A DNA stretch of 33,295 bases from Muribaculaceae bacterium (GTDB lineage Bacteria > Bacteroidota > Bacteroidia > Bacteroidales > Muribaculaceae): assembly GCA_016281825.1 (NCBI GenBank), contig JAEEJI010000082.1, forward strand, positions 1-33,295, in the 5' to 3' direction. How positions within the stretch are numbered: position 1 is the first letter of the stretch; each line of letters starts with the position of its first letter. Below, one piece after another: positions 1-33,295 of the stretch. The notes beneath the pieces were generated by a model, which was not told the DNA's origin, searched no databases, and saw only the letters and a list, made by a program, of their open reading frames with translations. A program made the position numbers and the translations under genes.

Positions 1-70
1 CCCCCGCTGGGAATCGAACCCAAATCTGAGGTTTAGGAAACCTCCGTTCTATCCGTTGAACTACAGGGGC
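1..70 (-). tRNA. tRNA-Arg (anticodon CCT), 3' end cut by the window edge
   Basis: Read on the minus strand from position 70. The acceptor 5' strand GCCCCTG pairs with CGGGGG and one base lying outside the window. The D arm is GTTC/GAAC. The anticodon stem GAGGT/ACCTC closes a seven-base loop TTCCTAA with CCT at positions 34-36. The T arm has the TTCGATT loop. The last acceptor base, the discriminator and any encoded CCA fall outside the window. CCT reads the AGG arginine codon. Confidence 0.93.
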
Positions 71-99
71 AAGTCAATGCTCAATGCATAATGACTAGG

Positions 100-139
100 C
101 TAGAGGCTCTAGATTGACTAGTTATTCTAGAGCCTCTAG
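100..139 (-). terminator. Strong hairpin downstream of the CoA-transferase gene
   Basis: Perfect 13-bp inverted repeat: CTAGAGGCTCTAG at 100-112 and its complement at 127-139, with a 14-base loop. It begins 8 bases past the stop codon of the minus-strand CoA-transferase. No clear U tract follows, so it may be a 3'-end stabilising hairpin rather than a classic intrinsic terminator. It also separates that gene from the tRNA-Arg. Confidence 0.6.
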
Positions 140-146
140 TTCAAGG

Positions 147-1634
147 TTACTTCACGAACTTTGCCTTGCGCATGTCACCTTCATGGGCGAGGGCGCTGTG
201 GAAGGCCAGTGCCATGTCGGGATTGATGCGAATGTGTCCGCTGCCGGCGAGCTGGAGATACTCACGCAGCAAAGGACGATAGACAGGATGCGCTGCATGC
301 TCGATGATTTCCTCGGCCTGCTGGACGGGATCCTTGAAGCGGAGGTCAGCGATACCCTGGTCGGTGATGATGATGTCGACCGAGTGGTCGGTGTGGTCGC
401 AGTGGGTGACCATGGGCACGATGGTGCTGATGCAGTCGTCCTTCTTGATGGACGGGCACATGAAGATGCTGGTGTAAGCGTTGCGGGTGAAGTCGCCCGA
501 TCCTCCGATGCCGTTCATCAGACGCGAACCGCTGACGTGCGACGAGTTGATGTGTCCATAGAGGTCACACTCGATGGCGGTATTCATCGACACCACGCCA
601 ATGCGACGGATGACCTCGGGGTTGTTCGAGATCTCGCTGGGACGCATGAGCAGCTTGTCGTGGAGCTCGGGTTTCTGGAAGAACTCGGTCATGGCATCGC
701 GCGAGAATGTCATCGAGCAGGTGCTGGCAAACTTGCATCGTCCGCTCTCGAGGAGTTTGAGGACGCTGTCTTGGACGACCTCGGTGTACATCTCGAATGC
801 GGGGATGTCGGTGCTGGCCTCCAGCGAGTTGAGCACTGCGTTGGCGATGTTACCCACACCACTCTGGATGGGGAGGAACTCCTTGGGCATGCGGCCATGC
901 TTCATCTCACTAACGAGGAACTCGCAGACATACTCGCCAATCTTGGCGGTGACCTCATCGACCGGGGTGAACGGTGTGGTCACGCCCAGCGGCATCGACG
1001 TCTTGACGACGCCCACCACCTTCTTGGGGTCGACGTGTGCGACGGGCTTGCCGGCGCGGTCACTGGGTTTGTAGATGGGAATCTCGCGGCGCAAGGGCGG
1101 GTCGAGCGGCACGTAGATGTCGTGCATGCCGTGGATGCTCTCGGGGAGCATGTCGTTGATCTCGATGATGACCTTCTCGGCGCACTGGAGCCAAGTGGGT
1201 GTGTTGCCCACCGAGGTGCCGAGGACCATGTCACCGTCGTCGGTGATGCTCTGCACCTCGACGATGGCGATGTCCATCTTGCCGTAGTAGCCATAGCGGA
1301 ACTCCTGGCTGAGCTCGCTCAGGTGACGGTCGTTGTAGTGGACATCACCGGCATTGATGTGCTTGCGCAGGTCGCCCAGCGACTGGTAGGGCGTACGGAA
1401 GTTGAGGGCGTCGACACGCGACAGCTCACCGTCGGTGTAGTCGTTGGTTGACGCACCAGTGTACAGGTTGATTTTAAACTCTCGGCCAGCCTCGTGCTCG
1501 CGCTTTGCTTTCGCTGCGATGGCGGGGGGCACAACTTTGGGGCAGCCCGGAGCCGTGAAGCCCGAGACACCCACGTTCATGCCGTGTTGTACAAATTCGG
1601 CAGCCTCTTCAGGCGTAAGAATCGGGTAAATCAT
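147..1634 (-). CDS. Acetyl-CoA hydrolase/transferase family: succinate (propionyl/acetyl) CoA-transferase
   Basis: 495-residue cytosolic protein of the acetyl-CoA hydrolase/transferase family, closest in character to the succinyl-CoA:acetate / propionyl-CoA:succinate transferases (YgfH/ScpC/Cat1 type). These swap CoA between succinate and propionate or acetate in fermentation. Visible family blocks are the N-terminal GVSGFTAPGCPK, the GVGNIANAVL loop (about residues 259-268), and EMYTEVVQD, whose Glu (about 285) is the likely catalytic residue forming the glutamyl-CoA intermediate. The C-terminal HPxYRPLLREYL block is also typical. It starts at ATG 1634, and a TACCTTTG promoter lies about 50 bp upstream, so it is probably monocistronic. 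meaB at 29376 belongs to the same propionate pathway. The family is certain; the exact acyl specificity is inferred. Confidence 0.9.
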   Translation of the reverse strand: MIYPILTPEEAAEFVQHGMNVGVSGFTAPGCPKVVPPAIAAKAKREHEAGREFKINLYTGASTNDYTDGELSRVDALNFRTPYQSLGDLRKHINAGDVHYNDRHLSELSQEFRYGYYGKMDIAIVEVQSITDDGDMVLGTSVGNTPTWLQCAEKVIIEINDMLPESIHGMHDIYVPLDPPLRREIPIYKPSDRAGKPVAHVDPKKVVGVVKTSMPLGVTTPFTPVDEVTAKIGEYVCEFLVSEMKHGRMPKEFLPIQSGVGNIANAVLNSLEASTDIPAFEMYTEVVQDSVLKLLESGRCKFASTCSMTFSRDAMTEFFQKPELHDKLLMRPSEISNNPEVIRRIGVVSMNTAIECDLYGHINSSHVSGSRLMNGIGGSGDFTRNAYTSIFMCPSIKKDDCISTIVPMVTHCDHTDHSVDIIITDQGIADLRFKDPVQQAEEIIEHAAHPVYRPLLREYLQLAGSGHIRINPDMALAFHSALAHEGDMRKAKFVK

Positions 1635-1681
1635 AATGATTTGATATCTTTGTTTAAATGTTGGTTTTCAGAAACAACCCG

Positions 1682-1689
1682 CAAAGGTA
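1682..1689 (-). promoter_or_regulatory. Bacteroidota -7 box (TACCTTTG) for the CoA-transferase
   Basis: The minus strand reads TACCTTTG, an exact match to TAnnTTTG, 48 bases upstream of the ATG at 1634. No convincing -33 TTG is seen. The stretch upstream (about 1698-1750) is a low-complexity TTTCAG/GGAGAAT repeat. Confidence 0.65.
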
Positions 1690-1780
1690 CATAAAAGATT
1701 TCAGTTATCAGTTTTCAGCTTTCAGTTTTTTTATGGAGAATGGAGAATTCCGGTTTTTTGGGGTGTTTTTGGTTTTGTAC

Positions 1781-1860
1781 GAGCCGGTGGCTCGCAATAC
1801 TTAGACATGCTGGGATTAATGGGGGTATTGCGAGCCGGGTGGCTCGCAATACTCAACATG
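1781..1860. repeat. Two tandem hairpin units (period about 51 bp) after aroA
   Basis: Two similar units lie head to tail in the gap downstream of aroA: GAGCCGGTGGCTCGCAATAC at 1781-1800 and a relative from 1832. Both are followed by a similar tract containing ACATGCTG. The second unit forms a perfect 12-bp stem (1825-1836 with 1841-1852, loop GGGT). The first has a 6-bp stem (CGAGCC/GGCTCG). The second hairpin starts 14 bases past the aroA stop and may end that transcript, although no U tract follows. Confidence 0.7.
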
Positions 1861-1865
1861 CTGAG

Positions 1866-3185
1866 TTATAATTTTAGTTGTTGCCAGAAGTGGGGGTAGC
1901 TTTTGGTGACGACCTGGGGGGTGGCGATGGCGAGGCCTGGGTGGCGGACAGAGGCGAGTGCCATCGCCATGGCGATGCGGTGGTCGCCGTGCGGGTCGAT
2001 GACGGGATGCTCCTGTGGAGGGCAGGTGGCGAAGTGCCAACTGACGGCATCGTCCCCCTCGATGGTGAGGATGTAGCCCAACTTGCGCAGCTCGGTGCGC
2101 AGTGCCTCCAGGCGGTCACTTTCTTTGTGGCGCAAGGTGCGCAGTCCCGTGATGCGGAAGGGACGCCCCAAAAGGCACAACATTACTATGAGTACGGGTG
2201 CCAGGTCGGGCGTGCCTGTCAGGTCGGCGAATGTCGAGCAACAGCAACAGTCGGCACGCGACATGTCCACGGTCAATGAGCCGTCGTCATGCCAGTGGGA
2301 TACCATGCCCATCTGCTCCATGATGGTGAATACGCGCCGGTCACCCTGCACGCTCTCGGAGCGGAGTCCGTTGAGCGTGATGCGCGCATCGGGGAGCAAG
2401 GCCTGCAATGCGATCCAAAATGCCGCAGCACTCCAGTCGCCCTCGTCGCAGGACGGTGCGGGCAGGTAGCGGTCGGCGGGGACGGTGAATGTGCCGTCGC
2501 TCTCCCCCACCCTCACGCCATGGCGCTCCATCAGCGCGATGGTCATGTCGATGTAGGGTCGCGAGACAATGTCGCCTGTCAGTTCCAGTTCGAGTCCGCC
2601 GATAGCCGGTCCTATCATCAGCAGCGCCGAGACGAACTGCGAGCTCACATCGCCCCGCATGGTCAGATGCCTGCCATGCAGTTGGCGGCCCATGATGCGC
2701 AAGGGTGCGTGTCCTGGCTGGTCTAGATAGTGGATGTCGGCTCCTAGTTGCCGCAAGGCATCGACCAGGGGTGCGATGGGCCGCTCACACAGGCGGTGGT
2801 TGCCCGTGATGGTGACGGTGCGTCCCTCTTGCGTGGCCCAGTAGGCGGTGAGGAAGCGTAATGCCGTGCCCGCTCCGTCCACATCGATGGTGTCGCCGTC
2901 ATGCGCTTCCAGGCCGCGCTGCATCATGAGGATGTCGTCGCACAATTGAGAATTGAGACCGCGCTTCGCGCTGGTAGAACGCTGCGCTGGTAGACCATTG
3001 CATTGGGAGACCGCGCTTCGCGCTGGTAGACCGCCCTGCGGGCTATTAGACCATTTCATTGGTAGAGCGCCTGCGGCTGGTAGACATTGTGCATTGATTA
3101 AGAGCTCGCGGTTGGCGATACTTTTGCTGGGCGGGAGGGTCACCGTGGCTGTAAAATTGGGGTTTATAGTGATGCTTGTCATCAT
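1866..3185 (-). CDS. aroA: 3-phosphoshikimate 1-carboxyvinyltransferase (EPSP synthase) with an in-frame repeat insert
   Basis: 439-residue EPSP synthase; joins shikimate-3-phosphate and phosphoenolpyruvate in the shikimate pathway. Active-site blocks are present: LPPSKSIANR (Lys21, Ser22, Arg26), DGAGTALRFL, ERPIAPLVDAL, SSQFVSALLM, RHKESDRL, HGDHRIAMAMALA and the C-terminal KSYPHFW. The oddity lies between LLINA and LCDDILMMQRGLE (residues about 33-80). Homologues have roughly a dozen residues there (for example AHGKTVLTNLL in E. coli). Here there are 48 Pro/Ala/Arg/Ser/Gln-rich residues encoded by tandem palindromic repeats, without a stop or frameshift. The site is a surface loop after the first helix, so the enzyme may still fold. 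An ATG is also available one codon in. The TACCTTTG promoter at 3203 is 18 bases upstream. Annotation is secure; activity is not proven by sequence. Confidence 0.93.
   Translation of the reverse strand: MMTSITINPNFTATVTLPPSKSIANRELLINAQCLPAAGALPMKWSNSPQGGLPARSAVSQCNGLPAQRSTSAKRGLNSQLCDDILMMQRGLEAHDGDTIDVDGAGTALRFLTAYWATQEGRTVTITGNHRLCERPIAPLVDALRQLGADIHYLDQPGHAPLRIMGRQLHGRHLTMRGDVSSQFVSALLMIGPAIGGLELELTGDIVSRPYIDMTIALMERHGVRVGESDGTFTVPADRYLPAPSCDEGDWSAAAFWIALQALLPDARITLNGLRSESVQGDRRVFTIMEQMGMVSHWHDDGSLTVDMSRADCCCCSTFADLTGTPDLAPVLIVMLCLLGRPFRITGLRTLRHKESDRLEALRTELRKLGYILTIEGDDAVSWHFATCPPQEHPVIDPHGDHRIAMAMALASVRHPGLAIATPQVVTKSYPHFWQQLKL
2944..3102. repeat. Tandem micro-palindrome repeat array inside aroA
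   Basis: Plus-strand order: an AATTGAGAATTGAGA leader, then seven short palindromic cores joined by the linker GGTAGACC or close variants, then ATTGTGCATTGATTAAG. Cores include GCGCTTCGCGC, GCTGCGC, ATTGCATT, GCCCTGCGGGC, ATTTCATT and GCCTGCGGC, mostly with a TTC or TGC loop. The leader matches the AATTGAGAATGGAG family found elsewhere in the window. The tail matches the TGCATTGTGCATT family at 30530. A shorter relative lies at 8787-8872. All of it is translated within aroA. Confidence 0.9.
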
Positions 3186-3202
3186 TTTCGGGGATTTTGT
3201 GG

Positions 3203-3210
3203 CAAAGGTA
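3203..3210 (-). promoter_or_regulatory. Bacteroidota -7 box (TACCTTTG) for aroA
   Basis: The minus strand reads TACCTTTG 18 bases upstream of the aroA ATG at 3185, so transcription would start only about 10 bases before the start codon. It is divergent from the pyrH promoters. Confidence 0.6.
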
Positions 3211-3222
3211 AGGAAATATTTC

Positions 3223-3304
3223 GTACCTTTGGCTTCGCCGAAGGTACTTTCGCTCGGAAAAACTCAAATAAATTTGGTTTTTCGCTCACTTAATCGTACC
3301 TTTG
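3223..3304 (+). repeat. Promoter-bearing hairpin element upstream of pyrH
   Basis: A compact block of two hairpins followed by a promoter box. The first hairpin (3223-3247) has an 11-bp stem, GTACCTTTGGC with GCCGAAGGTAC, and a TTC loop. Its left arm contains TACCTTTG (3224-3231). The second hairpin (about 3257-3283) pairs GAAAAACT with GGTTTTTC around an A/T-rich centre. The block ends in TACCTTTG at 3297-3304. The symmetric design looks like a mobile or dispersed promoter cassette rather than ordinary upstream DNA. Confidence 0.6.
3297..3304 (+). promoter_or_regulatory. Bacteroidota promoter (-7 TACCTTTG) for pyrH
   Basis: TACCTTTG at 3297-3304 with a TTTG at 3273-3276, about 20 bases upstream, as the -33 element. 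It sits 27 bases before the pyrH ATG. This is the best promoter candidate for pyrH-radical SAM-glycosyltransferase. Confidence 0.75.
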
Positions 3305-3331
3305 TCAAATATTCTCTAATTAACGACATTC

Positions 3332-4045
3332 ATGAAACCAATCTATCATCGCATTCTGCTTAAGCTCAGCGGAGAGTCGCTGGCTGTAGACGGTGGCACG
3401 GGCATCAACTTTGACCGCACCATCGAGTACGCTCACCAAATCAAAGAAATCGCTGATGCTGGCGTTCAAGTAGCCATCGTCATCGGTGGCGGCAACATCT
3501 TCCGGGGCCTGAAGGGCGCCGCTCAAGGCTTCGAGCGCGTGCGCGGCGACCAAATGGGCATGCTTGCCACCGTGATCAACTCGTTGGCATTGTGCAGCGC
3601 GCTGGAGTCCATTGGGCAGCCAGCCCAGGTGCTTACCGCCATCAGCATGGTTCCCATCGGCGAGCTCTACAGCAAGTGGCGCGCCATCGATGCGCTGGAA
3701 CAGGGCAAAGTGGTCATCCTGTCGTGCGGCACGGGCAGCCCCTACTTCACCACCGACACCGGTTCGTCGCTGCGCGGCATCGAGCTGGAGTGTGACGTGA
3801 TGCTCAAGGGCACTCGCGTGGACGGCATCTACACCGCCGACCCCGAGAAGGACCCGACAGCGACCAAGTTTGACCGCATCACCTACGACGAGATTTATGA
3901 GCGCAACCTGAAGGTGATGGACATGACCGCCACCATCATGTGCAAGGAGAACAACCTGCCCATCCACGTGTTTAACATGGATGTCGCAGGGAACTTGCGC
4001 AAGGTCATTGCCGGCGAAGACCTTGGCACGGTTGTCACTCCTTAA
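3332..4045 (+). CDS. pyrH: UMP kinase
   Basis: 237-residue bacterial UMP kinase of the amino-acid kinase fold; phosphorylates UMP to UDP with ATP in pyrimidine nucleotide synthesis, usually as a cytosolic hexamer under GTP/UTP control. Visible motifs are KLSGESL (from about residue 11), IGGGNIFRG (nucleotide-binding glycine loop), GDQMGMLATVINSLAL, GTGSPYFTTDT, and KGTRVDGIYTADP near the acceptor site. Length and start agree with the family. It is first in a plus-strand cluster: the next gene starts 21 bases after its stop and the third 6 bases after that, so all three are probably co-transcribed from the promoter at 3297. Confidence 0.97.
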   Translation: MKPIYHRILLKLSGESLAVDGGTGINFDRTIEYAHQIKEIADAGVQVAIVIGGGNIFRGLKGAAQGFERVRGDQMGMLATVINSLALCSALESIGQPAQVLTAISMVPIGELYSKWRAIDALEQGKVVILSCGTGSPYFTTDTGSSLRGIELECDVMLKGTRVDGIYTADPEKDPTATKFDRITYDEIYERNLKVMDMTATIMCKENNLPIHVFNMDVAGNLRKVIAGEDLGTVVTP

Positions 4046-4066
4046 GATGCACAATAACAGCCTCCA

Positions 4067-5506
4067 ATGCGGCTAGCGTTTGTTACACCACCTGTCCTAA
4101 AAGGGAAGCGTCCTGCCGAACGCACGGCAGGCTGCACCCATGTGGTGTACCTAGCCCCTAACACCTATGAGTTGACCGTCGTCGCTTTGGTCGAACAAAG
4201 CAGCCAGCACGAGGTGTCGTACCATGACATGGTCTACGACAAGTGGTCGCGCAGTAAGTTTGTCGACTGGCTGCAGCATGACGAGAGCGAGGTGTACCTG
4301 ATGTGGACGGTGAACCTGTCGATTGACAACGACCTGGAGGCTATCAACTTGATTCTGGAGCATCGCCCCTCGTGCCGCGTGGTGCTAATGGGGCCTGGTC
4401 CGACGCACTTCACAGAGCGTTGCCTGTGCGATGACCGTGTGACGGTAGTTCGTGGCGAGCCCGACCTGACGGTACGGGAGTTGGTCGACAGGCTGCACAA
4501 CGGTGATGACTGGCGGACGGTGGCAGGCATCTCCTATCGTGAGGAAGGGCGCTTGGTGCATAACCCCAGTCGGCCTCTCATCAGCGACCTGGACACCCTA
4601 CCCCTCCCCGCCCGCCATCACTTGCAAGGACGTTCGTACTACAATCCCAAGCTCAAGTGCGAGCCTTACACCACTGCCGTCACGTCGCGCAACTGCCCGT
4701 TCCACTGCATCTACTGTGTACCCAGTTCGTTGACCTTCGCCCGCGAGATTGAGTTCCGGCGCGAGCACGGCTGCAAGCCACCCGTAGCGATGCGCAGCGT
4801 CGAGAGCGTGGACCGCGAGATGGACGAACTGTGCCGACTGGGTTACCGCGCCGTGGGGTTCATGGATGACAACTTCATCTGGACCGAGGAGCGCACCTTG
4901 GCATTGTGCGAGGTGATGCGCCGTCATGGGCTGTCGTGGGGATGCCAGGCGCGCGTCGATGCCATCACCGAACCCATCGCGCAAACACTGGGCGAGAGCG
5001 GGTGCCGCTATGTCGACCTGGGTGTGGAGTCGTTTGACGACGAGATTCTCGCCTATATCAAGAAAGGAATCACCAGCGAGCAGATTTACCATGCCATCGA
5101 CCTTCTCAAGCGACATGGTGTGCCCGTGAAGCTGAACATCCTCATCGGTTGCAGTCCGCTGGAGACACCCGAAACAGTGCGGCACACGCTGCGCGAGGCG
5201 AAACGGCTGGATGTGGACCAAGTGATGTTTAACATCGTGTCGCCATTCCCGGGCACAGAGTACTACCAACTGTGCAAGCAGAACGGGTGGATTGCCACGG
5301 GCGACTATGTGCCCAGCGACGTTCAGCGACGTTCCATCCTCAACCTGCCGCACCTGAGTGCCAAAGAGATGGAACGCGCCCTGTTCTGGAACAACCTGCA
5401 ATACTTCCTCTCGTGGCGTTTCATCACACACCAGGCACGGCAGTTCACGAGCTGGAAGCAGTTCGCGCATGCCTGCCGCGCTTTGCGCATCAAGCTATTT
5501 GGATAA
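4067..5506 (+). CDS. B12-binding-domain-type radical SAM protein
   Basis: 479-residue radical SAM enzyme of the B12-binding-domain subfamily (BchE/elongated MiaB-like layout). The N-terminal ~170 residues resemble a cobalamin-binding Rossmann region (LILEHRPSCRVVLMGPGPTH, then VVRGEPDLTVRELVD and GISYREEGRL) but show no DxHxxG cobalamin ligand motif. The SAM domain carries the iron-sulfur motif C210-x3-C214-x2-C217 in NCPFHCIYC. Later blocks are GFMDDNFIWTEER, LGVESFDDEILAYIKKGIT and NIVSPFPGTEYY, typical of this class. Substrate unknown. It lies between pyrH and a GT2 glycosyltransferase, which suggests modification of a glycan, lipid or envelope precursor, but that rests on position alone. 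Confidence 0.85.
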   Translation: MRLAFVTPPVLKGKRPAERTAGCTHVVYLAPNTYELTVVALVEQSSQHEVSYHDMVYDKWSRSKFVDWLQHDESEVYLMWTVNLSIDNDLEAINLILEHRPSCRVVLMGPGPTHFTERCLCDDRVTVVRGEPDLTVRELVDRLHNGDDWRTVAGISYREEGRLVHNPSRPLISDLDTLPLPARHHLQGRSYYNPKLKCEPYTTAVTSRNCPFHCIYCVPSSLTFAREIEFRREHGCKPPVAMRSVESVDREMDELCRLGYRAVGFMDDNFIWTEERTLALCEVMRRHGLSWGCQARVDAITEPIAQTLGESGCRYVDLGVESFDDEILAYIKKGITSEQIYHAIDLLKRHGVPVKLNILIGCSPLETPETVRHTLREAKRLDVDQVMFNIVSPFPGTEYYQLCKQNGWIATGDYVPSDVQRRSILNLPHLSAKEMERALFWNNLQYFLSWRFITHQARQFTSWKQFAHACRALRIKLFG

Positions 5507-5512
5507 CCACGG

Positions 5513-6262
5513 ATGAAACTATCAATCATCATATTGACCTACGACCATCTGGACGACACGCAGAAGTGTCTGGAGTCGCTGCAACCGTTGATGGTACGTG
5601 GCGATGTCGAGGTTATCGTCATCGACAACGCATCGGTTGACGGCACGCCCGACTATATCCGCACGCACTACCCAGACATTCGTCTGACGGTTAACCCGAC
5701 AAACCGCGGTGTGGCTGCAGCGCGCAACCAAGGTTTCTCGCAAGCCACGGCCCCCACCCTGCTCATCCTTGACAACGACACCATCGTCAATGCGCGCGCC
5801 ATTGACGGCATGCTGCAGTACCTGTCGACGCACCCTGAGGTGGGTCTGTGCGCTTGCCGCATGACCGACACCGAGGGGAACGTTCAGCGCAGTTTTCGTC
5901 CGTTCCCTGGACTGAAGGGTAAGATGCTGAGCGTGTTGGGGCTTCGTCTGGCAGGCGAGAAGTACCGTGCCGATGAGGAGGGAGCCATCGAGCCGTACTA
6001 TGTGATTGGCGCTTGTCAGATGATGCGTCGTGAGACGCTTGAACAGGTGGGGAATCTGGACGAGGCCATCTTTTATGGTCCTGAAGATGCCGACTTCTGC
6101 CACCGTCTGCGCGAGGCAGGCTGGAAAATCAAGTACTTGCCGCAGTACAGCATCATCCACACCTACTACCGGCGCACGTCGCGCAAACCGCTGTCACGCC
6201 TTGGCCGCAAGCACATCAAGGGTTTGCTGCACTTCTACCATAAATACGGGAGAATCTCTTAG
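5513..6262 (+). CDS. Family 2 glycosyltransferase
   Basis: 249-residue GT-A fold glycosyltransferase of the GT2 family, resembling bacterial rhamnosyl-/WbbL-like transferases. The N-terminus MKLSIIILTYDHLDDTQKCLESL and VEVIVIDNASVDGT form the nucleotide-sugar binding region. The metal-binding DxD is LDNDT (Asp87/Asp89). The acceptor-side block GNLDEAIFYGPEDADFCHRLREAGWKIKYLP is characteristic. No transmembrane segment is evident, so it is cytosolic or peripheral. It starts 6 bases after the radical SAM stop, so the two are translationally close. Donor sugar and acceptor cannot be read from sequence. Confidence 0.88.
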   Translation: MKLSIIILTYDHLDDTQKCLESLQPLMVRGDVEVIVIDNASVDGTPDYIRTHYPDIRLTVNPTNRGVAAARNQGFSQATAPTLLILDNDTIVNARAIDGMLQYLSTHPEVGLCACRMTDTEGNVQRSFRPFPGLKGKMLSVLGLRLAGEKYRADEEGAIEPYYVIGACQMMRRETLEQVGNLDEAIFYGPEDADFCHRLREAGWKIKYLPQYSIIHTYYRRTSRKPLSRLGRKHIKGLLHFYHKYGRIS

Positions 6263-6318
6263 TCCCTGGTTTTGATGGAATAAGTGGGGATTTTGCAGAC
6301 GTTTTTCTGATATACAAA

Positions 6319-6352
6319 AATGCCAACCGCTGATTATGAAGCAGTTGGCATT
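6319..6352 (-). terminator. Hairpin terminator for tRNA-Gln, possibly bidirectional
   Basis: AATGCCAACCGCT pairs with AGCAGTTGGCATT over 12 of 13 positions with an 8-base loop. On the minus strand it is followed by TTTTTG, which suits the tRNA-Gln transcript. On the plus strand it lies 57 bases past the glycosyltransferase stop and could end that operon. Confidence 0.75.
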
Positions 6353-6357
6353 ATTTG

Positions 6358-6431
6358 TGGTTGTCCTACCCGGACTCGAACCAGGAAATGCGGCACCAAA
6401 AACCGTTGTGTTACCATTACACTATAGGACA
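6358..6431 (-). tRNA. tRNA-Gln (anticodon TTG)
   Basis: Minus-strand tRNA with acceptor TGTCCTA/TAGGACA, D arm GTGT/ACAC, anticodon loop TTTTGGT giving TTG, T loop TTCGAGT and an encoded CCA at 6358-6360. The outermost pair of the anticodon stem (A/C) is mismatched. Promoter at 6471, terminator at 6319. Confidence 0.93.
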
Positions 6432-6470
6432 ATCCTATGTCAATCTGGGTGTGTCCCCAAAATTGCGCTG

Positions 6471-6478
6471 CAAAATTA
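6471..6478 (-). promoter_or_regulatory. Bacteroidota promoter (TAATTTTG) for tRNA-Gln
   Basis: The minus strand reads TAATTTTG (TAnnTTTG), 39 bases upstream of the mature tRNA 5' end. A TTTGTTGG stretch about 20 bases further upstream supplies a -33 TTG. Confidence 0.65.
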
Positions 6479-6551
6479 CTGCTTTTTTTGCAACTGACCA
6501 ACAAATGTCAAAAAAAAATGGTAAAAATTTTGTTTTGACACAAAAATGACT

Positions 6552-6559
6552 TACCTTTG
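6552..6559 (+). promoter_or_regulatory. Bacteroidota promoter (TACCTTTG) for the GYF/CD225 gene
   Basis: TACCTTTG at 6552-6559 with TTTTG at 6533-6537 as the -33 element. Transcription would start near 6566. That excludes the in-frame ATG at 6546 and supports the start at 6585. Confidence 0.75.
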
Positions 6560-6584
6560 TGGCAATGTTAAATATGTGTACACA

Positions 6585-7157
6585 ATGAGCGACAAGATTC
6601 AATATTGGATTAACCAGGACGGTGAGCAAACGGGTCCGCTCACCCTTGACCAACTGGAGTTGATGACTCTGAACGAGAAGACCTACGTGTGGAGTGCCGG
6701 TTTTGATGACTGGAAACCGATAGGCGAGGTGTCGGAACTGTCTCACCTGATGCCACGCACCGCCAGTGTTCCGCCATTGGTTCCCGATTCAGATACGGAC
6801 GCGCCAGCGAACCCCGCGATGAGCGCACCCAGTCAGTTGGGCATCGACGAGCCCGTGATGGCGCAACAATTACCGTCTGGCAGCCAAGCCTCTCAGCAGG
6901 CAGGCCAGCCCTATCCCCAATGCCCTCCGACCAACATGGTGTGGGCCATTATCAGCACGTTGCTGTGCTGCATCCCGTTGGGTATCGTTGCCATTTATTA
7001 TTCTAATAAGGTGTCGAAGAAATATTATGAGGGTGATCTTGCCGCCGCCGAGCACTATAGCGAGGTGAGTGCCTGGTGGTGCATCGGCACCATCGTTGCC
7101 GGTCTCGCCCTGCAACCTCTGGTGTCGCTCGTCCAGATGATGATTATGGGCAGCTGA
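6585..7157 (+). CDS. GYF_2 (DUF4339) plus CD225/dispanin-like membrane protein
   Basis: 190 residues from the chosen ATG at 6585, placed after the promoter at 6552. The N-terminal domain (about residues 5-56) is a GYF_2/DUF4339 module: YWINQDGEQTGPLTLDQLE, YVWSAGFDDWKPIGEV. A Pro/Ser/Gln-rich linker (about 57-115) follows. The C-terminal part is CD225/dispanin-like: MVWAIISTLLCCIPLGIVAI, an IYYSNKVSKKYYEGD loop, then a second hydrophobic segment. The expected topology is two membrane helices with the GYF domain in the cytosol, perhaps as a proline-peptide binding module. It converges on the DUF2752 gene, a frequent neighbour of CD225 and TM2 proteins in Bacteroidota. Specific function unknown. 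Confidence 0.85.
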   Translation: MSDKIQYWINQDGEQTGPLTLDQLELMTLNEKTYVWSAGFDDWKPIGEVSELSHLMPRTASVPPLVPDSDTDAPANPAMSAPSQLGIDEPVMAQQLPSGSQASQQAGQPYPQCPPTNMVWAIISTLLCCIPLGIVAIYYSNKVSKKYYEGDLAAAEHYSEVSAWWCIGTIVAGLALQPLVSLVQMMIMGS

Positions 7158-7184
7158 TAGCATCCAACAGACAAACGAAAACGG

Positions 7185-7218
7185 CAAAAATCGTTCACTT
7201 CGAAGTGAACGATTTTTG
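7185..7218. terminator. Perfect bidirectional terminator between convergent genes
   Basis: A 34-base perfect palindrome with arms CAAAAATCGTTCACTTC and its complement. The A-rich start and T-rich end mirror each other, so both strands give a stem ending in a U-rich run. It lies between the stops of the GYF/CD225 gene (7157) and the DUF2752 gene (7229). Confidence 0.9.
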
Positions 7219-7228
7219 CTGTTATTTT

Positions 7229-7597
7229 TCAGAAGACGTTGCGGGCGATCCACCAGAGGATGATGGCGGCGAGGAGGGTGCAGATGATGGCAGGACGGCT
7301 GATGGCGCGGTAAAAGCGTGGCCAGGAAGTGCGTTTGAGTTCGCCTACCAGATAAAGCGACACCACGGGTATGGCTACCAGCAGCGCTGCATTGTGATGC
7401 CATGCCGTGACGATGTCGCCATGCAACAAGGCATGCAGGGCTCGCTGCGAGCCACAACCCGGGCATTTGTAGCCCGTGAGCGTTAGGAAGGTGCAACGCG
7501 GGAAGAAGGCAGCCTGCTCAGGGTCGAACGTGAAGTAGACTACTGCCGCCAGCACCGCCAGCATCACCGCACAACCATATATCAACCAGCGCCGCAT
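7229..7597 (-). CDS. DUF2752 membrane protein
   Basis: 122 residues when started at ATG 7597, which overlaps the stop of the upstream TPM gene as TGATG. A longer reading adds 19 Arg-rich residues that lie inside the TPM Gly-rich tail, so it is rejected. It has one N-terminal transmembrane segment and two C-terminal ones. The DUF2752 signature is clear: LTGYKCPGCGSQRALHALLHGD with Cys45 and Cys48, then AWHHN. The CPGCG motif suggests metal or redox chemistry, but no function is established. It is last in the lemA-TPM-TPM operon. Confidence 0.87.
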   Translation of the reverse strand: MRRWLIYGCAVMLAVLAAVVYFTFDPEQAAFFPRCTFLTLTGYKCPGCGSQRALHALLHGDIVTAWHHNAALLVAIPVVSLYLVGELKRTSWPRFYRAISRPAIICTLLAAIILWWIARNVF

Positions 7598-8370
7598 CAC
7601 CACGAACCGCCTGCACCTCCGCCGCCGAACGAGCCGCCACCGAAGCCACCCCAACTACTGCCACCGCCCCAACCGCTGCTGCGGCTGCTGGATCCGAACG
7701 AGCCGCCCCAAGTGCCAGTGCTAAAGCCACCACCGCCACCACCCAAGCCGTCACATTTCGACCGAATCCACATGATGACCAAGATCATGATGATGATGGT
7801 GATTACCAATTCGGTGGTGCTCATTTCTTCATCTTCCGCTTCCATTAACTCCTCGGCATCATACTCGCCCTTGAGGACAGGCATCATCACTGCCAAAGCA
7901 TCCCACACACCCGCCTCGTAGTCGTTGTTGCGGAAGGCGGGAATGAGTTTGTTCTCGATGATGCGGCGGCACAGAGCATCAGGCAGTACGCCCTCCACGC
8001 CATAGCCCGTGGCGATAAACACCTGGCCGTTGCTGGTAGCCGTCTTGGGTTTGATGAGCAACACCACACCATTATTAAAGCGTTGGTCACCCACGCCCCA
8101 TTCCTGACCGATCTTATAGGCCATTTCCGAGGGCTCGTAGCCATCCAGGTCGTTGAGCGTGACCACACAGATCTGGTTGCTGGTGTGGTGGGCAAAGCTT
8201 TCGAGTGTATCCTCCAGCACCGCGTCATTGACCAACACATTCGCCAAGTCGTTGACCAACTTGGGCGGATTGGGGCGTTTAGGCACACCAGCCAGTGCAG
8301 CGAGGCACACCAACCACGCCATCCCCAAGGCAATCAGTCGAATACGGTCAGTCTTCATAGGATACTTCAT
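7597..8370 (-). CDS. TPM-domain protein with signal peptide and Gly-rich C-terminus (YgcG-like)
   Basis: 257 residues; an alternative ATG at 8358 gives 253. Signal sequence (about residues 10-27), then a TPM domain (about 35-165) with KLVNDLANVLVNDAVLEDTLESF, QICVVTLNDLDGYEPSEMAYKIGQEWGVG, NNGVVLLIKP and IATGYGVEGVLPDALCRRII. A membrane helix (ELVITIIIMILVIMWI) and a Gly/Ser-rich tail ending GGGGAGGSW follow. This is the YgcG-type envelope architecture, with the TPM domain outside the cytoplasmic membrane. TPM domains are linked to photosystem repair phosphatases in plants and to envelope quality control in bacteria; the substrate is unknown. Overlaps the upstream TPM gene by 23 bases. Confidence 0.92.
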   Translation of the reverse strand: MKYPMKTDRIRLIALGMAWLVCLAALAGVPKRPNPPKLVNDLANVLVNDAVLEDTLESFAHHTSNQICVVTLNDLDGYEPSEMAYKIGQEWGVGDQRFNNGVVLLIKPKTATSNGQVFIATGYGVEGVLPDALCRRIIENKLIPAFRNNDYEAGVWDALAVMMPVLKGEYDAEELMEAEDEEMSTTELVITIIIMILVIMWIRSKCDGLGGGGGGFSTGTWGGSFGSSSRSSGWGGGSSWGGFGGGSFGGGGAGGSW

Positions 8371-8785
8371 TGCTCAGTTCATTAATGTCCTCGCGGTCGG
8401 CGGGGAAGAGGTCTTTTAGTTGGTCGCCAATGAGTGCTACTGCCGCGCAGATGCCCTCGACGGGGCTATGCCGCTTCAGATGGTAGGTGAGCAACTGTAA
8501 TGCCTCGTCCCAAAAGCCTTCGGGCACTTGTCGGTTAATGCCCTCGTCACCCAAGATGGCGACTTTGCGGTCACGATAGGCGATGTAGATGAGCACAGCG
8601 TTGCGGCGCCGAGTGCGGAAAAGCCCCTTGGCGTTGAACACCGCCTCGGCCTGGGGCAATGTCTCACCCGAGCAATGTGGCGTGGCATGGACGCAAATCT
8701 CGCCCGAGGTCCGTCGTTCTGCCTCGGTGATGGCTTGGGCGATGCGCCGCTGACCTTCTAGTGGTATGAAATCTTCGAGTGGCAC
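8348..8785 (-). CDS. Second TPM-domain protein, GTG start next to a repeat
   Basis: 145 residues, no signal peptide. A TPM domain fills the protein: IAQAITEAERRTSGEICVHA, AEAVFNAKGLFRTRRRNAVLIYIAYRDRKVAILGDEGINRQVPEGFWDE, EGICAAVALIGDQLKDLFPADREDINELSNEV. Its N-terminus aligns with where homologues begin, yet no ATG is available; the best start is GTG at 8785. It is preceded at once by AATTAAAAAAG from the repeat at 8787-8872, so that repeat may have replaced the original start region. Middle gene of the LemA-TPM-TPM set, probably partnering the envelope TPM protein and LemA. Confidence 0.88.
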   Translation of the reverse strand: MPLEDFIPLEGQRRIAQAITEAERRTSGEICVHATPHCSGETLPQAEAVFNAKGLFRTRRRNAVLIYIAYRDRKVAILGDEGINRQVPEGFWDEALQLLTYHLKRHSPVEGICAAVALIGDQLKDLFPADREDINELSNEVSYED

Positions 8786-8786
8786 C

Positions 8787-8872
8787 TTTTTTAATTGAGA
8801 ATGGAGAATGGAGATCGCGCTGCGCGCTGGTAGACCATTTTATTGGTAGACCGCCTGCGGCTGGTAGAACGC
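8787..8872. repeat. Micro-palindrome repeat between lemA and the TPM gene
   Basis: The whole 87-bp gap except one base is repeat. It opens with TTTTTTAATTGAGAATGGAG, continues with palindromic cores GCGCTGCGCGC, ATTTTATT and GCCTGCGGC joined by GGTAGACC, and ends in AGAACGC directly against the lemA stop. It has the same orientation and linker as the array in aroA (2944-3102). Confidence 0.88.
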
Positions 8873-9469
8873 TTAGTCAAACGACACCTTCGGGGCCTTG
8901 TCGGCTCCGGCCTCAGCCTCGAAGTAGGGCTTTCGGTCGAAGTTGAAGATGCTAGCCAGGATGTTGGTCGGGAACGTGCGGATTTCGGTGTTGTAGCCTT
9001 TGGCCACATCGTTGAACTTCTGGCGTTCGACGGTGATGCGGTTCTCGGTGCCCTCCAGCTGCGACTGCAGCTCCAGGAAGTTCTGGTTCGCCTTCAAGTC
9101 GGGATAGTTCTCGCTCACAGCGATGAGTCGGCTCAAAGCCTGTGTGAGTTCGCCCTGGGCCTCTTGGAACTTTTTCATCTGTGCCTCGTCGAGGTTGCTG
9201 GCATCGACCTGCACAGACGTGGCTTTGGCTCGCGCCTCAATGACACCTTCGAGTGTTTCTTGCTCATGCTTGGCATAGCCTTTGACCGTTTCCACCAGGT
9301 TGGGAATCAGGTCGGCACGGCGTTGGTACACATTCTCTACCTGGGCCCAGGCGGCCTCAACGTTTTCTTGCGACTTGACGAGACTGTTGTAGGTACCCTT
9401 GACCCATCCAAACAGTGCAAAGCCGAGGACTATCGCGACGACTAATGCAATCAAACATCCTTTCTTCAT
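8873..9469 (-). CDS. lemA: LemA family protein
   Basis: 198-residue LemA protein: an N-terminal membrane anchor (LIALVVAIVLGFALFGW, about residues 6-22) followed by an extracytoplasmic four-helix coiled bundle. Signature blocks are YNSLVKSQENVEAAWAQVENVYQRRADLIPNLVETVKGYAKHE, LTQALSRLIAVSENYPDLKANQNF and LEGTENRITVERQKFNDVAKGYN. Length is normal for the family. Molecular role is poorly known; it recurs next to TPM-domain proteins, as here. First gene of the minus-strand operon lemA-TPM-TPM-DUF2752, although the repeat at 8787-8872 could uncouple the downstream genes. Confidence 0.95.
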   Translation of the reverse strand: MKKGCLIALVVAIVLGFALFGWVKGTYNSLVKSQENVEAAWAQVENVYQRRADLIPNLVETVKGYAKHEQETLEGVIEARAKATSVQVDASNLDEAQMKKFQEAQGELTQALSRLIAVSENYPDLKANQNFLELQSQLEGTENRITVERQKFNDVAKGYNTEIRTFPTNILASIFNFDRKPYFEAEAGADKAPKVSFD

Positions 9470-9512
9470 AATTTTTTCCTATTTTTTTCGTTAATATTTT
9501 TGTTTGAGCGTG

Positions 9513-9520
9513 TAAAGGTA
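9513..9520 (-). promoter_or_regulatory. Weak -7 box (TACCTTTA) for lemA
   Basis: TACCTTTA on the minus strand, one mismatch from TAnnTTTG, 43 bases upstream of the lemA ATG. It is the only candidate in the divergent gap shared with the antiporter gene. Confidence 0.4.
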
Positions 9521-9604
9521 GGCATTATCTGAAAACTGTGCAAGAATCATGCCAAAAATCAGAAAAATGACCAAATATCTTGTTTGGCATTCGGGAGAAA
9601 ATAG

Positions 9605-9612
9605 TACCTTTG
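9605..9612 (+). promoter_or_regulatory. Bacteroidota promoter (TACCTTTG) for the antiporter gene
   Basis: TACCTTTG with TTTG at 9583-9586 about 18 bases upstream as the -33 element. The predicted transcript start near 9619 supports ATG 9639 as the translation start. Confidence 0.75.
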
Positions 9613-9638
9613 CACCTTGAAATTTGGCACGACATTCT

Positions 9639-10976
9639 ATGTCATCGATTACCATAGCCATCATCATGGCTTTCTTGCTGGGCTACATGGCCATCACGCT
9701 CGAGAGCTTCACGCGCGTCAACAAGGCGGCGATTGCCTTGTTGATGTTTGTGGTGTGCTGGACCATCTTCACGTTAGATCCGGGTCAGTATCTTCCCGGT
9801 GTGGCACCCGGTGACCTGATGTCGCATGTGAGCGAACTGATGGAGCGCCACTTGGGCGAGACCGCCACCACCATCTTCTTCCTGATGGGCGCGATGGCGA
9901 TTGTCGAGGTGGTGGACCAGAACGGTGGCTTCAATTTTGTTCGCGACCCGTTGCGCACCAACAACAAGCACACGCTGTTGTGGCGACTGGCGTTCCTCAC
10001 CTTTATTCTCAGTGCCATCCTGGACAACCTTACCACGAGCATCGTAATGGTGATGCTCTTGCGCAAACTTGTATATGACCACAAGGACCGCTTAATCTAT
10101 GCCGCGTTGATTGTCATTGCCGCCAATGCTGGCGGAGCCTTCTCGCCCATTGGTGACGTGACCACCATCATGTTGTGGAATCAGGGCACAGTGAGTGCCA
10201 GTGGTGTCATTACCGAGTTGTTCATCCCGTCGCTAGTAGCTATGGTCGTTCCCGCGTTGCTCTTGCAGCGCAAGCTAAAGGGCAGTCTAGCGATGCCCGA
10301 CAGCAAGTCCGAAGTAGTTGTTGACGAACTCACGACTCATGAACGGCATATCGTGTTCTTCCTGGGCGTGGGTGGACTAATTTTCGTTCCCATTTTCCAC
10401 AGTATGACCGGGCTTCCGCCGTTTGTGGGCATTCTGCTGGCGTTGAGCTTAGTATGGCTTGCCACCGAACTGTTCTACGGAAAAAAGCGGAACCGCCACA
10501 AGGAAGGCATCAAGAAACGTGTGAGCAAGTTGCTGGGTCGCATCGACATGAGCACCATCATGTTCTTCCTGGGCATTCTGATGGCTGTTGCGTGCTTGGA
10601 GGAAACGGGTGTCCTTGACGACCTTGGCGAGTGGCTCAACGAGGTGTCAGGTGGCAACCACTACATTGTCACCGGCATGATTGGTGTCATTTCGAGTATC
10701 GTCGACAACGTGCCGCTGGTAGCAGGCTGTATGGGCATGTATCCTATCGCTCCGACGGGCGACATGGCTGTTGACGGCATCTTCTGGCAGTTGCTTGCCT
10801 ACTGCGCCGGTGTTGGCGGGTCGATGCTGATTATCGGCAGTGCAGCCGGTGTGGTGGTGATGGGATTTGAGCGCATCAGTTTCGGTTGGTACCTGAAAAA
10901 CATCACCTGGATCGCCTTCGTGGGCTACTTGGCCGGCATGTTCAGTTACTGGCTGCTGCGCTTGTTCCTCTTCTAA
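9639..10976 (+). CDS. nhaD: NhaD-type Na+/H+ antiporter (ion transporter superfamily)
   Basis: 445 residues from ATG 9639; an upstream in-frame TTG at 9624 is too near the promoter. It is a polytopic membrane protein with about 11-13 helices. NhaD/ArsB-like features are SFTRVNKAAIALLMFVVCW near the N-terminus, the first half-site AFLTFILSAILDNLTTSIVM, AANAGGAFSPIGDVTTIMLW, then in the second half IDMSTIMFFLGILMAVACLEETG, SSIVDNVPLVAGCMGMY and GVGGSMLIIGSAAGVVVMG. The paired DNLTT and DNVPL unwound-helix motifs are typical. The family exchanges Na+ (or Li+) for H+ at the cytoplasmic membrane. Monocistronic: own promoter, terminator at 11056. Confidence 0.92.
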   Translation: MSSITIAIIMAFLLGYMAITLESFTRVNKAAIALLMFVVCWTIFTLDPGQYLPGVAPGDLMSHVSELMERHLGETATTIFFLMGAMAIVEVVDQNGGFNFVRDPLRTNNKHTLLWRLAFLTFILSAILDNLTTSIVMVMLLRKLVYDHKDRLIYAALIVIAANAGGAFSPIGDVTTIMLWNQGTVSASGVITELFIPSLVAMVVPALLLQRKLKGSLAMPDSKSEVVVDELTTHERHIVFFLGVGGLIFVPIFHSMTGLPPFVGILLALSLVWLATELFYGKKRNRHKEGIKKRVSKLLGRIDMSTIMFFLGILMAVACLEETGVLDDLGEWLNEVSGGNHYIVTGMIGVISSIVDNVPLVAGCMGMYPIAPTGDMAVDGIFWQLLAYCAGVGGSMLIIGSAAGVVVMGFERISFGWYLKNITWIAFVGYLAGMFSYWLLRLFLF

Positions 10977-11055
10977 GTATACTCTCCAGCCAAAACGTTG
11001 CTTTTAGCACTCGTTAACGCTTTTCTTGTGTTAATTTTTGTAACAATTTTCAAGA

Positions 11056-11079
11056 AAAGGCCGTTTTGGTCTTTTTTTT
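11056..11079 (+). terminator. Intrinsic terminator after the antiporter gene
   Basis: A 7-bp stem, AAAGGCC with GGTCTTT (one G-U pair), loop GTTTT, merging into a run of eight T. It lies 80 bases past the stop at 10976. Confidence 0.75.
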
Positions 11080-11150
11080 CGTTTTTTACTGCCCCATCTT
11101 CTCTATTTGGAGTAATTTCGCTGCCCAAAACGAAATTAGACTAAATAGAT

Positions 11151-12620
11151 ATGAAAAAGATTTACACGTTTTTGGCATTAGCCACTATCGCCACTGCCTC
11201 TTGGGCAGGTGGCCTTCTCCACAACACGAACCAGAGTATTGCATGGCAACGCATGATGGCACGTGGTGCCACCACCGAGATTGACGGTGTGTTCACCAAC
11301 CCCGCCGGAACGGCATTCCTTGACCATGAGGGCTGGACACTGTCGCTGAATATTCAGAGCGCCTCACAGAAACGTGATGTACTCGCTACTTTCCCCTTGT
11401 TCCCTACCGAGGACCATACGCAGAAATATCATGGTACAGCCTCTGCCCCTGTCATTCCCAGTCTGTACGCTGCCTATAAGCGTGGCAAATGGGCTTACTC
11501 AGCCTTCATGGGTTTCACTGGTGGTGGTGGCAAGTGCTCGTTTACCAATGGTCTGCCTGTCTTTAATGCCAGCATCATGGCAGGTTTCTATAGCCAGACG
11601 GCTGACATGGCACAGAACCCCGTCCTGCAACCTCTGATTGCCGCTGACCCACGCGTGGCAGGTCTGTTGCCGCTCACTGCCGACAAATATGAGATCAACT
11701 CGGCAATGAAAGGCCGCCAGTACATCTACGGCCTTCAACTAGGCGCAGCTTATCAGTTCAACAAGCACTGGAGCGCATTTGCCGGATTCCGCCTGAACTA
11801 CTTCGATGGCAACTACAATGGTTTTGTCAAGGTGCAGCCCAAGCCCGAGGTGCTGCAGACAGTCCAGCAACTTGCTACTGCCTATCCAGTACTGGCACCA
11901 ACACTGAGCAGTATGGTCAACGATAAAGGTGAGATGGTGAACATTGCCCTTGACTGCAACCAGACTGGTTGGGGTATAACTCCCATCCTGGGCGTGAACT
12001 ACAAGACGGGTCCGTTGACGCTTGCTGCCAAGTATGAGTTCAAGACCAATCTCAATATCGAGAACGACACGAAGGAACTGGTTGCTGAACCAGCTGCCTT
12101 CGAAAACGCACTTGACAGTTACAAGGATGGCGTGAACACGCCCAACGACCTGCCCAGCGTGCTCTATGTTGCCGCCAGTTATGAGATTATCCCCGACAAG
12201 CTGCGTGCCGCCGTCGAATACCACTACTATGATGACAAGCATGCCGAGATGGCCGGCGACAAGCAGAAGGCGCTGCGTCATGGCACTCATGAGGTACTAA
12301 CCGGACTGGAGTGGGACATCAACAAGATGTTTACCATCAGTGGTGGTTTCCAGAATACTGACTACGGACTGAGCGACGGCTTCCAGACGCACACCGCATT
12401 CTCGTGCGACAGCTACTCACTGGGCTTCGGTGGCGCTATCAACGTGACCGAGAAGATCCGCATCAATCTGGGTTATTTCTGGACCACATATAAGGACTAC
12501 ACCAAGAATATGCCCGCCGAGGAAGGCGGTTACATGGGCATCGGTTCCAGCCTGCCCGGCAAGGACGTATACAGCCGTACCAACAAGGTATTTGGTATCG
12601 GCGTCGATTTCAAGTTCTAA
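11151..12620 (+). CDS. OmpP1/FadL/TodX-family outer membrane protein
   Basis: 489 residues with a signal peptide (MKKIYTFLALATIATASWA). The mature N-terminus GGLLHNTNQSIAWQRMMARGATTEIDGVFTNPAGTAFL is the FadL/OmpP1 hatch-domain signature. Alternating amphipathic strands follow (YIYGLQLGAAYQFNKHWSAFAGFRLNYF, LTLAAKYEFKTNL, LRAAVEYHYYDDK, FTISGGFQNTDYG), and it ends in aromatic GVDFKF, as expected for a beta-barrel. FadL-type channels move long-chain fatty acids or other hydrophobic compounds across the outer membrane; the ligand is unknown here. No clear TAnnTTTG promoter precedes it. An inverted-repeat element begins two bases past its stop codon. Confidence 0.9.
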   Translation: MKKIYTFLALATIATASWAGGLLHNTNQSIAWQRMMARGATTEIDGVFTNPAGTAFLDHEGWTLSLNIQSASQKRDVLATFPLFPTEDHTQKYHGTASAPVIPSLYAAYKRGKWAYSAFMGFTGGGGKCSFTNGLPVFNASIMAGFYSQTADMAQNPVLQPLIAADPRVAGLLPLTADKYEINSAMKGRQYIYGLQLGAAYQFNKHWSAFAGFRLNYFDGNYNGFVKVQPKPEVLQTVQQLATAYPVLAPTLSSMVNDKGEMVNIALDCNQTGWGITPILGVNYKTGPLTLAAKYEFKTNLNIENDTKELVAEPAAFENALDSYKDGVNTPNDLPSVLYVAASYEIIPDKLRAAVEYHYYDDKHAEMAGDKQKALRHGTHEVLTGLEWDINKMFTISGGFQNTDYGLSDGFQTHTAFSCDSYSLGFGGAINVTEKIRINLGYFWTTYKDYTKNMPAEEGGYMGIGSSLPGKDVYSRTNKVFGIGVDFKF

Positions 12621-12622
12621 GC

Positions 12623-12823
12623 AACGTGAGTTCGATGAAAATAAAGTGCTGATACACAGCTGCTCCCCTAAGTTAGGGGAGCTGTCACGAAGTGACTGAG
12701 GAGTGTGTGATACTACCAGGCTGTTTGACACACGCCCCCGCCGCTTCGCGGCACCCCCTCTAACTTAGAGGGGGAGTTGCTAACGCACTGATTTACTGGT
12801 GATAATTTCGTCGAACTCTCGTT
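12623..12823. repeat. 201-bp MITE-like inverted-repeat element
   Basis: The two halves are inverted homologues over almost the full length. Outer ends AACGTGAGTTCGATGAAA and AACGAGAGTTCGACGAAA (right end read on the minus strand) differ at two of 18 positions. Inside, each half has a CTCCCC..TAAGTTAG..GGGG hairpin followed by a second hairpin (GTCACGAAGTGAC on the left, GCCGCGAAGCGGC on the right) and a G-rich ..GTGTGTSA tract facing the centre. No transposase is encoded. It could be a non-autonomous element or a REP-like structure. Confidence 0.7.
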
Positions 12824-12847
12824 AAGCAAGACGCTAGAAACATGATA

Positions 12848-12890
12848 AAAGCAACCCGCCTGGCTGTATGCTGCTAGGCGGGTTGCTTGT
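12848..12890. terminator. Hairpin terminator between convergent genes
   Basis: AAGCAACCCGCCT pairs with AGGCGGGTTGCTT over 13 bp, with further pairing in the loop. It lies 12 bases past the DUF4112 stop on the minus strand, where it is followed by TTTTAT. It may also serve the plus strand. Confidence 0.8.
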
Positions 12891-12901
12891 GTTTTGTGAG
12901 G

Positions 12902-13414
12902 CTAGAACAGTGAGATCAGGTATTTGCCGAAACTGATCATCAGCCAAATCATCAGGCCGATGAGGGCAAGCAGAACCACGAGGACGGCAGCTGCTTGCCA
13001 GGCACGCTGGTTCACTCGCTTGATAACGGCCTCATCGCCGTCGACAAATCCTCGCACCATTGCCATGTTGCGCGTGTTGGAGCGATAAAACACATCGATG
13101 ATATCGCCCACAAAGAAGGGAATTAAGCCCAGCAAGATGTCACGCAGGGCATTGTTAATCACGGCAAGCGTCAACGGCACACTCTTGATGACCCGCGCCG
13201 AGAAGTAGACAAAAGGTGCTGCGCACAACAAGGCTGCAGCATCGCCCCAGCCAGGGATGAAACCGATGATGGCGTCAAGGTAATAGCGGTCCATGTAGCG
13301 CTCCAGCCACTCCATGGCACGATACACCTTGCTGTCGTTCAGCCGTTGTCGCTGCTGGTCGCGTTTTTCGAGTTTGCTTAGGCTCAGTTGCTTGTCCTTT
13401 TGTCCTGATGACAT
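12902..13414 (-). CDS. DUF4112 membrane protein
   Basis: 170 residues. A charged N-terminus (about 1-40) is followed by the DUF4112 core: LERYMDRYYLDAIIGFIPGWGDAAALLCAAPFVYFSARVIK, LAVINNALRDILLGLIPFFVGDIIDVFYRSNTRNMAMV. A C-terminal transmembrane helix (AAAVLVVLLALIGLMIWLMI) ends the protein. The family is integral to the membrane and of unknown function. It starts 4 bases after the stop of the secreted-protein gene upstream, so the two are probably co-transcribed. Confidence 0.88.
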   Translation of the reverse strand: MSSGQKDKQLSLSKLEKRDQQRQRLNDSKVYRAMEWLERYMDRYYLDAIIGFIPGWGDAAALLCAAPFVYFSARVIKSVPLTLAVINNALRDILLGLIPFFVGDIIDVFYRSNTRNMAMVRGFVDGDEAVIKRVNQRAWQAAAVLVVLLALIGLMIWLMISFGKYLISLF

Positions 13415-13418
13415 TGCG

Positions 13419-14393
13419 TTAGTTGCTGTAGGTGCGGGTGAGGGTCATGACGGGGGTTCCGTCCTGGATGATTGTGCAGCGGGTGATGCGCCCCTTCATG
13501 TCGATTTCGTAGTCGAACCTGCGCTCACCACCCGGAATCTCGCGATCCACCTCGTTGATGCCGATGAGGTACTTCTTGAACGTGGCGCTGTCGTAGTCGT
13601 AGAGATAACGCAGTGCCTTGCCGCCGGTCTCTTCGCGGATGATGTAGCCATCATTGTAGACCAACGTGCGGCGACTTGACCCATCGGTGACCACAACCTT
13701 CGCGATGGCACCGTTGTCATTGTAGGTCAGCACCCACTTCTGTCCGTTATGGCTCGAGAGGATTTCAAGTTTGTCGTTGTCATCATAAAATACCTCAAAC
13801 TCGCTCTCCGCGCCGTTGCGCGTCATCGTTTTCAAGGCATAGCCATGCAGGTTGTCGTAACTGTAAGTGTAGGTCGTCACCGTCGGTTTGGCGCGCGTGC
13901 CCATGATGGACGACTTGACCAATAGGCCCTTGTCATCGAAGATAAAGTAGCAGTCTCTCGGCTTGCTGCCGTCAGCAAAGGCGATGTGCTCGTCAACCCG
14001 CCCCGTGCAGCCGTTGAAGCCCACATCCATGTGCTCAAAGCGATAGCTGTGGGTGGGGTTGTTCACCAAGTTGGCATAGAAAGTGCGGATGCGCGGCTCC
14101 TGCGCAGAGTTCTCGTCGATATACTCGGTGAGCTGCACCAGGGTAGTCTTCTCGTTACAGTACTTGCGCACAATGGCTGCGTCGCGCAGTTTGCGAGCCT
14201 GCTCGACGTAGTAGGACTCGGGGTAGTTGTTGAGGAATATCTCCCAGGCGTCAACGGTGTTTAGACTGCGCGCCGTGTTGTATGCCTCGCGCTCAATGAA
14301 GCGCTGCTCTTTGAGTTCCTCGTCGGTCTGCTGCGCCGTGGCGGCCAATACCATCGTGGCAACGGCGAGCAGCAATAATGCTATCTTTTTCAT
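13419..14393 (-). CDS. Secreted protein of unknown function with YD/RHS-like strands
   Basis: 324 residues. Signal peptide MKKIALLLLAVATMVLAATAQ. A helical segment (about 25-85: YNTARSLNTVDAWEIFLNNYPESYYVEQARKLRDAA) resembles a single TPR/outer-membrane-lipoprotein-like helix pair. The rest is rich in short beta strands with Tyr and Asp (YTYSYDNLHGYALKTM, FEVFYDDNDKLEILSSHNG, LVYNDGYIIREETGG, LRYLYDYDSATF), like degenerate YD repeats. No catalytic motif was recognised. Promoter at 14420; DUF4112 follows 4 bases downstream. Periplasmic or surface location is likely. Confidence 0.75.
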   Translation of the reverse strand: MKKIALLLLAVATMVLAATAQQTDEELKEQRFIEREAYNTARSLNTVDAWEIFLNNYPESYYVEQARKLRDAAIVRKYCNEKTTLVQLTEYIDENSAQEPRIRTFYANLVNNPTHSYRFEHMDVGFNGCTGRVDEHIAFADGSKPRDCYFIFDDKGLLVKSSIMGTRAKPTVTTYTYSYDNLHGYALKTMTRNGAESEFEVFYDDNDKLEILSSHNGQKWVLTYNDNGAIAKVVVTDGSSRRTLVYNDGYIIREETGGKALRYLYDYDSATFKKYLIGINEVDREIPGGERRFDYEIDMKGRITRCTIIQDGTPVMTLTRTYSN

Positions 14394-14419
14394 TTCAGTT
14401 GTGTGTTTGTTTCAATCGG

Positions 14420-14427
14420 CAAAGGTA
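14420..14427 (-). promoter_or_regulatory. Bacteroidota -7 box (TACCTTTG) for the secreted-protein gene
   Basis: TACCTTTG on the minus strand 26 bases upstream of the ATG at 14393. The region that should carry the -33 element is made of the AATTGAGAATTGAAAATTG repeat (about 14438-14500), so the promoter abuts repeat DNA. Confidence 0.65.
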
Positions 14428-14474
14428 ATATATTTTATTGAGAATTGAAAATTGAGAATTGAAAATTGAGAATG

Positions 14475-14617
14475 GAGAATGGAGAATTGAGAATTAAGAA
14501 TTGAGTCCTTCCCTTGAACAAGAAACTGCGCCAATACATCATTGAAAAGTAAGATTGTTTTAGGCTTGTTTCATTAATGCCATGGAATGTTTTTTTTCAA
14601 AACGAACACCAGGAGGC
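14475..14617. repeat. Direct repeat copy 1 (143 bp) flanking the restriction-modification genes
   Basis: Matches 17999-18141 in the same orientation with five differences in 143 positions; the first 93 bases are identical. It starts in the GAGAATGGAGAATTGAGAAT tract and ends at CACCAGGAGGC, which here forms the left arm of the terminator hairpin. The two copies bracket the restriction-modification operon with a 3,524-bp offset. Confidence 0.95.
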
Positions 14618-14646
14618 CGGATGCGAATCCAGCCTCCTGTTTTTTA
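14609..14646. terminator. Hairpin at the 3' end of the methyltransferase gene
   Basis: CAGGAGGC and GCCTCCTG pair across a short internal region that can pair further (GGATGCGAATCC). On the plus strand it runs into TTTTTT. It is 12 bases past the methyltransferase stop on the minus strand. The left arm belongs to the direct repeat and the right arm does not. Confidence 0.65.
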
Positions 14647-14657
14647 ATTGAAATATT

Positions 14658-16385
14658 TCACTCCATCACCTTACCCAACAAAGTGTCAGTATAAGTGCGA
14701 AGCATATTGAGGTGGATGGGGTGGTATTCTGGCAAACTCTCAAGATACAAAAGCTCGAACACTAAACGCGGGTCAACATCTTTGCTGCGAGGGTGTATTT
14801 CGGCCTTATTGCCAATGCGTGCCACACGGATGAGGTAAAGGTCTTTTACGCCTTTGCCTTTAATATACGGCATGAAGTAAAAGAGTTTGTTCAGCGCAAT
14901 AGTCGAAGGGAACGACCGCGTCTTACCTGTATAGTAGATTTTGTACTCGTTAGGCTCCAAGAAATAATCTTGGTTGTCAGGTTTGACGAGTCCGATGAGC
15001 AAGTGCTTGTTCGGGTCAAGTTTGTACGTCTTGGTGGGACGATTGACCAATAAGTGGTCTATCTCATTTTCAAATAAACTCAGTTCCAACATGGGCAGGG
15101 CATCGCGTTTCATGTCAATGGGACGCGACGAGACAGGCTCTTGGTCATAGATGGCACGATAGAGGCTTTTGCCTATGGCCTCGACCACTCCACAAACCAA
15201 TGCGTTGCCCATCAAGAATGCTCTCTTGCCGTCTGACACCTCGGCATGACTGGTGTGGTTGTCGGGGAACATGTTCAATCGCTCCAGTTCGATTGGCACT
15301 AAGCGGCGATAGCGTCCCGACTTGGTCTTAACCACATGTTTGAATCGGGATGGTGCCGAACCGCCTTCGCCAGTAATCATTGTTCGTGAAGGCTTGTCCA
15401 GATGGTCAGGGAATGCCATACCGCCTTCTGAGAACACATATTCGTAGCCTTCTTTCGAAACTCGGTTAATTTTTTTTGCTCCCTTTTCGTACTCCCACTT
15501 CGGCACATCTTCGGTGGGAATAAAGAACTCCTCGGGCACAAATTTTTCATCTACAAGAATGTCTCCCAGTGTCTGAATGGGTCCTTCATAGAATGGAAGC
15601 GCATCGACGGAGGTCACATGACGGTCAATCATGATGCCCGCATTGCCAAAAGGCGTGCTCTGTTTGCCCTTGTTAAACTTGTCCGACACCTCTTGTATAG
15701 TGCCATCGAGGGTGAATGCCGACAGTGTTTTTTCTTTCAAGTTGAAAGGAAATGCTTGTGCCATTACACCATCGTAATAGAGCCAGTCACTGGCTTGGTC
15801 GATTCGATTTGCCACTATCGAATCTTTGTGGTAGCCGACAATGTAGGTGCGTCGCCGACGTTGCGGCATGCCATAGTCAGCTGCATTGATTACTCGCCAC
15901 TCAACGATATAGCCAAGGTCGCTCAGTGAGGCGAGAATAATGGCAAAGTCGCGACCGCGCTGTGTTGCGGGCGAGTTGATGATTCGGTCCACATTTTCAA
16001 GGAACAAATAGTTGGGTCGTTTGTTTCCCTTCTCCTCAAGGATACGGTAGATTTGCCACCACAACACGCCTTTCTTACCCTCAATGCCACCAGACTTGCT
16101 TAATGTTGCTGCGACCGAGTAGTCCTGACAAGGGAAACCACCCACTAGAAGGTCGTGGTCAGGAATTTCATTTGTCGGAACTGTGTTGATGTCATTGTTG
16201 CAGTGACCGTCACGACCAAACCGCGCCACATAGACAAGCGATGCATCCTGATGCTGAGTTGACGGCTCCCACTGGTCGCTCCAAATGGTGTCGTATGCAT
16301 CCGAAGCTCCCTCTAGTCCGATGCGGAATCCCCCCACACCAGCAAATAATTCAACTACACGGATATTATGATTGTTGTTGTCCAT
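14658..16385 (-). CDS. C5-cytosine DNA methyltransferase, Sau3AI-type (predicted GATC)
   Basis: 575 residues; methylates cytosine C5 in DNA using SAM. Motif I FAGVGGFRIGLE (14-25), motif IV with catalytic Cys86 in GGFPCQDYSVA, motif VI ENVDR (130-134), motif VIII QRRRRTYIVGY (175-185) and motif X GNALVCGVVEAIG (393-405) are all intact. NAADYGMPQRRRR and the variable region resemble M.Sau3AI as I recall it, which predicts protection of GATC at its C. M.Sau3AI is about 412 residues; here about 165 extra C-terminal residues follow motif X. ATG 16385 overlaps the endonuclease stop as TAATG, so translation is coupled. The region looks more A/T-rich than its neighbours. Confidence 0.93.
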   Translation of the reverse strand: MDNNNHNIRVVELFAGVGGFRIGLEGASDAYDTIWSDQWEPSTQHQDASLVYVARFGRDGHCNNDINTVPTNEIPDHDLLVGGFPCQDYSVAATLSKSGGIEGKKGVLWWQIYRILEEKGNKRPNYLFLENVDRIINSPATQRGRDFAIILASLSDLGYIVEWRVINAADYGMPQRRRRTYIVGYHKDSIVANRIDQASDWLYYDGVMAQAFPFNLKEKTLSAFTLDGTIQEVSDKFNKGKQSTPFGNAGIMIDRHVTSVDALPFYEGPIQTLGDILVDEKFVPEEFFIPTEDVPKWEYEKGAKKINRVSKEGYEYVFSEGGMAFPDHLDKPSRTMITGEGGSAPSRFKHVVKTKSGRYRRLVPIELERLNMFPDNHTSHAEVSDGKRAFLMGNALVCGVVEAIGKSLYRAIYDQEPVSSRPIDMKRDALPMLELSLFENEIDHLLVNRPTKTYKLDPNKHLLIGLVKPDNQDYFLEPNEYKIYYTGKTRSFPSTIALNKLFYFMPYIKGKGVKDLYLIRVARIGNKAEIHPRSKDVDPRLVFELLYLESLPEYHPIHLNMLRTYTDTLLGKVME

Positions 16386-17821
16386 TATCTATTTTCTCTC
16401 TCAATCTTTTGGATGTATTCGTTATTGAACCAGTAGCAATATTTCTTCGCATAGCCACCATTAGGATTCTCAGCCAAGTCGGTGGCAACCTTAGCTTTAG
16501 GACGTACGTGGAAATGCTTGTGGTCTTGCAACTTGAAGAAATATTTTGGGTCAATATGATTGTTTATCACACATTGTCGGATGTTCTCCCAGTACTCTTC
16601 GGCAACCAACAAGTCTTCTTGTGGCATCGTCCAGAAAAATGCACGGTCGAGTGCATAGGTCTTTTCATGAATGGTCACGCCCTTGCGGTTGGTATAGGTT
16701 AACTCGCCACCATCAGGCTTGAAAAGGACAAATAAAAATCTACCGCTGAACACCTCATAGAGTCTAGAGTCTGGCCAATAATCATTATCGTATATTTCTT
16801 GATAATCGATGTTCTCAAACGACATAGACTCCCGAATGCTTCCATCGGTCTCAATGCGGATAGTTTTTAGCTGGAGACCTGCTTTTTTAAATTCCTCTGA
16901 AAGGTTAACATTGCCAATAGCTGGGTCTATTAACTTGCTTGAAATGTGTGCATATTTGCTTTTATCGTTATCATATCTCTTGCCCAAAAAGTCACATAAT
17001 TCAAGATAACTTTTTCCTATATGTTGGTTGAGTCTGTCAAGAAGAATGTCATCAAAGGAATGAGTGCGCAGCTCTTCTGCCTCAAATAATTGAACATCTT
17101 TGACTTGATATGTGTAGTTAACAACCGCCTTTTCACCTTGTGCATGGATGTATTCTAAAACTGTGCGCATGTAAGCTGGTTTTAGCGAAAAAGCTCTCTT
17201 GTTTGCGCGCTCTGTAGAATAAGGCTGCAGCACAGGCTCATCACCTTTTTGGCCTTTTCGGCATGCGCCCAAATATTCGGTGTCTCCCTCCGATAGTAAA
17301 TGCGCCTCACCTCGCAAAACCTTCTCCCTGATAGTCTCATAGTCATGCCGGATGATAAGTAAGTCTTTCTCTGGCAATCGCCATAAAACTGAGAAGATGA
17401 ACTCCAGGTCAAGTTTGTCGCAATCGGCTTGATGTAAATAGAAAAGAATCAGCAACAACTGACATTTGAGGAAGAAATGAGAATGTTCAAAGTCTTGCTT
17501 CGCGACCTCAAAGTAATCCATCATGTTGCATACCAGTCGTTCTTTGATGAGATATTGGGCTTTGGTCCCGTGTTTTAATGGGGTACATTTGAGTTCAAGG
17601 CCAGCTTCCGAAAAGTCTGAAGCAGGGTTGCTATTGGTCTCCAAGAAGAAATAGATGTTTTCGACCATTTGACCTAAGGCACCTTTACCTTGCTTGGGTA
17701 CATAACCCTCCCATACAAATTCGCGCAGTGATTTCTCCAGCAAACCTTTGCTGTAGTCAAAGATGCTTATTGCACTAGTTTTGTCGTAAGGTAATTCGGA
17801 AGGAGTTGGTAATGTTCTCAT
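16385..17821 (-). CDS. Sau3AI/MutH-family type II restriction endonuclease (predicted GATC)
   Basis: 478 residues from ATG 17821; a TTG start at 17839 would add six. The N-terminal MutH-like catalytic domain shows KGALGQMVENIYF (Glu54) and DFSEAGLELKCTPLK, where Asp69, Glu76 and Lys78 form the D-x(n)-E-x-K nuclease site, followed by IKERLVCNMMDYFE. The C-terminal half holds a second MutH-like region (KSYLELCDFLGK, FKKAGLQLKTIRIE) in which the Glu of ELK is Gln. This is the inactive second domain known from Sau3AI, whose length (about 489) is similar. Predicted to cut unmethylated GATC. It is promoter-proximal, upstream of its methyltransferase, with no separate control gene visible. Confidence 0.9.
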   Translation of the reverse strand: MRTLPTPSELPYDKTSAISIFDYSKGLLEKSLREFVWEGYVPKQGKGALGQMVENIYFFLETNSNPASDFSEAGLELKCTPLKHGTKAQYLIKERLVCNMMDYFEVAKQDFEHSHFFLKCQLLLILFYLHQADCDKLDLEFIFSVLWRLPEKDLLIIRHDYETIREKVLRGEAHLLSEGDTEYLGACRKGQKGDEPVLQPYSTERANKRAFSLKPAYMRTVLEYIHAQGEKAVVNYTYQVKDVQLFEAEELRTHSFDDILLDRLNQHIGKSYLELCDFLGKRYDNDKSKYAHISSKLIDPAIGNVNLSEEFKKAGLQLKTIRIETDGSIRESMSFENIDYQEIYDNDYWPDSRLYEVFSGRFLFVLFKPDGGELTYTNRKGVTIHEKTYALDRAFFWTMPQEDLLVAEEYWENIRQCVINNHIDPKYFFKLQDHKHFHVRPKAKVATDLAENPNGGYAKKYCYWFNNEYIQKIERENR

Positions 17822-17865
17822 TTTTCTAGGGAGTACCAATACATAAGTCTCAATTATTTTAAGTG

Positions 17866-17873
17866 CAAAGATA
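17866..17873 (-). promoter_or_regulatory. Bacteroidota -7 box (TATCTTTG) for the restriction-modification operon
   Basis: TATCTTTG on the minus strand, 44 bases upstream of ATG 17821. No clear -33 TTG. The gap 17822-18268 (447 bp) holds this promoter, a hairpin (17961-17995), direct repeat copy 2 and the terminator at 18191; no gene is seen in it. Confidence 0.6.
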
Positions 17874-17960
17874 ATGTTTTTCTTCCATACATTTGTGCTA
17901 GTTGATGAAATTTGATGATAATTGGCATTTAGAAATATCTTTTTGGAATCCAGTTTGTTT

Positions 17961-17995
17961 GTTTTGTTTGTTTACCTTTAGTAAACAAACAAAAC
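17961..17995. repeat. Perfect 15-bp-stem hairpin at the edge of direct repeat copy 2
   Basis: GTTTTGTTTGTTTAC pairs perfectly with GTAAACAAACAAAAC around the loop CTTTA. It ends 3 bases before direct repeat copy 2 starts at 17999 and has no counterpart at copy 1. It could mark the border of the inserted segment or act on transcription entering the operon. Confidence 0.8.
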
Positions 17996-17998
17996 ATT

Positions 17999-18141
17999 GA
18001 GAATGGAGAATTGAGAATTAAGAATTGAGTCCTTCCCTTGAACAAGAAACTGCGCCAATACATCATTGAAAAGTAAGATTGTTTTAGGCTTTTTTCATTA
18101 ATGCCATGGAATGGGTTTTATCAAAACAAACACCAGGAGGC
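17999..18141. repeat. Direct repeat copy 2 (143 bp) flanking the restriction-modification genes
   Basis: Same orientation as 14475-14617, five mismatches, four of them in the last third. After the shared CACCAGGAGGC end, this copy continues into unrelated sequence (AGTTTTGTGTAG) instead of completing a hairpin. Confidence 0.95.
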
Positions 18142-18190
18142 AGTTTTGTGTAGAAGCGGAATGTTGATGAAATTTTGGCCGACAAAAACT

Positions 18191-18223
18191 ATGGCTGCAA
18201 TATCGTCACGATATCGCAGCCAT
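18191..18223 (-). terminator. Intrinsic terminator after the secreted-cargo gene
   Basis: ATGGCTGC..ATATCG and CGATAT..GCAGCCAT pair around TCA with one mismatch. On the minus strand the stem is followed by AGTTTTTGTC. It lies 46 bases past the stop of the gene at 18269. Confidence 0.85.
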
Positions 18224-18268
18224 TTCAGGATGATTAAAAAACTATTACTAATAATTGCTGAATTGCCA

Positions 18269-21208
18269 TTAATAAACACGCTTGCTGGTTGTGATACGAC
18301 CATCGTCCCATGTGGTCACCACCACGTTAACACCAGGCCAAGGCGCATCGCTCATGCGGCCTTGTAGGTCGCTGTAACGGACTTTGCGTACTAACGGTTG
18401 ATGCTTCACGCCAGCCACACTGGTGATGATGCCAGACGAAACGTTCACCGTCATGCGTTTCTCAGCGATGAACCAGTCATCGTCAGAACCCGCCTTGCGT
18501 TGCCCAGGAGCACCGGCGGCACCTGTACCGCGCTTGCTGTAATAGCGCACGATATAATCAACGCTGAAGTCTTGGCCGTTATCTAGGGCACCAAAATAGT
18601 CATGCGCCTCGATAGTGTTTCGGTTGTTGCCAGTATAGAAGTCCTGCAAGGGTACCTGACCGCTATATAAACCGCCATACGCTTCCTCATAAAGATAGCA
18701 ACGTTGCGTCTGGTCTAAACGGAAAGCGTAGCCATGACCATCATCATATGTAATCTCGTAGGCACGACCCTCAGGAAGTTGGTGCCACACGCGAATGAAC
18801 TGTGGTGAGACGTTGTCGGGTAGGTCGGGGGTCACCTCAAGCTTGACGTGGTAGTAGCGACAGTTCTCGGCCGTCTCGCCCTGGGCGTTCACACCCTCGA
18901 AGATGTCTTCGCTCTTATCGATGCCTATGCCACTAGCGGTGACATGGGCGATGCTAGCCTGCTTGATGTCAGCACCATAAGTGTTGCGATTGCCACTGTT
19001 GTCATCGCGGTATACCTCAATGACGGGGACATAGTCAAATGGGCCTGAAGCTTGGGGCAAGTCAATTATGGTGGCAGAGGGAACAAAGTACGATTGAGTG
19101 CTGAGAGTAGCATCATTGTTGTGTACGGTGTAGCTGCCATCGTTGGTGTTTTGCGCATAAGCACCGCTATTAGCTTTGTTGCGGTACATGTTGTAGTTGA
19201 GCACGTTGCGGTCATTGAGCGTCTTAACTGTCATGCTCACACCAGGTTGCAGGGTCAGCAGGTTGTCACTTGTTATGTCGCTTTCTACCTCAGCCTGAGT
19301 GAAAGTCTTGGTGGACAAGCTGTATTCGGTTGTGTAGACATAAACATTGGTGCTATTGCTGTGGGCATGGTTGCAAGGGTTGCCCTCAAGGTCTAAGAAG
19401 GCGCCGTCAACAAGGTCCTCAATGGTGACGTAGTAGGTGTAATCAACCTGTTGGTCGTTAAGCATAGTAGATGCGCTAAACTGGTCACAAAGTAGGGCGT
19501 TGTTGAAGTTCACCGCACCATCAGAATTGATGGCGAATGTTCCGCTAAGGGGACCATATTTACTTTGGTCAGCATGATCTTGATAATTGTAGGCTAGAGT
19601 CCAATTACATCCGTTGTTGCTAATAGTGCCAAAGGAGAGGGTTGCCACATCTTTCAATGCCTGTTCTGAACCTTGGTCAACGCGGTGCAGGATGATCTTG
19701 GTCTGATTTTGCTTGAGCATTGCCCTGGTGATGTTATTCCCCACAGCATTGTTCAGCACAACATAGTTGGCATACTTGTTGATTTGGTCGGTGGGATCAT
19801 ATTCGCTCTCATGTTTGCCCGATATACTAAGCGCAAGACGCTCCTCGGGGTCCGAACCTGGTATGGCTATGGAAGCGACATTACTGGGAATGGGCTCATA
19901 GCTTGCTGTGATGGGTTTGCCAGTGACAACGTATGACAACATGTAACCTTGCTCTAGTTGATCAACTTGTTCGCTCCAGGTAAGCACATCGGTAAAGTTT
20001 GCGATAGGCTCGGATTCCATCTTGCCGTTGACCACTCGATAAAGCCAATAGTATTGGGGCAAGTCGCTGCCAGTCGCCTCGGCAAAGGTTGAACTCCAGT
20101 CCAGTGTGACTGTATACTGGTTCTGAGCGTTTGGCTGGTCGCTGAGCGATGCATTCAGATGAATGGCATACAAGAACGAAATAACGGGGTAGTTCTGGTT
20201 GTAGTTGGTAAAAGTGGCGTTGGGACTGGGTACATAATTACTGTTGCTGAATTCTGTAGCACTCAGTGTCTGATAAAAAGTTGAACGCCCGTCTACCTTG
20301 ATTCGTCTGCTTTGAGTTTTGTTCTGATTATAGAACAGCCTATTGTCCTCCCAATACTGAAGACGGTGGTCTGGGATAAAGATATTCAGACCTGTCATGT
20401 CGTAGGCGGTTGTGCCTGTGCGACCCGACATGCTAAAGTAGTGGTTCAGGCCAAATACAGTGCTGCAATCATGCTCGATGGGCATCGACTCTCCTCTAAT
20501 CATCAAGTTGTAGAAGTCGGTAACGTCATTATTCGTATCTCCCTCCTTATATGGACTGAATTCCTCAAACATTCGATAAAATGGTACAGCAGATTTTCCG
20601 TTCGTGTTGACTCGTGCTTTGCCTTTCGAAAGGAAGAAGAAACGATTGAATTTTCCACGGACAGTAAACATTGTGCCAGGATTCGTTCCGCTAGAGAGAC
20701 GTAGGCCGTCGGTGATGACAAACACCGAGTCAATATAATTGCTGATGAAACTTCGTATTTGATCAGCAGTCTTGTCTGTGAAATCAGTGCTAAGGGTGGA
20801 ATAGTCATCTTTGACTGCCACCATCATTACTGTGTAACCTTCTTCATAAGGCTTGGTAACTAATCCTGTAATACCCCAGCCGTTGTTGGCAGGGTTAGAA
20901 ACGCCGATGGGGCCGTAGTAAACCTCATCCTCGCGGGTCACTCCATCGGCTTTGTATGCCGAGTAGTAGGGGCCAGGAATATTAGGATTGGTGTAGACTT
21001 CTTTGAGAAGCGCCATAATGTGGCGTGGGTCGGTGGCCGTGGTGGCCAGGTTGTCGTTGTGCGTAGTGCCTTGCGCATCAGTCCAGATGACTGGAATGGC
21101 CAAAGCTTCAGTGCGACTTAACGACTTGAGATCATTTTGTGACCATGCTGTTTGGCAGGTCATGATGATACAGGCGGCAAAGAGCCACGTCTTGTTCAAT
21201 AGTTTCAT
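18269..21208 (-). CDS. Large secreted protein with T9SS-type C-terminal signal, function unknown
   Basis: 979 residues from ATG 21208 (MKLLNKTWLFAACIIMTCQTAWSQ, a clean signal peptide); an ATG eight codons upstream is less likely. The body is rich in Thr, Asn, Asp and Tyr and in beta-type sequence, with no catalytic family recognised. It reads like a multi-domain surface adhesin or an uncharacterised Bacteroidales secreted protein. The C-terminus VRYSDLQGRMSDAPWPGV, then VNVVVTTWDDGRITTSKRVY, fits the pattern of a type A T9SS sorting domain (Y-x-x-x-G-R ... G-[IV]-Y/N-[IV]-V ... DG...K). T9SS needs PorW, encoded at 23865. Possible weak promoter at 21291, terminator at 18191; probably monocistronic. 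Confidence 0.75.
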   Translation of the reverse strand: MKLLNKTWLFAACIIMTCQTAWSQNDLKSLSRTEALAIPVIWTDAQGTTHNDNLATTATDPRHIMALLKEVYTNPNIPGPYYSAYKADGVTREDEVYYGPIGVSNPANNGWGITGLVTKPYEEGYTVMMVAVKDDYSTLSTDFTDKTADQIRSFISNYIDSVFVITDGLRLSSGTNPGTMFTVRGKFNRFFFLSKGKARVNTNGKSAVPFYRMFEEFSPYKEGDTNNDVTDFYNLMIRGESMPIEHDCSTVFGLNHYFSMSGRTGTTAYDMTGLNIFIPDHRLQYWEDNRLFYNQNKTQSRRIKVDGRSTFYQTLSATEFSNSNYVPSPNATFTNYNQNYPVISFLYAIHLNASLSDQPNAQNQYTVTLDWSSTFAEATGSDLPQYYWLYRVVNGKMESEPIANFTDVLTWSEQVDQLEQGYMLSYVVTGKPITASYEPIPSNVASIAIPGSDPEERLALSISGKHESEYDPTDQINKYANYVVLNNAVGNNITRAMLKQNQTKIILHRVDQGSEQALKDVATLSFGTISNNGCNWTLAYNYQDHADQSKYGPLSGTFAINSDGAVNFNNALLCDQFSASTMLNDQQVDYTYYVTIEDLVDGAFLDLEGNPCNHAHSNSTNVYVYTTEYSLSTKTFTQAEVESDITSDNLLTLQPGVSMTVKTLNDRNVLNYNMYRNKANSGAYAQNTNDGSYTVHNNDATLSTQSYFVPSATIIDLPQASGPFDYVPVIEVYRDDNSGNRNTYGADIKQASIAHVTASGIGIDKSEDIFEGVNAQGETAENCRYYHVKLEVTPDLPDNVSPQFIRVWHQLPEGRAYEITYDDGHGYAFRLDQTQRCYLYEEAYGGLYSGQVPLQDFYTGNNRNTIEAHDYFGALDNGQDFSVDYIVRYYSKRGTGAAGAPGQRKAGSDDDWFIAEKRMTVNVSSGIITSVAGVKHQPLVRKVRYSDLQGRMSDAPWPGVNVVVTTWDDGRITTSKRVY

Positions 21209-21290
21209 TTCAGCTTGTTTGATTGTTTGCAATAGTTAATTATCATCTCGATGCAACGGTTCAATATTCGCTGCAAAAAATAATTAACTG

Positions 21291-21298
21291 CAAAAATA
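21291..21298 (-). promoter_or_regulatory. Possible -7 box (TATTTTTG) for the secreted-cargo gene
   Basis: TATTTTTG fits TAnnTTTG on the minus strand, 82 bases upstream of ATG 21208, with a TTG about 22 bases further upstream. The region is A/T-rich, so a chance match is possible. Confidence 0.4.
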
Positions 21299-21390
21299 CT
21301 GCCATTCTCTAATTTCTTTACAAGAATAAGGCCTAAATTTTCCTAAAAGACACTAAATACCGTTTTATTGCATTATGCATAACGGCATCC

Positions 21391-23730
21391 CTATTTAACT
21401 ATTAAAGAAAACGGCTTTTGGTCCTTCGACAGGCCCCGCTGGCGGTTGGGCTGGTTGCTCATCTCAAACTCGATGACGCAGCCCGAGGTGAGTTGGTCGT
21501 GGGTGAAGTAGAGGTTGGGATAGGGCTTGCCGTTGAGCAACACACGTTTCACATAACGATTGCGGGGACTCACCTTTGGTGCTTTCACGATGATGTGACG
21601 CCCGCTAGGCAACGTCACGTCAGCATACGGCACGAAGGGCGCGCCGATGACATACTGGTCGGTGCCGGGGCACACAGGATAGAAGCCGAGCGTGGTGAAG
21701 ATGTACCAAGCCGACATCTGCCCGCAGTCGTCGTTGCCGCCCAACCCGCGGATATCGTTGCGATACATCTTGTCCATGATGACGCTCAGCCGTTCTTGCG
21801 TGAGCCACGGCCGTGATGTCCAGGCATAGAGGTAAGGCACATGGTGGCTGGGCTCGTTGCCGTGTACATAGCCGCCCACCAGACAGTCGGCGGTGATGTC
21901 CTCGTTGTCGGCATAGTACCGTTCGGGCAGATGCATCGTGAACAGCGAGTCCAGACGCTGCACGAAGCGTTGCTCACCGCCCATCTGCTGCATCAGTCCA
22001 TACACGTCGTGCGGAACATGGTACGAGAAGTTCCACGAATTCCCTTCGATAAATCCCTCGCCATAGGTCTGCAGCGGGTCCATGTCGGGTTTGAACCGCC
22101 CGTCGCGGTAGCGTGGCGTGGCAAAGCCGGTGCGCGGATTGAACACGTTGCGGTAGTACAACGAACGCGCTTCGAACTCCCGTGCCATCGCCTGATCGCC
22201 TAAGGCGCGTGCCGCCGCACTGATGGCAAAGTCATCGTAGGCATACTCCAGCGTGTTGGAGGCTGCCGTGGCGTCATGGTCGAATGGGGCATACCCCAGT
22301 TTCATATAGTCTGTCAGGCCCGGGAAATGCGACCAAGTGGAGGTCGCCCGCAGTGCAGTGAGCACCGCCTCGCGGTCCAGGTCAGCGCCCTTGACCACGG
22401 CATCGGCCACCACGCTCACGCCGTGATATCCCGTCATGCACCACCCCTCGTTGCCCATCAGGCTCCACACGGGCAGGATATGGTTCGCGCTTTGTTGTTG
22501 GTGCGCCAGCATGGACCGCACCATGTCGGTGTTGCGCTCGGGGCGCAACAGCCCCAGCAGCGGGTGCAGGGCGCGGTAGGTGTCCCACAGCGAGAACACC
22601 GTGTAGTTCTGGAAGCCATCAGCCTGATGCACTTCGCCATCCACGCCGCGGTAGCGACCGTCGACATCGCAGTACACCGACGGGTTGATCATCGTGTGGT
22701 AGAGCGAGGTGTAGAACATCGCTTTTTGGTCGTCGCTACCCTCGATGGCTATCGACGAGAGTTCCTTCTGCCACCCTGCGCGAGTCTTGGCATGCACTTG
22801 CTCAAAGGAGTTCCCGCCCACCTCGGTGCGCAGGTTCAGCAAAGCCCCCTCGGTCGAGGTCGCTGACAACGCGACCTTCACCGTCAACGGACTGTTAGCG
22901 GCCTTGTCAAACTCAAAGTACGCCACCACGCTGCGGCCGCCCATGTCGGGGAAGTTGTGGTAGGGGTCGAGTTTGCGCCAGAAGCCGTTGTACGGCTCCG
23001 GGCGGCGGTCGCGGTAGCCATAGTTGACGATGGGCTGCGAGAAGGTGATGGCGAAGTAGGTATAGTTGCACCGCGCCCAGCCCTGGGTGATGCGGTAACC
23101 CGTGAGCAGCGTGTCGTTCTCCACCCGCAGGCTGCACCACAGCGTCTTGCCCTCGTAGTTGTAGATGCCGTGCGTCAGGTCCACCACCAGCCGCTTTGCG
23201 TCGCTGGACTGGGGGTAGGTGTAACGATGCACACCCACGCGGGGCGTGGCCGTCAGCTGGGCACGAACCCCATTGTCGGCGAGCGTCACCTCGTAGTAGC
23301 CCGGACTGGCCTGCTCGGTGGTGTGGCTGTAGCGCTGGCGATAGCCGCCGTCTGGGTTATCGCGTGTGCCGGGATTGAGCTGCAGCGGTCCCGTCTGTGG
23401 CATCATCATGATGTCGCCCAGGTCGCTGTGTCCCGTGCCACTCAGGTGTGTGTGGCTGAACCCGACAATGGTGGGGTCGTCATAGCGGTACCCAGCGCAG
23501 TAGGCATACACCTCGGGTTGGTACTTCCGGTCCACATTGTGCGGGATGGTGTCGGTGTCGGGGCTGAGCTGCACCGCCCCGAACGGAGCGCAAGCCCCGG
23601 GGAAGGTGTGGCCCATGCCGCTGGTGCCGATAAACGTGTTCACATAGTCCACCGCCTCACGCTGTTGTGCCGAGGCATTGGCGGCCCCCAGTGCCAGGAT
23701 AACGGCTGCCCACAGAATCTTGCTTCTCAT
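21391..23730 (-). CDS. GH92 family alpha-mannosidase
   Basis: 779 residues from ATG 23730, which begins a clear signal peptide (MRSKILWAAVILALGAANASA); the longer reading adds 20 unlikely residues. Hallmarks of GH92 exo-acting, Ca2+-dependent alpha-mannosidases are VDYVNTFIGTSGMGHTFPGACAPFGAVQLSPDT at the start, HTHLSGTGHSDLGDIMMMP, ALHPLLGLLRPERNTDMVRSML, NSWNFSYHVPHDVYGL, GNEPSHHVPYLYAW, and GGNDDCGQMSAWYIFTTLGFYPVCPGTDQYVIG near the C-terminus. Family length is about 750, so it is complete. Likely periplasmic, trimming mannose from host or yeast N-glycans. No SusC/SusD genes or regulator are nearby, so it is not part of a visible utilisation locus. Linkage specificity cannot be read. Confidence 0.95.
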   Translation of the reverse strand: MRSKILWAAVILALGAANASAQQREAVDYVNTFIGTSGMGHTFPGACAPFGAVQLSPDTDTIPHNVDRKYQPEVYAYCAGYRYDDPTIVGFSHTHLSGTGHSDLGDIMMMPQTGPLQLNPGTRDNPDGGYRQRYSHTTEQASPGYYEVTLADNGVRAQLTATPRVGVHRYTYPQSSDAKRLVVDLTHGIYNYEGKTLWCSLRVENDTLLTGYRITQGWARCNYTYFAITFSQPIVNYGYRDRRPEPYNGFWRKLDPYHNFPDMGGRSVVAYFEFDKAANSPLTVKVALSATSTEGALLNLRTEVGGNSFEQVHAKTRAGWQKELSSIAIEGSDDQKAMFYTSLYHTMINPSVYCDVDGRYRGVDGEVHQADGFQNYTVFSLWDTYRALHPLLGLLRPERNTDMVRSMLAHQQQSANHILPVWSLMGNEGWCMTGYHGVSVVADAVVKGADLDREAVLTALRATSTWSHFPGLTDYMKLGYAPFDHDATAASNTLEYAYDDFAISAAARALGDQAMAREFEARSLYYRNVFNPRTGFATPRYRDGRFKPDMDPLQTYGEGFIEGNSWNFSYHVPHDVYGLMQQMGGEQRFVQRLDSLFTMHLPERYYADNEDITADCLVGGYVHGNEPSHHVPYLYAWTSRPWLTQERLSVIMDKMYRNDIRGLGGNDDCGQMSAWYIFTTLGFYPVCPGTDQYVIGAPFVPYADVTLPSGRHIIVKAPKVSPRNRYVKRVLLNGKPYPNLYFTHDQLTSGCVIEFEMSNQPNRQRGLSKDQKPFSLIVK

Positions 23731-23864
23731 TTCTTTATAAAATGTGTACATGTAATTAAAGACTGAAAACAACAAGAACAACAAAGACATTCATGCATGA
23801 TGGATTCTATAAAGTTGTCTTCGTTGTTCTCGTTATTTGTATTATGCTAACAGCTAATAGCTTT

Positions 23865-26800
23865 CTACGGCTTGCCGCTGCCGTCGGGATTGTCGGTGAG
23901 ATCGGGCTTGTCGTTGCCCGAGTTGTCTGGCTTATCGTTGCTGCCGGTGGCAGGAGCATTGCCGTTGTTGTCAACGCTTGACTTGCCCGTCGTGGACTTG
24001 CCGCTGGCTTTGCCGTCCTTGGTGTTGTTGCGGCTGGACCGGCCCGTAGTGGCATTGGTGCCGCCACTGCTCTTGCCTCCCTTTGCGGCCTTGCGCTCGG
24101 CGGCCTGTTGCTTGCGTTCTTCCTCACGTTGCTTCTGCCGTTCCTTGTTAGCCTTTTCGCGGTCCTTCTGCTGCTGTTTGCGCAACTTCTGCTGCTCCTT
24201 GCGTTTCGCCTCGCGTTCCTTCATGCGCTCTTTGCGCTCTTTCTCCTTCAGCTTGCGCTCTTTCTCCTTGGCCTTCAAGCGCTCCTTGCGTGCCTTTTCG
24301 GCATCCTTCTTGGCCTGTTCGCGCTCTTTCTGCTTGTTCTTGATCTCGTCGGCCTTGGCCTTCTGCAATGCCTCGATGGAGTCTTCCTTGGCCTCGCGCG
24401 CGCTCTTATAGAGCTTCTCGCGGTTCTCCTCGGCACGCAGCAGCGAGTCTTGGCGCATGCGTTCAGCACGTTTTTCAGCTTTCTCGCGCTCCTTCTGCTC
24501 TTTCTTCAAAGCCTTTTCACGCTCTTTCTCTTCTTTCTCGAGCTGCTTAGCACGTTCCTTCTCGGCCTTGTCAAGAGCCTTTAGGCGTTCACGCTCGGCC
24601 TTTTCCTGAGCTTTCTTGTCCTGCTTGGGGGAAGCGGTTACTTGACTCGTGTCGCTCTTCTTGTCGCGCACACTGCGAGTACCGAGCTTCTCAGCCTCAG
24701 TCTTTTCAGTCTTCTCGCTCGATGTGGGCTCATCGGGCTTCATTGCAGGCTCGTCGGGCTTCATCGCGGGCTCGTCGGGCTTCATCGCGGGCTCATCGGG
24801 CTTCATTGCAGGCTCGTCGGGCTTCATCGCAGGCTCGTCGGGCTTCATCGCGGGCTCGTCGGGCTTCATTGCAGGCTCGTCGGGCTTCATCGCGGGCTCG
24901 TCGGGCTTCATCGCAGGCTCATCGGGCTTCATCGCGGGCTCGTCGGGCTTCATCGCGGGCTTTTCAGGATTCTCAGCTTGCTGCATCCTCTTCTCCCGCT
25001 CTTCAGCATCTCTGCGTTCCCGCTCTTCTTTCTCCCGCATTTCTTGCTCTTTGCGCTCCTGCTCTTTCTTTTCAAGCAGTTCCTGGTCAAGTTTGGCGGC
25101 TCGCTCCAGTTCTTCCTGACGCTGGCGGCGCATTTGCTCAAGGCGCTCCTGCTCAGCCTGCTCTTCCTTCTCCTTCTTTTCGCGCTCAAGCTGGGCAAGG
25201 CGCTCCCTCTCGGCTTGTTGCAACTGTGCTTGCAGTTGCTTCTCGGCTTCGGTGAGCAGCGATACGGTGTCGGTGATTTGGGTCAGGTTGGTCTGCAGTG
25301 AGTCAGTAGGCTGGCTCATAGCTTTCTGCAACGAGTCAATGGGTTGGCTCTTGCTCAAGTCGAGCGAGTCGATGGGCTGGACCATCGTGGAGTCGGACAA
25401 TTGTTCTTTCTTGTCATCGTCCTTCTTACCCTTCTTATCCTTGACGCTTCTCTTCTTGCCGTCAGGTTCATCTTGATTATCGTCCGACGATGTCTTCTTG
25501 TCGCCTTTCTTGATTTTCTCGGCCTTCGCCTCTTCCTGTTCCTGCAGGTAGTTGAAGTAATCTTCAAAGGTGCGGCCCTCGTTCAGCAGTAGCTGGAAGT
25601 TGCTTTCGCTGATGAGCACCTGATGTACTTGTGGCGGAATCTGCATCGACGTGTCGGCATCGAAGACCTTGCGGTAGTGCGATACCTCGTTGAAGTTCTC
25701 AAATCCCTTCACGACCAGCAGGCCCAGATGACCGAAGTTCATCTGCTCCAGGTCGTAGTCCTTGACGACGAACGAGTTAAAGTTGTGGCGTGCCACCTCG
25801 TAGAGCAGCAAGCGCGAGCTCACCGTGTCGGTGGGATATAGCAGGATGAAGACCTGCGGTTTGTCGTTGTCTTCCTTGAACGGCGTGAACTTGCCCTCAA
25901 GTGCCTGTGGCGTGGTGTCGTTGCTCAAGCGTGTGCTCCATAGCATACCACGGGCATTGCTGCCGCCACCCTCAAGCTTGCGACCAGCGTTCAGATGCTT
26001 GACGATGCCACTGGCGGTCGGGGTGATGTCGGTCTCGGGGTAACGCTGGAGCATGTCCTTGAGGGTCTCCTTGAACTTGTCATAGTTGCGCTGTGTGACG
26101 TATGACAACGCGTCGATGAACATGAACTTGGGCATAATCTTGGACAAGGGGTACTTGCGCATCATCTCAGCATACGCCTCATGCACCGCCTCGTTGTTGT
26201 CGTTGAGGTAGTTGGCGTAGGCTTCGGCGTACATCCGCTCCTGCTCGATGTTCATCCGCTTCAAGTTCTCGATATAGTTCGGGTCAAGCAATGCCTTGCC
26301 TTCCTTGGAGTCGGCAAAGTCGCTCAAAATCATGTTGCGGTACACCGCAGCACGGTTCACCGAACCCTCACGCATGTACATCAAGTACATGTTGTAATAG
26401 GTGTCCAGGCGATAGGTGTTGTCGGGATAGTCGGTGAGCAGACGAGTGAACTGTACGGCAGCAGCCTCGTAGTCCTCGAGTTTGTCCTTGAGGATGACAC
26501 CCATGTTGTACAGACCCTCTTGGATAATCTCGTGGGCGGCCTGGATTTGCTCCTCGGTCTTGGGAATCTGCTTGAGGTAGTACTCCTCGTAGTGCGGGTC
26601 TTCGGCACGACGCAGCGCAGCAGTGTCGATGGGTATCGAATCGTTGCCCAACGAGTCGACCATCGCCTGCAGCGTGGAGTCGCTCAACGTCGAACCGCCG
26701 TCCAGCGAGAACACCTGTTTGTTGCGTCGACGCCAGTTGTCCTCAAGCTTGCGGTTGCCCCAACGCTGCTGGAACTGCGTCTTGCCGGCGTTCTTGGTCT

Positions 26801-28292
26801 GCGTGTTATAGAAGTACCAAGACTTGTCGTTGTTCATCGAGAACTGTTGCGGAGCATTCTTGTTTTGCTGCTGCGTGTTGCCCTTGGCTGCCTGGTCGGC
26901 GAGGTAGCTCTCGCGGTCGGCATTCTCACGCTCCTCTTTCTCTTTTTTCTTCAGCTCGTCAATGATTTTCTTGATGACTGCCTTGACCTCGGTGTCGCTC
27001 ATCTTCGACAATTTGAGCAAAGAGTCCTGCAAAGTCACGTTGCCGGCATACACCGCCAACTCGTCAAGCACGTCGCTGCGCTGTTTCAGAGCTTTGTAGT
27101 TGGGGTAGTCCTCGCTGAGTTGCGGGACGGCCTCGGCATAGCACGGCTGTGCCTTGTCATACTTGTGCTGGGCAAAGTAGATGCCGCCCAACTTGAGTTG
27201 GCTGATGGCCTTGTCAATGCCGTTGCGTGTGCTCTTCTCGGCGGCAAGAACGTAGTTCTCGACCGCATGCACGGTGTCCTCACGAGACAGGTACAGGTTG
27301 CCGATGGCGTAGTAAATTTGGTCAAGGTATTCCTTGTTGCGGTCGTAGCGCGTCATGTGCTTGAGCGCGCGCACCTCCCCGGCAATGTCATAGCCTTGAT
27401 AGACCGCGCTCTGCTTGATGCGGGCGTTGAACTTGGTGCGGTAGCTCGCACTGTTACTGCTGCCAGCGCGCTTGAAAGCCTCATACGCCATGTCTTTCTG
27501 ATCGAGCTCTTCATAGAGCTGGCCCAACAAGAAGTTCTGTCGAACCTTCTGCGAACCTTTGGCTCCCTTCACTGCCTCGGCAAGGTAAGGCACAGCAAGC
27601 GCGGTGCGCTTCTCCTTGATGTAATAGTCGGCAAACGCCAGGTTGGCAAGCGAGCGAACGCGCTTGTTGTTGATTTTGTCCAGATGGACGTGCGAGAGCA
27701 CGTTGTCGGCCTCGCTGGTCCACCCCATAGCGCAGTAGCTCAACGCCTCCCACACCTTCGCCTCTTCGACGAGGTCGGGTTTCCAACTGAAGTGGCGGCT
27801 GATGTATCGGAATGTCGCCGACGCGTTCAGGAAGTCGCCCTTCATGTATTGTGCCAGTGCCAAAGTGTACCAACAGTTGTGCATGAATGGGTTATATTCC
27901 TCGCGGGCCATCCACGCCTTGTACTTGGGGTCGTTCCCCTTGCCGCTCTTTTTGTTGGGTTTCTTCTTGATGGAATGCAGCGCGATGGCCTTCTGCATCT
28001 TCTCAATGGTACGGTCAAAACTGCCGCTAGGCTGAGGTGCCTTGGGGTTGGCGCGGGCCTCGGCGGGATGAACAAACAGGCGCTGCGAGTAATCATCCTG
28101 ATAGTTGTCAAGCATCTCCTTGAGCTGCTCATCATAGTTGGTGCGCCCGTGGTAATACACGTTGTAGCGCGTGTTCAGCGATTGCCAAAAACGCGATCCG
28201 GCAGTGTTCTTCTTATTGCTGCAAGCGCCAAAAAACACCGCCAGTGCCACAACCAGCACAAGCTCAATCAGATGTCTTGTATGTCGGTTCAT
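23865..28292 (-). CDS. porW: PorW/SprE-family T9SS lipoprotein with long charged, repetitive tail
   Basis: 1,475 residues. A lipoprotein signal ends FGAC with Cys24. The N-terminal ~900 residues are the PorW/SprE TPR region: RFWQSLNTRYNVYYHGRTNYDEQLKEM, LALAQYMKGDFLNASATFRYISRHF, YNMYLMYMREGSVNRAAVY, and the conserved C-terminal core HNFNSFVVKDYDLEQMNFG ... GLLVVKGFENFNEVSHYRK. PorW/SprE is an outer-membrane-associated T9SS component needed for export and gliding. As I recall, homologues are often about 600-900 residues. Here residues from about 930 add Lys/Glu/Arg-rich coiled-coil sequence, eleven AMKPDEP repeats (about 1111-1188), a second K/E/R-rich helix and a Gly/Ser/Asn tail. The tail may be a rigid periplasmic spacer. 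Same strand as the small Cys-rich gene 28 bases upstream. Confidence 0.9.
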   Translation of the reverse strand: MNRHTRHLIELVLVVALAVFFGACSNKKNTAGSRFWQSLNTRYNVYYHGRTNYDEQLKEMLDNYQDDYSQRLFVHPAEARANPKAPQPSGSFDRTIEKMQKAIALHSIKKKPNKKSGKGNDPKYKAWMAREEYNPFMHNCWYTLALAQYMKGDFLNASATFRYISRHFSWKPDLVEEAKVWEALSYCAMGWTSEADNVLSHVHLDKINNKRVRSLANLAFADYYIKEKRTALAVPYLAEAVKGAKGSQKVRQNFLLGQLYEELDQKDMAYEAFKRAGSSNSASYRTKFNARIKQSAVYQGYDIAGEVRALKHMTRYDRNKEYLDQIYYAIGNLYLSREDTVHAVENYVLAAEKSTRNGIDKAISQLKLGGIYFAQHKYDKAQPCYAEAVPQLSEDYPNYKALKQRSDVLDELAVYAGNVTLQDSLLKLSKMSDTEVKAVIKKIIDELKKKEKEERENADRESYLADQAAKGNTQQQNKNAPQQFSMNNDKSWYFYNTQTKNAGKTQFQQRWGNRKLEDNWRRRNKQVFSLDGGSTLSDSTLQAMVDSLGNDSIPIDTAALRRAEDPHYEEYYLKQIPKTEEQIQAAHEIIQEGLYNMGVILKDKLEDYEAAAVQFTRLLTDYPDNTYRLDTYYNMYLMYMREGSVNRAAVYRNMILSDFADSKEGKALLDPNYIENLKRMNIEQERMYAEAYANYLNDNNEAVHEAYAEMMRKYPLSKIMPKFMFIDALSYVTQRNYDKFKETLKDMLQRYPETDITPTASGIVKHLNAGRKLEGGGSNARGMLWSTRLSNDTTPQALEGKFTPFKEDNDKPQVFILLYPTDTVSSRLLLYEVARHNFNSFVVKDYDLEQMNFGHLGLLVVKGFENFNEVSHYRKVFDADTSMQIPPQVHQVLISESNFQLLLNEGRTFEDYFNYLQEQEEAKAEKIKKGDKKTSSDDNQDEPDGKKRSVKDKKGKKDDDKKEQLSDSTMVQPIDSLDLSKSQPIDSLQKAMSQPTDSLQTNLTQITDTVSLLTEAEKQLQAQLQQAERERLAQLEREKKEKEEQAEQERLEQMRRQRQEELERAAKLDQELLEKKEQERKEQEMREKEERERRDAEEREKRMQQAENPEKPAMKPDEPAMKPDEPAMKPDEPAMKPDEPAMKPDEPAMKPDEPAMKPDEPAMKPDEPAMKPDEPAMKPDEPAMKPDEPTSSEKTEKTEAEKLGTRSVRDKKSDTSQVTASPKQDKKAQEKAERERLKALDKAEKERAKQLEKEEKEREKALKKEQKEREKAEKRAERMRQDSLLRAEENREKLYKSAREAKEDSIEALQKAKADEIKNKQKEREQAKKDAEKARKERLKAKEKERKLKEKERKERMKEREAKRKEQQKLRKQQQKDREKANKERQKQREEERKQQAAERKAAKGGKSSGGTNATTGRSSRNNTKDGKASGKSTTGKSSVDNNGNAPATGSNDKPDNSGNDKPDLTDNPDGSGKP
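24729..24960. repeat. Eleven tandem 21-bp units encoding AMKPDEP in porW
   Basis: The plus strand shows eleven GGCTTCAT-containing 21-bp units differing only at third positions (CAT-TGC or CAT-CGC, GCAGG or GCGGG, TCATC or TCGTC). All encode the heptapeptide AMKPDEP on the minus strand. Silent drift with a constant peptide implies selection on the protein. Unit length is a multiple of three, so copy-number change would keep the frame. Confidence 0.97.
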
Positions 28293-28320
28293 CCTTTATA
28301 GTAACGCATCCCATTATTAT

Positions 28321-28746
28321 TTATTGCGTGGGTGCTTCCTGTAGCAGCATCAGGAGTTCGTCGCGGATGGCGGCGGGCATCACGATGCCGCGACGCTTGA
28401 TGCTGCGTTCCCATCCCAATCGGTCGTCGGGTTGCAACGTGTAGAGCACGTCGCGCCACTGCTCCAACTCGGTGTCATCGTACTCGTCGGCACCGCGGCC
28501 GCGGTAGTCATCCAGTTCCTGGTCATCATAGTAGGTGATTTCGCACAACTCGCCACGCAACAATTTCTCGCTGGGACATACCTCATGCGTGCCGCAGCAC
28601 TCGTCATTGCACGACGCTTCGGGCTCGACGACCTCGGGAGGTTGCAAGTTCCCGTCGGTGTCGCGTTCCCGATTGCGGCCGTCAAGCAACCACAGCACTG
28701 TACCCACAACAACCAGGGCACTCAGCATTATCCAAGCAGGCTCCAA
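28321..28746 (-). CDS. Small Cys-rich membrane protein upstream of porW
   Basis: 141 residues. One N-terminal membrane helix (WIMLSALVVVGTVLWLL), then an acidic region with CNDECCGTHEVC, a tight Cys cluster that could bind metal, then EITYYDDQELDDYRGRGADEYDDTELEQWRDVLYTLQPDDRLGWERSIKRRGIVMPAAIRDELLMLL. A similar small protein commonly sits beside porW in Bacteroidales (recalled, not searched), sometimes labelled phospholipase without clear basis. The start shown is TTG; ATG 28728 is an alternative. The TTG directly follows the repeat-derived AATTAAAAAAG, as at 8785. Function unknown; its constant position suggests a T9SS link. Confidence 0.75.
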   Translation of the reverse strand: MEPAWIMLSALVVVGTVLWLLDGRNRERDTDGNLQPPEVVEPEASCNDECCGTHEVCPSEKLLRGELCEITYYDDQELDDYRGRGADEYDDTELEQWRDVLYTLQPDDRLGWERSIKRRGIVMPAAIRDELLMLLQEAPTQ

Positions 28747-28747
28747 C

Positions 28748-28829
28748 TTTTTTAATTGAGAATGGAGAATTGAGAATTATATCAGTCTCACTGGACCTCC
28801 CCCTCTTTAGGGGGGACTGAGGGGGGCCT
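28748..28829. repeat. AATTGAGAATGGAG repeat plus C/G-rich hairpin
   Basis: TTTTTTAATTGAGAATGGAG at 28748-28767 is the same as the first 20 bases of the repeat at 8787, followed by AATTGAGAATT. Then CCTCCCCCTCTTTAGGGGGG (about 28796-28815) forms a hairpin and ACTGAGGGGGGCC continues the G-rich part, reminiscent of the CTCCCC..GGGG hairpins in the element at 12623. The NUDIX stop lies 6 bases further on. Confidence 0.75.
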
Positions 28830-28834
28830 AATCC

Positions 28835-29362
28835 TTATCGCGTCAGCGTGGCGGCGTAGTAAATCATGTCAATCTCCTCATAGCTGAACTCCGAACTCAT
28901 GAAGTTGCCGGTCTTGAGTTTGAGGAAGTGTGACAGACGCTCCAAGGCTTGTTCGAAAATTTGCTGATGGTCAAACGCCAGCTCGGGCACATGGGCAATA
29001 TCGAACCACTGGGCACGGGAGGCATCGTCAGCACCTTGCACCTCGCTTACACGAACCAGCGTGAAATAGGCAACCGAAATCACGCGTTCGCGAGGGTCGC
29101 GGTCGGGCTTGGTGAAAGCGCCCAACTGTTCGATGTTGGTCACCGTCAGACCAGTCTCCTCCTGCAACTCGCGACGGGCACCATCAGGGGCATCCTCGTC
29201 GATGTTCAGGAAGCCGCCAGGAAACGCCCAACAGCCCTTGTAGGGGTCATGACCACGCTCGATGAGCAGTACGTTCAGCCTCACGCCATCAAACCCGAAA
29301 ACCACGCAGTCGGTGGTCACGGCAGGATGGGGATATCGGTAGGTATATTTTTCTGTAGACAT
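28835..29362 (-). CDS. NUDIX hydrolase
   Basis: 175 residues from ATG 29362 (MSTEKYTYRYPHPAVTTDCVVFGFDG). Longer in-frame sequence upstream lies inside meaB and is rejected. The NUDIX box is complete: GFLNIDEDAPDGARRELQEETGL matches G-x5-E-x7-RE-x-x-EE-x-G, giving the Mg2+-binding glutamates. LNVLLIERGHDPYKGCWAFPGG and QLGAFTKPDRDPRERVISVAYF resemble ADP-ribose/NAD-related members found with NrtR-type regulators, but no DNA-binding domain is present. Hydrolyses a nucleoside-diphosphate-linked substrate; which one is unknown. Starts 13 bases after the meaB stop, so probably co-transcribed with it. Confidence 0.92.
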   Translation of the reverse strand: MSTEKYTYRYPHPAVTTDCVVFGFDGVRLNVLLIERGHDPYKGCWAFPGGFLNIDEDAPDGARRELQEETGLTVTNIEQLGAFTKPDRDPRERVISVAYFTLVRVSEVQGADDASRAQWFDIAHVPELAFDHQQIFEQALERLSHFLKLKTGNFMSSEFSYEEIDMIYYAATLTR

Positions 29363-29375
29363 ATAGGGATGAGTA

Positions 29376-30491
29376 TTATCGCAGATTATAATAGAATTCG
29401 AGCACGTCGGCTGCGGCGACAAACGAGGACTGTTGGTTATGAAGCACCATGTCCTTCTTGATCTCGAGCAGGCGTTGCACCTCGGGGTTGCTGTAGAACC
29501 GTGCCTGCAGCTGCTCGTTGATTGTCTCATACATCCAGTACTTCTCCTGCTGGCGGCGACGCTCGTCAAAGTAACCATTCTCCTTCACATGGGCAAAGTA
29601 ACGGTCAATCATGTCCCACACGCCGTCGATGCCTAGCTCGTAGTAGCCCGAGTAAGTCGTTACTTCGGGCAGCCAGCCGCTGGGAGGAAGCGGGAACAGG
29701 TGCAGCGCGTTACGGAACTGGGCTGCAGCCAGGTTGGCGCGCTCAATGTTGTCGCCGTCGGCCTTGTTGATGGCGATGCCGTCGGCCATCTCCATGATGC
29801 CTCGCTTGATGCCCTGCAGCTCGTCGCCCGCTCCGGCTATTTGGATGAGCAGGAAGAAGTCGACCATTGAGTGAACGGCAATCTCACTCTGGCCCACGCC
29901 GACGGTCTCGACAAATATGTTGTCATAGCCCGCAGCCTCGCACAGCACGATGGTCTCGCGAGTTTTGCGAGCCACACCGCCCAGCGAACCCGCCGAGGGG
30001 GAAGGGCGGATAAACGCGTCGGGCTGCACGGAGAGTTTCTCCATGCGCGTCTTGTCGCCCAGGATAGACCCCTTGCTGCGCTCGCTGCTGGGGTCGATGG
30101 CGAGGACGGCGAGTTTGCCGCCCTGCTGCAGCACGTGCATGCCAAACACGTCGATGCTCGTCGACTTGCCTGCACCAGGTACACCAGTGATGCCGATGCG
30201 GCGGCTGTTACCCGTGTAGGGCAGGCACTTCTCAATCACTTCCTGTGCAATCACCTGATGCTCGGGCCTTAAGCTCTCGACCAGCGTTACCGCCTGGCCC
30301 AGTACGGCCTTGTCGCCCTTGCGGATGCCCTCCACATAGTCGCTCACGCTCAGCTGCTTACGGCGCTTGCGGTTCTTGATATAAGGGCTCACAATAGGTG
30401 GCTGCTCCACGCCGGCATTCACTTGAAGGCCAGTGTATTGCTCTTCATTCTCAGGATGATGCATCTGTGTTGCGTTAAGTTTGTCAGTCAT
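29376..30491 (-). CDS. meaB: Methylmalonyl-CoA mutase-associated GTPase MeaB
   Basis: 371 residues of the MeaB/ArgK G3E GTPase family. It gates cofactor loading and protects B12-dependent methylmalonyl-CoA mutase in the succinate-propionate pathway. P-loop GVPGAGKST (103-111), LAIDPSSERSKGSILGDKTRM (switch region), DNIFVETVGVGQSE (Walker B-like), IQIAGAGDELQGIKRGIMEMADGIAINKADGDN with the NKAD guanine-specificity motif, and the C-terminal dimer segment are present. The mutase subunits are not in this window. The CoA-transferase at 147 is the other visible gene of the same route. No clear promoter; a TGCATTGTGCATT repeat fills the gap upstream. Confidence 0.96.
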   Translation of the reverse strand: MTDKLNATQMHHPENEEQYTGLQVNAGVEQPPIVSPYIKNRKRRKQLSVSDYVEGIRKGDKAVLGQAVTLVESLRPEHQVIAQEVIEKCLPYTGNSRRIGITGVPGAGKSTSIDVFGMHVLQQGGKLAVLAIDPSSERSKGSILGDKTRMEKLSVQPDAFIRPSPSAGSLGGVARKTRETIVLCEAAGYDNIFVETVGVGQSEIAVHSMVDFFLLIQIAGAGDELQGIKRGIMEMADGIAINKADGDNIERANLAAAQFRNALHLFPLPPSGWLPEVTTYSGYYELGIDGVWDMIDRYFAHVKENGYFDERRRQQEKYWMYETINEQLQARFYSNPEVQRLLEIKKDMVLHNQQSSFVAAADVLEFYYNLR

Positions 30492-30527
30492 TAGTTCAAT
30501 TAAATATTACAGAATGGCTGCAATTGT

Positions 30528-30553
30528 GCATTGTGCATTATGCATTGTGCATT
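30528..30553. repeat. TGCATTGTGCATTATGCATT repeat upstream of meaB
   Basis: ATTGTGCATTGTGCATTATG followed by CATTGTGCATTGA: a short-period repeat of TGCATTG/TGCATTA. The same motif forms the far end of the insert in aroA (3086-3102), and a weaker relative lies next to the tRNA-Arg (about 74-92). Confidence 0.7.
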
Positions 30554-30556
30554 GAA

Positions 30557-31639
30557 TCAGAATTCTCCCACCAGCCTCACGGGGGTCGACTGCTGCGCGG
30601 GGGCGTTGCTCACGATAGTCAAGCGACCGTTGAGCAACGTCTTTCCCAGTTGCGACGGGTCGACGGTAACGGTCACCGTGGCGTTCTTTCCGCGCTTGAC
30701 CTTCGTGCGGTCGCAAGTGATGGTCACTCCTGGTTCGGCCGTCCACAACCGCCGCAGTTCCAGGGGTTGCTTACCTGTGTTGGTCACAGTGAATGTGGCG
30801 GTGGGCTCTTGCGCAGAAAACAGCAGTTTGTCGGTGCTCACCTCGATGACTGGAGCCTGTTGGCGTGCTTTTTCGCTCAGCTGCGAAAAGTCGTCAAGCA
30901 CCTGCGCCATCACTTGCACCTGGGTCATGCCCGCAAGAGCGGTCGGACTGGGATGCAGGGCCTCGCTGATTACCGTCAAAGTGTCGATATTCAACCCCCA
31001 CAGCGGTGCGGTATTTGAGTCAAAGAACACCGTCACGGCACCCACCGTGCCGGGAGGCAAAGTGTCGGGCGCGGCGACGGCCTTGAGGTGCGGCCGGCTG
31101 CCCAACAGGCTCACCAACAACGTGTCGGTTGTCGACGAATTCAGCGTGGTGATGTACGACGAGCGCTTGCGACCCTTGGTCAACTCGCCCAACGGGATAC
31201 TCGCGTTAGTCATGCGCAAAGCACCTGCTGCCACAGGATAGAATTCCGACAAGGTCTCGGAGTGTGCGATGACTTTACCGCGAATCTCCAGGCTCGAACG
31301 GCGCGGTGTGCCAGTGGTGTAGACAAACACGTTCTTGACAAACTCGCCTGGACGTGCCGCCGGGTCGTAGGTGATGCGGATGCTCGTGGTGTCGCCCGGA
31401 GCGATGGGGCTCTTGTCATAGTCGCTGGCGGTGCAGCCACACGACGTGCGCACATGCGTGATGAGCAGGGCGCTGTCGCCCGTGTTGACCATACGCATCG
31501 AGCAGGTCACCTTGCCATCCTCCTCCTGGATGATGCCGAAATCATGCTCCATCTCTAGCCAATGCACTTCGCCCTGAGCATAGCCCAAGAGCGTCGCGCA
31601 TCCTAGCAATAGCAGGGCTATGTTTCGCCGAATAGTCAT
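30557..31639 (-). CDS. DUF1573 multi-domain secreted protein
   Basis: 360 residues, signal peptide (IALLLLGCATLLGYAQ). The first DUF1573 domain (about 28-125) has the characteristic MEHDFGIIQEEDGKVTCSMRMVNTGDSALLITHVRTSCGCTASDYDKSPIAPGDTTSIRITYDP pattern with the SCGC motif. Two further Ig/ASH-like beta domains follow (about 130-240 and 265-360: LLFSAQEPTATFTVTNTGKQPLELRRLW). DUF1573 proteins are abundant in Bacteroidota, periplasmic or surface, function unknown. Its ATG overlaps the stop of the smaller DUF1573 gene by 4 bases, so the pair is translated together. Confidence 0.9.
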   Translation of the reverse strand: MTIRRNIALLLLGCATLLGYAQGEVHWLEMEHDFGIIQEEDGKVTCSMRMVNTGDSALLITHVRTSCGCTASDYDKSPIAPGDTTSIRITYDPAARPGEFVKNVFVYTTGTPRRSSLEIRGKVIAHSETLSEFYPVAAGALRMTNASIPLGELTKGRKRSSYITTLNSSTTDTLLVSLLGSRPHLKAVAAPDTLPPGTVGAVTVFFDSNTAPLWGLNIDTLTVISEALHPSPTALAGMTQVQVMAQVLDDFSQLSEKARQQAPVIEVSTDKLLFSAQEPTATFTVTNTGKQPLELRRLWTAEPGVTITCDRTKVKRGKNATVTVTVDPSQLGKTLLNGRLTIVSNAPAQQSTPVRLVGEF

Positions 31640-32028
31640 TTGTGCTTGGCGGGTTGAACGGTGCCTTCAATAATTAGGTTCACGCGATGGTCACTGGCGT
31701 TGGTGCGTACCTTCACCGTCTTGCGGAACGCACCTGGACGTCCCAATGGGCTGTAGGTCACCTTGATTTTCCCTTTCTTCCCAGGCTTGATGGGATTGGT
31801 GGGATATTCGGGGCGCGTACAGCCGCACGACGCGGTGGCATCAACGATGAGCAGAGGTTTCTTGCCCGTGTTGGTGAACTCAAACTCTACGCTCACCGGG
31901 CCGCCTTCCTCCTTGATAACACCAAAGTCATGCACACGCGTCTTGAACGTTGCCTGGGCACCGTCTTCGGCCCAAACAACTGCGGTGCTGACAGCCAACA
32001 GGATAAATGCTAAGAACAATCTTTTCAT
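31636..32028 (-). CDS. DUF1573 single-domain secreted protein
   Basis: 130 residues: signal peptide (MKRLFLAFILLAVSTAVVWA) and one DUF1573 domain: TRVHDFGVIKEEGGPVSVEFEFTNTGKKPLLIVDATASCGCTRPEYPTNPIKPGKKGKIKVTYSPLGRPGAFRKTVKVRTN. The SCGCT motif and the GRPGxFxKxVxVxTN strand are shared with the next gene, which it overlaps by 4 bases; the two look like an expanded paralogous pair. Promoter at 32056. The pair may continue into meaB 65 bases later, but a repeat lies between. Confidence 0.93.
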   Translation of the reverse strand: MKRLFLAFILLAVSTAVVWAEDGAQATFKTRVHDFGVIKEEGGPVSVEFEFTNTGKKPLLIVDATASCGCTRPEYPTNPIKPGKKGKIKVTYSPLGRPGAFRKTVKVRTNASDHRVNLIIEGTVQPAKHK

Positions 32029-32055
32029 TTCTGTTTATCTTTACGAGATAACTTG

Positions 32056-32063
32056 CAAAGATA
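32056..32063 (-). promoter_or_regulatory. Bacteroidota -7 box (TATCTTTG) for the DUF1573 operon
   Basis: TATCTTTG on the minus strand, 27 bases upstream of ATG 32028. No clear -33 motif. The rest of the 340-bp gap to 32368 is A/T-rich spacer and the inverted repeat at 32148. Confidence 0.65.
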
Positions 32064-32147
32064 ATGCTTTTTTCGCCACCCCACCCATTCCCACCACAAA
32101 ATTACACAACATTAACACAACAACAATAGGACGTTCTCAACCAAAGA

Positions 32148-32363
32148 AGCCCCGTCAGGGGCGAGGGTCTAGGCAGGGGTGAAGCGTAGCGCAACCCCTG
32201 CTACAAAATCACGCCAACCAACCAAGCCCCATCGGGGCGGCAGATGTATGCAACATGGCGTTGTTCTGCCGCCCCTGACGGGGCTTGATACCTTTATCGG
32301 TCAATCGACAGGGGTTTCGCTGCGCTTCACCCCTGCCTAGACCCTTGTCGCTCCTAACGGAGC
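32148..32363. repeat. Nested inverted-repeat element
   Basis: Outer arms 32148-32200 and 32308-32363 are inverted relatives. Both contain GGGTCTAGGCAGGGGTGAAG followed by GCGnAGCGnAACCCCTG, read on opposite strands, and each arm ends in a small hairpin (AGCCCCGTCAGGGGC / AGCTCCGTTAGGAGC). Inside sits a second inverted repeat, AAGCCCC..GGGGCGGCAG (32224-32243) with CTGCCGCCCC..GGGGCTT (32266-32286). No open reading frame of note. It looks like a non-autonomous dispersed element, and may also terminate the minus-strand gene that ends 5 bases away. Confidence 0.75.
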
Positions 32364-32368
32364 TTTTG

Positions 32369-33295
32369 TTATTTCACGACTTTTTTGCCGCCGACGATGT
32401 AGACGCCGTGGGGCAGGGACTCGAGGTCGCCACGCATACGCTGGCCAGCCAAGTTATAGATGGCATTGTCGCTCTTGTTGCTCGGAGTGATGGTCGCTAC
32501 GCTGGTGTAGGCGAGGTCATCAATGCGGAAGGCGGGGCTGAGAACCTGCTCCTGCCAGTTGCCGGCGGCATCGGTCAGGTGAATCTTCAGGTCAAACCAG
32601 CCGTTCAACCCCTCACCTGTCACACCTGCCAACGCACCGGTATAGAACCATCCCATCACAGGCCAGTAGTTCTCAGGCACTTCCTCCACAGCCAACTCGT
32701 TCCAGTTGTCCTCACCGTAGGGCGAATAACTCACCTCTACTGACTCAGGGGCTAAGCGGCTATAGGTGGCAATAATCCCTGACTTTGGCGTAACCATATA
32801 ATTAAAATCACCAGCACTAAATTCAAGCGTTCCGTCGGCGGCTGTGGCGAAGCGGTCGGTCACATTCTCATCCCCGTCTTTGAAGTGCAGCATGGTCACT
32901 GTGGGCGGGTTCTGATCCTCGGCACCAGCGGTATAATGCAACTGCGCCTTATTAGAACCCTCCAAGTCATCAACGACTACGCCTTCTTTGACAATGGTGG
33001 CATCCACGACACCGTTGAGAAGTTCGTCCACTAGGGAGGTGAATGCTCCATCAGCGACAACGATTTCATTGCCGTCTAGTCTCATCTTGACATCTGCGCT
33101 GCTGGAGCCTTCTTTTGCCTCGCCATAACGACCCCGATAGGTAAAGTAAAAATCAACGAATCGAGAAATATTTTTCCCACGAATCTGCTCCCACTGGAAT
33201 GGGTTTGTAACTACAAACGGGCAATTGCTTCCCAGATTCTCTTTCTTCTTCTCAACAGGATAAGAGAATTCGGGATGTGTCGGCCAAGAGGGTAG
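32369..33295 (-). CDS. C-terminal part of a secreted protein with T9SS-like tail (possibly S8 peptidase)
   Basis: 308 residues, open to the window end: the frame continues upstream of the ATG at 33085 without a stop, so the 5' part is missing. Visible sequence includes CPFVVTNPFQWEQIRGKNISRFVDFYFTYRGRYGEA, PTVTMLHFKDGDENVTDRF and GWFDLKIHLTDAAGNWQEQVLSPAFRIDDL, beta-rich modules that I associate with C-terminal regions of Bacteroidales subtilisin-like (S8) secreted peptidases. No catalytic residues lie in this part, so that is a guess. The end, AIYNLAGQRMRGDLESLPHGVYIVGGKKVVK, is a clear T9SS type A-like sorting domain (YNLxGQR ... GVYIV ... KKVVK). Surface or secreted location is likely. Confidence 0.8.
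   Translation of the reverse strand, partial: LPSWPTHPEFSYPVEKKKENLGSNCPFVVTNPFQWEQIRGKNISRFVDFYFTYRGRYGEAKEGSSSADVKMRLDGNEIVVADGAFTSLVDELLNGVVDATIVKEGVVVDDLEGSNKAQLHYTAGAEDQNPPTVTMLHFKDGDENVTDRFATAADGTLEFSAGDFNYMVTPKSGIIATYSRLAPESVEVSYSPYGEDNWNELAVEEVPENYWPVMGWFYTGALAGVTGEGLNGWFDLKIHLTDAAGNWQEQVLSPAFRIDDLAYTSVATITPSNKSDNAIYNLAGQRMRGDLESLPHGVYIVGGKKVVK

Follow-up and report, generated by a model that had tools for sequence, protein, structure and literature searches.

The aroA gene of the Muribaculaceae genome we investigated contains, within its reading frame, seven short hairpins that very probably form an array of REP-like elements of the GTAG type. The peptide encoded by the array is probably tolerated without having a function, and we hold with good confidence the joint reading that comprises the identity of the array, its frame, and its tolerance by the enzyme; the insertion is most likely tolerated as a selfish or neutral one. 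The window, i.e., the whole stretch of 33,295 nucleotides that was analysed, is contig C123 of the draft assembly G000 (2.83 Mb, 83% complete, 281 contigs). It contains the following features:

1866..3185, minus strand: aroA, encoding EPSP synthase (3-phosphoshikimate 1-carboxyvinyltransferase, 439 aa), with the array in frame within it
2944..2957, plus strand: leader AATTGAGAATTGAG, consisting of two AATTGAG heptamers that recur dispersed in the window (repeat family D2)
2958..3083, plus strand: array of seven hairpin units, GTAG-tagged and placed head to tail, encoding AroA residues 35-76 on the minus strand
2958-2977, 2978-2993, 2994-3009, 3010-3029, plus strand: array units 1-4 (20, 16, 16, and 20 nt)
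3030-3049, 3050-3065, 3066-3083, plus strand: array units 5-7 (20, 16, and 18 nt)
3085..3097, plus strand: tail CATTGTGCATTGA, which matches a high-copy heptamer repeat and overlaps the native INAQ codons
8814..8867, plus strand: second array of the same GTAG family, three units, between genes

The first-pass annotation had described the array as translated in frame, and the frame from 1866 to 3185 on the minus strand indeed runs without stop or frameshift. The array totals 126 nt, exactly 42 codons (42 aa); unit lengths of 16, 18, and 20 nt shift the frame of the units relative to each other, and the sum of the seven is still divisible by three. The annotation's seven units are present, but its uniform linker is not: the junction is exactly GGTAGACC in two of the six cases, and the others read GGTAGAAC, GGGAGACC, ATTAGACC, and GGTAGAGC. 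Leader and tail had both been taken for dispersed repeats. For the leader this is correct (D2), and leader-like sequence precedes 16 of the 29 chains of G000. The heptamer pattern of the tail has 174 matches in this genome (overlapping matches counted; none for the reversed control), but the tail is ambiguous, and part of it may be native codons, because CATTGTGCATT also stands at this junction in the aroA of the sister species G028, where there is no array. The peptide had also been regarded as a mere addition of residues. It is encoded in frame, with 52 codons between LLI and DDI, but the native loop appears to have been largely replaced rather than merely extended. The exact inserted unit and the accompanying deletion are not proven, because no clean empty site for an array was seen.

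The repeat unit consists of ACC, a stem of 2-4 bp, a loop of 3 nt, the other arm, a bulged T, GGT, and then AG. Together with the ACC/GGT pairs this gives a stem of 5-7 bp with a bulged T, within the range for REP elements (stem 5-13 bp, loop 2-20 nt). In 87 strict units the period is 16 nt (n=49), 18 nt (n=12), or 20 nt (n=26), as compared with a unit length of 20-40 bp for GTAG REPs; the units are longer if the GTAG common to neighbours is counted. Inner stem pairs are formed in 231 of 238 cases, with 80 of the 87 stems fully paired, whereas 5000 shuffles of the right arms average 163 and never exceed 189; counting distinct cores once, 77 of 84 pairs form (shuffle mean 55, maximum 70). Neither comparison is a clean significance test, because the units are related to each other, but pairing holds for stems as unlike as AT/AT, GC/GC, GT/AC, GCCC/GGGC, and GTCC/GGAC. 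The folding energy gives no support: for the array stretch in aroA taken as a whole it is unexceptional (z -0.78 as RNA, -0.97 as DNA).

The two-linker pattern GGTAGACC-spacer-TGGTAGA has 68 matches in G000 and its reversed version 2, and the word GCTGGTAGACC occurs in 51 copies, the reversed word in 7. Together with the seven hairpin units and stem pairing far above that of the shuffles, these counts bear out the array reported in the first pass. All 55 clusters of at least two units have a single orientation. BIMEs contain REP units in alternating orientation; like the clusters described here, the BIMEs of enterobacteria combine mixed unit subtypes (they are named in PMC3733652), but an inverted unit was seen in 0 of the 55 GTAG clusters. 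An unpaired GTAG, as expected for REP elements of this type, follows the last hairpin in 48 of 53 chains, and the first hairpin is preceded by NNAG in 49 of 53 and by GTAG in 8 of 53. A simple reading would be that the unit is a hairpin plus GTAG that is placed 3' of an AG.

Judged by ORF length alone, the gene context of the 33 clusters among the arrays retrieved (others, e.g., on contigs C38 and C268, lie outside this set) is antisense between co-directional genes in 15, sense in 5, divergent in 5, convergent in 4, and within frames in 4. One apparent in-gene array (L018:743-812) was rejected as a chance cluster of GGTAG words, and another (L034) was set aside, since the array is close to the 5' end of a long frame and the gene probably starts further downstream. 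By these ORF heuristics 30 of 32 arrays are outside genes, in line with the mostly extragenic location of REP elements, and the in-gene arrays left among the 32 are those in aroA and in an addB-like gene, both antisense. The antisense bias between co-directional genes (15 to 5) has a p of 0.04. Read antisense, 32 of 33 clusters have at least one open frame, and in the sense reading 17 of 33 have none, both counts still including L018:743-812 and L034; the sense reading is often closed because each unit carries a TAG. That both in-gene copies are antisense could follow from the scarcity of stops in that reading, although intergenic arrays show the same leaning.

The two-linker pattern was found in seven of the 101 genomes of the genus, with 68 matches in G000, 34 in G079, 11 in G008, 7 in G028, and one each in G034, G074, and G108, the core of the G108 match not being palindromic. 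No two-linker match was present in G066 or G023. In a family-wide sample of 198 genomes, 5 of the 182 from other genera have one match each, none has more, and one of the five (in G194) could fold. An 11-mer search found three matches each in G023 and G043, near background (the reversed word gave at most 11, on one strand). The AroA phylogeny groups G000, G008, G028, G034, G074, and G066 (support 0.905), which places the GTAG repeat in one small clade. The AroA of G079 is missing from its draft; the addB-like proteins of G079 and G000 are 92% identical. Viral contigs scanned for the pattern GGTAGACCNTTNNANTGGTAGA, i.e., for this unit type alone, gave no match, and Rfam at gathering score found two tRNAs and nothing else in the whole window.

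Profile, fold, and conserved residues all place the array-bearing protein among the EPSP synthases. It matches Pfam PF00275 (E 1.1e-68, the match beginning at residue 93), and the TIGR01356 aroA profile scores 277.9 bits, slightly below the curated cut-off of 287.25; annotation may therefore be affected, as the protein falls below the equivalog cut-off yet is detected by Pfam. Columns invariant across 47 aligned AroA sequences are retained, and the AlphaFold model keeps an intact EPSP synthase fold in which the array-encoded loop is predicted to be disordered; the first-pass annotation had described the active-site motifs as intact and had called for such a model. EPSP synthases normally have a strand between helix 1 and the DD helix. 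This strand is absent from the model, and together with the score below the equivalog cut-off its absence might indicate a gene that is becoming a pseudogene. Such decay is quite improbable, given the absence of stops and frameshifts, the retained invariant columns, the intact modelled fold, a dN/dS of 0.106 (which mostly reflects time before the insertion, with dS at 1.19, near saturation), and the fact that no second AroA was found in the 83% complete draft. A useful insert, with regulation or stabilisation of AroA by the added peptide or by RNA structure, is improbable as well: the loop is variable in the clade and remains in frame, but the inserts in sister species are unrelated in sequence, the peptide is predicted to be disordered, and the folding energy is ordinary. 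Our preferred reading remains a tolerated array. The array-encoded stretch is predicted to yield a tryptic peptide containing SAVSQCNGLPAQR.

We measured the helix-1 loop as the number of residues from the SKS motif to GTxxRF, in AroA sequences mostly of the genus and a few of the order. The distance is 48-52 residues in 82 of the 92 measured (9 of 101 frames lacked a recognisable motif and are unmeasured; L224 gave no frame, and L058, which has a second SKS motif, gave 51). Within the clade it is 86 in G000, 83 in G028, 55 in G008 and G034, and 53 in G074 and G066. The relatives examined are without a GTAG array in AroA, so the comparison proposed in the first pass finds the array absent and the loop mostly of standard length. 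That proposal also named an observation that would speak against an insertion, relatives with an unrelated long loop free of repeats; this applies in part, to G077, whose loop is long (79) and unrelated. No repeat was found in the loops of G077 and G066.

The 147-nt loop of G028 holds a copy of a high-copy palindrome with 58 pattern matches in G028 and 63 in G000 (reversed, none). The loops of G008 and G034 contain TGCATTG-type heptamers, which have 194 and 78 matches in the respective genomes (overlapping matches counted; reversed, none). The repeat matches of these loops extend over 30 nt at 90% and 18 nt exactly, and these two cases are weaker than that of G028, because the matches are short and the motif partly coincides with native INAL/INAQ codons. 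For the loop of G074 one 17-nt match is the sole basis for a repeat nature, and for an insert in the AroA of G080, at another position, one 18-nt match. In G093, G001, and G122, copies of the CCCCCTCTATC/TTAGAGGGGG palindrome lie in frame at other AroA positions. The AroA of the genus has thus taken up repeats several times, and different families meet at the helix-1 loop. The presence of other repeats in the same loop of sister species makes it look like a recurrent landing place rather than the site of a one-off accident. We regard as doubtful a stronger version, in which the loop would be a genuine landing pad. Under it, as many as three high-copy families unrelated to each other (the arrays of GTAG hairpins, the CCCCTC/GAGGGG palindrome, and the TGCATTG heptamers) would have entered independently between the same codons of a core gene present in single copy, with native heptamer-like codons as the seed, and GTAG arrays would grow by a self-renewing target rule, each unit being inserted 3' of AG and supplying a new GTAG at its own end. 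The comparison shows a core metabolic enzyme of a Bacteroidales lineage being remodelled by intergenic repeats, and the sister species differ at the same codons; these natural loop variants make loop gain from non-coding repeats directly testable. Among other AroA frames, the aroA of G091 (L175) lies in an open frame of 876 aa, the upstream part of which consists of recurring SSPSKIEGAGG-like peptides from a palindromic repeat, and a Prevotellaceae record (L314) has SPLKGEKLEASPLRGGLEG before GTAMRF, which looks like a repeat-derived insert outside the genus.

The first-pass annotation suggested a search for the array in other genes of the genome, and the addB-like gene is such a case. It is a 1020-aa frame for a PD-(D/E)XK nuclease that resembles AddB weakly and scores far below the curated AddB cut-off; three GTAG units in full and a fourth in part lie in frame within it. 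In ten relatives the corresponding site is a mostly acidic linker, and the net gain of G000 relative to G079 is 8 aa; as in aroA, native sequence appears to have been replaced. The picture of a repeat that colonised one surface loop thus holds in part: the stretch in AroA is predicted to be disordered, but it is not a single case, given the addB-like gene and the other repeats of sister species. Both observations bear on the idea that a repeat-driven misjoin placed an intergenic array in aroA, to which a draft in 281 contigs and a high-copy repeat might lend themselves. An artefact of this kind is very improbable, since frame and gene run on both sides of the array within one 33-kb contig, the array is just 126 nt long, the addB-like gene shows the same, and other repeats occupy the same codons in sister species. 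A second addB-like gene (L317, on contig G082:C69) is 93% identical to that of G000; the other G082 copy is 43% identical, and L317 is probably on a contaminating contig.

How the array reached aroA is less certain than what it is. Copying anchored in repeats, in the course of which the native loop was lost, has about an even chance of being the route; it is suggested by the replacement in both genes and by the composite of leader, array, and tail. Units chain head to tail, with GTAG common to neighbours, and arrays would grow by duplication in place. At orthologous intergenic sites G079 has a longer array than L012 and G008 a longer one than L033, and at L042 the array is identical to that of G008; of the earlier description as mobile or expanding, the variation in unit number stands, and mobility is inferred, because no transposase flanked by GTAG arrays was found at the Y1 loci inspected. 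The copy into aroA would have involved template switching, or recombination between repeats, with heptamer-like sequence as the anchor, and would have deleted the native loop, so that an array with heptamer flanks took over the stretch between helix 1 and the DD motif. The gene probably survived because the units are almost stop-free when read against the array's own direction, because seven units sum to a multiple of three, and because the loop tolerates a disordered peptide.

Alternatively, an IS200/IS605-like (RAYT) transposase could have inserted a unit 3' of an AG dinucleotide, with the terminal GTAG of each unit becoming the next target and producing head-to-tail arrays; this would rival the copying route but not the identity of the repeat. 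The chain boundaries (NNAG before 49 of 53, GTAG after 48 of 53) are what it predicts, and Y1 transposases (PF01797) are common in the genus, occurring in 54 of 61 genomes, with four in G000. However, no GTAG array was seen beside the 14 Y1 loci looked at, out of 19 matches in G000, G008, G028, G023, and G034 (12 flanks inspected and 2 further loci checked for GGTAGA, in incomplete genomes that may lack the gene), and both in-gene cases replaced native sequence rather than being clean insertions. Transposition is a possible route, of somewhat lower probability than repeat-anchored copying. Single words occur in the Y1 flanks without an array, and by eye other repeats adjoin. Three of the G000 Y1 proteins resemble, by eye, the subclass 1.2 motif; in the Bacteroidetes, REP-associated transposases occur, with subclasses 2.4 and 2.6 bearing REPs (PMC6006769), and the G000 proteins differ in being flanked by repeats other than GTAG arrays. 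In the window, an inverted repeat with 44-nt arms (32157-32352) holds AGGGTCTAGGCAGGGGTG...CCCCTG, a sequence type that also adjoins the Y1 transposase on G000:C177, so that a particular dispersed repeat may go with each Y1 type.

In-frame invasion by such repeats is a known kind of event. Di Nocera et al. 2013 (PMC3733652) describe REP elements inside coding genes of several phyla, often in repair genes, including in-frame palindromic clusters coding for 43-82 aa in Thauera and R. conorii. The first-pass annotation had pointed to Rickettsia palindromic elements and to no described equivalent in Bacteroidales; GTAG families are reported in the paper for Proteobacteria, Cyanobacteria, Chloroflexi, and the PVC group, and only CGTC repeats for Bacteroidetes. 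Like the repeat described here, the GTAG REPs of that paper are short palindromes with stems of 5-13 bp and a GTAG left unpaired at one end; they occur in many, mostly intergenic copies, some of which lie in frame in genes, repair genes among them. The units described here differ in their 16-20 nt period and the bulged T, and no associated transposase was found for them. Rickettsia palindromic elements are likewise in-frame inserts in protein genes, as in aroA and the addB-like gene, but those of R. conorii carry CGTC rather than GTAG and are set apart by their description in the same source. Bacteroidota genomes with predicted REPs are among those tabulated by RepRanger (PMC12306157). GTAG REPs, REP elements inside genes, and REP-bearing Y1 subclasses in Bacteroidetes are thus known already from PMC3733652 and PMC6006769. 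A search of the open-licence literature listed no paper that deals, for Bacteroidales, with GTAG repeats or with REP elements lying in frame within genes. Apparently new are the GTAG family itself, which is head to tail only in the clusters examined and for which no cognate transposase was found, and the second in-frame case, the addB-like gene with its replaced linker; the recurrent site in aroA is apparently not described in the literature searched.

The window contains other repeats. A tandem array with a 21-nt period (24663-25035) lies inside a 1475-aa frame on the minus strand (23865-28292), and a 146-nt direct repeat (14472-14617 and 17996-18141) has copies that are 96% identical and 3.5 kb apart. 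A 22-nt inverted repeat without spacer, 95% complementary, is found at 7180-7223, directly past the end of the ORF at 6546-7157.
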